In this document: in pieces, positions 1 to 64,000 of the stretch
Layout: the number at the start of each line of letters is the position of its first letter
Position numbering within the stretch: position 1 is the first letter of the stretch
From: Heloderma charlesbogerti
Lineage: Eukaryota > Chordata > Lepidosauria > Squamata > Helodermatidae
Direction: 5' to 3'
DNA length: 64,000 nt
NCBI GenBank assembly: GCA_026122225.1
Contig: JANEZZ010001383.1
Span: 124,001 to 188,000, forward strand
The notes under the pieces: generated by a model
What the model was told of the DNA's origin: nothing
The model's database searches: none
The model's input: the letters and a program-made list of their open reading frames with translations, nothing else
Translations under genes and position numbers: made by a program

Positions 1-70
1 TGGCTGGGGCTGATGGGAACTGAAGTCCAAAACATCTGGAGGACACCAGCTCAGGGAAGGCCAGCCAAAA
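1..70 (+). repeat. Short interspersed repeat fragment
   Basis: The stretch reads as 'opposite of gene' consensus around GGGAACTGAAGTCCAAAACA. The same motif recurs at 32780-32860 and 63608-63690 (+) and in reverse at 14655-14710 and 29985-30120, so it is a dispersed family. A foldback version sits at 24183-24312. The class (MITE or SINE) is not clear. Confidence 0.6.
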
Positions 71-984
71 TACCAATCATAAATTTAAAATGACAATTGA
101 AATACGAAAAGTGGCACCAGCGTAACTTGAAATAAAAAAACAGATGTTTCAGCAAACAGTAGGCATTAAAACTGCCTTATCAAGAAAGGCCCTCTGAAAT
201 AAGAGGGGTTTTTTTATCAACTGAAGGCCAAGGAAAGATGAGTCATGGTGAAATATGGGGTTGGGAAAGATCCCTTTAAGACATGCTGGATCCATGCTGT
301 TTACATAAGAGAAAGCTCAGGAAGGTTTTTCATTTTGTATCATGTTTAATTTGCCTGAAAACAGATCTTGGAAATTTGATGCCCACATGGCACATTTTAT
401 ACTTATTTGAAAAGACAACAAAGATTCTTATGGTACCTTCAAGAGTAACAAATGTATTCTGGCCTAAGCTTTTGGGATTATTGCTAAATTCTGAGACAGA
501 ATGTTACGATAGATATGTGCATTTTCGGGAGTTTCTCCTCCTGCAGATCCTGAAATTGGCCCGGATCACACATAACATTAAGCTACGGTGTGGTTTCTTG
601 AAATCTGGCATCTCTACAGCAGCCTAAAATCTCGCATGTAAAACGGGGCTTTCTGCTTCTGTTTTAAATGCAGGATTATGACAGATCCCTTTTACATGAG
701 CTTCCTTCGCCCCCCCTTCCCCCCTTATCTGAGTCTTCCGTATGTTTCATTATACAGCCGCTAGATGGCGCAGTGATCTAGTGCCTCTTATTGCAAGTTT
801 TCCTCTTTTCACAAGGGGACTCAAGTGAAACGCAAGTGTGGTAATTTGATAGCTCATTATCTCCGATCTTTTAAAAAATGGAATAAAGGTCATTTAGTGC
901 GGGAGATGCCCTGGAGGTTCATGACCTCATCTAAAGGACTGCAAACTTCCATGGGTAACCAATCTCAATAGCAGGATAAAAGCT
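71..984. other. No gene recognised
   Basis: AT-rich DNA with one 114-codon ORF (283-627, +). I do not recognise it, and it has no good coding signal. I see no splice-flanked exon, RNA gene or clear repeat here. Confidence 0.5.
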
Positions 985-1350
985 CTGTGTGAAGAAGCCC
1001 ATTGTGTCTGAACCCATCCTTGCAAACAAACCATGGTTTGTTAACCACCTACAAACCACAAATAGAACCCATGGATTGATGTTGGTTTACGAAGTCTGGT
1101 CTGTTGATACCATGGCTTGTCATGATATCTGAACCCAGAGCTGCGGTTTATCCCTGGCTTGTTTGCAGTGCTGACCACCAGAGGCACCTGGCAAGATCAG
1201 CCTGAAAATGAAACCGCTCTGAAGGCTGACAAAATGGGCGGGAGAGAAACAAACCTGAAATAGGGAAATAATCTGAGGTTTGTTTGCTCATTTGCAAGAC
1301 AGTTCATGGCCAAAGCAACAAACCATGGCTATCATAAACCATGGCTTAGT
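985..1350. repeat. CCATGG-rich inverted-repeat DNA
   Basis: The words AAACCATGG and CCATGGTTT and variants occur repeatedly in both orientations (about 1030, 1070, 1110, 1325, 1340). This suggests a decayed foldback or nonautonomous DNA transposon. Ends and target duplication were not resolved. Confidence 0.4.
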
Positions 1351-1351
1351 G

Positions 1352-1900
1352 CAGAGGTAGGGAACCTCTTTCAGTCCACGGGCCAAATTCAGTTTTAGAG
1401 AAAATCTGGGGGAGGCCCTCATCTAGTGGTGGGTGGGGCAAAGGCAAAAGGGAGTGAAGCCAAAAACACCAATAATACCAGAGTATTTTAGCTTAAAGCA
1501 TTGCCAGTAACGAAACCTTAGAAAAGGCATTTCAGCTCATAGTATTTCAGACCTTTATAAGCCACGATGGATACAAGGAGCATTCTTTTGCTCCCAGAAG
1601 TTTGCAAGTAATAGTTTCGCTGCGGACAACACGCAGAAAGCAATCTCTCTTTTTCTCTCCCTCTCTCCTTTTTACAAGACGGAGAGGCACCAGACTACAG
1701 TGGCTGCTTCCACACATAACGCTAAGCCATTATGGGGCACCTCAGCTCTGCAGGCCAAATCCAGCCCTCCAAGGTTTCCAAGCTGGCCACGCCCCTTCCC
1801 CACACCCCCAGTCAATTTGTGGTTTCCTGGCTTTTGTGCAGTTTTTCCATTCTAAAATGTTGAAATTCCTCTCCACAGGTTTAGTTCCTGGCAGTAAGAC
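1352..1900. repeat. hAT-like nonautonomous element, decayed
   Basis: It starts with CAGAGGTAGGGAACC, a typical hAT terminal motif. The body from 1352 to 1545 matches 12298-12535 and part of 23075-23300 (shared words: GTGGTGGGTGGGGC, TATTTTAGCTTA, AAAGGCATTTCA). The stretch 1740-1870 reads as the reverse complement of the far part of the same family (AGCCAGGAAACCAC on the minus strand). The 3' end was not defined. Confidence 0.5.
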
Positions 1901-2350
1901 ATTTGGGCGGGAGATGCAGGTGGCACTGGGGAACTCCCTCTTTCCTCACCCCCATTTCTAGGGACCCTGACTCTAAAATCTGAGAGTTATCCCCATTAGG
2001 CTACATGCTAAAATTCAGAGAAGGGTTAACAATATCAAAAGCCTTGGCCCAAACTGTTAAAATTACTTGAGGATGCCAAAAAGAAAAAACGGGGAGGGAA
2101 ATCCATCTCTCCCGTTTTTATTTTTTTCTACGGTGAATCTCTACCTCAGTGTTCGCTTTGTTTCTGTGGTATAATTGAGTTCCAGTTTTGTTCGAAAGGC
2201 AGGGTGCAAATCAATCAATCAATAAAATGACTGTGATGGGAAGTCTAATGAGTGGAATGAGCTCCGTAGAGAGGTTCGCCTGGCGGCTACGTTGTTCTTC
2301 CGGCTCCAGGTGAAGACCTTTTTATTCCCCCAGTATTTTAGCAGTGGAGG

Positions 2351-2848
2351 TAGCAATCCTATGGCCGCTAGACAGTGGCTAGACGGCCATAGGATATCTG
2401 GTTTTCTGGGAACCAACCTCAGAGCCCACACTCCGAGGTCGGTTCCTGGAGAACCAACCTCCCCCCACTTCCGCACTGCCTCGGAGGCAGTGCGGAACAG
2501 CCCCATCCTCTGTGCTCTCAAGAGGAGTGCAGAGCGGCCGAAAAGGGGCGCGTCTGGGGGCATTCCAGGGCAGGGAGGGCGGAAATGCCTGTACGACACA
2601 TCCAGTGTGTCGTACAGCAGCCTCCTCCCTTGCTCTGTCCTCCCACGGCTAGGAGCTGGGAGATCTGGGTTCTAGTCCCCACTCGGCCACGGAAGCTCCC
2701 TGGGTGACTTTGGGCCAGTCACAGACTCTCAGCCCAACCCACCTCACAGAGTTGTTGTTGTGAGGATGAAATGGAGAGGAGGAGGATAATGTAAGCCGCC
2801 TTGGGTTCCTTGCAAGAGGAAAAAAGGTGGGGTATAAATGCAATAAAA

Positions 2849-2896
<48 letters not shown>

Positions 2897-3005
2897 CCGA
2901 AAATGCAGGGCAGGAGAAGCACGGAGGGAACGATCCCCTCCGTGCTTCTCCTGCCCTGCATTGGATAGGCGGTCGCAGCCGCCCATCTGAACAGGATTGT
3001 GCCCT
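2351..3005 (-). mobile_element. 400-bp MITE family, copy 1, containing a SINE
   Basis: The ends are GCAATCCTATGG (left) and AGGATTGTGCCCT (right), the same inverted ends as copies at 30223-30597 and 52687-53086. Internal landmarks shared with those copies are the CCGCTCTG-type block, the GACACAT...ATGTGTC dyad and the GGAGAAGCACGGAGG dyad. This copy is in reverse orientation and was opened by the SINE at 2650-2897. Confidence 0.75.
2650..2897 (+). mobile_element. tRNA-derived SINE with (AGAT)n tail
   Basis: The 5'-truncated body contains the B-box-like GGTTCTAGTCCCCACTCGG, then GGGCCAGTCACAGACTCTC and CACCTCACAGAGTTGTTGTT. It ends in about 12 AGAT tetramers at 2848-2897. The same body occurs full-length at 60150-60395 (+) and 42650-42895 (-). 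It is nested inside the MITE. Confidence 0.8.
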
Positions 3006-3216
3006 TAGCTACTTAATCTTTTAGCTCTGCTATTTTAAATCTGTGTTTTAAATCTCTGCATTGCTGCTAGGTTTTATTCTGGTTGTACTGTTATACTGTG
3101 GTTTTAAGCTTTTATATTTTATATTGTTTTATGCTGCACTTTGTGGTTTTAATTTTTGTGAACCGCCCAGAGTGCTTCAGCTATTGGGCAGGATAGAAAT
3201 GAAATTAATAAATAAA

Positions 3217-4288
3217 TAAGTCTAATAGGAAAATGACAGGATACAGAAGAGACTGTTGCTTTCCAGCCGTCGTGCGTCTTTCCCCAAACCCCTATTTTGC
3301 ATGCTTGCTGCAGTTAGGACTGCCCGGCCTTCTTTTTAAAAGGAACGATGGTGGCGATAAACTGTTCAATTAGCAGGGGAGAGAGGACTAAAACCAGCCC
3401 ATCGTTCCTCTTCCTGAACAACCAATAAGTGTGATGGCTGCTTTTTTTCCAGCTCTACCTGCTGCGCCCAGCCCTGGCACTTGGATCAGGGAAGAGAATT
3501 GCCCAAGTACCCCCAGCGTTTATACACGCTTTCCCATCTATCTGAACAGAAGCCCACTTCTAATAGCACATCTGTTGCCCCTAGCTGGCTCAGAAGAAAA
3601 TACATGCACGCTGAATAAAAATGGGGGAAAGCCATCAAGAGAAGAATCCCAGGTTCCACATTCTTAGAACTGTAATCTTGATTTTAATCCAGAAAACCTG
3701 TCGAAACAGGGCATCCCGATAACCAAAGCAGCTTTAATCTGTTGCATTCCCATCCCAAATTATTGCCTTATCCAGCATCAAAATGAGGCCATTTTGGTAC
3801 CCAGGTCACCTCACAGAGCACGGTCTGCCAGGGGCATGGATGTATCATTTAGGGCAGTCCATTTTGGGGTGTGTGGAGGTCTTCAGATCTCATCATCCCT
3901 TTGAGTCAGATATGGAACTAGAGGCTGGAAATATGAGGAGCTAGAAACCATCTGCACCTCCCAACCAGATACAACCTCATAGCTTCAATCCCGAGTAAAC
4001 AGTTTGCTCTTCTTGATTTTGTCAGAGTTAGTTACAACAGGGGGTGGAAAGGGAAGAAGCAGTAATGAAGTATACATCGTATGTTTATATTCTTGTGTGC
4101 ATTTTTTCAAATCAGGATTTGCTGGCAGGGAAACATTCTGGAGTTGCTTGCAATTCTGTGCCCAGCTGCTCAAGAATTATCTCTGATGAACACAGCGGGA
4201 CTTACTTCTGAGGAAAAAGTCACCCAGGTGGGCTACAATCCTAGCCATACTTACTTAGACGCAAGTCCGGCTGAATACTGATGCGATC
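3217..4288. other. No gene recognised
   Basis: Only short shadow ORFs are present. No family that I can name and no exon with convincing splice sites. Confidence 0.5.
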
Positions 4289-4474
4289 CAGTGGAGGCTG
4301 GTGGCTCCCATGTCAGTGGGGCAGTGAATCCTCTCCGGGTTTCAGTCAGAGCCAGTCAGAACTCTAAAGGAGCTTTCCAAGGTGCTCGCACCTTGGGAAG
4401 CTCCTTTAGAGTTCTGACTGAAACCCGGAGCAGATTCACCGCCCCACTAACGTCAGAGCCACCAACCTCCACGG
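4289..4474. mobile_element. Near-perfect palindromic MITE, hAT-like ends
   Basis: The left end CAGTGGAGGCTGGTGGCTC is mirrored by GAGCCACCAACCTCCACGG at the right. The arms include AACTCTAAAGGAGCTTTCC and its complement around a centre at about 4383. The whole element folds back on itself. A diverged relative with a clear 8-bp target duplication is at 13345-13512. Confidence 0.85.
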
Positions 4475-5984
4475 ATGTTGGGATCTGCTTCCAAGCAAAG
4501 GATTGTGATGTCTGCCTGAAACTCTTGCCACGCTTCCAGATGGGGCTTTTATTGTGCAATCGCCCTGCCTCATTCACGGAAATTTACAGAGGGGTCCAGA
4601 CATCATTGCCACCTTATGTTTGTAACCCTCCGTGTTTTCCCACTGCTTCTTCTGTCTTTTTTTTTTTTTTCTTACCAGGGGAAAAATCCGTGGAGGATAA
4701 GACGGAATAGTTGCACAATGCCTTTGGATTGGTAGCATGAAGGGCGGTCCATCTAGAAGCACCAGTTACAGAGAAAAAAGACCCGCTGAAATTATATTAT
4801 TATTATCCCGCCTTTTCCCCAGTACTGGGACTCAAGGCGACTTTACAACATTAAACACTTGTAGAGTTAAATCCACCAGACCTATTCTCAAGTAACCCTG
4901 TTTGGGAGTGAGGTGTGATGCTGCAAGAATGGTGGAAAAGAAAAAAGAAAAGGAAAAAACACCACTAACCTGCTCAAAGGTTGCAATGTGAATATTGTTT
5001 CAGTGAAGCCCGGTGACTGTTTCTTCTTGTGCAATCTAGCTGACGTAAAGGTTGTAAAGTCCACAGTAAAAGCGACACCAGATTATCTTGTCTCTGAGCT
5101 ACCTTTTCCCCTCTTTCTCTCCACCAGCAAGGAGACACTGTTGAGGGAAATCTAGATCTCGACACACAAGTTTGCCCTTGAGCCTTCGGTATTTATCCTC
5201 CACCTACTTGGCTGAACCTGTGCTAAATGTCACCTGTGGAAAGAGGGTGGAGAGATGGAAGCAGCAGAGCACGGAAAGGGAGGTGTCAAAGGGTGACTTG
5301 ATCCGTGCCAGGGGAGGAAATCAGGAAAGTGACAAATCTCACCTTGTTCCTCAAAGCTGCCACGGGAATGGAGCCCTTTCTTGGGTATGCACAATTGAGT
5401 CACGCCGTTGCCAAACTGCCTTTAAAATAACAAAGGAGATCCAATTTTTTTCTTAGCTAACACCTGTACGCAGTTACGTAATTCAGTCTGAAAAGAAAAA
5501 AGCATTGGTGGGCAGGATAAGAAAGTGCTGCCAAGTGGAAAGTGGAAGGTGGAGCAAAGAGGGGGGCTCTGTAAAACAAAAATCAAAAAAGGAACAGCTG
5601 TACCAATTGAATTCCCAATGTGTTTCTACACGGGTCTTTATCAAAGGAACAGAAGAATACAAGATACATGATAAATGATATATAATGTACACCAAAACGT
5701 TTAAAGTACATTTTTACATGTCTCCAAAAGAAGTCTTGAATAATATGTATGAACTAATTAAAATCTTCAGAGCATGCTACACTATCCTAAAAATAATGTT
5801 AAAATTCTCTATATGTGAATACATATATTTTACAATCTGACAAATATTAAAAAAACATTAAAAATTTATACACATGCGCGGCATTTAAAATACAAACTAT
5901 AAAACTTACATATTTATATTGATGGCTACTATCAGTGGCTGCTGGTCCTGACGGCTCTATGCTACCTCCAGTATCAAAGGCAGT
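4475..5984. other. No gene recognised
   Basis: A short L2-like tail fragment lies near 4790-4850 (minus sense, CCCGCCTTTTCCCCAGTACT). 5640-5930 is very AT-rich. No exon or RNA gene was seen. Confidence 0.45.
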
Positions 5985-6056
5985 ATATACTTTGTACATC
6001 GCCCAGAGTGGCTGGGTAACCAGCCAGATAGGCGATTAATAAATTTAATAAATAAA
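5985..6056 (+). repeat. LINE 3' tail fragment
   Basis: Contains ATCGCCCAGAGTGGCTGGG and an AATAAA-rich end, the usual 3' terminus of the L2-like family in this window. The reverse complement of the same end is at 63755-63850. Confidence 0.6.
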
Positions 6057-6249
6057 TATGTACACTGGTTTCTGGGGAACGTGGGTGGGAGGGTTCTGTT
6101 TCACTCTTGTCTTGCTTGTGAAATGGATCTTAGTGGTACACAAATTAACGTGACCACCCCCAGCTGGAAAAAGCAAACGTCCATTCTGCTCTGAATGTGC
6201 AGACATCTTTCTCCTTCTCAAAATGCTAGAACCCGGAGTCATCCCATGA

Positions 6250-6880
6250 AGCTGATTGGTGGGAGATTCAGGGCAGATAAAAGGAAGTCAAAGTTTAATC
6301 ATGGAATTCTCTACCGGAAGATGTAGCGATGGCCACCAATTTTGATGGCTTTAAAAGGGGGGTGGACAAATTCCTGGAGGAAAAGGATATCAATGGCTAC
6401 TAGTCTTGAAGGCTATGTGCTACCTCCAGTACCAGAGGCAGTGAGCCTATGTGCACCAGTTGCTGGGGAACATGGGTGGGAGGGTGCTATTGTGCTCATG
6501 CCCTGCTTGTGGGTTCCTGGTTGACAGCTGGTCGGCCACTGTGTGGACAGAATGCTGGACTAGATGGACCCTTGGTCTGTTCCAGCAGGGCTGTTGTTAT
6601 GTTAGATGGAACCTTCAGGAAGGAACATGGGAAGCTGCTCTCTGGGGTTTCAGATGAGGTTCTTTCCCAACCCTACCTGAAGCTAACAGGGATTAGCAAA
6701 TAGGGTGGGCCTTCTGCACATAAATTGTGTGTTCTACAACGGAGCTCTACCAGTAAGCTGCAGGCCTCCTCCCCTGCTTGCGGGTTTCCCAGGAGCTGGT
6801 CACTGTTGGAAGCAGGATCCTAATCTAGACAGACCCTTGGTCTGATCCAACAGGGCTCTTCTTATGTCTCATTTATTTTG
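6250..6880 (+). mobile_element. CR1-like LINE 3' fragments
   Basis: 6290-6605 encodes the degraded C-terminus of ORF2 (GTGGACAAATTCCTGGAGG, CAATGGCTACTAG). It ends in GGACTAGATGGACCCTTGG and CAGCAGGGCTGTTGTTATGT. A second short 3' end follows at 6750-6880. The minus-strand counterpart is at 42896-43560. Confidence 0.75.
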
Positions 6881-6889
6881 CAATATTTA

Positions 6890-7013
6890 TATACCACTTC
6901 CCATTTTAAAAATCCCAAAGCAGTTCACAACCTATTACAAAACAAGACATAATTAAGAGCAGAGCAGTATTTAGATAAGTTAATGGTTGGGAAAAGCCAG
7001 GTTAAACAAGTAA
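6890..7013 (-). repeat. LINE 3' tail fragment, reverse
   Basis: Reverse complement of an L2-like tail: TATTTATATACCACTTCCC followed by AAAGCAGTTCACAACC. It abuts the palindromic MITE at 7014. Confidence 0.5.
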
Positions 7014-7136
7014 GGGTGTAATCCTGTGCATGTTTAGACAGAAAAAAAAAGTCCTACAACTCCCAGCATTCCCCAGCCAGCATAGCTGGGAGTTGTAGGA
7101 CTTTTTTTCTGTCTAAACATGCACAGGATTGCACCC
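7014..7136. mobile_element. 123-bp palindromic MITE, copy 1
   Basis: The left arm GGGTGTAATCCTGTGCATG is the complement of the right arm CATGCACAGGATTGCACCC. The inner arms GTCCTACAACTCCCAGC and GCTGGGAGTTGTAGGAC also pair. TA lies close to both ends. Related copies are at 12164-12293, 18222-18357 and (half) 19707-19756. The terminal GGGYGCAATCCTATG motif is shared with the 400-bp MITE family. Confidence 0.9.
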
Positions 7137-9362
7137 TATGTTTTTAATAAACGTCAAAAGCACATGATCATTGGTGTCTGATGTATTGCGGGGGCGGGGT
7201 CATTCCAGAGGGATGGTGCCACCACAGAGAACGCCCATTGCCATGTTGCAGTGTGGGACTCTGCAGTGTGTGGCATAGACAACAAGGCCTCTCCTGATTA
7301 TCGTAGTAATCTAACAGGTCTATATAGATGGAGACAATCTTTCAGGGAACCTGGTCCTAAGTTGTACTTACATTATACTTGTTTATACAGATTCATTATA
7401 ATTCCCTTAGAGAGTCCCCACCTGTACACACAGGAGCTCTTTTCATATATTATAATAAACATGCACAGTTCAGGGTAGAGTTTGCTGTTGAGGTACCACC
7501 TTTTCATACACGTTAATTCTCCCCAAATTGAATGAATGGAAAGGTCTCAGGTTATTCGCCTGTGGTACGAGCCCAAGTCTGGAGCTTGCATTATGGACGT
7601 ACATTCCATCCCGTCGAATGCTGGATCAGCCATCAATTTCACCTCTCTGTCTGGTCCCCGTATCAGTTGAGCAGTCACAACGACAATAAAAAAGACACAC
7701 AAACACATTTATATGGCCGTGCTTTCACTTGCAAAGCAACAAGAACCCACAGACCTTTAAAGTACTGTTGAGAAAAACTGCTCCAGGGACTGGGAAAGGT
7801 GTATGGTTGATGTTATGGGCACTAGGCAATAGGTGCCTGCAGCAATCAGCTTGTCTTTCTTTGAAGGGACCACACTGGAAACTTGCAGAACCAGTTTTTC
7901 AGGGCTCACCCTGGGAGCGGAACAAGGTACATTTGTAGTGAAAGTAGCAAGGATAATTTCAAACTGGCTCCATAGTTCTAAAAAAAGTTCCGTCTGCCTT
8001 CTTCACCTTAATCATGTGGTTTTCAAGTGATTGTAGATGTTTGGTTTTTATATTTTGTATGTTTTATACATTTGCTTTTTATATTTTGGAACATTTATTT
8101 GTTTGCCACAAAAGTCCCTGTATACTGCAAGAGATTCTAGTGCACATTCCAGGAGGGTAATTCCAAAATTTTACACTAGAGCAAAATAATTACAAGAAAA
8201 GTACCAAGTAAACATGCCAAGAAGGAAGTTGATTCACGGCTAAGGCCAGCATTCATTAACAAGCAATAAATTAGGCTTCCCAGTTGCTAGAGGAGGCTTG
8301 CTTGTTATGTCTTTAAATTATATAAACACACACGCACATATATGACAACTGCTACTCATGACCTACACATCTGGACCAATAAATTGCCCACATAGTATTT
8401 AATCACACCTATGAAATCTACTCCTCCAGAAGGTTAATTAACCACATCACTATTAAATGTGATGCATTATTCATAGGAACGTAAAGGTGAGAGGAACAAA
8501 AAGGCCACCACATCCAACCCTTTGTTCTAACGCCAGAGCCATGAAACTGCCAACTTGCAGATGTACCAACCTACAGGCAGCTGAGATTCCTGAGATTCAG
8601 ATCTGAGCATAGCGTCCAGTCTCAAGGAACTCCTTATTCTTCTGCACTCCTTGGCCACTTTCCCACTGGAGCTGAGATACAGGCAAAGGTCTCTCAATTT
8701 AACTCTCCCCTCTTCCCAAAGGTTTTGGCAGAGGTGCCCATTAACTCATTCCAAGATACTGGGAAAGGGATCCCTAAGGCCCTGCTTCCAAATATCAATA
8801 GCAAGAGGCACCTTACTCAGTGGCATGTCCCCCAGCCCTCAGCCTTTTTGGGGTACAGCCTTACAGGAGAAGACTGTGATATAGTTGAGAATCAAACTCT
8901 CCTTCGAGAGGAAGGGCAGTCTGTCTCATATTCAGGCACACACATACAGTCAGAAGACATTGGAGGCAGAGCTGACCACACCACACATCATGGCTGCCTA
9001 CATAGGGCCTCCATTGGCCTCAACTCCGTGCTGAGACAACATCCTCCTTTGTTTCTAGTAGGGGAGAGCTCCAGCCAGCAAAGCTCACCCTGACCTATCC
9101 ATGGTCCTGCTTCAGCTGCTCTTCTTCACACAAGAGGTCTTCTGCCTTTACTTAGTTTGCTATGCCAGATGTCCTTACTTTGAATGGATTCTACCTACCT
9201 TACACAACCTCACCTGTCTAGGCCTGACTGTCCTACCTAGACTGCACTCTCCTGGGTCAGATCTGCCCTTTCAGATGCCATTGGTTTCTCCTGTGAGCCT
9301 TGGGTAACCACAGAACAGGACACTCTGAGACAATGAGTAAAGTGCTCCATAACCCTCTAGTT
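7137..9362. other. No gene recognised
   Basis: Several ORFs of 65-122 codons overlap at 7251-9307. None shows a family motif, signal peptide or splice-flanked structure that I can support. 8030-8110 is T-rich and may be an old LINE tail. Confidence 0.45.
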
Positions 9363-9799
9363 CAGGGGTAGGAAACATTTTGGGGCCTGCAGGCACATTT
9401 GACACTTTGAAAAAGTGTCCTGGGTGTCACTACAACTTGCCATGAGGGTGAATGTAAAATGTTGGGAGCAACATTCCTTTCTGGATTCTCTCTTCTCTCT
9501 CTCACCCCCCCACACACCTTTTCTTCTTGTTGTTGCATGGGACTTTTGTCCCCACCTCTAATTCTCCATTGACTTTAATAGGGGTGGGGAAAAGGATCAC
9601 CTGCTGAAAAATGGGTGAAGGCAGGGGGAAGCCCACCTTCCACCAAGGACTGTATTGCCCCAAGGGTCCTTGCTAGAGGGTGGGCTCCTCCAAGCCATTT
9701 TTCAGCAGGGCACCCTTTTCCCTACCTATGTTAAAGCTGGGGAAAGCTGATTGTGGGCACATTCCAATGCCTTGACTGGTGCCGTGTTACTGACCTCTG
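9363..9799. mobile_element. hAT nonautonomous element with 8-bp target duplication
   Basis: It begins with CAGGGGTAGGAAACA and ends with TACTGACCTCTG, the complement of a hAT-type end. It is flanked by CTCTAGTT (9355-9362) and CTCTAGCT (9800-9807), 7 of 8 identical, which is the length hAT transposases leave. There is no transposase ORF. Confidence 0.8.
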
Positions 9800-9899
9800 C
9801 TCTAGCTCCCAAGGCGAACAGCAAGATCAGTGGCTTGAGTTCTCTCCTTATTAGGGATGTCAGAGAAATCTGCAGTGGATTCAAATGAGTTCAGATTTC

Positions 9900-10990
9900 T
9901 ATGAATCCAACCTGTGAACGTTTTCCTTATCACGTGGATTCCACAGACCTGCGAACCAGTTCTTCACTTGCGGGGGGGGGGGGGAGATTTGTGCTAATTC
10001 ACATGAGCACTAATTCGATGGCCCTTCCCATCTCACCATTCCATAGTGAGACCAGAGCCTTGACTGAATCGCCAGCCCTGTCAGCCGGAAAATCCTCCAG
10101 AGCATTCAGGAATCCACCGGATTCCATAAGTCTCCGGGGGTGGACCATCTTAATCAGTCCCCCACCCCTGCAGGGAGGATCTGCTACTGCCTGCCAATCC
10201 AAACTTCACAAGGAAATGATCTGACCAAGACAACGGGGTTGTTGAAACGCCCCACCCCCACAAACCAGATCATCCTCCATCCATCCAACAGCAAAAACCA
10301 GGCCCAGGGTATGTCCTGCCACATGTGTTGGGCCAGTGTTGTACTGAGACAGCCCCATGGCTGTCATGGTTGCCATGAAGTCCCGAGCAGGCCCTGTCAG
10401 GATAGCCTCATTGTGGATGTTGAAGTCCCCCAGAACCACTGTCCTAGGGTTCTCCAGCACCAACTCCAAGACCCATCTCAGCCAGCTCAGGCTGCGAGAC
10501 TGCTGGGCAGCGGGGTGGGCGGTACACCAGCAGCATCCCTGTTCTGTCTCTTTGGCCCAACACAAGGTACAGACCCTCAAAACTGGTGCTAGGATGGATG
10601 GGTTTCCTTGTGAGGGAGGTGGAATCCTTATGGATGACAGCAACTCTGGTGCCGCACTGAGTACCCAGGTGGACAAAGCTGAGACAGATCCACCCCACCC
10701 AGCTCATCCACCCAGATCTCAGTAATGCACACCAAGTCAGCCCCTTCATCCACAATCAAACCATGGATAATAATTGTTTTATTATGGACTGGCCTGGCAT
10801 TCAAAAGCAGCACCAATAGATCAGAGGGTGGGCTGATAGGGCAACCTAGATTTTGAGGTATGGGGGAAGGACCGAAAGTTGGGACAGATTTCAAATATCT
10901 GTCCCACCTTTCCCTTACCTGACATGTCCAACCCCGAACGCCATAGCTCCCCCTGCCTGAGGTTACTCCAGTAGGGGCACCCTGTTTCTC
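9900..10990 (-). pseudogene. L2-like LINE ORF2, endonuclease part, broken
   Basis: On the minus strand, frames at 11026-10628 and 10676-10206 give the apurinic endonuclease landmarks LLLNARPVHNK, DLVCITEIWV, and VVLGDFNIHNE with THVAGHTLGLVF. They are spread over several frames with stops, so the copy is dead. The region 10202-9999 continues with the IKMVHPRRLMESGGFLNAL block. The same block appears on the plus strand at 16230-16290 in the 16.1-18.0 kb copy, so both belong to one family. The assignment to L2 rather than another CR1-group clade is my inference. Confidence 0.8.
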
Positions 10991-11518
10991 CCCACTCCCC
11001 TGGGATTCCCCTAAGCACATGTACAACTCTAAAATTATATAAAACTAATAACAAAAGCCCAGTACAGCCAGACAACAAATCAGGCCAGTAAAAACTGTAG
11101 CATCAACCTAAAATTAAAATAGGCCTTCTCCACCTCCCCTCTCAAGCACTCCACACTTAATACAATCACATCAGGCTGCTATCCAGGCTATGGCTAGCCT
11201 CTCACCCTAGCCAATTTCCCCCACCCCTCAGCTCTCATCTAAGGGATGGTTGGAATGCAGCCTCCCCAGCATTCCCATGCTCTCACCCTGGGATAGCTCA
11301 CTCACCCAAAACATGCACATGCATGCGCGCGCGCACACACACACAATCAGCATCTTTCCAGTCTTATTATGTTTACCCATATGTTGCCAAAACGTCAATC
11401 TAATCGTTTACAGAAATAACACACCCAATTAGCTCATCCCAAGATGTCCTTAAATAATAATAAGTTCAGTCTGATCTCTGGATAAAACATCCTGCACGTT
11501 CTTCCTGGGGACCCCAGC

Positions 11519-11835
11519 TATGCCCACAGAAAGTTGCCCACAGAAAGTTGTGAAGAAATACCCACAGAAAGTTGGATGCCCACAGAAATGCCCACAGAAA
11601 GTGGGTGCCCACAGAAATACCCACAGGAAGTTGGATGCCTACAGAAAGTTGGATGTCTACAGAAAGTTGGATGCCTACAGAAGTGCCCACAGAAAGCTGG
11701 ATGCCCACAGAAAGCTGGATGCCCACAGAAATGCCCACAGAAAGCTGGATGCCCACAGAAATGCCCACAGAAAGCTGGATGCCCACAGAAATGCCCACAG
11801 AAAGTTGGATGACCACAGGAAGTTGTGAAGAAATG
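11519..11835 (+). repeat. Minisatellite, CCCACAGAAA-type units
   Basis: Tandem units built on GCCCACAGAAAGYTGGAT and GCCCACAGAAAT alternate with a period of about 18, 12 or 30 bp. The flanks also duplicate: TCTGGATAAAACATCCTGCA-like DNA then GGGGACCCCAGCTATGCCC occurs at 11478-11525 and again at 11858-11905. Long ORFs on both strands here are only a product of the periodicity. Confidence 0.9.
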
Positions 11836-12163
11836 TAACAATAAGCTCAGTTTGATCTCTGGATAAAACATCCTGCAGTTCTCCCTGGGGACCCCAGCTA
11901 TGCCCACAGAAAGCTCCTTGGGCACATACCTACCGCTAGGGTGGAGGTGGCCTTGAATCGCCTGGATCCAAAGCTTCTACTTTCCCCTGAAAAGCTGCTG
12001 GAGCTGACAAGGTTAATTTCCCACCCACGCCCAGTAGAAACTAATAGGGCTTATAAAAATTAAGGAGCGCCATTTTTTGACAGAAAGGCAGGGGCAGGGG
12101 GGAAGACAGAGAAAAGTGCTACCTGCTTCCCTCCCCGAGTTAGGATGCCTCTGTAAGGGCTTA

Positions 12164-12293
12164 AGGGCACAATCCTATGCTTGTTTAGACGGAGAACAGG
12201 TCTACAATTCCCAGCATTCCCCAGCCAGCAGGCTGGGGAATGCTGGGAGTTGTAGGCCTTTTCTCCATCTAAACATACATAGGATTGTGCCCT
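12164..12293. mobile_element. Palindromic MITE, copy 2
   Basis: The left end AGGGCACAATCCTATGC pairs with the right end TAGGATTGTGCCCT. The inner arms ATTCCCAGCATTCCCCAGCC and GGCTGGGGAATGCTGGGAG pair around about 12229. It is flanked by TTA and AAG. Confidence 0.9.
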
Positions 12294-12297
12294 AAGT

Positions 12298-12535
12298 CAG
12301 GGGAGGGAAACTTATTTGAGCCAGAGGGCTGGATTTCTTTTTGGAGAAACTCTCAGGGGCCGTATTCCAGTGGTGGGTGGGGCCAAAGGCAAAAAGCGTG
12401 GGGCGAAAAACACAAAAAATACCAGCATATTTTAGCTTACTGCCAACAATCAAGCCTTCAGAAAGGCATTTCAACTTTTTCGAATGGGGAAAAAGCTACA
12501 CAAAAGCCAGGAAACCACCGTAACATTCATTTGTT
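12298..12535 (+). mobile_element. hAT-like element fragment
   Basis: Starts CAGGGGAGGGAAAC and shares GTGGTGGGTGGGGCCAAAGG and TATTTTAGCTTA with 1352-1545. It ends in AGCCAGGAAACCACCG, also present at 23207-23223. It abuts MITE copy 2. Confidence 0.65.
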
Positions 12536-12539
12536 GGGG

Positions 12540-13260
12540 AAATTTTATTTATTTTTATTTTACTTATTTCATTTCTATACTGCTCAATAGCCGAAGCTGG
12601 CTGAGCGGTTCATAAAAAATAAAAACACAAAGCGCGGCATAAAGCAGTATCAAAATTAAAAGTTCAAAACCACAATATAACAGTACAACCAGAATAAAAC
12701 CTAGCAGCAATGCAGAGATTTAAAATACAGACTTAAAACAGCAGAGCTAAAAGACTAGGAAGCTAAAATGCTAAAATGATGGGAGAATAAAAAGGTCTTC
12801 ACCTGGTGCCGGAAGGAGTACAACATAGGCACCAGGCAAACCTCTCTAGGAAGCTCATTCCACAGCAGAAAGTGACGGCCTCACTTCCTTTGGCAGGGGC
12901 TCACAGAGAAGGACCGCTGAGGATGATCTTAGGGTCTGGGCAAGCACACATGGGAGGTGGCAATCCTTCAGATCACCTGGCCCCAAGCCGTTAAGGGCTT
13001 TGCATGTTAATATCAGCACTGTGAATCAGGCCCAAAAATGGACTGGCAGCCAGTGCAGCTGGAAAAGTACTGATGACATAATGTGATCTTGTTGGCCAGT
13101 CCCTGTTAACAATCTTGCTGTCCTATTGTGGACTGGCTGAAGTTTCCGGGCCGTTTTCAAAGGCAGCCCCACGTATAATGCACTGCAGTAATCCAGACGA
13201 GAGGTTATCATCAGAGCATGGGGTGGGGCCAGGGAAAGGGGCGTGGCCTTGGGGTTCAAG
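12540..13260 (-). pseudogene. L2-like LINE 3' end (ORF2 C-terminus and UTR)
   Basis: Read on the minus strand, 13259-13026 encodes SRLDYCSALYVGLPLKTARK, then TGTGQQDHIMSSVL and LHWLPVHF, the C-terminal domain of L2/CR1-group ORF2. The 3'UTR follows and ends at the TTTATTT-rich stretch at 12540. A stop at TGG/CAG near 13026 and gaps show that it is dead. Confidence 0.85.
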
Positions 13261-13344
13261 GGAACGATGGCTTTTTACGAGGAATTTGAAGGAAAATAAT
13301 GGGGTGATAATATTATGCTGCCCTTCCGAGGAGCGGGTTCCAGG

Positions 13345-13512
13345 CAGTGGAGGCTGGTGGCTCTGAGGTCAGTGGGGCGGTGAATCCGCCCTGGGTTTCA
13401 GCCAGAACCAACCAGAACTCTAAAGGAGCTATCCAAAGTGCTGAACCCTATCCCCAAAATGGGTTCCGCACCTTGGATAGCTCCTTGAAATAGGAGGCGC
13501 CGGCCTCAACTG
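13345..13512. mobile_element. hAT MITE with perfect 8-bp target duplication
   Basis: The ends CAGTGGAGGCTGG and CCGGCCTCAACTG are inverted (11 of 13). They are flanked by GTTCCAGG at 13337-13344 and GTTCCAGG at 13513-13520, an exact 8-bp duplication. The inside shares AACTCTAAAGGAGCTATCC and its partial complement with the palindrome at 4289-4474. Confidence 0.9.
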
Positions 13513-13520
13513 GTTCCAGG

Positions 13521-15055
13521 CACAAAGCGCAGCAAGGGAGCAAAGGTAGGGTCCCTTAAATAGAGACGGGAAAAGGTCGGCCCAATAAAGGTGATATTTT
13601 TCTTAACTGTACCAAGGTGCTTTCCACTAAAGAGCAGCTGTTACCCACGAGCCGCTTCTGCCAGGTCCAAGAGCCAGGAGGAGCATTGGCTTGGGTGCGT
13701 CCACCTTTGTGCATTATTTACCTGATCCCAGGCTGCACCTGCTCCTGGGCAAACAATGGAGCCACAAAGACAGGTGGAGTTTGCTGATGTGCTGGAACCA
13801 CGCCAAAGAGATGGGGTTTGGACCATTCTTCTGGAGAGTTTATCCAGACATCTGGAGTGAGCAGCAAAGTTACCAGCTGGGAAACCTCTCTCCGGCTCGG
13901 CCTCCCCTGCCGAGATACCTGGTAGACCTTTGGTGACCACTCCCAACATCCTCTGGAAGGTAAGCCATCTGCTCCAAGGATCTCTGTTTTGCATAGACAC
14001 TCCTGATTTTCTGGTACCTGCCTCTGGTCAATCACTCACCCTCTTTTGCACTTGGGGAAGGTCTTTTACAATGTTTGCAGGTGCAAGTTTCTGCCATTCT
14101 GGTTCCAGACACTGTCCGTGAGTCTCTTTGAAAGGAGAGCAGATGGATGTTTATCTAGTGTGAATAGATGTAAGCAGGGTTATTGCTGTTTCTCAGAGCC
14201 TCAGATTTATTCAACAACAGCCCTCAATGTCCGTTGGTGCGGATGGATGTCTCTTTCTTGGCTTAATTGCCATGAAGGGGGTAATTTTCAAGGGGGATTG
14301 CAGCTGGGGAGGGAAGGGTTAATTCTCCCATCTCTACAGGCTGCAGTATCCCCACCCCAAATTACTGCTGCATTGCAATTAAGCTTAGAAAACAAACCTT
14401 TTCCATCGGTTTGGGATGCTCTGGGTCAGGGTACAAATTAATGGAATAATTTATTTTGTTTAAGATGATTTGGATGAGAAGTTCATTAGCCGACTTTGGC
14501 TCCTGTGAAATTTAAATTAATCCCAGCAATTATGGCTAAATCTGCAGATATAGATATAAATGAGTATATGCAGAGTTTATGCAGGTTTGTGTCCTGTAAG
14601 CTTGGGTGCTGAACCTTCTAAGTGCCTAGCAACGCCCCTGGATGTAAGTAGCCTTCCCCAATCTGGTTCCCTCCAGATGTGTTGGATTGCAACACCCATC
14701 CTCCTTCCCAGCCAGCAGGGACAGTGGCGCCAGGGCACCAGGTCTGGGAAGGCATACAGTCCAGCTGTCTCTATTTAACAGGGAGAGTCCCGATTTCCTG
14801 GTCCTGGTCCCAGCTTTACCCGGAGATGCCAGGCATTGGATCTGGGGCATTTTGCAGAAAGTAAATAGTCCCTATGATTTTAGCTCCTCGCCCTGAGATG
14901 GCATTGGCTAGGTGTCCAAACTAGTATGTACATACCAGAAACACCTCCTCCTCAACCCCCTGACAGAGCTGGCCAGGGCAGGCAAGGCTTGGAAGAATCT
15001 GGTGAGTAAGGGGAGGAGCCCCAGGAGACGCAGGGGCGTGGCTAGTATTGTCTGG
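13521..15055. other. No gene recognised; a few repeat scraps
   Basis: 13641-14121 has overlapping 60-119 codon ORFs on both strands with no recognisable domain. 14655-14710 is the reverse of the dispersed repeat at 1-70, and 14790-14860 looks like a SINE scrap. Splice-donor-like GTAAGC (13961) and GTGAGT (15001) follow open frames but have no convincing upstream exon. Confidence 0.4.
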
Positions 15056-15059
15056 CAGG

Positions 15060-15437
15060 AAAGGGGTGGAGCCAATGCCGGCTTCAGGTTTTGGAGGGCC
15101 TTTGGGCGAGACACCTTCAATGGGCCTCCTCCCTCAGTGAATCTACCTTCTCACCACCATTGTCACCCGCTGCTCTTCCTCCTCCTCCTCTTCCTCATCA
15201 TGGCTCCCTCTTGCTTGCTGGACAGGCAGAGAGCCAGGGAGCACGCAGGCCGCGGCATCTCCTGCTCCTCCTCCTCACCACCACCACCGTTGCCTGGGCT
15301 GGAGCGAGAGGCAGGTGCACAAGGAGGTTGCAATGGGGAAGAGGAGCAGCAACTCCCGGGGCTCTGGTCAGTGGGCCCCTGCTGGGGTGTGAGCCCTCAG
15401 CAGGTGCCCGAGCATGCCTACCCTTGACGCCGGGCCT
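15060..15437 (+). repeat. Dispersed Ser/Glu-like GC-rich repeat, copy 1
   Basis: Landmarks are GCCGGCTTCAGGTTTTGGAG, CTTGCTGGACAGGCAGAG, GTTGCCTGGGCTGGAGCG and, at the end, TTGACGCCGGGCC. Copies are at 21065-21420 (+), 34070-34225 (+, partial) and 38281-38612 (-). The terminal GCCGG...CCGGC hints at a DNA transposon. The ORFs inside (up to 171 codons) are not conserved between copies. Confidence 0.7.
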
Positions 15438-16084
15438 GGGTGGAGCCTTGACAGAATCTGCTAAGCAAAGGGAGGAGCTAGGATAGAATGCAATAAGTTA
15501 GCCGCAAGGCATGGTGGGTCATGGGCAGAGCTTGGTAGGATCTGTATGTTCCTGATGTTTTGGACCCCAAATGGGCATTGGTCATTTTGGAAGCTTCTTA
15601 TAACTGTGTGCAGAAGAAGAGCAGTATGAACTATCATGGAGTTGGTTTGGGGGGAAATATTGTGAGGTGGCTCTCTGATTGCTGTGAATGAGCCCAGGAT
15701 TTGGACAAAAAGAGTGTTAAGGGGCCAGAATGGCTGATTAGTGTTCCTTAATCTTCAGTGGCTGGGTCCTGTCAGCTATATCTTTTGTTTGCCATCAGGG
15801 CAGGTGCGGGGGATTTCTTTTTATTGGAATTAATTGCTATGGTGATAGTTTCTTGATCATTCCTGGAATATAAAAGCTTTGAAGGGGAGGGTGCTATTAA
15901 GTTTTTTACCTCCATCTGTGGTCTACTTCTGTATTTGTGAATAACCCAAATATTTACAAAAAGGCCTCACGGGGGCACCCCAGGACTTCACGGAGACATG
16001 GCTTCCTCCTGGGAACTGCACCCTATTCCAACTGGGCCCACCTGTAAAATGAGCCGTTTTGTAACACACCCATGCACTAGACCT
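15438..16084. other. No gene recognised
   Basis: About 650 bp with nothing I can name. It ends where the LINE at 16085 begins. Confidence 0.4.
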
Positions 16085-17967
16085 TGTGTTTGTTTCTGGA
16101 GAAGGGGGGAGTGATCTGGAAGTTGGGGGTATATCCACCACCCCCTTGTCATGGTCAGATCACTATCTGGTGATGTTGGACTTCTCAGTTCCACAACCCC
16201 TCTGCAGGGGTGGAGGACCCATTAAAATGGTCCACCCCAGGCGTCTTATGGATCCGAATGGATTCCTGAACGCGCTTGGGGATTCTCTGGAGCACGCCAA
16301 CGGCCATTCGGTCAAGACCCTGGTGGGTGGCTGGAATGCCGCAATCACTGGGGCATTAGATTAGGTGGCTCCGAAACGCCCTCTCCCCCTGAACAGGGCT
16401 TGGACTGCACCATGGTTCAATCTGCGGTTACGAGCTCTGAAACAGGAGGTGAAACAGCTAGAGCGCCGGTGGCGGAAGTCTCGCTCCGAAGATGATCAGA
16501 CGCGGGCTGGAGCTGTATCTTCAGCCTATCACGTGGCGGTGAAGGCAGCAAAAAAGGAATATTAGGCTGCCTCTATTGTGTCCGCAGCGTGCTGCTGTCC
16601 CCGGAGGCTGTTCCAAGTGGTCTGGAGCCTGGCCGGTCCAGTTGCTCCGGAACTGCTGGAGCATTCTGAGGCCTCCTGTGAGGCCTTGGCAAGGCACTTT
16701 GTGGATAAAATTGATCAGATTAGGAATGTTATTCCGTGCACTGTGGATATAGTTAGTGAGCAAGAGGTGGTCTGTGGTAAACCGGTTTTGTGGGATCGGT
16801 TTCAGCTTCTTCCTTCTGATGAAGTGGACAAGGTGCTGTCATCTGTAAGGCCGACCACCTGCTTACTTGATCCTTGCCCATCTTGGCTCATTATGAGCTA
16901 CAGAGAGAGGCTGGGTGAGGGGATCAGGGCGGTGGTGAACGCCTCCCTTGAGGAGGGAGCGTTGCCATCAGCCGTCAAGGAGAAAGAGATAGGACCGCTC
17001 TTAAAAAAGCCCTCCTTGGATCCCCAAGTTCTGAACAACTTTGCCCAGTTTCGAATCTGCCATTTTTGGGCAAGGTGATTGAGCGGGTGGTGGCAATGCA
17101 GTTGAAGGCACACTTGGAAGAAGCCGATTATCTAGATCCATTTCAATCTGGCTTCAGGCCTGGGCATGGGACAGAAACAGCCTTGGTCGCCTTGGTGGAT
17201 GACATGAGGAGGGGTCTAGATAGGGGCGATTGCTCCTTCCTTGTTCTCCTCGACCTCTCACCGGCTTTTGATATCGTTGACCACGGTATCCTCCTGGACT
17301 GCCTGGAGGGGTTGGGCATTGGAGACACCGTATTATGGTGGTTCTGGTCCTTCCTCTCCAGCAGGTACCAGAGGGTAGCACTGGGAGAGGAGGTTTTGGA
17401 CCCATGGCCGCTCACTTGTGGGGTGCCACAGGGTTCCATCCTCTCCCCGATGCTATTTAATATTTAGGTGAAGCCACTGGGGGCTATCATCAGGAGGTTT
17501 GGTGTAAAGTGTCATCAATATGCGGATGACACGCAGCTCTACCTCTCATTTAAATCTTCACCAAGGTTGGCCATAGAAACCCTGTCCAAATGTCTAGAGA
17601 CGGTGAGTGGCTGGATGGGGAAGAATAAGCTGAACCCTGACAAGACCGAGGTACTTCTGGTGGGAGACAAGAGGAGGTTGGGGGATGTCAACCTGATGTT
17701 GAATGTGGCATGGTTACCCTTGAAAGACCAGGTCTGCAGCCTGGGGGTCATCTTAGACTCCCAGCTGTCCATGGAGGCTCAGGTGTCAGCTGTGAGCCAG
17801 ACAGCGCTGTACCAACTCCATCTGATAAGGCGGCTGCGCCCCTACCTTCCCCACCATCTGCTCCCATCGGTAGCCCTGGTCTCCTCTTGTCTAGACTACT
17901 GTAATGCGCTCTACGTGGGGTTACCCTTGAAGATGGTTCAGAAGCTGCAGCTGGTAATAATTTGAAT
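16085..17967 (+). pseudogene. L2-like LINE ORF2 (endonuclease end and reverse transcriptase)
   Basis: The C-terminal endonuclease shows SDHYLVMLDFSV (about 16155-16190). The linker follows (RLRALKQEVKQLERRW), then the RT domain: FQSGFRPGHGTETALVALVD, VLLDLSPAFDIVDHGILLD, TCGVPQGSILSPMLFNI and the catalytic YADDTQLYLSF (17519-17550). The C-terminal thumb continues to CLDYCNALYVGLPLK. Stops at 16363, 16565 and 17465 and a frameshift near 17060 split it into at least four pieces. The catalytic YADD is still readable. The 3' end is missing. Confidence 0.9.
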
Positions 17968-18221
17968 TAGCATTTTACTTTATTCCCCCCTCAATATTCC
18001 CTTGAAGGGATCTATAGTCCAGTATGCTTTTGGATTACAGACTTTCTTATGAGTGACTGATTGATTTAAAATAGTTTTATCCCTCTCCTCAGTCAAAAAT
18101 GGCTCCTGGAGCAGCTTACAGTCAATCAGCAGAACAAGATGGCTTCTACCTGCAGGCTTACAATGTAAAAAAGGTACAACACACAAGGAAAGAGGGATGA
18201 AGAGGGAAGAGGAAAAAATTA

Positions 18222-18357
18222 AGGGTGCAATCCTATGCATGTTTAGACAGAAAAAAAGTCCTACAACTCCCAGAATTTCCCAGCCAGCAGAGGTGGCTGG
18301 GGTGCGCTGGGAGTTGTAGAACTTTTTTCTGTCTAAATATGCATAGGATTGTGCCCT
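18222..18357. mobile_element. Palindromic MITE, copy 3
   Basis: The left end AGGGTGCAATCCTATGCATG pairs with CATAGGATTGTGCCCT on the right. The inner GTCCTACAACTCCCAG pairs with CTGGGAGTTGTAGAAC. The flank after the right end (AAGTGGACYGGTTA...) is shared with the half copy at 19707. Confidence 0.9.
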
Positions 18358-18859
18358 AAGTGGACCGGTTATCCTCTCATCTCCTGTGGAGGAGAAGTCC
18401 AGTCTAACTGGAGCTGCCCTGATATTCCCTTTGCCTGCTCCTGTCTCCCTTGCCCTTTCTTCCTTCCCACAGGGCCGCTGATACCCTGCCAATACTTGTT
18501 CTGAAATTGGGCGCAAATTTATTTACCGCATTTCAGCTCTGTTTGCCTCTGCAGAGTTCTTCTTCTCAACGCCATCTCTGTTGCTGCCAGCAACTTGGCT
18601 GTTCCGCACGAGGACACGATGCCGCAAGTCCATTACCAAAAGGTAACATGAATGTGCGTATGTGGTAGTGAGCGGGGGGAAGAGGGGGAGTCTCCAGTTC
18701 TGAACGTCACATTTTAAGAAGGCCCTTGACAAAGTGGAACACGTCTAGCGGATGGTGTGAAGGTTTGAGGCCTACAGAGGAAAAGGGGGGAAAGGTCAGG
18801 CTTAGAGGCCTGGGTTTTTTTGTTAGAGTTTCATTTCTTTGGTTAAGTGTCAGTTTCAT

Positions 18860-19370
18860 TTATCCATTTAAGTTTAATTTCTTCAGGTTTGAAGCAGCAT
18901 TTTCAGTTTTGAGGGAGGGAGCCAGTAAAAGTCGGAAAGACCAGGCTGCAGCCAGAGCGAGAGTGAGTCAGGAAGAGCAGAGCCTGAAGTGAGAGCAGAG
19001 ACAGCCAGAGACTGAAGCGAGAGCAGGGTCTGAAGAGTGAGCAGGAAGAAGCAACCTAGAAAAGTCTAAGGACAGCTAGGGTAAAGGAACTTGTGTTTGC
19101 AACATTTCTTTTAATGCCTTTTGTATCACTCAGCTCTATTGTGTAAACATCTTTAGTTGTGATTTGTTTGCTTTAATTTACTAGTAAACTGTTGTGGTTA
19201 AACCCTGTGTCTAGAATATCAGTGACCCCACATCTACAGCCTAAACCTCTCATTACTGGGAAGGGGAAGTTTAAAAGAAGGAAGGTGGGGCTCTTAAGGA
19301 GGCAAGAGATCCTTAAGGGGTTGCTCAGGTGGTCCAGGTCATAAAGGGAACCCTGACAGATGGTGACCAG
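18860..19370 (+). repeat. Possible LTR-like sequence
   Basis: A purine-rich GAGAGCAGAG block (18950-19060) is followed by a T-rich promoter-like stretch. Then come GTAAACTGTTGTGGTTAAAC and AACCCTGACA. TGGTGACCAGGATGGGA directly after the CA could be a primer-binding site. The 5' TG end was not found, so this is only a candidate. Confidence 0.35.
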
Positions 19371-19659
19371 GATGGGAAGGGGTCTGGAAACCAATTCCTG
19401 TGGGGAATGCAAAGAGCTAACAAGAGGCATTTAAGAGGACACAGCAATCTCCAAATATCTGAAGGGCTCCCATGCAAAAGCTGGAGGAGACTTGCTCCGT
19501 TGTTCCACAGGGAAGAACAAAAGCAATGAGTGAAAATGAGGTGGAAGCAGATTTCAGCTAAACACCCAGCTATGCTCGCATCACATTTGTGTTAAAAGAA
19601 CTGCACTGGCTGCCTAGTAGCTACCAAGCCACATACACGGTTAAGTTATTGTCATAGAA

Positions 19660-20015
19660 GGCCCTAAACAACGGGACAGTGCAAAAGCTGGAACAGAATG
19701 GAATACTGGGAGTTGTAGGAGTTTTCTCTGTCTAAACATGCATAGGATTGTGCCCTAAGTGGACTGGTTACCCTCTCATCTCCAGTGGGGGAGAAGTCCA
19801 ATCTAACTGGACTGTAATCCAATCTGGGCCATTCCGTTCTGTTCTGGATGTGTTCTGGTCATTATGGGGTTTACAGTAATATAATATTGCAAGAGTTTTA
19901 GTCCTAAAATATTGATCTCAAGTGTTTCTAACACATGCCACTATTTTTGGTACGCTTTTTTAATATGAAGGGGCCGTTCCGGCCCATTCCATTCCGGCTT
20001 TTACACCATCCGCTA
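19660..20015 (+). mobile_element. Inverted-end DNA element interrupted by a MITE half
   Basis: The left part has AAAGCTGGAACAGAATGGAAT and the right part has CATTCCATTCCGGCTTTTAC, which are inverted. The middle TTGCAAGAGTTTTAGTCCTA and TAACACATGCCACTATTTTT matches 22395-22575. Between them, 19707-19815 carries half of the palindromic MITE plus its 3' flank, matching 18300-18415. Confidence 0.65.
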
Positions 20016-20077
20016 AACATCTTGGGACCAGGACACCTAGTAGTCCGCCTTTCCTTATGTATTGATCTGGGGTCGTG

Positions 20078-20891
20078 ATTCTGTCAGGTCCCAGTCAAAT
20101 TAGATTCTTTTGGATTACGAAGATGAAATACAGCCACCTCCTTGTGCAAAAGGCTGAAAGTTTATTGAAAGAAAATAGATGCAGAATAAATATGCAAAGA
20201 AAGCTCACACCTCTCACCAGCCAATGAAGATGTCACAGCTGGGTGTCTATCTGGGTTAGGGGTGTACACACTGGGGAAAATTCATTCTGTCTGTGTTTTG
20301 CGGATTGTCGAGTGCCTTTCATTCCGTCGTCTGCACTTTGACAGATTCAAAATTCTTTAGTTCCTGAATATGCACAAATTTGCTTTTGTACAGATGCACA
20401 TTTGTGCAAATTTGCATGTGCAAAAATGCACAATTTCCCCCCAAATCCACATTTTCACACTTCGGCCTATGGGGGAAATGTGCATTTTTGGCCATGTTTT
20501 TTTTTTTTTAATTGTATTTTTCTAGGAGAAAACTTGTACAAAATTCCGGAAAGTTAGAAAAACGGTCCGCAAGTCTGCAGAATCTGCCCAACAGGGGGAA
20601 AGCTGGTCCACAGCGGAATCCACATGTCAGATTCATGAAAATCCAACCTCATTTGGCTGTACTGCAGATTGGACATCCCTAATGCGGGTCCCAAGAAAAA
20701 CAAGAAGTCCTTCCTAGAGCTACAAGTTTCTCCAGGCTGGTAACGCTCTTTCCCCAGTGGAGTGAGACCCTCCCACTGTGTGAGCTTTCTTTGCATATCT
20801 ATTCTGCATCTATTCTCTATCAGTAAGCTGTCATCCTTTTGTACAAGTGGTAATCCAGAGAATCAAATTTGTCTGGGATCTGACAGAATCA
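20078..20891. mobile_element. Foldback element with ~120-bp inverted arms
   Basis: The left arm 20078-20211 (GATTCTGTCAGGTCCCAG through CAAAGAAAGCTCACAC) is mirrored by 20773-20891 (GTGTGAGCTTTCTTTGCATA through GGGATCTGACAGAATC). The centre (about 20255-20690) holds a second inverted-end element, TTAGGGGTGTACAC ... GGACATCCCTAAT. It is therefore nested. No transposase ORF is visible. Confidence 0.85.
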
Positions 20892-21064
20892 GGGCCCCAG
20901 GGCCCTTCCAGTTCTAAAAACCTTTAATTCTTTGAGAGACACAGCAGTGTGACCATCTCTCCTCCCCAGATAGGGAGCACATATTGCTTTAGTTCAATGC
21001 AGAGGGGAGGGGAAAGATGGAGGAATTCTTAGCATAGTTATACCTTGGAGGCAATAGAGATCAG

Positions 21065-21420
21065 TGCCTGCTCCAGTTTTTGAGGGCCCTTCGGCAAGAA
21101 GCCCTCAATGGATCCCCTTCCTCGGTGCATCTACCCTCCCACCATCATTGTCATCAGCTGCTCTCACTCCTCCTCCTCTTTCTCTTCATTGCTACCACTT
21201 ACTTACTTGACCAGTGAGCAAGAAGATGGAGGGATCTGCTCCTCCTCCTCCCCACCACCACTGTTGTCTGGGCCAGAGTGAGCAGCAGGAGAACAAGCAG
21301 GTTGCAGTGCAGAAGAGGAGGAGCAAGTCCAGGGGGCTTTGCTCAGTGGGCTCTCAGCAATTGCCAAGGCACATTTCCTTCCTGCCTGGACCCTAAGATC
21401 ATCCTCAGACACCCTTTTCC
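21065..21420 (+). repeat. Dispersed GC-rich repeat, copy 2
   Basis: Shares TTTGAGGGCCCTTCGGCAAG, the CTCCTCCTCTTTCTCTTCAT block and GTTGTCTGGGCCAGAGTGAG with 15060-15437, and is diverged from it. Confidence 0.65.
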
Positions 21421-21424
21421 AGGT

Positions 21425-21810
21425 GCCCCCACCAAATGAAGTGAGGCAGGTGGCTACTAAGGAGAGGGCCTTTCCAGTGGTGGCATGCCAGTTGTGGAAT
21501 TAACTCCTCAGAAAGGTTCAACCAGTGCCTACCTTGTGATCTTTTCAGTGCCAGCCAAAGAGCTTTTATTTTCCCAGGCTTTTTAGCCCTTCAGTTTTAA
21601 AAACTGCATGAGTGCATTTTTAGTTCCTTGCACTGCTGCTGGCTTTTATCTTGGTCACTACTTTGGTTTTATTCTGTTTTAAATGTATGATATTATATTA
21701 TGCTTTATTATGTTATTGTATTTTATGGTTGTAAGCTTTGACTTGTAAACCACCCAGAGAGCTGCGGTGAATGGGCAATGTAGAAATACGATAACTACAA
21801 TAAATAATAA
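21425..21810 (+). mobile_element. L2-like LINE 3' end
   Basis: Carries the degraded ORF2 C-terminus (AGGAGAGGGCCTTTCCAGTG, GTGGAATTAACTCCTCAGA) followed by the UTR and an AATAAATAATAAATAA tail. It ends about 155 bp upstream of the transmembrane exon. Confidence 0.8.
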
Positions 21811-21965
21811 ATAACACCCTCGACACCAGCACTGAGAGAGAGCATTTCTTTTGTTTTAGTACGTGCAGTGTGCATGAGATGGCTGGCTATCTATTGCATG
21901 GGGCCTTAGCGTTCTTCTGTGCATGGCCAGCATCAAACGGCTCTTTCTGGTTTCTCTTCCTGCAG

Positions 21966-22071
21966 CCCAAGAAGAAGGCCCAGCGGTGCTACTGCTGCGT
22001 CGAAGCCCTCAGTGGATTTCTCCTCCTCGTTCTGGTGGCGACCGTCATCACGCTCCTGAGATATTTTCTAG
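21966..22071 (+). CDS. Membrane-anchor exon of a matriptase-like type II transmembrane serine protease
   Basis: The acceptor is a strong pyrimidine tract ending TCTCTTCCTGCAG (21965), and the donor is G|GTAAGAG at 22072. The exon runs phase 0 to phase 1 and encodes 35 residues plus one base. It starts PKKKAQRCYCCVEA, a basic cysteine-containing cytosolic stub, and continues GFLLLVLVATVITLL then RYFL, one membrane helix. Positive charge on the N-terminal side fits a type II (N-in) protein. The arrangement of basic stub, helix and aromatic-FL at the exon end resembles the transmembrane exon of TMPRSS6 as I recall it. Cysteines beside the helix could be palmitoylated (inference). Upstream exons with the start codon were not found. 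An in-frame ATG at 21870 lies in the intron and is probably not used. Confidence 0.72.
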
Positions 22072-22394
22072 GTAAGAGCCTTTCCACAATTGGGGAGACA
22101 GTGACTGAAGCCCACCTATCATGTCCTCTTCCCTCAGCCTGGCATAATGCAGCCTGGATTCCATAGGCTCACCTGGGGGTGGGGGTGGAGTGTGGGGGGT
22201 CCGCTGAGTTGGCGCCCTGGCCCTACAGTTGTCCTCTGGCCTTGCCAGCGTGTCCCAACCAACTCTATTGCAGTTTACCTCACTGAGCTGTTGTGAAGGC
22301 AAATCTGTACTTCTGTTGTGGAACAAAGCACCTCATGAATCGATCCCTGGCAGAACTTCTTTCGGCCTGAAAGACTGGTGAGGTTGGTTCGTTT

Positions 22395-23000
22395 TGCTCA
22401 TTCAGAAGTGTCCGTTCCAGGCCATTCTGTTCTCTTCTGGATGTGTTCTGGGCAATATCAGGTTAATAATATAATGTTGCAAGGGGCTTCATCCTAAAAT
22501 ATTGTTTTCAAGTGTTTCTAGCACATGCCACTATTTTTGGCATGCTTTTTTTTTTTAATCTAAAGGGCCCGTTCTCGCTGTTACACCACTGGGCATGTTT
22601 AGCCTTGAGAAGAGGAGATAGGATGGCACTCTTCATGTCCTTGAAAGGTTGTCTCAGAGAGGAAGGCCAGGATCTCTTCTTGATCATCCCAGAATGCAGG
22701 ACACGGAAGAACGCGTTCATGTTCCAGGGAGCCAGATTCCAGCTGAACATCAGGAAAAACTTCCTGACTGTTAGAGCAATGCATCAAGGGAACCCATTCC
22801 CTAGGGCGGTGGTGGGCTCTCCCACACTGGAGGCGTTCAAGACAAGGCTGGACAGCCACCTGTCGGGGATGCTCTGACTTGGATTCCTGCATTGAGCAGG
22901 GGGCTGGACTCGATGGCCTTGTAGGACCCTTCCAACCCTACTATTCTATGATTCATCCCCTAAACAACTTGAGATCAGGAATAGACACTTCTGAATGAGC
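22395..23000 (+). mobile_element. Inverted-end DNA element split by CR1 (intronic)
   Basis: TTTGCTCATTCAGAAGTGTC at 22393-22412 pairs with GACACTTCTGAATGAGCAAA at 22985-23004. The left body matches 19820-20010. A CR1 3' fragment (22585-22955) sits inside it, just after GCTGTTACACCA. This lies in the intron between the two exons of the membrane-protein gene. Confidence 0.75.
22585..22955 (+). mobile_element. CR1 LINE 3' fragment
   Basis: The frame reads LKGCLREEGQDLFLIIPECR, FQLNIRKNFLTVRAM and VVGSPTLEAFKTRLDSHLSG. It ends with GGACTCGATGGCCTTGTAGG and CTATTCTATGATTC, the CR1 3' signature. Confidence 0.92.
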
Positions 23001-23074
23001 AAAATCAACCAAATTCACCAGTCACACATAACTCCATGGCAGGGATGCAATAAACCACAAAACATCCACAAAAA

Positions 23075-23300
23075 TCATGTTCAGATACCCATTATGGGCA
23101 ATAGTTCAAAAATGTCAGCATCTTGTAGCTTAAAGCTCTCACCGCCAGTAACTAACTCGTAGGAGAGGCATTTCAGCCTTTTAGAATGGGGGGGAAAAAT
23201 GCACCAAAGCCAGGAAACCACCGGATGATTGGTGGTTGGGGAAAAGGGGATGGAGCCAGGGGAAGGGGGCTTGGCCTTCTGGGGAACCCCGGAGGGGCGG
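23075..23300 (+). mobile_element. hAT-like element fragment (intronic)
   Basis: Shares CATCTTGTAGCTTAAAGC, AGAGGCATTTCAGCC and AAAGCCAGGAAACCACCGG with 12298-12535. Confidence 0.55.
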
Positions 23301-23469
23301 ATATGGCCCCCAGGCCTGTGGTTCTCCATCTGTTCTCACAAAGGTCATGTTCTCAGTCTATGCCTTGGCTGTGTCCACTTGCTTCATCTGCAATCAGTTC
23401 GCATGACCAAATCTTCCTCCCTGCCAAAGGAACCCCCCCCCATCCCTATGCTTAGAATACTAGCACGTT

Positions 23470-23642
23470 AGGAATACACTGTCTTGGGAAGGGGTGGATT
23501 TCCCTTTGTTCGAGGAATTTAAGGAGAGGCTGGGCAGCCTTCTGTCAGGGATGCTGTTACTGTTACTGCATCCTTCAAGAAGGAGCAGGGAGTTGGACTA
23601 GGTGACTTCTGAGGTCCCTTCCAACTCTGTGATTCTATTATT
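23470..23642 (+). mobile_element. CR1-like 3' fragment (intronic)
   Basis: GGATTTCCCTTTGTTCGAGG and AGGGAGTTGGACTAGGTGAC are followed by CCCTTCCAACTCTGTGATTC, an older CR1-type 3' end. Confidence 0.75.
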
Positions 23643-23794
23643 GAATTTGGAACCTTCTGTTTGCAAAGTGTGTGCACTCTGTTACTGAGCTATAGCCCCT
23701 TTCTAATGGGATGGGGGGTGGGTGGAGTTGGAATTTGATCCCAATTGCCTCAATAACTGCTGAAAGCAATGATTCTCACTAAGCCCTAAACTGT

Positions 23795-24175
23795 TTCCAT
23801 TTATTTATTTATTTCTATACGGCGCAATAGCCGAAGCTCTCTGGGCGGTTCACAGAAATTAAAACCACAAAGTGTAGCATAAAATATAAAATATGAAAGC
23901 TTAAAACTACAGAACAGTACAACCTGAATAAAACCTAGCAGCAATGCAGAGATTTAAAACACTAAAACTAAAAGACTAGGAAGCTAAAATACTAAAATAC
24001 TGGGAGAATAAAAAGATCTTCACCTCTAAAAGGAAGTAGACTATAGATGGAAGCATAGATGGAGGCAAAAGAACCTCTCTAGGGAGCTCATTCTACAGCC
24101 AGGGGGCCACAGCAGAAAAGGTTCTCTTCCTGGTAGCCACCCACCTCACTTCCTTTGGCGGGGGCTCACAGAGAA
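23795..24175 (-). mobile_element. L2-like LINE 3' end, reverse (intronic)
   Basis: Starts with the reverse tail ATTTATTTATTTATTTCTAT and continues with the same UTR as 12540-12800 (AAACCTAGCAGCAATGCAGA, GAGAATAAAAAGATCTTCAC). It ends in the reverse of the ORF2 end. Confidence 0.8.
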
Positions 24176-24182
24176 GCCTCCC

Positions 24183-24312
24183 TGAACCTGGTGCCCTCCT
24201 CCAGCTTCCCTGAACCTGGCACCCTCCAGATGTGTTGGACTGCAACTCCCATCATTCCCATGCTGGCTGTGAATGATGAGAGTTGCAGTCCAACATTATC
24301 AGCAGACCACCA
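24183..24312. repeat. Foldback version of the 1-70 repeat
   Basis: GTGTTGGACTGCAACTCCCA pairs with GAGTTGCAGTCCAACATTA, flanked by AACCTGGCACC and CCAGGTTGGGG. It is a small hairpin-forming element 160 bp upstream of the large exon. Confidence 0.7.
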
Positions 24313-24469
24313 GGTTGGGGGATAATGCCATACTCAGTCGCTCGCTACCTATTTCAGGACGTCACTAGTAAATGCTGTAAGCTGAAATATAAAAGAGTGG
24401 GAGGGAAACTTGAATAGGTTTAGTTAATATTTGTGGATGCATCTTCCCCCACCCCCCACCCCACAACAG

Positions 24470-27400
24470 AGTTCTCCGATGTTTCGTCCGCATTTGCTGG
24501 GAATACAACTGGGCTCTTCGTCAATGTGACAGCAACCCAAGAGCCCACCGGAAGATTTATCTTTGCCAGGACTCCTCCTCGAACCTCAGCCATGAACAAG
24601 ACCATTTTCCAGCAACCCATGGCCCCTTTAAAGTTGATGTCCCCTCAGACATCACCTCGGTGGAAGATGGATTCTCCTCAGCTGCCTACCGAGAAGCCCA
24701 ATCTATGGACTTCTTCACAGCCGCTCATTTCAGTGACAGGAGGCGTCTTGCCACAAAAGTTCCCTTTAGCCACAAAACCAAGGTCTCCCCAGCTGACCCT
24801 GCCCATGAAGTGGATGTCGCCACAGCACCTCACATTGGCCATTGAAGAGACTCCATTGCCTACTCTATCCTCAGCCACAAAACTGCTATCTCCTCACCCA
24901 CTCACCTCAGCTGGGAAACCAGCGTTGCCCCAGGATCTCTCCTCAGCACCGGAGCGGACCTCTGCACACCAGCTAAGGCCAGCTGTAGAATGGACGTCCC
25001 CTTCTCGGCTTAATTCGGCCACAAAATGGATGCTTCCACCTCCCCTAACTGAGGCCATGCAACCGAAATCTCAGTACCAAACCACAACTGCAAACTTAAC
25101 TTCTCCACAGAGGTTAGCCACTTCCACAAAATGGAAATCTTCGGAGTTCCCTCCAGCCATGCTATCTTCACCACAGTTAACCCAAGCTACTAGCCTGGCA
25201 TCTCCACAGCAATGGACCACAACCATGAAACAAAGTTCTCCTAGTCAGCCAACTTCAGCAGTTAAATTGAGGTTTTTACCTCAGTTTGCTACAGCCATGA
25301 AATGGGCATCTCCTAGTCAGCCAGCGTCAGCCATTAAATCAGGCTTTTTACCTCAGTTTGCTCCAGCCATGAAGCAGACATCTCCTAGTCAGCCAGAGTC
25401 AGCCATTAAATCAAGGTTTTTACCTCAGTTTGCTCCAGCCATGAAATGGACATCTCCTACTCAGCCAGCGTCAGCCATTAAATCAAGGTTTTTACCTCAG
25501 CTGACCACAGTCACAAAGCAGACATCTCCTAGTCAGCCAACTTCTACCCTTAAATCAAGGTTTTTACCTCAGTTTGCTCCAGCCATGAAACGGACATCTC
25601 CTAGTCAGCCAGCGTCAGCCATTAAATCAAGGTTTTTACCTCAGTTTGCTCCAGCCATGAAGCAGACATCTCCTAGTCAGCCAGAGTCAGCCATTAAATC
25701 AAGGTTTTTACCTCAGTTTGCTCCAGCCATGAAATGGACATCTCCTACTCAGCCAGCGTCAGCCATTAAATCAAGGTTTTTACCTCAGCTGACCACAGTC
25801 ACAAAGCAGACATCTCCTAGTCAGCCAACTTCTACCCTTAAATCAAGGTTTTTACCTCAGTTTGCTCCAGCCATGAAACAGACACCTCCTAGTCAGCCAG
25901 CGTCAGCCATTAAATCAAGGTTTTTACCTCAGCTGACCACAGTCACAAAGCAGACATCTCCTAGTCAGCCAACTTCTACCCTTAAATCAAGGTTTTTACC
26001 TCAGTTTGCTCCAGCCATGAAACAGACACCTCCTAGTCAGCCAACGTCAGCCATTAAATCAAGGTTTTTACCTCAGTTTGCTCCAGCCATGAAACGGACA
26101 CCTCCTAGTCTGCCAGCGTCAGCCATTAAATCAAGGTTTTTACCTCAGCTGACCACAGTCACAAAGCAGACATCTCCTAGTCAGCCAACTTCTACCCTTA
26201 AATCAAGGTTTTTACCTCAGTTTGCTCCAGCCATGAAACAGACACCTCCTAGTCAGCCAACGTCAGCCATTAAATCAAGGTTTTTACCTCAGTTTGCTCC
26301 AGCCATGAAACGGACACCTCCTAGTCAGCCAGCGTCAGCCATTAAATCAAGGTTTTTACCTCAGCTGACCACAGTCACAAAGCAGACATCTCCTAGTCAG
26401 CCAACTTCTACCCTTAAATCAAGGTTTTTACCTCAGTTTGCTCCAGCCATGAAACGGACACCTCCTAGTCAGCCAGCGTCAGCCATTAAATCAAGGTTTT
26501 TACCTCAGTTTGCTCCAGCCATGAAACGGACACCTCCTAGTCAGCCAGCGTCAGCCATTAAATCAAGGTTTTTACCTCAGCTGACCACAGTCACAAAGCA
26601 GACATCTCCTAGTCAGCCAACTTCTACCCTTAAATCAAGGTTTTTACCTCAGTTTGCTCCAGCCATGAAACGGACACCTCCTAGTCAGCCAGCGTCAGCC
26701 ATTAAATCAAGGTTTTTACCTCAGCTGACCACAGTCACAAAGCAGACATCTCCTAGTCAGCCAACTTCTACCCTTAAATCAAGGTTTTTACCTCAGTTTG
26801 CTCCAGCCATGAAACGGACACCTCCTAGTCAGCCAGCGTCAGCCATTAAATCAAGGTTTTTACCTCAGCTGACCACAGTCACAAAGCAGACATCTCCTAG
26901 TCAGCCAACTTCTACCCTTAAATCAAGGTTTTTACCTCAGTTTGCTCCAGCCATGAAACGGACACCTCCTAGTCAGCCAACGTCAGCCATTAAATCAAGG
27001 TTTTTACCTCAGTTTGCTCCAGCCATGAAACGGACACCTCCTAGTCAGCCAGCGTCAGCCATTAAATCAAGGTTTTTACCTCAGCTGACCACAGTCACAA
27101 AGCAGACATCTCCTAGTCAGCCAACTTCTACCCTTAAATCAAGGTTTTTACCTCAGTTTGCTCCAGCCATGAAACAGACATCTCCTAGTCAGCCAACTTC
27201 AGCCATTAAATCAAGGTTTTTACCTCAGCTGACCACAGCCATTAATCTTACAGTTGTGAAACTAAGCTCTCCACAGAATCTAACTACAGCCTCTCCATGG
27301 CAAATAACTTCCCCCGTGAATGTGACTTTTCCTCAGCACCTGTTTTCGGGCCAAGAAATTTCTGGTTCGAGCGGTGGAAATGATACCACCAGTCAATACT

Positions 27401-27501
27401 TCAAGGGCTCCTTCCGTCTGGTGAATGAAATCTACCATTCCGGCTACAGCGACACTGCTTCTGACAGTTTCAGGAAGGAGGCCACGAAGCTGGAAAATAT
27501 G
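24470..27501 (+). CDS. Giant repeat-stem exon ending in the start of a SEA domain (matriptase-like protease)
   Basis: The acceptor is CCCACCCCACAACAG (24469), entered in phase 1. The donor is ATG|GTGAGT at 27502, left in phase 0. The 1,011 codons are open throughout. Order: (a) 24470-25236, Ser/Thr/Pro-rich stem with loose 12-residue repeats (for example WTSPSRLNSATK, WMLPPPLTEAMQ) and four N-glycosylation sequons (NTT, NVT, NKT, NLT). (b) 25237-27252, 28 exact 24-residue repeats. (c) 27253-27390, a unique stem with more sequons (NLT, NVT, NDT). (d) 27391-27501, YFKGSFRLVNEIYHSGY then SDSFRKEATKLENM. Part (d) aligns by eye with the first strand and helix of the SEA domain in matriptase-type proteases, including an exon end at the Met, as I recall for TMPRSS6. 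The expected region between helix and SEA in TMPRSS6 is only about ten residues, so the stem is a large lineage addition. Downstream SEA, CUB, LDLRa and protease exons were not located. A secreted or mucin-like protein with SEA is the alternative. Confidence 0.75.
25237..27252 (+). repeat. Coding tandem array, 28 x 72 bp
   Basis: The period is exactly 72 bp with no indel in 2,016 bp. Each unit is two 12-residue halves, typically SPSQPTSAIKSR and FLPQFAPAMKRT. Variants fall into types: A (PTSTLKSR..FAPAMK), B (PASAIKSR..LTTVTK), C (SAIKSR..FAPAMK) and E (PESAIKSR). From unit 9 on, the order is a mix of A-B dimers (144 bp) and A-C-B trimers (216 bp). Units 2-5 and 6-9 are a duplicated C-E-B-A tetramer. 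Each unit has three or four Lys/Arg and almost no acidic residue, so the stem is strongly basic. No N-glycosylation sequon lies inside the array until its last residues. Confidence 0.97.
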
Positions 27502-28204
27502 GTGAGTGTAATTTTCCATTCCCACTGCATGTATTGAACATGACATGAACTTTTTGTAATAATTCAAAAATGTGGCATTTTTACGTGAATGTTGAATGTG
27601 AAGGCTCAGATTTGAAATTTAATTGTGGAAATTTTACCCCCCATATATATTCCAGATTTTATTTTCATAAATGTCAAATATGACATCTTATGAGCTGTCA
27701 GCTGTCAGATACTGTGAAATACTAATACCATTGCATGTTAGTGATCAGATGCAGACAAAATCAGATTGTCGATTTCAGTGCCATTGAATGGCAAATGCTA
27801 GAATCAAAGTTTTTGTGATTATTCGGGAAATCTTCAAATATTCAGCGGCTGTCTGGCGAATATTCTCCAGTGAAATGTACAGGGGAGAAGGTGGAGGAGG
27901 ATTTGGAACAACCTGATTTCAGCTCCAGGATAAATGGAGTGTGACCTCCGAAAAGCTCAGTTCCCAGGATTCTTTGCAGTGGGAATAGTGTCAAGCTCTG
28001 GGCCCTTCTTGGGCAACCTTGAAAGGACAGCAAGGCACAAAGCGAGATGGAGGGATGGCCATCTCGTGGGGCTACAGTGATAGTTCTGGAAGCCTCCTTC
28101 TCAGAATCACCAAAGGAAAGAGTAAAATCCTAGGCTGAGGGCCCAGAGCTAAGATGGCAGGCTGTTTTCTGCTTGGCTTGAATCCTTTTGGTATAAGCTC
28201 CAAG
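27502..28204. other. Intron or 3' flank, no exon recognised
   Basis: AT-rich sequence after the GTGAGT donor. I searched by eye for the second half of the SEA domain entering in phase 0 and did not find it here or further downstream. Confidence 0.5.
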
Positions 28205-28617
28205 CATCAGAACACAGCAAGCTGCCTTATACTGAGTCACATTGGTCCATCTACTCCAGTACTGGTCAGCATTGGCTGGCAGTCGCTCTCCAGGGTTTCA
28301 GGCAGCTCCACCTGGAGATGTCAGGGACTGAATCTGGTACCCTTTGCAAACAAGAGTATGTTCTGTGGTCCTTCCTCTAGAAATAAAGAAAGATGCTAGT
28401 CCTCATGGTTCTGAGTAGAGGGCTGATTTAAATAAGGTCTGAAACTGCCAGATGCTGACTCAGACTCTTGGTCCATCTAGCCCTGTATAGTCGGCACTGA
28501 CTGGCAGTAGCGACTCTCCAGAGCTTCAAGCAGGTTTCCCAGCCCGACCTGGGATCTAACCTGAGGCCTTCTGCATGCAAAGCAGGTGCTCTACCACTAA
28601 GGCACGAGGGTTTCACC
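28205..28617 (-). mobile_element. Two tRNA-derived SINE copies, reverse
   Basis: 28205-28400 and 28430-28617 each read on the minus strand like the forward copy at 63105-63312. Landmarks are GACTGGCAGTAGCGACTCTC, CCCGACCTGGGATCTAACCT and the A-box side TGCTCTACCACTAAGG. The tRNA-like head makes these SINEs, not tRNA genes. Confidence 0.8.
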
Positions 28618-28970
28618 TGCCTGTGGCCATTTTCTAAATATCATGTGACATTGGTGGGGACTCAGATCGGTTAGATATCCTGGAGATTTTTAGCACGTTC
28701 CTCTGTATTATGCGTGGCTTGGCTGGCTTGCTAGAGCGTGTCCTCTCGACCCATTTGTGCTGGGGGACGTCCCATACTGGGAGCCTTGCCCTCTGTGCTC
28801 AGACGGATTGTGTATTAAGTGGCATTATGAGTTGGTCTGTTGGTCTGTATTGGCCCGGTATTGTCAACTCTGACTGGAAGCAGCTCTCAGGCGGAGAAAG
28901 ATCTCTCTCAGCCCTGCTGCCTGAGATATTTTTAACTGGAGATACCAGGGATGTACTGGGTATGCAAGGT

Positions 28971-29764
28971 GTCATGGGCCCAGGTATCGTGCCTCCACTG
29001 GAGCAATCATCCTCAGAGGATAAGCTAGAACCTTGGGAGGCGGATGTTCCCAGGGAACAGGCTGCCCCAGAGGACCCCGGGGCTGCCCAAATGGACCTGG
29101 GCCGTCGGGGTGATGCTTTCAGGTCTGCCTGCTCGAGAGCTTCTGAGGCAGAGGGGGATCCTGACCCCCAAGAACGCCGGCACCTTCGGATTCAGGCTAA
29201 GAGGGCTGCCAAGGAGTGCCCACTTTCTGAGGAGGGCTCCCCATGAGTAAAGTCCTCCTCATGAGTAGGGCCTTCCTCATGAGGAGGATTTCTTATGCAA
29301 GCCTCTAGTGTGATGTAGTTGACTCCTGGAAGCTCCAGCATATGAGCCTTCAGTTTACACCTGCTGATCATAGTAACAATGTCCCTTGCTTTGTGACTGA
29401 TACTCGGTGCTGCTGACTTTTGGACTCCTGCTAGATCCTGCTCTTTGGGGGTTGGACTCGAGGGTCTTATAGGCCCCTTCCAACCCAACTATTCTATGAT
29501 TTTATGAATGCATTTGTGTTGGACTGCTTACCTGTGTTTTGACCTTGGTGCCCTGCAGACCCGGCTCGGACTTCTCCTCCTTGACTGGTAATTCTGTGCT
29601 CTTGACCCTTGCTTGTTGACCAACGTCTCCCACTTTGAACTGCTGTCTTGCTGGACTGATACCACCGTGCTACACTTTTTGCCTGTTTGCTGATTTGCTT
29701 GCCCCATTGTTAATCCAACCCTAGCAGGACACAAAACAGGGGCTGTACCACAGACCTATGACAC
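28971..29764 (+). mobile_element. Solo LTR, Gypsy-like, with a CR1 tail inside
   Basis: Begins TGTCATGGGCCC and ends CAGACCTATGACA, giving TG...CA ends with the inverted hexamer TGTCAT/ATGACA. It is about 790 bp. A CR1 tail (29445-29510, GGGTTGGACTCGAGGGTCTT then CAACTATTCTATGATT) is inserted. No internal retroelement genes are adjacent, hence a solo LTR. A target duplication was not evident. It interrupts a SINE-like sequence at 28850-28970. The 178-codon ORF at 28710-29246 spans the SINE and LTR and is not a gene. Confidence 0.65.
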
Positions 29765-30222
29765 CTCTGTGGCTTATGTGGATCTGATGAGTGGCTGAGT
29801 GATCTCTTCAGTTCAATCTCCATTAGAGATGTAAAATTTATGGAAACTTTGAGGCCAGGGGGATGGGACAGTTTTTTTCTGGGCTTTTTCAGAAAAATTG
29901 GAAATTTTGGAAAAATTGAAAAATAAGCAATACTTCTTTTTTTAGCACTCTTTACAGATCTAAAGTCACTTTGTTGCTTTAAGACAGCCTTCCCCAGCCT
30001 GTGCCCTCCAGATATTTTTTACTTCAGCTCCCATCATCCTCAGGCAGCATGGCCAATGGTCAGGAATGCTGGGTACTGTAGTCCAAAACATCCAGAGGGT
30101 GCCAGATTGGGGATGGCTCCTTTAGGAACATAAAGCAGCCTTTCTGTTCCTAAAGTTATTTTATGTATGATTTATTTTGCTCATAAAATTATCATCATAT
30201 TTTAAAACTTTAAAAACTAGTT

Positions 30223-30597
30223 AGGGCGCAATCCTATGGAGCTAGGTGGCTGTCTCCAAACTCAGAGGTGACCGCTTATCCAATGCAGGACAGGAGAAGC
30301 ACGGAGGAGATCGTTCCCTCCACACTTCTCTTGCCCTGCATTAGCAGCTAGACAGCCTTTTTCGGCTATGGGAGGAGGCTGCCGGACAACACACAGGATG
30401 TGTCATACCAGCATTTCCACCTTCCACACCCCAGAGCACCCCATTTTGGCCGCTCTGTGCTCCTCTCGTGAGCACGGGGCCGTTCCATGCTGCTTGCAAG
30501 GCAGCACGGAAGGCGGGACGGGGGAAGGTCGGTTCCCATAAAACCACATATCCTATGGCCGTCTAGCTGCTGATTAGCGGCCATAGGATTGCTCCCT
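30223..30597 (+). mobile_element. 400-bp MITE family, copy 2
   Basis: The ends are AGGGCGCAATCCTATGG and CCATAGGATTGCTCCCT, inverted. It contains the GGAGAAGCACGGAGG dyad, GACAACACACAGGATGTGTC and GGTCGGTTCCC. It is flanked by TT and TAG. Confidence 0.85.
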
Positions 30598-30626
30598 TAG
30601 TAAATTTGTAATTATTGTCTGAATAG

Positions 30627-31697
30627 ATTAGAACTACACAACAAACTGTGGCAAATTCTGAAAGAGATGGGGGTACCAGACCACCTTACATGTCTCCTGA
30701 GAAACCTGTACGAGGGTCAAGAAGCAACAGTAAGAACCAGACATGGAACAACCGATTGGTTCAAAATTGGGAAAGGAGTACGACAAGGCTGCATATTGTC
30801 GCCCTGCTTATTTAACTTATATGCAGAGTACATCATGAGAAACGCCGGGTTGGATGAATCACAGGTCGGAATTAAGATTTCCGGGAGAATTATCAACAAC
30901 CTCCGATATGCAGATGATACCACCCTAATGGCAGAAAGCGAAGAGGATCTCAAGAGCCTCTTGTTGAGGGTGAAAGAGGAGAGTGCAAAAGCTGGTTTGA
31001 AACTCAGCATTAAAAAAACGAAGATCATGGCATCTGGCCCCATCACTTCCTGGCATATGGAAGGGGAAGAAATGGAAGCAGTGACAGATTTTATTTTCTT
31101 GGGCTCCAAGATCACCGCAGACGGCGACTGTAGCCATGAAATTAAAAGACGCTTGCTCCTTGGGAGGAAAGCTATGGCAAACCTAGACAGCACAGTAAGA
31201 AGCAGAGACATCACCTTGCCGACAAAGGTCCGTCTGTCTAATCAAAGCTATGGTTTTCCCAGTAGCAACGTATGGCTGTGAGAGCTGGACTATAAGGAAG
31301 GCTGAGCGCCGAAGAATTGATGCTTTCGAACTGTGATGCTGGAGAAGACTCTTACGAGTCCCCTGGACTGCAAGGAGGTCAAACCCGTCCATACTAAAGG
31401 AAATCAACCCTGAGTGCTCATTGGAAGGACAGCTACTGAAGCTGAAGCTCAAATATTTTGGCCACCTAATGCGAAGAGAAAACTCTCTGGAAAAGACCCT
31501 GATGCTGGGAAAGACTGAAGGCAAAAGGAGAAGGGGACGGCAGAGGATGAGATGGCTAGATAGCATCACCGATGCAATGAATATGGACTTGAGCACGCTC
31601 CGGGAGAGAGTGCAGGACAGGAAGACCTAGCGTGCTATGGTCATGGGGTCACAAAGAGTTGGACGCGACTGAATGACTGAACAACAACAACAACATT
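30627..31697 (+). pseudogene. BovB (RTE-clade) LINE, RT to 3' end
   Basis: The frame from 30667 reads MGVPDHLTCLLRNLYEGQEA, then GKGVRQGCILSPCLFNLYAE, INNLRYADDTTLMAESEEDL and DFIFLGSKITADGDCSHEIK. These are diagnostic BovB reverse-transcriptase blocks with an intact YADD. A four-base-scale insertion near 31235 shifts the frame. 31250-31630 continues with FPVATYGCES-like and KYFGHLMRRENSLEKTLML blocks. The 3' end is GAGTTGGACGCGACTGAATG then (AAC)n. It is 5'-truncated and starts 30 bp after a MITE. BovB is patchily distributed and abundant in squamates and ruminants. With the Sauria SINE, it supports a squamate source. Confidence 0.95.
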
Positions 31698-34069
31698 AAA
31701 TGCCTGCTAAAGCATCAGACTCTACAGAACAAAACCCAAGTTGTCAAGAATGCACAATGATGACTCTACTCACATGTTGGGAAACTGAGCGTAAATGTCT
31801 ATCAGTAAAATATACTTTAGATCAATAGTTTTAATCAGGAATGAAAGAAATAACTATGCTGGGAATCTTACAGAGAGGATTAAAAAATATTTTTCCCCAT
31901 GGCTTCATTATTTCCAGACATTTTACATCTCTAGTCTTTCTATAAAAGTGTTCTTATCACATAGGTTTTAGAAATCATTTTGGGAGGACAGCTGGGTAAC
32001 AGTTTATAAATACTTTGTCTTAAATCCTAGAAGAAAATATTTCATAATTCAAAACTGTTCAGTTTTTCCAGCTTTTCGAGAAAAACAAAAATGGTCCTTG
32101 GGGGCAGGGGGAACAGGAAAAAGGTGGTTTCCCCCCACTAACATTTCTGGGGGGTTTCCAGGCCTTCATATCTCTAGTCTCCATTGATCTCCCAAGCACC
32201 CGTCTCTCTCCAAGACTTCCTGCATTCACCCTAAAGGCTATCAATATGCTGCGTCTGTCAATAATAGGACCTTAACTCCAGCCAACACTGGCAGGGCACC
32301 ATCCGTCTTTGGCATAAACGTAGCGTTCAAGGCCACAGAAACTCCCCTGACCGGTTAGGCAGCGGGAACACTGGCGACAAACCCAGGCACCTGTCCACAC
32401 AGAGACAAAGGGTGGATTTCGAATGTGTACGGAGAGAGTTGTGATGCCTATCATGTTCCATCACATGGCCATTTACAAAGGCCGGCCTCCAGCAATCACT
32501 GTGGGAACGGAGCTGGCAAGAGCTTTCAGCCCCGTAACCAAACCCTGCCCCTGTTTGTCCACTTGTCAGCCTTCCTAGGGTTACTGTCATTTCTCCTGTG
32601 CCATCAGCTCGATATCCAACAGGTGTTATTTTTTTCCTGCACAAAGATGTGCATTGATGGAGGGAGTTCTACCTGTTGCATGGCGCAGTGAAGGACACAG
32701 GAATGGACCCTCTGAGGAGAAAAATAAAGCCATCTTTAGCCTTCTTCAGAACAGTTGTACTAGACTTTCCCATCATCCTCGACCATTCGCATGCTGGCTG
32801 GGGTTGATGGGCACTGAAGTCCAAAACATCTGAAGGGCACCACGTTGGGGAAGGCTGATTTCTACACATATAAATGTGTATGTGTAAAGGGTTTGCATTC
32901 TTGTTTGTAGATCAGCCCCCGAAGAAGGAAAGAAGCATTTCTGAACTGTATTGGGCTCAAGAAAATTAGGGTCGTCTTGGCAATTTGCCTTGTTTTTTAC
33001 TTCCTGCAAAGGACATGGCAGGGTGTTGCATGCTGCAACAACGGAAGCTGCCTCTCTTTGCTTTTTATATAGCGTAATCAGTGTGCAGCCTTACGGAGTA
33101 CAAAAGCTCTCTGCCCTGAGGTGCTTCCAGTCCAAAATTCAAAATAGGGAAGCAACAGGGGAAGGCAGGGCAGGGATAATCAGGGAAATGATATGTAGTT
33201 ATTTCAGTTGCAAATACTTAGGCGTAGTTAGAGGCTGGGTTATAGTAGGAAAGCCTTCCCAACCTGGTGCCCTCTGGATGGGTTGGACATGCTTGCTAGG
33301 AATTATAGGAGTTGTAGTCAAGCAACTGGAGGGCACCAGGCAGTGGTGTAGTGGAGTCAGCGCTCACAGGGTCAAGTACAGAGACTTTTTGATTAGCAGG
33401 GAAAATTACGTCATCTCCCCTTACCCCCCACCCTACCCCAGCTTCTCTGTTCCCTCTGAGCTTAGCTGCAATCCCCACAATAGCTGCAAGAGAAATATAT
33501 TGTTGTGAGCTATCCCTGTGGTAAAGTATTTTAGGGTGCCTTGATCCTGAATGGGCAATTGAGACCCATCAGCTGTACAAAAGACCTGCTCCTAAGGTAG
33601 CTGAAAATGTCTAGAACTGATTTGTTGATATGGATCAACACAGCTGCCTGCATTTTTGGACTCTCCTTGGGGGCTAACTAACATGATGAACACCTGCACT
33701 TCAAAATGTACCACTATACTGCTTACGCCAGGTTGGGGAAAGGTGTAGTAAGACATGGAACTTGGGGGTTGTGCCAAAATCTTCAGGGAGTGCTTCCAGA
33801 GAAAGAGATAAAATAAAAATCAGGAGGGACAGGGAGCCTGGAGGGAGCCAAAAGAGATGCCTGCGGGCACAGTGGTGCTTATGGGCCTCATGTTGAAGAC
33901 CCCAGCCATAACTGCTTACCCCACAGCGGCCTGTTAGAGTGACCTAGTTATGAAGGCCCTTTTGGCCACAGTGTACCCAAAATAAACCCCTGCTCTGCTG
34001 CAACGTTTACCAAAATATCTGAGGACAGAGGCCCGATTCATCCTTTCTAAGAGTCAGACTCTGCAGTCG
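31698..34069. other. No gene recognised
   Basis: Contains dispersed repeat copies at 32780-32860 (+) and a foldback pair at 33245-33340. The ORFs (up to 185 codons at 32951-33508) cross these repeats and show no domain. Confidence 0.45.
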
Positions 34070-34225
34070 AGAGTGTGTAAGAGGGAGGGTTACCTGCCCT
34101 CAGCAAGCACGTGCAATGGGGAAGAGGAGGAGAAACTCCAGGGGGTTCTTGTCAGTGGGACCCTGCTGGAATGCGGGCCCTCTGCAGGTACCCAACCATG
34201 CCTACCCTTAACACCAGCCCTGACT
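34070..34225 (+). repeat. Dispersed GC-rich repeat, partial copy 3
   Basis: Matches the 3' end of 15060-15437: GCAATGGGGAAGAGGAGGAG, GTCAGTGGGACCCTGCTGGA and ACCCTTAACACCAGCCCTG. Confidence 0.65.
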
Positions 34226-34299
34226 CTCCTTGGTCCAGCAGGAGCCACCGGTCTGGGAGTACCTTCTGACTCCTAACTATTATCCCACACCAGCTCTCT

Positions 34300-34615
34300 T
34301 GTTGTATTTAATAATTATTATTACTGCCTCATTATTATTTAATTTCTACCATATCTTTCTACAGGAATATTCGAGGCGTATTTACTGAAGGTAAATAAAT
34401 TTCCCCCCGAGTCTAGTAGCTATGCTCAGATATGCTTGCAGAGGACAGAGAAAGCCTCCTGACTTGAAACCATTATGCCACACGGGCTGTATTGTTGTAT
34501 TTCATCATTATCATCTCAACATCATTTAATTTCTACCCTGTCTTTCTAAAGGAATATTCAAGGTGTATTTATTTAAGAGTAATGAATATTCCGCTGAGTA
34601 CAAGAGAGCCCAGTA
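34300..34615 (+). repeat. Two-copy local duplication, ~190-bp spacing
   Basis: TTTAATTTCTACCATATCTT then GGAATATTCGAGGCGTATTT (34336-34390) recurs as TTTAATTTCTACCCTGTCTT then GGAATATTCAAGGTGTATTT (34526-34575). Both are followed by CCAGTAGCTATGC-like DNA. Confidence 0.7.
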
Positions 34616-35011
34616 GCTATGCCTAGAAAAGAAAACCAACCCTGTAAAACTGTGTCGCCATCCCTGAACATACCCTAGCCCCAGGAGCTGGTACTAGGAA
34701 AACCATCAAGATGAGGATGGAAAGGAGGTGCTAATTAAGCCTTGGCTTTGGGAAAGCTGTTGTCGGGCCTACTTCAGATCCACCACTGTGTTTGTGCTCT
34801 CCTTCAATGCCCAGAGTTTTGGTGGCTGCCAGATTTATCAGCCCTGGCATCATTAGGGCTACGTACACTCCCCCTGAGAAACATGCAGGAACGGCAGGGC
34901 ATCAAAGCAGTATATTATATTTACTATCTAGATTGTCTTCCAGCCGTAATAGCTGCAATAAAACCAAAGGAAAAACCTGAGTCACAATGAAAACCATTTT
35001 TATCTAGAAGT

Positions 35012-35100
35012 CATAGAATCGTAGAATGGGTAGGGTTGGAAGGGGTCTGTAAGACCATCCAGTCCATCCCCTTGCTCAATGCAGGAATCCATGTCCAGCA
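35012..35100 (-). mobile_element. CR1 LINE 3' tail, reverse
   Basis: TAGAATCGTAGAATGGGTAG then GGTTGGAAGGGGTCTGTAAG and TGCTCAATGCAGGAATCC, the reverse complement of the CR1 3' end. Confidence 0.85.
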
Positions 35101-35269
35101 CTCTAAAGGGATCTACAAGTCAATCTAAAAGCCCCCCAAACATTAACAAAAATAAAGGGGGGGATCAATCCCCCAAAAAGTCAGTCTACAAAACTGACAG
35201 ACAAAAAGTCTAACACATGAGCAACAGCAGAGGGCAAAAACACGAACAGCAGAGCATCAAATAAGCAAA

Positions 35270-35480
35270 GTTAATAAATAAATAAATAACACGGTTCATC
35301 TGATTGCTGAAAGTACCATGAAAAGGGTAAATGGACACTTGTCTCTGAAAAGAAAGGGGACCCTTTGCTTGTTGAATTTCCAGTGAAAGGGAGTTCTACC
35401 AGACAGGGGCCACCAGGGAAAAAGCCCTGTTCCTGGATGAGGACAGCTTGGCATCTGCTATTGATGGTACCTGGAGCAGG
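35270..35480 (-). mobile_element. L2-like LINE 3' end variant, reverse
   Basis: The reverse tail AATAAATAAATAAATAACAC is followed by CCAGTGAAAGGGAGTTCTAC and GGCCACCAGGGAAAAAGCCC, an older L2-like ORF2 end. Confidence 0.6.
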
Positions 35481-36881
35481 ATTTTGTTGGCAATATGTAA
35501 AGCCCAGCAAGGTTAGGCAGTGGTTCGCTATTTATAGAAGCCCTATAAATAGAAAAAAGACAGTTACATATGCTCTTGATTTGGTGTCTAATGTGTTGGA
35601 ACTCAGACCATACCTCCAGCTTGTAGAGGCAGAGTCGTTTGGGCAGGTTACAAGTCTTTTGACATGCCTCCTATGGCAGCCATTTTGCGGTGGTGCCCAG
35701 GAGAGTTTCTCATATTGCTAAATGTGCTCACGGCCCAAAAAGGTTGCCTACTGCTTGTGTGGAAAATACTGAACTACATGAACTGATGGTGTGGCTCAGC
35801 AGGAAGCTCTTTGTATCAAATGGATTTTGCTTTTCTCCTCTGCCAGGTGTTATGACCTCATCTACAATGCCTTACTACTAACTACACTCATGTTTCAGCA
35901 TACATACAGGTAGAATAAGAAGGCTGATAGAAATCTTTTCCTTTGGGGCTTTTGCTTATTGCCGGCTGGGATCACCAGGGATCACCATATTGTTACTCAT
36001 TGTCCATCTTCCTGTTTTGTACACCTGAGACTGATGGAGCAGATTGATCCATTCTTGGAAGCAAATTTGGGATTATCTACATGGGGATCAGTTTGACTGT
36101 CTAGCCTGTGTACACGAGACAGCATTCTTTTGTATCAGTCTGCAATTGTTACTGCCCTCTGCACCCTTACTCATAATCAATATGCAGATTTTAATCTCAA
36201 TATCCCCTATGAATATGTATGGATTGATTAGATAGTGGTAGGGGAATGTATCCCAACACTTTAATCACCCTGATTATGATGAGCAGTTACAGTATGGTCT
36301 TGAATATAATGTAACAGGAATCCTGTTGTCTCAAGTGAAGAAAGGATCAATTCTCAGTTCTGCGAAATTAGGGGTTGGGGTGGAGAGATTGCTTAGGCAA
36401 TGATCACTGACAGAACAGGGTGCTAACCTGGATTTTACAAATACAGAAACTGTCAAACAAAGTCATCCATTGAGCTTCATGGCCAAGTGGGGACTTGAAC
36501 CCCGCTCTCCAGTCCAGAGCAGAACCCATGGCATTATGAATTTTAGAGACACAATGATATCCTTGTTTTCATCTGTGAAATATTGGAGTGTACGGGGTTC
36601 TCACTTTTTGACTCCTCAGATTGCATAATATCCAATGTCAGCACAGTGAGATGAGAAGGAAATCAAAAGGCTTATTATGGCTAAGAATAACCACAGGGAT
36701 CTAATAACATCATTGAAATTATTTACCTCCAGTGTTGCAAAATGGATCACTAATTCCTAATGGCTATTAATGTCTGCTGTTATCCCACACAGCCTTTTCA
36801 GTTTTTAGATGACATAACTTAACAAAACAAATAACATATAATTATGCATTCTCTCTGTCTCTGTTCTTCTTGCTCAAGAAG
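35481..36881. other. No gene recognised
   Basis: 36425-36540 resembles a MIR-type core in reverse (GTGGGGACTTGAACCCCGCT). The rest is unassigned. A pyrimidine tract and AG at 35847 precede only a 10-codon open frame. Confidence 0.4.
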
Positions 36882-36957
36882 CCCTATAAATAACAGCAGT
36901 GATTCACGTTGTTTCATACTCATAATGATGCCTTCACAGGAAACATGGAGACTCTTT

Positions 36958-36959
36958 CC

Positions 36960-36994
<35 letters not shown>

Positions 36995-36995
36995 G
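36958..36995 (+). repeat. (ATT)n microsatellite
   Basis: About 12 ATT units, absent from the paralogous site near 62285. Confidence 0.95.
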
Positions 36996-37196
36996 TTATT
37001 TTCATTAATATTTTTGCCACTTGAAAAAGCACACCCATTTGTGATTTTTCAGAGGGGAAACAAGCTGTGGACTGCTGGTAAAAGTTTTTACCTGTTCAGC
37101 AAGAAGCATTGCCTTTTCTCTGAACTGGCTTTGTGATTATTCTGATTGGCTAAGTGATCCCTGATTGGTAGGATCATTCTTCCAAGTAAGAAGAAG

Positions 37197-37222
37197 AGTG
37201 TGTGTGTGTGTGTGTGTGTGTT
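37197..37222 (+). repeat. (GT)n microsatellite
   Basis: About 13 GT units in segmental-duplication copy A. The paralogous position near 62497 has none. Confidence 0.95.
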
Positions 37223-37514
37223 CTTTTGTTTTTAAAGGCAGCCAAGCTGGTGCTGAAAGGGCTGGTGAACAGGCACAAAAGAAGTTAAGCACGGGGAGAG
37301 TGGGAGAGTGTCCAAGGGCCCACCTGAGGCCCTGATTTCATGTGGAAAATAATATTACATCTGGCATAACACACCTGTTTTTAATCTGAAAATTGAGTTA
37401 TTTTGTTTGTAGAACCCTTATATTCTCAGAAGTAAGGGCAGAGGCACCCATCTCTGGGGCAGGGAGGAGGGGTAGGCTGACCAGCTGCAAAGAAGGATGG
37501 CATTTATTTTAGTA

Positions 37515-38165
37515 TGTATGTATGTATTTATTTACACTTGTATACTGCTCTCAATCCAAACAGATTCCAGAGCAGTGAACACAAGACATACAATAGTAAA
37601 AAAAAAAAAAATTATAACACCATATTAAAATTATGAAAAACAAAATGCCAATAAAAACTATGGCTGGTTATTTAAAGAATGCTTCCTGGAACAGAACTGT
37701 TTTCAGGAGGCACCAGAAGCAACAGTGTTGGCGCCTGCCTGGCCTCCAGGGGCAGGGAGTTCCAAAGAAAGGGGGCCACCACACTGAAGGCTCTTCTCCT
37801 GGTGGACTCCAATTGGGCCATAGGTCCATGTGGAACCACCATGCGCAAGCCCTCCGATGACCTCAGCGGCCAGGCGGGTTGGTAAGGGAGAAGGTGCTCT
37901 CTCAGGTATCCTGGCCCCAAGTTGTGTAGGGCCTTGTACACTAGTACCAAAACTTTAAACCTGGCCTGGTAGCGAATGGGCAGCCGGTGCAGCTCCCTCA
38001 GCAAAGTAGCAAAAGAGTTGCATGCTGAAAAGGGCAGCTCCTGACGAGAGCCAAGCTGCTGCGTTCTGCACTAGCTCCAGCTTCTGGGGCAGCCTTAAGG
38101 GCAGCCCCACATAGAGCGCATTGCAGTCATCTAGTCTTGAGGTGACTAGCGCCTGGATGGTAGTG
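37515..38165 (-). pseudogene. L2-like LINE ORF2 C-terminus, reverse
   Basis: The minus-strand frame 38004-37672 reads LHRLPIRYQARFKVLVLVYK, ALHNLGPGYLREHL, RRRAFSVVAPFLWNSLPLEA, the C-terminal block of L2/CR1-group ORF2. The upstream part to 38165 is in other frames. The tail is at the 37515 side. Confidence 0.85.
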
Positions 38166-38280
38166 CTCCAGTATCATTAATAGTGTACCAGAGATGGAAT
38201 TCCAGATTGTGAAATGTAGCTCCTGCCTACTGCATGAGAAATGACTGTTAAAGAGATAGAAACTGTTCTGCTAGGCAGCA

Positions 38281-38612
38281 CCGGCGTCAGGGGTAGGCAT
38301 GGTTGGGTGCCATGGGTGGGTGCCCACTGACAAGAGCCCCCCTGGACTCATTCCTCCTCTTCATCATTGCAACTTACTTGTTCGCCGGCCACTCGCTCTG
38401 GCCCAGGCAATGGTGGTGATGAGAAGGAGAAGCAGGAGATGCCACCACGGCCTCCTTGCTCCCTGGCTCTCTGCCTGTCCAGCAAGCAAGTGGCAGCAAT
38501 GATGAGGAAGAGGAGGAGAAAGATCAGCTGGTGGCAATGGCGGTGAGAAGGTAGACTCATTGAGGGAGGGTGGCCACTGAGGCTGTCTTGCCCTCCAAAA
38601 CCTGGAGCCGGC
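38281..38612 (-). repeat. Dispersed GC-rich repeat, copy 4, reverse
   Basis: Begins ACCGGCGTCAGGGGTAGGCA and ends CCAAAACCTGGAGCCGGCAC, the reverse of 15060-15437. It is inserted in segmental-duplication copy A exactly where copy B carries a different repeat. Confidence 0.75.
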
Positions 38613-38760
38613 ACTGTGTCAGTGGCCCAGTCTGCTTTGGAGCCACAGACTCTAATTTGACCTGGAATAACCACTGTTGAGTGAGACCAGAGGCACTCTG
38701 CGCATGCTCACAGGTGCTCCCATTCATATCATTTTCTTACAAAAACTGTGTTCTTTTCCC

Positions 38761-39166
38761 TGGTAGACTTTCCAATTTGTTTACCAAGAATGAGAGGAGG
38801 CAGAGATCTGGTCCAAGACAATTTTATTCTGCAGAATAAGGCAACCCTTGGGGCTAACGCTCCAACAAAGGTCACAATCAAGTGATGCGATCCAAAAGTT
38901 TATATAGGCAAGACTTTTGGGGGCTGTCCTACGCTTGCGCTGTACTAATCTCTTTGTCTAGCTGAGAGGGAAACAGAAAGCAGGCAGCGCCTTTTACATA
39001 TCTAGGCATGCGCAGAGAGGTAGCCTTGTACTCTAACGTAAATACGTTCCTGGCATTCCTGAGTCTCCGATAAGGCGCTGTGTTTGACATGACAATTTCA
39101 CACAAAGGTAGAATAGACATAGCCTAGCTTATAAAATTATGGGATAACAGACATATTTCTATAACA
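38761..39166 (-). mobile_element. Solo LTR, retroviral type, reverse
   Basis: On the minus strand it begins TGTTATAGAAATATG and ends AAAGTCTACCA. It contains TATATAAAC (about 38900), then AATAAAATTG about 70 bp later, the promoter and poly(A) order of an LTR. It is 406 bp with no internal genes beside it. A target duplication was not clear. Confidence 0.7.
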
Positions 39167-39930
39167 ATTTCACATTATCCAGGCTTCACTCTGGGCATTC
39201 AAAACTTTTTGAGGCCCTGGTGAAGCCTTGTTCAGATTAACCTCCAGTCTGCCTGGATGTAAAAAAAAAATCTTCAGGGGCAGTGCAAATCTCATTGAGG
39301 CTGGGTCATAAGCGTCCATCCATTTTCCTGAAAGGTTTGCAGTCCATACACACCCAAAGCGGGTGGGGAGAATGTTGGGGGCGTTTTGAAAATAGCCACT
39401 CATGAAAAACTCTGCCACCCTCCGCCATCTTGGCGTATTTATTGGGAAGTCGGTAAAATACAAACATAACTAATCAAGAATCGAACTCTGGAAGAAAAAA
39501 AAACACAACTCAGTAAGCTTAACTGAATGGTTATATACACGGTGTGGTAAGGTACTGGAAAAAAATATCTGATTAAACCAAGGAGAGGACATTTTGATGG
39601 TGTCCCTGGCTTCTGGAAGGCTGCTAGGCCTCGTTGCTATGGGAACCGCTATCAAGCCAGGCCTGAGGCCAAGAGGGCTGAAGTTAGGGATCATTTCTGA
39701 AGAGGAGTGGGGCTGTTTAAGAAGCTGCCTCGTTGCATTAAGTACAAACAATTTTTTTGCTTCCAGGGTCAAACCCTGAAGAAAAACAACAACCACTGGT
39801 TCAGCAAGTTTAGCCAAAAGCAGGCTGTGAATGGCACAAATTGGCTAGCACCATTGACGTCACCAAGATGTCTCCCCCCGCACCCACCCATTCCATACAT
39901 TCATTCCCCAAAGGAGTTTTGCAGCTGAAA
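39167..39930. other. 3' flank of the chemokine gene, no gene recognised
   Basis: The minus-strand ORFs at 39170-39817 have no recognisable domain. The chemokine 3' end probably lies just above 39930. Confidence 0.4.
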
Positions 39931-39945
39931 TACTTCAGTGTTATT

Positions 39946-39951
39946 TTTATT
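39946..39951 (-). terminator. Candidate poly(A) signal of the chemokine gene
   Basis: AATAAA on the minus strand, about 305 nt after the stop codon. It fits a short chemokine 3'UTR. Confidence 0.5.
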
Positions 39952-39962
39952 AGCATATAAAC

Positions 39963-39970
39963 AAATAAAT
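39963..39970 (-). promoter_or_regulatory. AU-rich element candidate in chemokine 3'UTR
   Basis: ATTTATTT on the minus strand, a few bases before the poly(A) signal. AUUUA motifs in chemokine and cytokine mRNAs promote rapid decay. That function here is inferred. Confidence 0.4.
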
Positions 39971-40256
39971 GTGTATGCAGCGCTTTAAAAAAGGAAGGGT
40001 TTTAAAGGGCAGAAATGAAGCACAGGGAGAAGGAAAAGGCTGGTGGCAAATCTAACGTTCTTCTGGAGAGAATGGACGTCCGCCATGCACGTTTTAAAAG
40101 AGGAAGGCATGATATGAATGGAATACATGATGCGTTCTACAAATAAACACTCGGGATATATATCTCCTCAAGAAAAATGTAGCTGCTCCTCCCCGTATGC
40201 TGATGGTTACAGGCGGATGCTTTCTCTCCTCTTCCTAAGGAGGAGGTGGGAAGGTT

Positions 40257-40344
40257 TCAGTTTGGCTTGAGTTCTCGGATGAGATCCTGCACCCATGACA
40301 CTTCGGGATCAGCACAGACTTTCTGACTGTTTCTTGTGGTAAAT
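40257..40344 (-). CDS. CC chemokine, exon 3
   Basis: The acceptor TTTCTCCTTTGCAG ends at 40345 and is entered in phase 2. The residues are IFTTRNSQKVCADPEVSW then VQDLIRELKPN and stop. This is the canonical CC-chemokine last exon: the fourth cysteine in KVCADP, the VxW motif and the C-terminal amphipathic helix. With exons 1 and 2 it completes a 90-residue precursor, the usual size. It ends in TGA at 40257-40259. Confidence 0.95.
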
Positions 40345-40969
40345 CTGCAAAGGAGAAAGTGTGGTTATGGTCCATTCAGAAACCTGGGAAGAGGAAATGC
40401 TCTGTATTGTAATAACTTCGTCACAGAGCTGGCGGTCTCCTCCCAGGTATCACGCTCAGGGCTAGCCATCTCCTCCTCCCTACCCCCCTGGAACTTTGCT
40501 AAAAAATGCAGACGGATTATACTGTCCTTGGGCGGCCACTTGCCCATCACCAAAAAGAGAGGAGGAAAGGGGACACCAGTTTGCATAACATTTGCATATG
40601 CTAACTTTTATGTATAGTTACACATTTAGAAATAATAACTGTAATTTAAATAGTGGAGAAGACTGGCCAGGTGACCTGTGTGCCTGCTCAGTCTACTGTC
40701 CAGGTGTTTACAGTAGTTGGGCGATTTCAAGGCCCTTGCCCGCCCTCCGTTCTCATAGTTTTTTAGCTTCAAACTAGACTTGGACTGGACAGCCCTGTCA
40801 GGGTGGACACTGAGCCCATAGAATCCCAGCGTAGTTCTGATCAGATTCTGAAGAAGAGGTAGGGATGTACGGATTACCCACCGTCCGTTCCAGTGGGGAA
40901 TCCGCGGGGGGGGGGTGAGGCGATCCGTCCCTGCCCCCCCCCCCCGGAATCCACACGGAGCAGGCAAGC

Positions 40970-41556
40970 TGTCAGGATTCCTTTTGCCCCCACTGAACTT
41001 CAGACACCAAATCAAACACAGACAAGAGGCTTCAACGTAGGGCTTTTTTTTAATCCATTACTTCAATGGGTCATACAGATGCAAATTCTCAGTGACTCTC
41101 AGTCTACACAGGAAATGCCTTCAGGCAGGGAGTTCAAAAGATAGCTACGAAAGTTGCCCGCTGTTTGAAGAAAGGCGGGCTCACTATCCTAACTTAAGGG
41201 GTGGAGGGAGATCTCCCTCTCCCTCGCGAGGCTTCTAAGCGCAGCTGTTCACACCGGGCCAACCAGGTAGACTGTCTAAGTTTGCCCCAGCCATCTCTCT
41301 CTTGGCTCTGCGCCTGCGCCTGGCGTCTATGAATTCAGGCTCTCCAAACCACACCTCACCCTGTTCGCTATCTCTCATGGGTGTGTGTGTGTGTGTGAAG
41401 AGGGGCCCTCTCCGTCCAGCTGGACCTTTGAAACTTGAGGAGTCTGCCTTAGCCATGTCTGGACAAGCCTGGGAAACTACCTCCCCCATGTCTGGCGGTT
41501 CTTCTTCACAATCTGAACTACTCTGCCACTCCCTGCGCTCAGAGGCAACCCTGACA
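40970..41556 (-). mobile_element. Solo LTR, Gypsy-like, reverse, in chemokine intron 2
   Basis: The ends are TGTCAGGATTCC and GCAACCCTGACA (inverted TGTCAGG/CCTGACA). Read on the minus strand, it runs from TGTCAGGGTTGCCTCTGAGC to GTTGAAGCCTCTTGTCTGTG and GGAATCCTGACA. It contains a (GT)n run near 41380. It interrupts a SINE whose remainder follows at 41560-41665. No internal genes, so a solo LTR. Confidence 0.7.
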
Positions 41557-42649
41557 AGTAGGGCTGGAAAAAAAAAAAAACCCTGCCTGAAACCCTGGAG
41601 AGACATAGCCGCCAGTCAGTGTTGACAATGCCGGTCTCGATGGCCCAAGGGTAAGGCAGCTTCCGATGTTGCTTCTGGATGACATTAAAAATCAAACAGT
41701 TCAGGTCAGCTAAACACACGCAGCATTTCTATAGTGTTGCTCACTCCTAGATGCCCATTCATAAAATGGCTGCCATGGCGGGCATGGCCAGACGAAAAAC
41801 ACCCATTTCTTATAAGGTAAATGGGTGAGACTGAAAGAAAAGTTGCTTGCCCCAGAACCTAAGTACAAGGCAGAGGTGGGTTCAGAGCTCCAAAACACAA
41901 AACCGCCCCTTTGAAGCCAAATAAAGATGGTGCTGGAGGGCAGCACTTTCTCTTGCAGCAAGCCAGCCAGCCTCCTAATTTTTAACAAAATATTAATTAA
42001 AAAATACAAATCAGGAGGAGTAGGGAGCCTGGCGGGTACCAAGAGACGTGTCTGTGGGCACAGGGTGGCCACAGGCTCCACATGGGAGACCCCAGGATTC
42101 AACACCATGGATGAGAAGCACATCTTATACATGGCTTTAAAGCGGAATTAGAGGATAAGAGGGTGTCTGTTGATAGTGATTAATTACAAAAGCTAAACAG
42201 AATCTCAAATTCAGAGACTGTATAATTCCCACTATCAGATGATCCTGGGGCACATGCAGCAACGGAGACTTGTGGCCTCTGTTTCTTGCTTTGGGGCCTG
42301 CTGGAAGCATCTCTCTAGTCAATGTGAGAAACAGGATGGAGCTTTAATCTCTTGCAGCAAGACTCTTTTTATGCTCTTAGATGAGAACAGAACCTCCATG
42401 AACAACGGCACTATATCTTAGAGTACCAGATACACTTGGGAAAGGTTGTTCCCTTCACACCGTGCTTGTAGTCTTCTAGGAGGCATTTCTCTGGCTGTTG
42501 TGGGGAGCAGAATGCTGGACTAGGTAGACCTTTCATTTTTTTATAATGTTTTACAGTTTTATAATCTGTTGTAAACTACTTTGGGATTTTTAAAAAAATG
42601 TGAAGCAGTATATAAATACTTCCAATAAATAAATAAAAGGGGGTTGCTG

Positions 42650-42895
42650 TTTATTTATATTTATTTATATATTATTACATTTATATCCCACTGGGTTTTT
42701 TTCCTCTTGCAAGGAACAAGGCACCTACAAGGTCCTCCTTCTATTTTATTCTCACAACAACCCTGTGAGGTAGGTTAGGCTGAGTCAGTGACCCAGTTAC
42801 CTTCATGGCTGAGTGGGGACTAGAACCCGGGTCTCTGGAGTCCCAGTACAACACTCTAACCACTATACTACACTGGCTGTCACTGTTTTAAGAAC
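42650..42895 (-). mobile_element. tRNA-derived SINE, reverse, in chemokine intron 2
   Basis: The reverse complement of the 60150-60395 family: CTTGCAAGGAACAAGGCACC, CTCACAACAACCCTGTGAGG, GTGGGGACTAGAACCCGGGT and CTCTAACCACTATACTACAC (A-box side). Confidence 0.85.
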
Positions 42896-43560
42896 ATAAG
42901 AATTGCCCTTCTGAATCAGACCAAGGCTCCATCTAGTCCAGCATTCTTTCACACAGTGGCCAACCAGCTGTCGACCAGGAACCCACAAGCAGAACATGAG
43001 CACAACAGCATCCTCCTACACATGTCCCCCAGCAACTGATGTACCTAGGCATATTGCCTCTGCTACTGAAGGTAGCACATAGCCATCAAGACTAGTAGCC
43101 ATTGATAGCCTCCTCCTCCTCTAGGAACTTGTCCAACCCCCTTCGAAAGCCATCCAAATAGGTGGCCATCACTGCATCCTGTGGCAGCGAATTCCATAGT
43201 TTCACTCTGCACTGTGTGAAGATGCCCTTCCTTTTATCATTCCCAAATCTCCCACCCATCAGCTTCATGGGAGGACCCCAGTGGGTTCTAGTATTATGAG
43301 ACAGGGCGAAAAATGTCTCCCTATCCACATTCTGCACACGAGGCATAATTTTGTACACCTCTGTCATGCCTCCCCTTGCTCGCCCTTTTTCCAAGCTAAA
43401 CAAGCCCAGCTGTTGCAACCTTCCCTCAAAGGGGAGATGCTCCAGGCCCTTGATCCCTTTAATTGCCCTTTTCTGCACTTTTTTGGCTCCCCTATGCACA
43501 ATAAATTCAAAATCTAGTATTAAAGGATTAGAATTGTGTTTCTATGATTCTATGAATTAC
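42896..43560 (-). pseudogene. CR1-like LINE 3' end, reverse, in chemokine intron 2
   Basis: The minus-strand frame 43499-43092 reads LEHLPFEGRLQQLGLFSLEK, GRARGGMTEVYKIM, VKLWNSLPQDAVMATYLDGF and RRGLDKFLEEEEAINGY. It continues into the GGTCTGATTCAGAAGGGCAA-type 3' end at 42900. It is the same subfamily as 6250-6605. Confidence 0.88.
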
Positions 43561-43573
43561 TGATTATACTTAC

Positions 43574-43688
43574 ATGACAGATCGCTGAGGGCACCTCTTG
43601 TCTGTGTATTGAAATTTGCTCAGGTGGCTCAGTGGAAGGCGCTTTGCTGAATAGATCAAACAGCAGGAACCCACGACGATGGAGAGTC
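43574..43688 (-). CDS. CC chemokine, exon 2
   Basis: The acceptor TGCTTCTTTCAG ends at 43689 and the donor is AT|GTAAGT at 43573. The exon is 115 nt, entered in phase 1 and left in phase 2. It encodes LSIVVGSCCLIYSAKRLPL then SHLSKFQYTDKRCPQRSV. It shows the adjacent CC pair, the N-loop, the aromatic before the third cysteine, and the third cysteine in KRC. The spacing matches the family. The basic 30s loop is typical of CCR-binding inflammatory members. The subfamily (CCL3/4/5-like or CCL14/15-like) cannot be fixed by eye. Confidence 0.95.
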
Positions 43689-44569
43689 CTGAAAGAAGCA
43701 GAGGAATGGAAAGGGTTTGTGGCTGATCCTCCCACATCAGGAGGCTCATCCCCTCTTGAACAGCCCATCCCATAGACAAAGGTATAGGGGTCAGAAGAGC
43801 TTCTAGGGTGGGCAACAGGCAGCGTGCAGGCTGCATGAAGCCCTCCAGAGCCATTTTTCCACCACCCCCTGCCAGCGCCAAATTTGCTGCCATGGTGGTG
43901 GCAGAAAAACTGGTGATTTTGCTGGAAAACAAGGCCTGCAGGGAGCATGCACCTTGTCTGGAAGCGGAATCACACTCCTGGAGATATCCTGGGAGCCTGA
44001 TTCTGCTTTTAAATGAGGTGGGTGCTCCCTGTATCCCTTGTTTCCAATCAAAATTACTCCTTTTTGGGCGGCTGCTATGATGGCAAATTCAGTAGCAAAG
44101 TCGGCAGGGCAGCAGCAATTTTGGCAGTGGGGAAGGGGGTGCTGCTGTGCAGCCCTGTTCAATTCAAGCGCATAGTTTGGGTGGATTCTCCCAGGTCCAC
44201 CTGTGCCATGGAGCCCAACAAAATAATTACTTTGAGCAACGGATTCCTTCAAGGGCCCCATTTCCTGCCACCCATCTTGGCTTCCGTGCGGGATTGTTGC
44301 AACCTTTTTTTTTAGCATAACAACATAGGTATCTTCAATGTCATCTATCAGTGCAAGCGCACTGTCAATGCGGCAGTGAATGTGTGGATATGTGAAACAG
44401 TGGATGTGTGAAACAGCCATTGTGGATAGGTCTTGTCTGAAAGAGCCCTTTGCTATCACATGACCAAAAGCAAATGGCTTTACCTGCTCTTCTGCTGGGG
44501 TTGTTCTTCAGTGTGTTCCAGATTGCTCTGTTGTTTACACAGGCTGTACATTACAGTGGTCTCCCTGAC

Positions 44570-44621
<52 letters not shown>

Positions 44622-45304
44622 TTTTAACATACCCAGGAGGACCATTTCAGTGATGTTATGAAAAGTTACTCCCCGCTCCACACTCACCCACAATTCTTCA
44701 TTGTTCTGCTTGTTCTGTCACAGCATTGACTGTGACAGCTTGATTGACAGGTCATGAGGGAGGAGGAGGAGGAGGAGTTTGAAAGCGGTGTTTCAGATGC
44801 CCAAAATCTGCTTTGGGCAGGAATGGTTGTCTGAATAGCCCACCCCCAGTACAGACTTGAAAGACAGCAACTCTTTGTGTGAATGTGGCATGCACTTCTC
44901 AGGATGGATGAATGAATATGTGATGTCCAAGTTAGTTGAGGTTCTCCAAAATCCTCCTCAATGCTTGGTTCACCTCCTTTGTGTTCTTGAATGTGAGCAT
45001 CTTTTTTGAAATTGGGAAAAATGTGCATTTTCCATCAGGGAAAATGCACATTTTTAAAAGTGCACACCCAAATATGCACACTTTTCCCCATAGGCTAAAG
45101 CATGAAAATGCAGATTTTTGCAACGAGTGCATACTTTTGAACGTGAACACAAGTTTGGGAAACTGCAAGCATTTCCCGAGAATTGTGCTCCTGCTTGCAT
45201 TCATGTTCGGGGTTGCGAACGGGAATGAAATTCTCATACATTCCTATGCGCTTCCTCTTTAGATACAAAGGAGTGTATGGAAAAGGAAGAAAACAAAAAC
45301 TCAC
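43689..45304 (-). other. Chemokine intron 1
   Basis: 1,616 bp between exons 1 and 2. It holds an open frame of 218 codons (44459-43803, -) without a recognisable domain; this is a chance ORF over foldback-like repeat DNA at 43800-44300. A (CT)n(CA)n tract lies at 44567-44617, and 44990-45260 contains inverted AAAATGTGCATTTT-type repeats. Confidence 0.7.
44567..44617 (+). repeat. (CT)n(CA)n microsatellite
   Basis: A CT run followed directly by a CA run, inside chemokine intron 1. Confidence 0.95.
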
Positions 45305-45374
45305 CGGTCTTCACCTGGGGTAAGAAGGTGGCAATGACCAGGAAGACAGCCAGGGCAGCCACGGAGATCTTCAT
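45305..45374 (-). CDS. CC chemokine, exon 1 (signal peptide)
   Basis: The ATG at 45372-45374 is chosen because MKISVAALAVFLVIATFLPQ is the classic CC-chemokine signal peptide. An in-frame upstream start at 45467 would add a hydrophilic tail and lies in the 5'UTR. The donor G|GTGAGT begins at 45304, so the exon leaves in phase 1, matching exon 2. Cleavage is likely near VKTG, giving a mature protein of about 66-68 residues with four cysteines. The secreted product would attract leukocytes through G-protein-coupled CC receptors (family knowledge). Confidence 0.95.
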
Positions 45375-45492
45375 TGTTGCAGAGTGTGGTGGAGGCAAGG
45401 AGGTGGTTGGTTCAGGGTCAGCAGCAGGCAAGGCTGTGTCCTTTGCACACTCTCCTTTGCTCCACACTGAGCAACAAGGACCCTTCCCTCCT

Positions 45493-45499
45493 TTTTATA
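45493..45499 (-). promoter_or_regulatory. TATA box of the chemokine gene
   Basis: TATAAAA on the minus strand within ATGTATAAAAAGGAGG, about 120 nt upstream of the start codon. This predicts transcription from near 45465. Inflammatory chemokine genes normally have a TATA box here. Confidence 0.8.
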
Positions 45500-45547
45500 C
45501 ATGGCTTTGGAAAAGGATCTGGTGGTTCCTTGGAAGGAATGGAAAAA

Positions 45548-45815
45548 ACACAACATTTCATTTTTCAGAACTGTTGGCAAAAACAAGTCACATCCTGGAA
45601 CACCATCCCAGGGTCTTGAAGTGGCCTCAGAGGAGGAAGTGAAAGGCTGCGGTGGGATTTTGCAATTCTGAGCTTGCAAAAGACGGGTCAAGAAGGGGTC
45701 TGGCCCCAAAGAAGGCGAGGCAGCAGAGACCACTGTCTTTGTTTGCCTTGGCCGTAACGGGTTCTCTGAACCAAGGCCTTAACTCAGGAGCTCCGAGAGA
45801 AGAAAAGACACCTGT
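45548..45815 (-). promoter_or_regulatory. Chemokine upstream region, duplicated at 55.3 kb
   Basis: Read on the minus strand it shares CCTTCTTTGGGGCCAGA, TCTTTTGCAAG, AATTGCAAAATC, CAAGACCCTGRGATGGT and CTTGTTTTTG with the plus strand at 55318-55562. Conservation in both copies suggests a shared ancestral promoter-proximal region. I could not assign individual transcription-factor sites with confidence. Confidence 0.75.
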
Positions 45816-46232
45816 TGCTCCTTTATGGAGCCATGGTGGGCTCTCTGAACCAAGAACTTGGCACAGCAGCTCCATGAGACAAAAAGTTCTGGTGACACAA
45901 CCAAACAGGAGAGAAAGAAATGGGTGATGCCCACACAGGACAATGATCTGAACTGGAGAAGTGATTCTCTAAGAAAATATTTCCCTGCATGGAGCTCAGT
46001 TGAGGCTCTTCACATCTGCTGGGTTTGCTTTCAAGTCACAAAGACCTTATCCAGGATGGATATTGAATTCAGTGTGGGATGGAGGGCAACATTGTATTGC
46101 TATGTTGCCATTAACTTCAGAGTTTTCCATTATTATTAATGAGAGGGAAAGCAAGGCTATTCCACCAGGCTGTATTAAGGGAAATGATAGGGGAAAGTGG
46201 GGCCATTTGACATCACAGGCAGTGATGCAAAG

Positions 46233-46412
46233 TGTTATGTAATGGGGCTGGGGGCTTAGTTATTGTTTTGAACCTTGGCAGCTCCTGTAAAGCTGGGATT
46301 AGCCATTGTGGGTGGAGCTTTTGCTAAGTTGTCACTTCTGTGTGTGATAAATAAGGAACAGTTGCGTTTGAGGCCTGCTGATTCTGCAGTCATTCCTTCT
46401 AACTATACAACA
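46233..46412 (+). mobile_element. Gypsy element 5' LTR
   Basis: 180 bp, from TGTTATGTAATGG to CTATACAACA. It is flanked on the left by CAAAG (46228-46232); the right-hand duplicate of the whole element is TAAAG (50981-50985), 4 of 5. TGGGAACGAGGATGGGA just after the LTR is the likely primer-binding site. Confidence 0.88.
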
Positions 46413-46823
46413 TTTTATGGGAACGAGGATGGGATCCTGAGAGCTATATGGCTCCTTCACACCAAGCTTTTATCCTGCTATTAAGATTACTCCTTCATGG
46501 AAGTTTGCGGGCTCTTTACATGATGCCGTGATCATTCAAGGCATCTCTTGAACTAAATGCCCTTTGTTCCGTTTTTAAATAGATCCCGAATAATGAGCTA
46601 TCAAATTACCCTGTTGTGTTCTGCTTGAGTTCCCTCCGTGAAAAGAGGAAAAGCAGCAAGAAGAGGAGCGAGATCAATGGCAGATAATGGATGACTCAGA
46701 TACGGGGGGAAGGGGGGGAAAGGAAGCGGGTGAAAAAGGGAGTCGTTGTGATCCGGCATTTAAAACAGAAACTGAAAGCCCCATTTTAAAAGCAGGATTT
46801 TAGGCTGGTGTAGATATGCCCAT

Positions 46824-47160
46824 GGGCTGCGGTGGCTTAGTAGTTAAGACGCTGAACTGCAGACTGGAAGGTCGGCAGGACAGCAGTTCGAGACCCGAGT
46901 GCTGCGTGACGGAGTGAGCTCCCGTCTTCAGTCCCAGCTTCTGCCAACCTAGCAGTTTGAAAGCAAGAAATTGCAAGTAGATAAATAGGTACCGCCTCAG
47001 CGGGAAAGGTAACAGCGTTCCGTGCACCTCGGTGTTCAGTCATGCCGGCCACATGACCACGGAAGCGTCTTCGGACAGCGCTGGCTCTTCGGCTTAGAAA
47101 CGGGGATCAGCACCGCACCCTAGAGTCGGACACGACTGGTTGGGGACACCTTTACCTTTT
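46824..47160 (+). mobile_element. Sauria SINE with target duplication
   Basis: The tRNA-like head (GTGGCTTAGTAGTTAAGACG, GCAGTTCGAGACCCGAG) is followed by GCCAACCTAGCAGTTTGAAA and AGTAGATAAATAGGTACCGC. It ends with AGAGTCGGACACGACTGG and CCTTTACCTTTT, the BovB-like 3' end. It is flanked by AGATATGCCCAT (46812-46823) and AGAGATGCCCAT (47161-47172), 11 of 12. It is inserted in the Gypsy element. Confidence 0.93.
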
Positions 47161-47535
47161 AGAGATGCCCATACACTGTGAATCCATTTACACAGCTAAC
47201 TGGTAAGCAGTCAGCTAGACCCACTTAAGAACTTGAGCAACTCCTGTATTCTGTTTTAAAAGAGGATTAAAATCCAACTGGCTGCTCTTGGACATACCGA
47301 AGAGTTTGATGTTAGTCAGCCTGCTTCCTGGGATTCTTACGCAGACCGGCTTTACCTGGAAGCAAATAAGATAGCCAATGCTGAACAAAAGTGAGCTGTG
47401 CTCTTAATGGTTTGCGGGCCACAGACATTTGCCATAATAAGATCCCTCACTGCTCCTGCCTCACCCCAAACGAAGACATTTGATGAACTTTTAGGATGAC
47501 TGAAGATACATTTCTCACCAAATCCTTCAATTATT

Positions 47536-47826
47536 GTGCAGAGATTTAAATTTCACAACCGAATGCAGCAACCTGGAGAGGGCATTGCCACTTATATTGC
47601 AGAACTGTGTCATCTTTCTCAATGCTGCAACTTTGGGGATTTTCTAGAGGATATATTGAGGGATCGCCTTGTCTGTGGGGTTTATGATGAAGCACTACAG
47701 CGATGCCTCCTGTCCAAGACAAACTTGACATTTGCAATGGCTCAAGAAAAGGCATTAGCCAGTGAGACTGCATCACTATATGTCACAGAACTCAAGAGAG
47801 ATGCAGATGATGTCAGTGCCATCTGA
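47536..47826 (+). pseudogene. Gypsy gag (capsid part)
   Basis: Reads FKFHNRMQQPGEGIATYIAE then LCHLSQCCNFGDFLEDILRD and RLVCGVYDEALQRCLLSKTN, the Ty3/Gypsy capsid pattern. The nucleocapsid motif follows after a stop, at 47915-48010 (CSGCGGPHQCSLCRFKDAEC), with a degraded CCHC spacing. Confidence 0.85.
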
Positions 47827-48154
47827 AGCAAGCAGACTGAGTATTCTGGGTAGCAAGGTCAACAGAACACAAGAAATGCACGCTCTGTAAAATCTGCAGG
47901 TAGGCCCTGGCTTACCTATTCCTGCTCAGGCTGTGGAGGACCACATCAGTGCTCTCTCTGCAGATTCAAGGATGCTGAGTGCAGGTTTTCAAGAAGAAGG
48001 GTCACCTTGAGCGATTCTGCCACTCAAAATCTGTCAGCACAAGACCAGAGTCACTCCACATAGCGTTTCATGGAGCTGATTAGCCACAGGGTAATGAAAC
48101 TCAACAGCTATATCACATTCAGAAGATCCGTGGCAAGGAACCTCATGATTCTCT

Positions 48155-48352
48155 GTGTTGTATGAAACAGTATTAATCAATGGCCGGAAGTGCAAAATGG
48201 AAGTGGATTCAGGATCTGGGGTATCCATAATTAATGAGGCACCTTTAAGCACATATTTTCTGGGACCCCTGCTCCAAAGTTGTCAAGTCCATCATGCATT
48301 CTGCGTGATTACAATGCAAAGAAGGTCGATATCGTCAGATTCTGCACTGTAG
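48155..48352 (+). pseudogene. Gypsy protease
   Basis: Contains MEVDSGSGVSII, the aspartic-protease active-site motif (D-S-G) of retroelements. The frame breaks soon after, and the sequence continues in the 48280-48642 frame (LLGRNWFSSVGI, VSLHLDPSITPICMKTRNVP). Confidence 0.8.
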
Positions 48353-48619
48353 ATGTACAATATAGCTCATTCCAAGGAAAGCTTCCACTTATAATTGTGG
48401 AGGGGCAGAGGAAAAACCTCTTGGGGAGAAACTGGTTCTCATCAGTAGGGATTAGCATTCAAGGAATTCACACCCTTACTACAGGTCGGCTTGCAGCAAT
48501 TGTTAATATATTTCCAAGGGTATTTTCTGAAGAATTGGGAGAATACAAAGGGAAGCCAGTGTCACTCCATCTGGATCCATCTATTACACCAATTTGCATG
48601 AAAACCAGGAACGTTCCTT

Positions 48620-48922
48620 TTGCAATGCAGGGGAAAAAATGAAGAAGAGCTTGAGCATCTCATCAAGCAAGGTGTGGTAGAACCAGTTACACAGACCCAG
48701 TGGGCTATACCCATTGTGCCAGTATTAAATCCTAATGGGAATGTGAGACTGTGTGGGGATTACAAGTGCACTGTGAATAAAGTACTTAAGCAGCATCTAT
48801 ACCCAGTGCCTGCTGTCAATCAGTTCCTTGCTGTTCTTGGTGGAGGGAAGGTCTTTGCAAAACTTGATCTGGCCCAAGCATATCAACAGTTGGTTGTCGA
48901 TGATTCTACAGCAGATGCCTAA
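48620..48922 (+). pseudogene. Gypsy reverse transcriptase, N-terminal part only
   Basis: Reads EELEHLIKQGVVEPVTQTQW, VRLCGDYKCTVNKVL and GGKVFAKLDLAQAYQQLVVD, RT motifs 1-3. The palm motif with YxDD is missing: sequence jumps from FQQFMETLLSQ (about 48990-49020) straight to RNase H, so an internal deletion removed the catalytic core. Confidence 0.88.
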
Positions 48923-49024
48923 ACAATAATCATTCATCAAGGGGCATTCTGAGTAAAGTGTCTGCAATTCGGAATTTCTGTGGCCTCTGGACTGTTCCAA
49001 CAATTCATGGAAACCCTACTTTCT

Positions 49025-49602
49025 CAAATGTCAGATGGGACAGAGGCACCAATTGCTTATTATTCAAGGACTATGTCATCCACTGAATGGAACTTTGCAC
49101 AAATTGACACAGAAGCCTTGGCTGTTATTGCAGGCATCAAAAAGTTCCACAACTATCTCTATGGCCATACTTTTGAAATACACACAGACCACAAGCCTCT
49201 TCTAGGAATCTTCTCTCCTGGTAAGCCTACTCCCTGCATACTATCATGCAGCATTGGAGCATTCTGCACAATGCTTATGATGGCACACTTGTCTACAAGC
49301 CAGGAAAGGCAGTAGCGAATGCTGATGGATTGAGTTGGATACTACTTCAAATTCCAGATTTTGTTGTACCTCCTCCACTGGAAGTCTTGATGCTCGAAGC
49401 CCTTCCTGACCCACCTCTTCAGGCTGATCAAATTGCTAGGCTGACTGCTCGAGATCCTGTACTGGCTCGTGTTTTAAACTGGGTATGGAGGGGATGGCCC
49501 GATGAGGAACTGCCAGAGGAATTTAAGCCATTCAAACATCGTCAGCATAAGATGTCTGCCCATAAGTCTGCTATGGGGAAATCGTGTTGTTATTCCAGAT
49601 AA
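49025..49602 (+). pseudogene. Gypsy RNase H and connector
   Basis: Reads IAYYSRTMSSTEWNFAQIDT, EALAVIAGIKKFHNYLYGHT and FEIHTDHKPLLGIF, the Ty3/Gypsy RNase H. A frameshift near 49235 moves it into the frame with VANADGLSWI. The segment to 49602 leads toward integrase. Confidence 0.88.
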
Positions 49603-49792
49603 AGGTCGTCAAACCATCTTGACCACGCTGCATGCAGCTCATCCAGCTCATTTCATGTTTGCATGAAAGCATTGACCACGAGCTATGTCTGGTGGCCCAG
49701 TATTGACTCAGATATTGAAAAAAACTGTAATGGGCACAATCCACCAAGAGCACCTATCTTTCCATGGGAATTGACCAAGAAGTCTTGGTCAT

Positions 49793-49866
49793 AGAATCAT
49801 AGAATAGTAGGGTTGGAAGGGGCATATAAGACTATCGAGTCCAAGCCCCTGCTCAATGCAGGTATC
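49793..49866 (-). mobile_element. CR1 LINE 3' tail, reverse, inside Gypsy integrase
   Basis: ATAGAATCATAGAATAGTAG then GGTTGGAAGGGGCATATAAG and CTGCTCAATGCAGGTATCC. It separates the integrase zinc-finger side from the catalytic core. Confidence 0.88.
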
Positions 49867-50070
49867 CATATTGATTTTGCAGGACCGTTTCAAGGAAAAA
49901 ACTTCTTAGTTGTAGTAGATTCTTACTCGAAGTGGCTTGAAGTTGTCTTAGTACCATCACAAACAGCCGCTGCAACAATCACAGCACTGCCCCACTTACT
50001 TGCCACCCATGGGTTGCCTACAGTCTCAGACAGTCGGACTGCTTTTACATCTGCTGAATTTAAATAATTT
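49867..50070 (+). pseudogene. Gypsy integrase core
   Basis: Reads HIDFAGPFQGKNFLVVVDSY, SKWLEVVLVPSQTAAATITA and LLATHGLPTVSDSRTAFTSA. The first catalytic Asp region (HIDFAGP) is present. In the second motif the usual Asp after the V is followed by SR. Later frames reach GVSPAELL-like sequence near 50250. Confidence 0.87.
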
Positions 50071-50786
50071 GCGGACAAGAACCTCACTTGGGCTGTCACC
50101 GTTGCACCTCGTCATCCCTGAGCAAATGGCCAAGCTGAATGGATGGTGCAGACAACAAAAGATGCCCTGAAGTGCATTGCATGAGGAGACTGGCCAACAT
50201 GCCTTGCCAGGTTTCTCGTTGCTCAACATGTTACTCCCTGTGCAACAGGAGTCAGTCCTGCAGAGTTACTTATGGGGCGGCATCTCAAAACTTGCCTTGA
50301 CCGACTCCACTCCACCTGAAGACTTACAAAGTAAACGGGAGCAAGCTCTAGATGTGGCCTTCTCAGCTCCTCCTCTCTGCTCATTTGCTCCACAAGATCA
50401 GGTGTTTCCTAGAAACTATGGTGCTGGACCGAGGTAGGTTCCTTCCTCTATCATTGAGGTCATTGGACCTGTGTCATACAAGGTCCAGTGTGCAGATGGG
50501 TCGGTGTGGCATCGCCATGTTGACCAGTCGAGAAGGCGTTCTGGCCAGAGTGGGTTGTCATCCTCAGAGGCAGCTGCTGAACATCTGGAACTGATGTGTT
50601 TCTCTCACCGCCAGCGGAAGCACCAGAACCTCTAAGTGATGGGAGCAATACTCCTTCCTTACCTACAGCAGGTACTGAAAGGAAGTCATCTGAGCAAGCT
50701 ACACCTGCTAGTCGAGTGCAGAGACTGTGCTGTGAAAGGGTACCACCTTGTTGGCTGGGAGACTATGATAGCTAAGGGGGGAGGAA

Positions 50787-50980
50787 TGTTATGTACTCTA
50801 GGGGGGCGGGGGTACTGTGGCTTAGTTATTGTTTTGAGCCTTGGCAGCTCCGGTAGAGTTGGGCGTGGCAGCAGTGGGTGGAGCTTCTGCTAAGTTCTTC
50901 ACTTCTGTGTGTGATGAATTAAAGAGCAGTTGTGTTTGAGGCCTGCTAATTCTGCAGTCATTCCTTCTACCTATACAACA
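50787..50980 (+). mobile_element. Gypsy element 3' LTR
   Basis: 194 bp, from TGTTATGTACTC to CTATACAACA. It shares TTAGTTATTGTTTTGA, CACTTCTGTGTGTGAT and TCTGCAGTCATTCCTTCT with the 5' LTR. The visible differences between the two LTRs show an old insertion. Confidence 0.9.
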
Positions 50981-51333
50981 TAAAGGAAGGAGCTTTTCAA
51001 GACCATGAGCCCAAGAGATGGGGCTAAATAATGGCACTTCTCCCAATTTGTTTCTGTGATGTCACGCCTCCCAACATTTCACAAATGGAAACAGGGACCT
51101 GCTTGCAACTCCGAAATTCATGTACCGAGGGGTCACTGCCTAAGCTCTACTCCTCCCTCCCTCCCCGCGGCTACATATTACCCAATGCTCTATGCTGTGT
51201 TCATTTCCTCTGCGATCGACCTGACTTCCACCCATCTGAAAGCCAGAAATGGTGTTTGCTCATTAGAGTAAAGATTCACTGGAAAAACAAGATGGTCCTA
51301 CAGTAGGTTATCAAGAGTTCAAATCATTCAACA

Positions 51334-51603
51334 ATGGCATCTCCTCCATGTCATCAAAGTGTTGAAGAGTCCTCTCCATTTTATGCCACTGAAACCCCGT
51401 TGCTGGAGGTTCTCAGACTACTGTACCCAGCCAATGAAATGAAAAAACAGATCAACAGGGCCAGGTTAATAGCCAGGAATAATCTACTACAGGACAGACC
51501 CGGAACACCACTTGTTGTCACTGATAGTTCCCAGCTAAGGTTCCTGCAACACATCAACAGTGATCTACAACTCATCCTGAACAATTATTTATTCATTTAT
51601 TAA
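51334..51603 (+). other. Unrecognised 89-codon ORF
   Basis: Reads KKQINRARLIARNNLLQDRP then GTPLVVTDSSQLRFLQHINS. It looks more protein-like than its neighbours but has no family that I can name, no clear splice sites and no copy elsewhere in the window. It may be a remnant of a transposon. Confidence 0.25.
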
Positions 51604-51794
51604 ATTAATTAAATGCCTCATAACATACATTTCTCCAGGCCTTGACACTCCCCTCTCACAAGCCTTGAGCGGTAGGCCTGTGCTTGCTTATAGACAGCAC
51701 CCCAACCTAAAAAGGAAACTCACCATTATCAGCAGAAGACTGTAGGACATGAAATAACAGGCTTAAGTTACATGAAAGCAGATGTCTGACTGCT

Positions 51795-51895
51795 CCTAGT
51801 GGTCAGAGCCATCAGACAATGGAGCCAACTGCCTAGGGTGATGGTGGGCTCTCCGTCACTGGAGGTATTCAGGCAGGTACAGCACACAGGTGGAA
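51795..51895 (+). mobile_element. CR1-like 3' fragment
   Basis: GACAATGGAGCCAACTGCCT then GGTGGGCTCTCCGTCACTGG matches the CR1 ORF2 end. Confidence 0.7.
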
Positions 51896-51899
51896 AAAA

Positions 51900-52686
51900 T
51901 TCAAAGATTTGTATTAATGGGGACAAACTAATTGGACAAAAACAAATTGCTGAACAAATACAAACATGCATCAAGATAATGGAGTAAGCAAAATTATGCA
52001 AATTACAAAAATGTGCATGTTATATGCAGAATTGTAACATATTGGAACATGAATCAAAGATCTGGTGTATCTGTGAATCTTATCTTGATAGAAATGTGTG
52101 TCTTAATCGTATTTACAGGATCCTGGTATAATCCTGTTTCTCAATAGCCGCTTCTTCAGAAATTAAACTGAGTAACTGTAAGAGGTAATATATAACCCAT
52201 ACAAAGTTACACATATATCTTCAAACATAGGTAGAAATATTTCAGTAATAAATACAACATTTAAATACATGTTCCTCATATAAGGTTACACATCTCCAGT
52301 AGAAATGCTTAAATAAACACTGGGAAATATAAATCAAGAGCTATGCAAACGCACCACCTCAAAGACTACACATGCTGCGGGAGCAACAATAAGAATGGAG
52401 AATATTCTCTGATTGTACTGCATTACTTCTCACCACAAAAATACATGGTATCTCCAAAACTGAACCCGGCTGAGAAGCAATGAAAAACTTTAAATAATAT
52501 AATTACAGTGCAATGCCAAAAATTAAAGGCTAGAAAATGCAAACAAACCTCAGACTCTAGGCAGCTGATCTGGTCACTCTACTGGTGGTGGGTTGTTTTG
52601 GCGGGTGTTTTCACTCCACTGCTAAGAATGTTTTATATACATTCTGAACCCTTAAAGGTACACTGATCACTTCATTATAATGACTA
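51900..52686. other. AT-rich, no gene recognised
   Basis: AT-rich DNA with no ORF or repeat that I can place. Confidence 0.5.
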
Positions 52687-53086
52687 AGGGCGCAATCCTA
52701 TGGGGATAGGTGGCCACCTCCGAAGTCGGAGGCGACCGCCTAGCCAATGCAGGGCCCTCCGCGCTTCTCCTGCCCTGCATTTGCAGCTAGTGTCTAGCCG
52801 CGGGATGGCGGAGCAGGGGAGGAGGCTGCTGGACGACACATATGATGTGTCATACTGGCAGTTCCACCTTCCCCACCGCAGAATGCTCTGTTTTGGCCGC
52901 TCTGCACTACTCTTGTGAGCATGGAGCATAGGGCTGTTTTGCGCTGCCTGCAAGGCAGCGCAGAAGCAGGACAAGGTCGGTTCTCTGGTAACTGACCTCG
53001 GAGCATGGGCTCCGAGGTCGGTTCCCTGAAGACCACATATCCTATGGCTGTCTAGCCACTGACTAGCAGCCATAGCATTGCTCCCT
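52687..53086 (+). mobile_element. 400-bp MITE family, copy 3
   Basis: The ends are AGGGCGCAATCCTATGG and CCATAGCATTGCTCCCT. Internal dyads (GACACATATGATGTGTC; CGGAGCATGGGCTCCG) are shared with copies 1 and 2. Confidence 0.88.
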
Positions 53087-53204
53087 CCATGAATAAAGGG
53101 AGCCCTTATAAACAGATTTGAAATCCCCCAATGTTATAATTCTCATCTGGAATTAAATACATGGGGAACATGTATTTAAACGTTGCATTTGTTATTTAAA
53201 TATT

Positions 53205-54822
53205 CAGTCTTCTCCTGAAACACGGCTTATGAGGCGAAGTACAGACTGAAGGGGCAGGATTGCAGCTTGAGATCAAGAGGCATATGGTCAAGGAACACCT
53301 AATGACTTTGAATGAATTCAAATCTCCAGGGCCAGATGAACTACACCCTAGAGTAATAAAGGAACTGGCAGAAGAACTCTCGGAACCACTGTCTATTATC
53401 TTCCAGAAATCATGGAGGACGGGTGATGTGCCAGATGATTGGAGGAGGGCTAATGTTGTCCCTATCTTCAAAAAGGGCAAAAAGGAGGAACCTGGGAACT
53501 ACAGACCAGTCAGTCTGACATCAATCCCTGGGAAAATTCTGGAGCAGATGATAAAGCAATCCATAAGCACCTTGAAAACAATGCAGTGATTACTCGAAGC
53601 CAACATGGATTTGTCAAGAACAAATCCTGCCAGACAAATCTAATCTCATTTTTTGATCAAGTAACCTCCCTTGTGGACTGTGGGAATACTGTGGACATCA
53701 TATACCTCAACTGCAGCAAAGCTTTTGACAAAGTGCCCCATGATATCCTGATGAGCAAACTAGCTCAAAGTGGGCTAGGTGAAACAACGATCCGGTGGAT
53801 CCACAGTTGGCTACAGGACCGGACTCAAAGAGTGCTTCTCAATGGGATCTTCTCAAGCTGGGGAGAGGTAACGAGCAGGCTACCACAAGGCTCAGTCCTG
53901 GGCCCAGTGGTCTTCAACATTTTTATTAATGATTTGGAGGAGGAGGTGCAAGGAATGCTGATCAAATTTGCAGATGACACAAAATTGGGCAAGATAGCTA
54001 ATACCCTGGAAGACAAAAACAAAATTCAGAGTGATCTTGATAGACTGGAGCGCTGGGAAGAAAACAACAGAATGACATTTAATAGGGATAAATGCCAAGT
54101 TCTGCACCTAGGAAAAAGAAACCAAAGGCACAGTTACAAGATGGGTAATACATGGCTCAACAATACTACAAGTGAGAAGGATCTTGGAACTGTTGTAGAT
54201 CGCAAGCTGAAGATGAGCCCACAATGTGATGTGGCTGCAAAAAAGGCCAATGCTATTTTGGGCTGCATTAATAGAAGCATAGCTTCCAAATCCCGGGAAA
54301 TACTAGTTCCCCTCTACTCAGCACTGGTTGGTTCTCATCTGGAGTACTGTGTCCAGTTCTGGGCACCACACTTTAAGAAGGATGCAGACAGACTGGAGAG
54401 GCTTCAGAGGAAGGCAATGAATATGATCAGGGGACTGGAAAAAAGCCCTATGAAGACAGAATGAAAGGACTGGGCATGTTTAGCCTGGAGAAGAGAAGAC
54501 TGAGGGGAGATATGATAGCGCCCTTCAAGTACTTGAAAGGTTGTCCCAGAGAGGAAGGCCAGGATCTCTTCTTGATCATCCCAGAGTGCAGGACACGGAA
54601 GAATCGGCTCAAGTCACAGCAAGCCAGATTCTGGCTGAACATCAGGAGAAACTTCCTGACTCTTAGAGCAATGCGACAATAGAACCCATTACCTGGGGAG
54701 GTGATGGGCTCTCCCACACTGGAGGCGTTCAAGATGAGGCTGGACTTGGATTCCTGCACTGAGCAGGGGACTCGATGGCCTTGTAGGCCCCTTCCAACCC
54801 TAATACTCTATGATTCTATGAG
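53205..54822 (+). pseudogene. CR1 LINE, RT to 3' end, copy 1
   Basis: Frames read NEFKSPGPDELHPRVIKELA, NVVPIFKKGKKEEPGNYRPV, then ITRSQHGFVKNKSCQTNLIS, NCSKAFDKVPHDIL, PQGSVLGPVVFNIFINDLEE, and the catalytic KFADDTKLG. The thumb ends LVGSHLEYCVQFWAPHFKKD. One frameshift near 53575 and another near 54435 break it. The 3' end has GACTCGATGGCCTTGTAGGC and TCTATGATTCTATGA. It is 5'-truncated, as is usual for CR1. Confidence 0.95.
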
Positions 54823-54824
54823 AG

Positions 54825-54980
54825 CGCTGGTCCCTCTAGCCCAGTATTGCCGACACTGACTGGCAGCAGCTCTCCAGGGTTTCAGGCAAGATTCTTTCCT
54901 CGCCCTACCTGGAGAAGCCGGGGATCAAACCTGGGACCTTCTGCCTGCAAAGCATGCGCTCTGTCACACTGAGCAATGGC
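54825..54980 (-). mobile_element. tRNA-derived SINE, reverse
   Basis: CTGACTGGCAGCAGCTCTCC, CCTACCTGGAGAAGCCGGG and ACCTTCTGCCTGCAAAGC are the reverse of the 63105 family. It follows the CR1 3' end. Confidence 0.8.
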
Positions 54981-55317
54981 CCCTTGCATACAATTCGTCA
55001 AGAGATTCAACTGTCTTTCCTCTGGTTTGAATAAGGCAAAGGATTTTTTTTTAATCATGCAGCAATGATGTCTGTGTTCAGCGTTTTCTGAATGGCAACT
55101 GTTGAAATAATTATCACGGTGTGTACTTCTTTGCATTTCAATACCTTCTATTAACGTAGTTGACATCTCTCACCCTCCACCACCCCCCGCATGTGTATAT
55201 ACATCTGCCAGTTTGAAGTTAACACCTCATGCAACTTTTGCCAGAATAAACTGGTTAGTCTTTAAGGTGCCTCATCCTTCTCCCTATATTTTTCTCAGCT
55301 GTGGCCACCTTTTCTTC

Positions 55318-55562
55318 TTTCAGAGCCGGCGTGCCAAGGTCTTGGTTGGTTCAGGGAGTTCGCCATAGCCAAAGGCAAGTGAAGACACACTGCCTTGCCT
55401 TCTTTGGGGCCAGAGCCCTTCTGACCTCTCTTTTGCAAGTGCAGAATGAATTGCAAAATCTCACAGCAGCCTCCCACTTCCTCATCTGATGCCACACCAA
55501 GACCCTGAGATGGTACTCCAGAATGTGGCTTGTTTTTGACAACAGTTCTCAGTAATGAAATG
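55318..55562 (+). pseudogene. Relic chemokine upstream region (inverted copy)
   Basis: Similar along its length to the chemokine upstream DNA at 45815-45548 (-), but on the plus strand. Examples are GCCTTCTTTGGGGCCAGAGC, CTCACAGCAGCCTCCCACTT and GTGGCTTGTTTTTGACAACA. The match ends at about 55562, where a different sequence (AGGGCTGCGCACAG) begins. No TATA box or chemokine exon follows directly. The next piece is at 60395. Confidence 0.75.
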
Positions 55563-55565
55563 TGG

Positions 55566-57650
55566 TTTTTTAGGGCTGCGCACAGACCCACCCACCCCGC
55601 TTCGCTTTGGATGCCACTTCAGACCTTCTGAAGCAGCCCCACTTTGCTTTGGACCTATTTGGACCTTATCCGCTTCCCTTCAGATTCAGATCCAAAGAGA
55701 GACTCGGATATCCGAATCATTCTATGACATTTTCCCATTAACTTGCACTGGAAAATAGAAACGGCCATAACCGTTTATGTTTTCATGAAAAATACATGAA
55801 GCTTGGGGATCTTTCAACCTCTATGGAAGGGATTCCACCTGCTAAATTTCAGACAGTTTGTCCAAGTAGTTTTTGTGCTAGGCAGAGGTTAATTTTTTTA
55901 TTTTTTCAACAAAAACTCTGAAAGCAAAGAGCTATAACTTGTCACTGTTTCCACAGAACCATGTGAAATCTGGGGACCTCTCAGCCACCATGGAGGGGAT
56001 CCCACCTGCCAATTTTCAGAAAGTTTGGCCAGTAGTTTGTGTGCTATGCACATGTTAAATGTACTGTTCTCAGAAACTCAAATCAAAGGCCATAAAGGGA
56101 TTGTCAGAGAAGCTGGGTGTTGAAGCCGTGATTAGGAGGAGGTCACTATCCCTAGTCTCTGCTGTAGGTTTCTTTGAAGTGCAAATATCCCCTCTCCCCT
56201 TTCCCATTCAGCTTCACAGTGGATGACCTCAAGCTCTCTTTGGCTGAATTTGGAATATACATTGCCTGGGGTAGTTTTTGTGCTAATCTGTGTGTGGGAG
56301 GGGGGGTACCAGACACAAAATGAATATTTTATATTTATTTTATATTTTAATAAAAAAATTAGCCACACCACACCTGCCAAATTTCAGACAGTTTTTAATT
56401 AAAAAAATGATGCAAGTGAACTGAAGGAATTGAGAGTGCAGCAAAGGGCACACCATTATCCAGTTTATATTTATATATGCAGTTGGTGATCTGGCCAGGT
56501 GCTGGAAACCTCCACCTCGTGGACCCATACTTCCCCCACTCCATCTCTTCCATGGTGGCCTGCCAAAGCCTCTTCAGAGTGAGAGACAGAGAGCATGCAG
56601 GAATTTGGGCACTATCAGCCTTCTGCTTGCCCCTGCTGCCTGCCCACTGGGATGTGGGGGCCTCTTTCCTGACCAAGACCGATTGGTGCTGCCTCCTTAA
56701 GTGCAGGAGCAGGCTGCTGGTGGTGTTGTGCCCTGGCTGTTTCCCCCTGCTCAGAGACACCTTGCAGTGGTGGTGGACAGCAGTGCTGGGATTCGCTCCC
56801 ACCTCAAAGTGGTCCCACACGATGCTGCCGTGGTGTTTCTGTGGAGACAGAGACTGCCTGCCTTGAGTCTCGGGGGTCACCACATGAGCAGGGGGAACAA
56901 TGGAAGAGGGAGATGAGGAGGGGGACACCTCTGACATAACGTCCAACAGTGGGCTCCCCTCTTCCCTGCAGAAGGAGATGGTGCTCCTTTGGCAACAGTG
57001 CTACTGTGCAGCCTGCACCAGCCTCCTCAAACAGTGACCTCCAGGCACTGCAATTTGCCTCCGTGCTCTGCTGTCCTGCTACACCGGGGCACACTATCTG
57101 GACTAGGGGAGAGCCAGCTTGCCTACCAGTGCTGCTAGTCCCAGCGGTACCTCGCCCACATCTGCCCCTGCCAACAAGACCCCGAAGATGCCTCAGCTTT
57201 GGCTTGCTTGCTTTGCCACACAGTGTAGTATTATATTATTTAAATAGTAGCTGTTAATGTGCGTGTGTAGTGCTTTGCCCACTGTTTTTTGCAATATGGA
57301 CCACGTAGTGCTTTGCCACACTCTGTTTCCTTCTCCACAGCACAAGCACACACACACACACAAGAGCAAAAGAAAAGCAACCACTGAACTACCTACAAGC
57401 AAAGGGTGGGGGGACTATCTATAATCCTAACAGAAGAGAAAAGGGTTTTTAATTGGGGGCGGGGGGATAAAAAATGGGAAGGGAAGGAATACAGGGATTG
57501 AGAAGGGTGGGGGTAGGAGGTGGATGGAGAGGAGCCAAGAACAAGGACAGGCAAGGAGTATGAGAGAGAGAGAGAGAGTGAATTGAAGTAAGAGCAAACT
57601 AAAGGCTGAAAGAGAATTGAGAAGGGGGAAGCTAAAGAACAAAGCAAGGC
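55566..57650. other. No gene recognised
   Basis: Unassigned DNA with ORFs up to 183 codons (56946-56395, -) that lack domains. (AC)n and (GA)n tracts occur near 57350 and 57565. The paired CATGTGAAATCTGGGGACCT-type sentences at 55800 and 55960 are an internal imperfect repeat. Confidence 0.45.
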
Positions 57651-57651
57651 A

Positions 57652-58812
57652 ACTAAATGCAGTGATTACTCGAAGCCAACATGGATTTGTCAAGAACAAA
57701 TCCTGCCAGACGAATCTGATCTCTTTTTTTGATCAAGTAACCTCCCTTGTGGACTGTGGGAATGCTGTAGACATCATATACCTCAACTGCAGCAAAGCTT
57801 TCGACAAAGTGCCCCATGATATCCTGATGAGCAAACTAGCTCAAAGTGGGCTAGATGAAGCAACGATCCGGTGGATCCACAGTTGGCTACAGAATCGGAC
57901 TCAAAGAGTGCTTATCAATGGGATCTTTTCAAACTGGGGAGAGGTAACGAGCGGGGTACTGCAGGGCTCATTCCTGGGCCCAGTGCTCTTCAACATTGTT
58001 ATGAATGACTTGGAGGAGGGGTTGCAGGGAATGCTGATCAAATCTGCAGATGACACAAAATTGGGCAAGATAGCTAATACCTTGGAAGACAGAAACAAAA
58101 TTCAAAGTGATCTTGATAGACTGGAGCGCTGGGCAGAGAACAACAGAATGACATTTAATAGGGATAAATGCCAAGTTTTGCACCTAGGAAAAAGAAACCA
58201 AATGCACAGTTACAAGATGGGGGATACGTGGCTCAACAACACTACAAGCGAGAAGGATCTTGGAATTGTGGTAGATCACAAGCTGAATATGAGCCAACAG
58301 TGTGATGTGGCTGCAAAAAAGGCCAATGCTATTTTGGGCTGCATTAATAGAAGCATAGCTTCCAAATCCCAGGAAGTAGTAGTTCCCCTCTACTCAGCAC
58401 TGGTTAGGCCTCATCTGGAGTACTGTATTCAGTTCTGGGCACCATACTTTAAGAAGGATGCAGACAAACTGGAGAGGATTCAGAGGAGGGCAACAAAGAT
58501 GATCAGGGGACTGGAAACCAAGCCCTATGAAGACAGACTGAAAGGACTGGGCATATTTAGCCTTGAGAAGAGAAGACTGAGGGGAGATATGATAGCGCTC
58601 TTCAAGTACTTGAAAGGTTGTCTTAGAGCAATACAACAATGGAACCAATTACCTAGGGAGGCAGTGGGCTCTCCCACACTGGAGGCATTCAAGACAAGGC
58701 TGGACAGCCATCTGTCAGGGATGCTCTGACTTGGATTCCTGCACTGAGCAGTGGGTTGGACTCGATGGTCTCGTAGACCCCTTCCAACCCTACTATTCTA
58801 TGATTCTATGAT
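57652..58812 (+). pseudogene. CR1 LINE, RT to 3' end, copy 2
   Basis: An uninterrupted frame to 58729 gives FVKNKSCQTNLISFFDQVTS, NCSKAFDKVPHDIL, LQGSFLGPVLFNIVMNDLEE, KSADDTKLGKIANTL and LVRPHLEYCIQFWAPYFKKD. The catalytic FADD has become SADD, and the GVPQGS motif reads GVLQGS. A deletion near 58622 removes the EEGQDLFLIIPEC segment that copy 1 retains. It is close to copy 1 in sequence (same junction CAGTGATTACTCGAAGCC). Confidence 0.95.
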
Positions 58813-59484
58813 TAAAGTAAAATTGTCTGGGTTTTTAAATGAACAAACAAGAAGAATGAAAGGTAAAACCTATTAGAGAAGGGTGGGGTGGAGGAAGAGA
58901 AAGAACCAGGGAGGAAACTCAAACTCAGTACTAAATGTTTGGTTTTTTAAATAAAGAATCTACAACAGACAGAAAGAGAATAGTTGAACTGGGATTGCGA
59001 ATAAAGAAGAAACACAAAGCTGCAGGATCTCTCGCTAACAACAAAACCACCTCCTAACCAGCATGTGCTCTCTCTTGCAACGAACAAACGCAGGCTGATC
59101 TCCCCACTCCAGTATTCCCCCACTCGTACTCCACCACTGTCCCTGATTGGAGACTGTTGGATTATGTTCAGCCTTAATTTGGCAACTAGAGTTGCCATTC
59201 GCCAAAGCTCACTCACTCCCGCCTCTTCCTCTCCCCTTCCTCTCTCCCTTCTCCTCCCTGATCTCTCGCAAGTTGATACAGACAGTTGGAGCCGGGCTGT
59301 CTGGGCTGCCCAGAAGGCATCAGAAGAGCTATGAATCTCCGAGGTGGACAATGAGCCACTTCGCTTTGGGACACCTCAGTGCTGATCTGATCCACTTTGG
59401 ATTACGCTGAGACAGCTGCGAAGCAACCCGCTTCACTTCATTATTCAGGATTTGGACCAAAGTGGTGCACAGCCTTGGTTTTGT
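58813..59484. other. No gene recognised
   Basis: Contains ORFs of 60-134 codons on both strands with no domain. It is pyrimidine-rich at 59220-59270. Confidence 0.45.
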
Positions 59485-59800
59485 TCATAGAATCATAGAA
59501 TAGTAGGGCTGGAAGGGACCTACAAGACCATCGAGTCCAACCCCCTGCTCAATGCAGGAATCTACGTCAGAGCATCCCTGACAGATGGCTGTCCAGCCTC
59601 GCCTTGAATGCCTCCAGTGTGGGAGAGCCCACTACGTCCCTAGGTGATTGGTTCCATTGTCGTATTGCTCTAAGAGTCACGACGTTTTTCCTGATGTTCA
59701 GCCAGAATCTGGCTTCCTGTAACTTGAGCCCACTGTTCCGTGTCTTGCACTCCAGGATGATTGAGAAGAGATCCTGGCCTTCCTCTCTGTGTTCCCTTCC
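59485..59800 (-). mobile_element. CR1 LINE 3' end, reverse
   Basis: ATAGAATCATAGAATAGTAG then GGGCTGGAAGGGACCTACAA. The minus frame reads EGQDLFSIILECKTRNSGL and GSPTLEAFKARLDSHLSGML. Confidence 0.93.
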
Positions 59801-60149
59801 TTCCAAGAAACTTTTGCATGATTATGGAGCAGAAATAAGCCATGGTGGCCTATTTCCCCTCCTAGCGCATGCCAGTTGCCCTGCCAGGGGGATTAGACCC
59901 CTAGCAGTGCAGCTTGACATGTCATACAACCCTGGCCAGGGTGGCTTGTTGCCATGGATAACATGCCACCTAGAACTCTACAAGAGGCCATGGGTTCTGA
60001 GTGCCAACAAGCCACCCTGGCCTGGTTCACATGACACTACAAGCCGCACTGGCAAGGGAATTGTGTGAATCCCACACACACGTGACCAGCATGTGTGGGG
60101 GGAATAAGCTAGTGTGGCTTATTTCCCCTCCATCATCGTGCAAACCCAG

Positions 60150-60395
60150 TCAGTGTGGTGTAGTGGTTAGAGTACTTGACTGGAACTCTGGAGATCTGAG
60201 TTCTTGTCCCCACTCAGCCCATGAAACTCACTGGGTGACTTTGGGCCAGTCATTGACTCTCAGCCCAACCTACCTCACAGGGTTGTTGTGATAATAAAAT
60301 GGAGAGAAGGAGGAGGACCACGTAAGCCACCTTGGTTTCCTTTCAAGAGGAAAAAGGGTGGGATATAGATATAATAATGAAATGAAAAATAACAA
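60150..60395 (+). mobile_element. tRNA-derived SINE, full length
   Basis: The A box TGTAGTGGTTAGAGTACTTG and B box GAGTTCTTGTCCCCACTCAG are followed by TGACTTTGGGCCAGTCATTG, CTCACAGGGTTGTTGTGATA and GAGGAAAAAGGGTGGGATAT. It sits immediately upstream of the relic chemokine 5'UTR. Confidence 0.9.
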
Positions 60396-60500
60396 TAAAT
60401 CCTCTTGCTCAGTGTAAGGCAAAGGAACGTGTGCAAAGGACACCCTTGCCTGCTTAGCCCCGTATCCACTACACCTCCTTTAAAGCCATCCAGATGATGT
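60395..60500 (+). pseudogene. Relic chemokine 5'UTR / exon 1
   Basis: CTTGCTCAGTGTAAGGCAAA and GTGTGCAAAGGACACCCTTG then CCTGCTTAGCC correspond to the 5'UTR of the live gene read on its minus strand (45478-45400: TTGCTCAGTGTGGAGCAAAG, GTGTGCAAAGGACACAGCCT). The signal-peptide part is unreadable: GATGATGTACTTCTACATAC leads to a stop within about ten codons. Together with 55318-55562 it is the head of a dead second chemokine gene on the plus strand. Confidence 0.65.
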
Positions 60501-61092
60501 ACTTCTACATACATCCATGGTGTTAGTTACTTTTCAGGGTCTGCTCTTCCAGCCTGCCCACCCACCCACCCACCCGCCCCAGGTCTGCTTGTAGCACTGT
60601 GGGAACCACACTGACCTGCCCCATCAGGTAATCTGGATTGCAGCCAAGTTCAGTTCCTTGGAATAGGATTTGCGCAACTACAATCCACCAGCCACTTTGA
60701 CCTAATATAATTAATATAATTGCCCCTTAATTTTCTTCAGTGGCAACATTAGATCACTCAGAAAGGCCATAGGTTGAGTCTCACCTCTGGCATGAACTGA
60801 CAAGGTGGCTTTTGGCAAGCCTGTCTCTCTCAGCCTCTGCCTCCTCACCTGCCCTATGGAGATGATAAGTTGTGACATACCTGCCAGGGCTGTTGTAAGA
60901 TTTTGGGATAATGGACATGGAGAATGTCCAAGCATTTAGGAGCGAGCAACACAACAGAAATGCTGTGTGTTGTTAATTGTCTTAAATGGTTTGATTTTTA
61001 ATTAAAGTCACCCAGAAGCAACATCTGGTTGTTCTTGGGGAGGTTTGTGGGTTTCTGTGATCACTGTGAGGTTATACATACTTTAACGCAGG
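60501..61092. other. No gene recognised
   Basis: A (CCCA)n tract is at 60557-60577. No chemokine exon 2 was found. Confidence 0.45.
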
Positions 61093-61843
61093 CAGAAAGC
61101 AAAGAGGATCTCAAGAGCCTCTTGCTGAGGGTGAAAGAGGAGAGTGCAAAAACTGGTTTGAAACTCAACATTAAAAAAACGAAGATCATGGCATCTGGCC
61201 CCATCACTTTCTGGCATATGGAAGGGGAAGAAATGGAAGCAGTGACAGATTTTATTTTCTTGGGCTCCAAGATCACCGCAGACGGTGACTGTAACCATGA
61301 AATTAAAAGACACTTGCTCCTTGGGAGGAAAGCTATGGTAAACCTAGACAGCATAGTGAGAAGCAGGGACATCCCCTTGCCGACAAAGGTCCGTATAATC
61401 AAAGCTATGTTTTTCCCAGTAGTAACATATGGCTGTGAGAGCTGGACTATAAGGAAGGCTGAGTGCCGAAGAATCAATGCTTTCGAACTGTGGTGCTGGA
61501 GAAGACTCTTACGAGTCCCCTGGACTGCAAGGAGGTCAGATCAGTCCATCCTAAAGGAAATCAACCCTGAGTGCTCATTGGAAGGACAGCTACTGAAGCT
61601 GAAGCTCAAATATTTTGGCCACCTAACGCGAAGAGAAAACTCTCTGGAAAAGATCCTGATGCTGGGAAAGACTGAAGGCAAAAGGAGAAGGGGACGGCAG
61701 AGGATGAGATGGCTAGATAGCATCACTGATGCAATGAATATGGACTTGAGCACGGTCCAGGAGAGAGTGCAGGACAGGAAGGCCTGGCGTGCTATGGTCC
61801 ATGGGGTCACGAAGAGTTGGACACGACTGAACGACTGAACAAC
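61093..61843 (+). pseudogene. BovB LINE 3' half, copy 2
   Basis: Starts in the middle of the RT domain (ESKEDLKSLLLRVKEESAK) and runs in one frame through DFIFLGSKITADGDCNHEIK, PTKVRIIKAMFFPVVTYGCE, WCWRRLLRVPWTARRSDQSI and RGRQRMRWLDSITDAMNMDL to the natural end SWTRLND and a stop. The 3' terminus is AGAGTTGGACACGACTGAAC. The YADD segment is absent because of 5' truncation. It lacks the frameshift seen at 31235 in copy 1. Confidence 0.95.
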
Positions 61844-62897
61844 GTTCACTGGTTCTCTAGGAGGAAGGGTTGATGAGATATGGGAGCAGGACAAGTCTGC
61901 ATTGTAGCAAGGTTCCAAGTGGCTTGGGACAAAGAGATGGAGGGTCTTGGGCTTGACATCCAGGAGGGGACCACCAGCACTGTGCTGAGGTTATTACAAC
62001 AATACAGAGAATTGAATCTTCCCAACCTGGGCCATAATCACACTTCTCCTTTGCAGATGTATCACTAGATCCAGCTGGCCTTACTGTGCCATTCCCAAAG
62101 CATTATGGGCCCAGGAACACATTATCTGCACCAGGTAAACCGAAAACCTCCCAGCAACTCCTTTTCTTGCTCAAGTACCCCTTTGAATGTTAAACCCATT
62201 CTTTGGAAATGGAAGGCAGCAGTGATTCAAGTGGTTTCTTACTCATAACGATGCATTCACAGAACATATGGAGACTCTTTCCATTTCTTTTGAATGTAAT
62301 TTTCACTAACATTTTTGCCACCTGAAAAGGTACACCCTTTTGTGAATTTTCAGAGGGGAGGCAAGCCATGGACTGGTGGTGAAAGTGTTCATCTGTTCAG
62401 CGAGAAGCATTGCCCTCACTCTGAAATGGCTTTGCAAAGTTTTTTCTTGGCTACATGATCCCTGATTGGCAAGGATCATTCTTCCAAGCAAGAAGAAGCT
62501 TCTTTTTTAAGGCACCCAAGCAGGTGCTGAGAGGGCCAGCAAACAGGCACAAAAAAGTTAAGCATGGAAGCATGGGGGAGGGGACAAAGAGTGTCCAAGG
62601 AGGGACTCTTGAAACCCTGATTTCCTGCGGGAAATATTACATCTGGCATAACCCACCTGTTTTCAACTGGAAAATGGAGGGGGGTTTGGTTTGTAAAAGT
62701 CTGTACACTCAGAGGTAAGGGTGGAAAGAGTGACTTCAGGCACTAATCTCTGGGGCAGGGCAGGGGGAGCAAGGTGACCAGCTGCAGAGAAGGATGGTAG
62801 AGCCCCACTATAGTTACTGGTGCCATTACTAGAAGAGGCTCATTTGTTGGGCATGCATGAAAATGCTTTCTCCTGTGTTGCCTCAAACTATGGAATC

Positions 62898-63075
62898 CAT
62901 AGAATCATAGATTCATAGAATGATAGAATAGTAGGGTTGGAAGGGGGCTACAAGACCATCGAGTCCAACCCCCTGCTCAGTGCAGAAATCCAGGTCAGAG
63001 CATCCCTGACAGGTGGCTGTCCAGCCTCATCTTGAATGCCTCCAGTGTGGGAGAGCCCACTGCCTCCCTCCACTC
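62898..63075 (-). mobile_element. CR1 LINE 3' end, reverse
   Basis: ATAGAATCATAGATTCATAG then GGTTGGAAGGGGGCTACAAG, ending with GGGAGAGCCCACTGCCTCCC, the reverse of GSPTLEAF coding DNA. Confidence 0.92.
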
Positions 63076-63104
63076 TCTGAAGAACTATGGAGAGAGGGAA
63101 CTAC

Positions 63105-63312
63105 TAGGGAGAGGGGCCGTAGCGCAGTGGTATAGTTCCCGCTTTGCTTGCCGAAGGCCCGGTTTCCTATCCCCGGCTTCTCCAGTTAGGGCTAAGGAAG
63201 AATCCTGCCTGAAATCCTGAAGAGCCATTGCTGCCAGTCAGTATTGGCAATACTGGGCTAGATAGAGCAAGGGTCTGACTCAGGATAAGGCAGCTGCCTA
63301 GGTTCCAAACAG
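63105..63312 (+). mobile_element. tRNA-derived SINE, second family
   Basis: The A box TAGCGCAGTGGTATAG and B box GGCCCGGTTTCCTATCC are followed by AATCCTGCCTGAAATCCTGA, TGCCAGTCAGTATTGGCAAT and GGATAAGGCAGCTGCCTAGG. It gives the orientation for the reverse copies at 28205-28617 and 54825-54980. Confidence 0.87.
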
Positions 63313-63319
63313 CCCCAGT

Positions 63320-63512
63320 CTCTTCGCCATTAGAAAGGGTATAAAAATTCATCTTTTCCATTTAGCCTTTTAAAATGTGTAGTTTTAATGTTCTTGCTTT
63401 TATTGTTTTAAGTTTTTTTTCCTTGTTCTACACTACTTTGATACACTGGCTTTTTAGCAGATAAGTCACTATATAAATGTTATTAAATAAATGAATGAAT
63501 GAATGAATGAAT
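63320..63512 (+). repeat. LINE 3' tail with (AATG)n
   Basis: A T-rich L2-like UTR ends TATTAAATAAATGAATGAATG with about six AATG units. Confidence 0.65.
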
Positions 63513-63754
63513 GTGCACCGAAGATGGAAGTTCAGACAGTGACAGTTGCCTCCTGCCTGCTGCATGTGAAATGACTCTTAAAGCTGTAGGAACCCTTCTG
63601 TCTAGGACTTCATCTCCCATCAGCCTTAGCCAGCAGGGCCAATGATCAGGAATGCTGGGAGTTGTAGTCCAAAATATCTGAAGGGCACAAGGATATGGAA
63701 GACCACCCTAGAATCCAGTGGCTCAGTCTGCTTTGGAGCCACAAACTCTAATTT

Positions 63755-64000
63755 AAGCTGGAATATTTGTTTGTTTGTTTGTTTGTTTATTAAATTTGTT
63801 AATCACCCATCTGCTGGTCACCCAGCCACTCTGGGCGATGTACAACAAAAAAACAGTTAAAATAATAGAATTCTACATTAAAAACATCATAAAAAATACC
63901 CCAACCCACCCTGAATGCCTGCCTGAACAACCACGTTTTTAATGCACAGAGGAAGCTCGTTAAAGCTCATTAAAGAGGGGGCATGGCGGAGTTCCCTAGG
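63755..64000 (-). mobile_element. L2-like LINE 3' end, reverse, cut by window end
   Basis: A (TTTG)n tract at 63760-63788 then TTATTAAATTTGTTAATCAC and CACTCTGGGCGATGTACAAC, followed by the reverse ORF2 end (CCACGTTTTTAATGCACAGA). Confidence 0.75.

What the first reader, a model, noticed from the sequence alone, without database searches (positions are those of the whole stretch)
21966..27501. Matriptase-like membrane protease with a giant tandem-repeat stem
Seen: a single-helix exon splices in phase to a 3-kb exon. That exon encodes about 970 residues of stem, including 28 identical-length repeats, before the first strands of a SEA-like domain. Known: in matriptase-type proteases (ST14, TMPRSS6) the segment between membrane helix and SEA domain is very short. 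Inference: in this squamate lineage a minisatellite expanded inside the stem-coding exon. The result would be a mucin-like but strongly basic stalk that pushes the SEA/CUB/protease head tens of nanometres off the membrane. I know of no description of such a stalk.
Basis: partly seen in the sequence, partly recalled or inferred. Interest (0 to 1): 0.88.

Follow-up and report, generated by a model that had tools for sequence, protein, structure and literature searches.

The report
Matriptase-like protease with giant repeat stem
In what looks like a reptile genome, one exon of a membrane-anchored protease gene most like human TMPRSS6 (the iron-regulating matriptase-2) carries about 970 extra stem residues made largely of a 12-residue repeat, which would give the enzyme an unusually long, positively charged stalk if the gene is expressed as read.

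Summary
A membrane-helix exon (21966-22071) joins in phase to a 3,032-nt exon (24470-27501): 1,046 codons without a stop, about 974 stem residues, then the first 36 positions of a SEA domain (Pfam E=2.7e-4, partial). Both introns match human TMPRSS6 in position and phase (c.229/230 and c.363/364). Human exon 3 has 134 nt, so this one is 966 codons longer. A TMPRSS6-type protease is therefore likely, but the HAT/DESC protease HAT scores nearly as well on sequence, and no protease exon was found in the window.

The 'recent minisatellite' is half the story. The basic unit is 12 residues. A young, homogenised array (27.9 copies of 72 bp) lies next to about 190 codons of older, diverged 12-mers. 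In the old part codon positions 1 and 2 keep the repeat and position 3 does not, as expected under selection on the protein, so the stem probably was a coding repeat before the young expansion. It is Ser/Thr/Pro-rich (42%), basic (115 K+R, 14 D+E) and cysteine-free. Function, expression, species and downstream domains are not shown. New variant of a known kind.

The parts
21966..22071 (+). exon encoding a basic cytoplasmic flank and one transmembrane helix (PKKKAQRCYCCVEALSGFLLLVLVATVITLLRYFL), ends in phase 1
   Evidence: alignment to human TMPRSS6 TM exon, score reached by 0 of 1000 shuffles; donor at the position and phase of human intron 2
24470..27501 (+). giant exon 3: stem plus first third of a SEA domain, ends in phase 0
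   Evidence: donor at the position and phase of human TMPRSS6 intron 3
24652..25224 (+). old, diverged 12-residue repeats of the stem (191 codons analysed)
   Evidence: lag-12 and lag-36 residue autocorrelation z 4.5 and 4.2; codon positions 1 and 2 but not 3 keep the 36-bp repeat
25225..27231 (+). young 72-bp (24-residue) array, 27.9 copies, higher-order 144- and 216-bp pattern
27232..27393 (+). post-array stem, with four N-glycosylation sequons (NLT, NLT, NVT, NDT); not alignable to the repeat above shuffles
27394..27501 (+). first 36 positions of a SEA domain
   Evidence: Pfam PF01390 E=2.7e-4 (42-residue piece) or 0.036 (whole exon), profile 1-36/106; gap-free alignment to TMPRSS6 up to M121

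Best explanation
[quoted passage not shown] The exon that in humans joins helix to SEA domain with a few residues has grown by 966 codons, largely through in-frame tandem duplication of a 36-bp, then 72-bp, unit. SHOWN: the open frame, splice signals, two-layer repeat, SEA start, intron identity with human TMPRSS6, and a signature of protein-level constraint on the older repeat layer. INFERRED: the transcript; the downstream CUB/LDLA/protease head beyond the window; and the work of the stem. The stem is probably an unfolded, O-glycosylatable, polycationic tether that sets how far the head stands from the membrane and lets it reach or stick to anionic glycocalyx. Its many K/R sites also offer places for shedding cleavage. 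The array length probably varies by unequal exchange.
For: Intron 2 (c.229/230) and intron 3 (c.363/364) of human TMPRSS6 fall in codon G77 in phase 1 and after M121 in phase 0. The window's donors fall at the aligned residues in the same phases. Pfam SEA, 1-36. SEA part and TM exon align to human TMPRSS6 beyond all 1000 shuffles each. Matriptase-subfamily profile 21.1 bits against 16.9 for HAT/DESC. 1,046 codons open. In the old repeat layer the excess identity at repeat lags is 0.159, 0.081 and 0.023 for codon positions 1, 2 and 3 (reached by 0, 0 and 118 of 1000 codon shuffles).
Against: No SEA-second-half, CUB, LDLA or protease exon was recognised in 27502-64000, so intron 3 would exceed 36 kb. 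The tblastn hit of TMPRSS6 to the SEA exon (E=0.034) stands barely above a spurious hit (0.045), and the TM exon has only E=2. HAT scores nearly as well as human TMPRSS6 (SEA 57 against 60, TM 38 against 40) and as well as or better than mouse TMPRSS6 (57 and 33); TMPRSS9 also reaches 34 on the TM exon. The exon-3 acceptor is weak and a stronger, out-of-frame acceptor lies at 24570. In the young array pN/pS is 0.69, little constraint. The reference sequences were recalled; of human TMPRSS6 the stretch from G77 to about residue 334 was checked against PDB 9nrc and agreed save at one spot.
Confidence: 0.65

Rival explanations
1. The gene is a HAT/DESC (TMPRSS11-type) protease rather than TMPRSS6; the stem expansion and its consequence are the same, but the head would be SEA plus protease only.
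For: Human HAT aligns almost as well as human TMPRSS6 and no worse than mouse TMPRSS6 (SEA 57, TM 38). TMPRSS11A has GSFK at the place of window GSFR. HAT/DESC stems hold a single SEA domain (passage).
Against: Profile score 16.9 against 21.1 bits for the matriptase subfamily. Both introns match TMPRSS6 exactly; HAT/DESC introns could not be compared here.
Confidence: 0.2
2. A partial duplicate or dying gene: exons 2-3 were copied away from the rest or cut off from it by transposon growth, and the open frame is not translated.
For: No downstream exon recognised in 36.5 kb, a stretch with several retroelement ORFs. Weak exon-3 acceptor and little constraint within the young array.
Against: 251 + 669 + 90 codons without a stop, 0% indels in the array, strong splice signals at three of four sites, and a signature of protein-level constraint on the old layer.
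Confidence: 0.12
3. The long exon is real, but most transcripts use an acceptor inside it, so the usual protein has a short or intermediate stem. (Not exclusive of the best explanation.)
For: The crude PWM gives the exon's first acceptor 3.67. 41 of 83 in-frame internal AGs score at least as high, and 18 of 83 score 6.5 or more (against 4 of 174 out-of-frame AGs); 11 of the 12 best in-frame ones printed are the repeated CTCCAG|CCATGA.
Against: A crude PWM is not a splicing model. The old layer's constraint suggests that the long form was long translated.
Confidence: 0.2
4. A membrane mucin or other SEA protein unrelated to proteases.
For: Ser/Thr/Pro-rich repeats next to a SEA domain are typical of membrane mucins (recalled); MUC1 SEA aligns weakly (36, z 3.7).
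Against: The helix precedes the repeat and SEA (type II), whereas mucins have repeat-SEA-helix (recalled). TMPRSS6 introns and better TTSP alignment.
Confidence: 0.05

Closest known systems
TMPRSS6 / matriptase-2 (matriptase subfamily of TTSPs)
   Same: helix exon ending at YFL|G in phase 1; SEA-start exon ending in phase 0 after KM/NM; type II layout; gap-free SEA-start alignment
   Different: exon 3 is 3,032 nt against 134 nt; a stem of about 974 residues against about 8-10; repeat, basic, no cysteine
HAT/DESC proteases (TMPRSS11D, TMPRSS11A)
   Same: type II helix followed by a SEA domain; close alignment scores
   Different: lower profile score; HAT as recalled goes from helix to SEA in a few residues; introns not compared
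Enteropeptidase (TMPRSS15)
   Same: TTSP with SEA; recalled as having a mucin-like part in its heavy chain (none of the 12 papers listed holds the phrase 'mucin-like domain')
   Different: poor alignment (SEA z 2.2, TM z 0.04)
Membrane mucins (MUC1, MUC16)
   Same: long Ser/Thr/Pro repeat array beside a SEA domain, with length set by repeat number (recalled)
   Different: opposite order of helix, repeat and SEA; mucin repeats are not known to me to be this basic (recalled)

Membership tests
Type II transmembrane serine protease (TTSP) | single N-terminal membrane helix with basic inner flank | tested here: met
   PKKKAQR + about 22 hydrophobic residues, read; alignment to the TMPRSS6 helix exon 0/1000 shuffles. 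The first, more N-terminal coding exon was not found
Type II transmembrane serine protease (TTSP) | stem domain of a TTSP kind (SEA) following the helix | tested here: met
   Pfam SEA positions 1-36 of 106, E=2.7e-4 (42-residue piece) or 0.036 (whole exon), below curated cut-off, partial
Type II transmembrane serine protease (TTSP) | C-terminal S1 serine protease domain | tested here: inconclusive
   not found in 27502-64000 by tblastn with four recalled TTSPs; would lie beyond the window
TMPRSS6 (matriptase-2) | intron 2 in phase 1 at codon G77 and intron 3 in phase 0 after M121 | tested here: met
   human positions from passages of PMC9331965 and PMC12841354; window positions; residue check. 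ST14/TMPRSS7 introns not compared, so this may be shared by the subfamily
TMPRSS6 (matriptase-2) | closest sequence match among SEA-TTSPs | tested here: inconclusive
   human TMPRSS6 best, HAT close, mouse TMPRSS6 not better than HAT; matriptase profile 21.1, HAT 16.9, TMPRSS6-only 16.0, ST14+TMPRSS7 13.6 bits
TMPRSS6 (matriptase-2) | synteny and CUB-CUB-LDLA-protease head | not testable with these tools
   no vertebrate genome or protein collection answered
HAT/DESC | SEA plus protease only; HAT/DESC sequence | tested here: inconclusive
Membrane mucin | repeat-SEA-helix order (type I) | tested here: not met
   helix exon lies 5' of the repeat and SEA on the same strand; whether a second helix follows further 3' is unknown
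Membrane mucin | Ser/Thr/Pro-rich tandem repeats | tested here: met
   S+T 26.5%, P 15.7% of 964 stem residues; glycosylation itself not testable

The most novel reading that the evidence does not exclude
The stem is a selected, length-adjustable stalk. An old, constrained 12-residue repeat was extended by a young array, and 17 of the 27 full repeat units hold an in-frame splice-acceptor-like site, so that both repeat number and splicing could give a ladder of stalk lengths. The ladder would set how far a matriptase-2-like protease reaches from the cell, and its polycationic KSR/MKR sites would tie it to the glycocalyx or allow its release.
Probability: 0.12. Interest if true: 0.82.

Novelty: new variant of a known kind. 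Interest (0 to 1): 0.6.

Why it matters
In the TTSPs recalled and compared here the segment between membrane helix and SEA domain is short. An exon that keeps both ancestral introns yet adds 966 in-frame codons would show that this segment tolerates, or uses, mucin-sized insertion. If the gene is TMPRSS6, it touches the protease that tunes hepcidin and iron, and asks whether reach from the membrane matters for cutting a membrane-bound substrate. It also offers a clean case of a coding repeat caught with an old constrained layer and a young homogenising layer side by side.

Tried and rejected
Considered and rejected or lowered: a chance open frame; a membrane mucin (helix order); a single recent minisatellite (old layer). 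The Pfam Ig_J_chain match to the array (E=1.6e-5, 0 stretches passing) is taken as a repeat artefact. The post-array part does not align to the repeat above shuffles (z -0.2), nor do the first 60 exon residues (z 1.3), so I do not count them as repeat. The 42-residue SEA piece found no related PDB chain. AlphaFold of 447 residues (26161-27501) from a single sequence gave mean pLDDT 44.8: uninformative, at most compatible with disorder. The scan for a human-like exon 4 found nothing better than reverse-strand controls (best score 3 forward against 12 reverse). The ORF lists were cut in the output and read only in part, by eye. Rfam gave no match at gathering thresholds. A 47-base piece of the array has no exact match in viral contigs. 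Papers: of the ten searches I saw titles and starts of abstracts; none listed names a repeat stem in a TTSP. Only 18, 19, 37, 51 and 52 bear on that; one search asked for any two of five terms and was swamped by reptile papers, and by repeat papers, so this is weak evidence of absence. PMC9331965, PMC12841354 and PMC3154331 were seen as passages only.
Full report
What is there. On the + strand, exon 21966-22071 (106 nt) encodes PKKKAQRCYCC followed by one hydrophobic helix and RYFL. It begins after a strong acceptor and ends at a strong donor in phase 1. Exon 24470-27501 (3,032 nt) begins at a weak acceptor and ends at a strong donor in phase 0. Joined they read 1,046 codons with no stop. The last 36 residues match Pfam SEA from its first profile position to position 36 of 106: E=2.7e-4 for a 42-residue piece, 0.036 for the whole exon. 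The match is below the curated cut-off; only a third of the domain is present.

Which gene. With recalled human TMPRSS6 as query, tblastn put the SEA exon first (E=0.034), barely above a spurious hit at 0.045, and the helix exon at E=2.0. ST14, TMPRSS15 and HAT did not list either exon in its sense frame among the 12 best rows I printed for each. Alignment scores for SEA part and helix exon: human TMPRSS6 60 (z 9.3) and 40 (z 4.7), 0 of 1000 shuffles each; mouse TMPRSS6 57 (z 8.3) and 33 (z 3.5, P 0.006); HAT 57 (z 8.3) and 38 (z 4.1, P 0.001); ST14 48 and 25; TMPRSS7 39 and 24; TMPRSS9 18 and 34; TMPRSS15 30 and 22; MUC1 SEA 36; MUC16 SEA 27. So sequence alone does not part TMPRSS6 from HAT. 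Small profiles gave 21.1 bits for the matriptase subfamily and 16.9 for HAT/DESC. In the same call, seven of seven leave-out controls scored higher with their own subfamily.

The strongest evidence is the gene structure. Passages of two TMPRSS6 variant papers (PMC9331965; PMC12841354) name variants c.230-6G>A, c.229+945C>T (stated to be in intron 2) and c.363+149G>A (listed under intron 3). Human intron 2 therefore lies after the first base of codon 77 and intron 3 after codon 121. In the recalled protein these are G77 (WYFL|G) and M121 (AKAQKM|); Leu166 of the papers agrees with the recalled numbering. The recalled sequence has 812 residues, and residues 449 and 552 of the papers are off by one, which fits the one-residue gap seen against PDB 9nrc well after residue 166. 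The window's two donors fall at the aligned residues (RYFL|, KLENM|) and in the same phases. Human exon 3 is thus 134 nt and this one 3,032 nt, a difference of 2,898 nt or 966 whole codons. Whether ST14, TMPRSS7 or HAT/DESC share these introns I could not test.

The stem. From the helix to the SEA start there are about 974 residues. Of the 964 measured, P is 15.7%, S 14.1%, T 12.4%, K+R number 115, D+E 14 and the computed pI is 12.0. There is no cysteine in the first 975 residues of the exon, and there are 8 N-glycosylation sequons, none inside the array, and 26 KSRF motifs. TRF finds 27.9 copies of 72 bp with no indels. Printed by motif, the unit is 12 residues, e.g. AMKQTSPSQPTS / AIKSRFLPQFAP, and the 24-residue dimers are arranged in 48- and 72-residue higher-order units. 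Among 27 full 72-bp units there are 12 distinct sequences, one of them present 9 times. DNA identity is 0.46 at lag 36, 0.83 at lag 72 and 0.90 at lag 216. This is a young, homogenising array with pN/pS 0.69.

The old layer. The pre-array part (residues 61-251 of the exon) is a diverged form of the same 12-mer: residue autocorrelation is highest at lag 12 (z 4.5) and 36 (z 4.2), with lag 24 at 2.6 (lag 30, not a multiple, reaches 2.5), and it aligns to the array consensus above all of 500 shuffles (105 against a maximum of 95). At lags 36, 72 and 108 bp, the excess of identity over 41 other in-frame lags is 0.159, 0.081 and 0.023 for codon positions 1, 2 and 3; 0, 0 and 118 of 1000 codon shuffles reach these. 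The lags were chosen after the 12-residue period was seen. Loss of the third position with retention of the first two is what selection on the amino acids leaves.

What is missing. I recognised no exon for the SEA second half, CUB, LDLA or protease domains in 27502-64000 (the ORF list was cut and only partly read). That stretch holds retroelement remnants: of 8 ORFs from it given to Pfam, 3 matched RVT_1. The gene would have to continue beyond the window, with an intron 3 of more than 36 kb, or be broken. The exon with the start codon was not found either. Searches in the assembly and in protein collections did not answer. Species is not established.

How it may work (inference). A disordered chain of this length would span about 30 nm as a coil and up to about 200-300 nm if stiffened by O-glycans; these are rules of thumb I recall, not results. 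AlphaFold without an alignment gave pLDDT 44.8 and says little. A polycationic, Ser/Thr/Pro-rich tether could stick to the anionic glycocalyx, lift the head, or offer K/R cleavage sites for release. A splice caveat: 18 of 83 in-frame internal AGs score 6.5 or more on a crude PWM, above the exon's own first acceptor (3.67), against 4 of 174 out-of-frame ones. Eleven of the 12 best in-frame ones printed are CTCCAG|CCATGA, which belongs to the units ending in FAPA, 17 of the 27 listed. A strong out-of-frame acceptor lies at 24570. Real transcripts may therefore carry shorter stems.

Verdict. Function, expression and the head are open. New variant of a known kind, interest 0.6.

Noticed in passing
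window 11520-11823: A second, unrelated minisatellite (ATGCCCACAGAAAGCTGG-type units of 12/18/30/48 bp) in the upstream flank; open for over 100 codons on both strands (e.g. 11475-11825 + and 11469-11846 -), not examined for a gene.
   Followed up: no
window 16952-17464, 30604-31278, 53454-54461, 57587-58726: Reverse-transcriptase ORFs (Pfam RVT_1); by recall CR1-like (53-54 and 57-58 kb) and BovB-like (30-31 kb, also 61002-61835, which had no Pfam match). The mix fits a squamate but is not proof.
   Followed up: partly
window 47500-50600: ORF fragments that read like a Gypsy-type retroelement (protease, RT, RNase H and integrase-like words, by eye); three pieces given to Pfam had no match at E 0.01.
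   Followed up: partly
window 25225-27231: The array carries two kinds of acceptor-like sites: TTTTTACCTCAG (28 counted in the exon; the one printed is out of frame) and CTCCAG|CCATGA (in frame with the helix exon, in 17 of 27 full units), which could allow splicing into the array.
   Followed up: partly
window 24570: A strong acceptor-like site (GATTTATCTTTGCCAG|GACTCC, score 10.5 against 3.7 for the one used in the reading) 100 nt inside the exon; by reading, its use would shift the frame to an early stop.
   Followed up: partly
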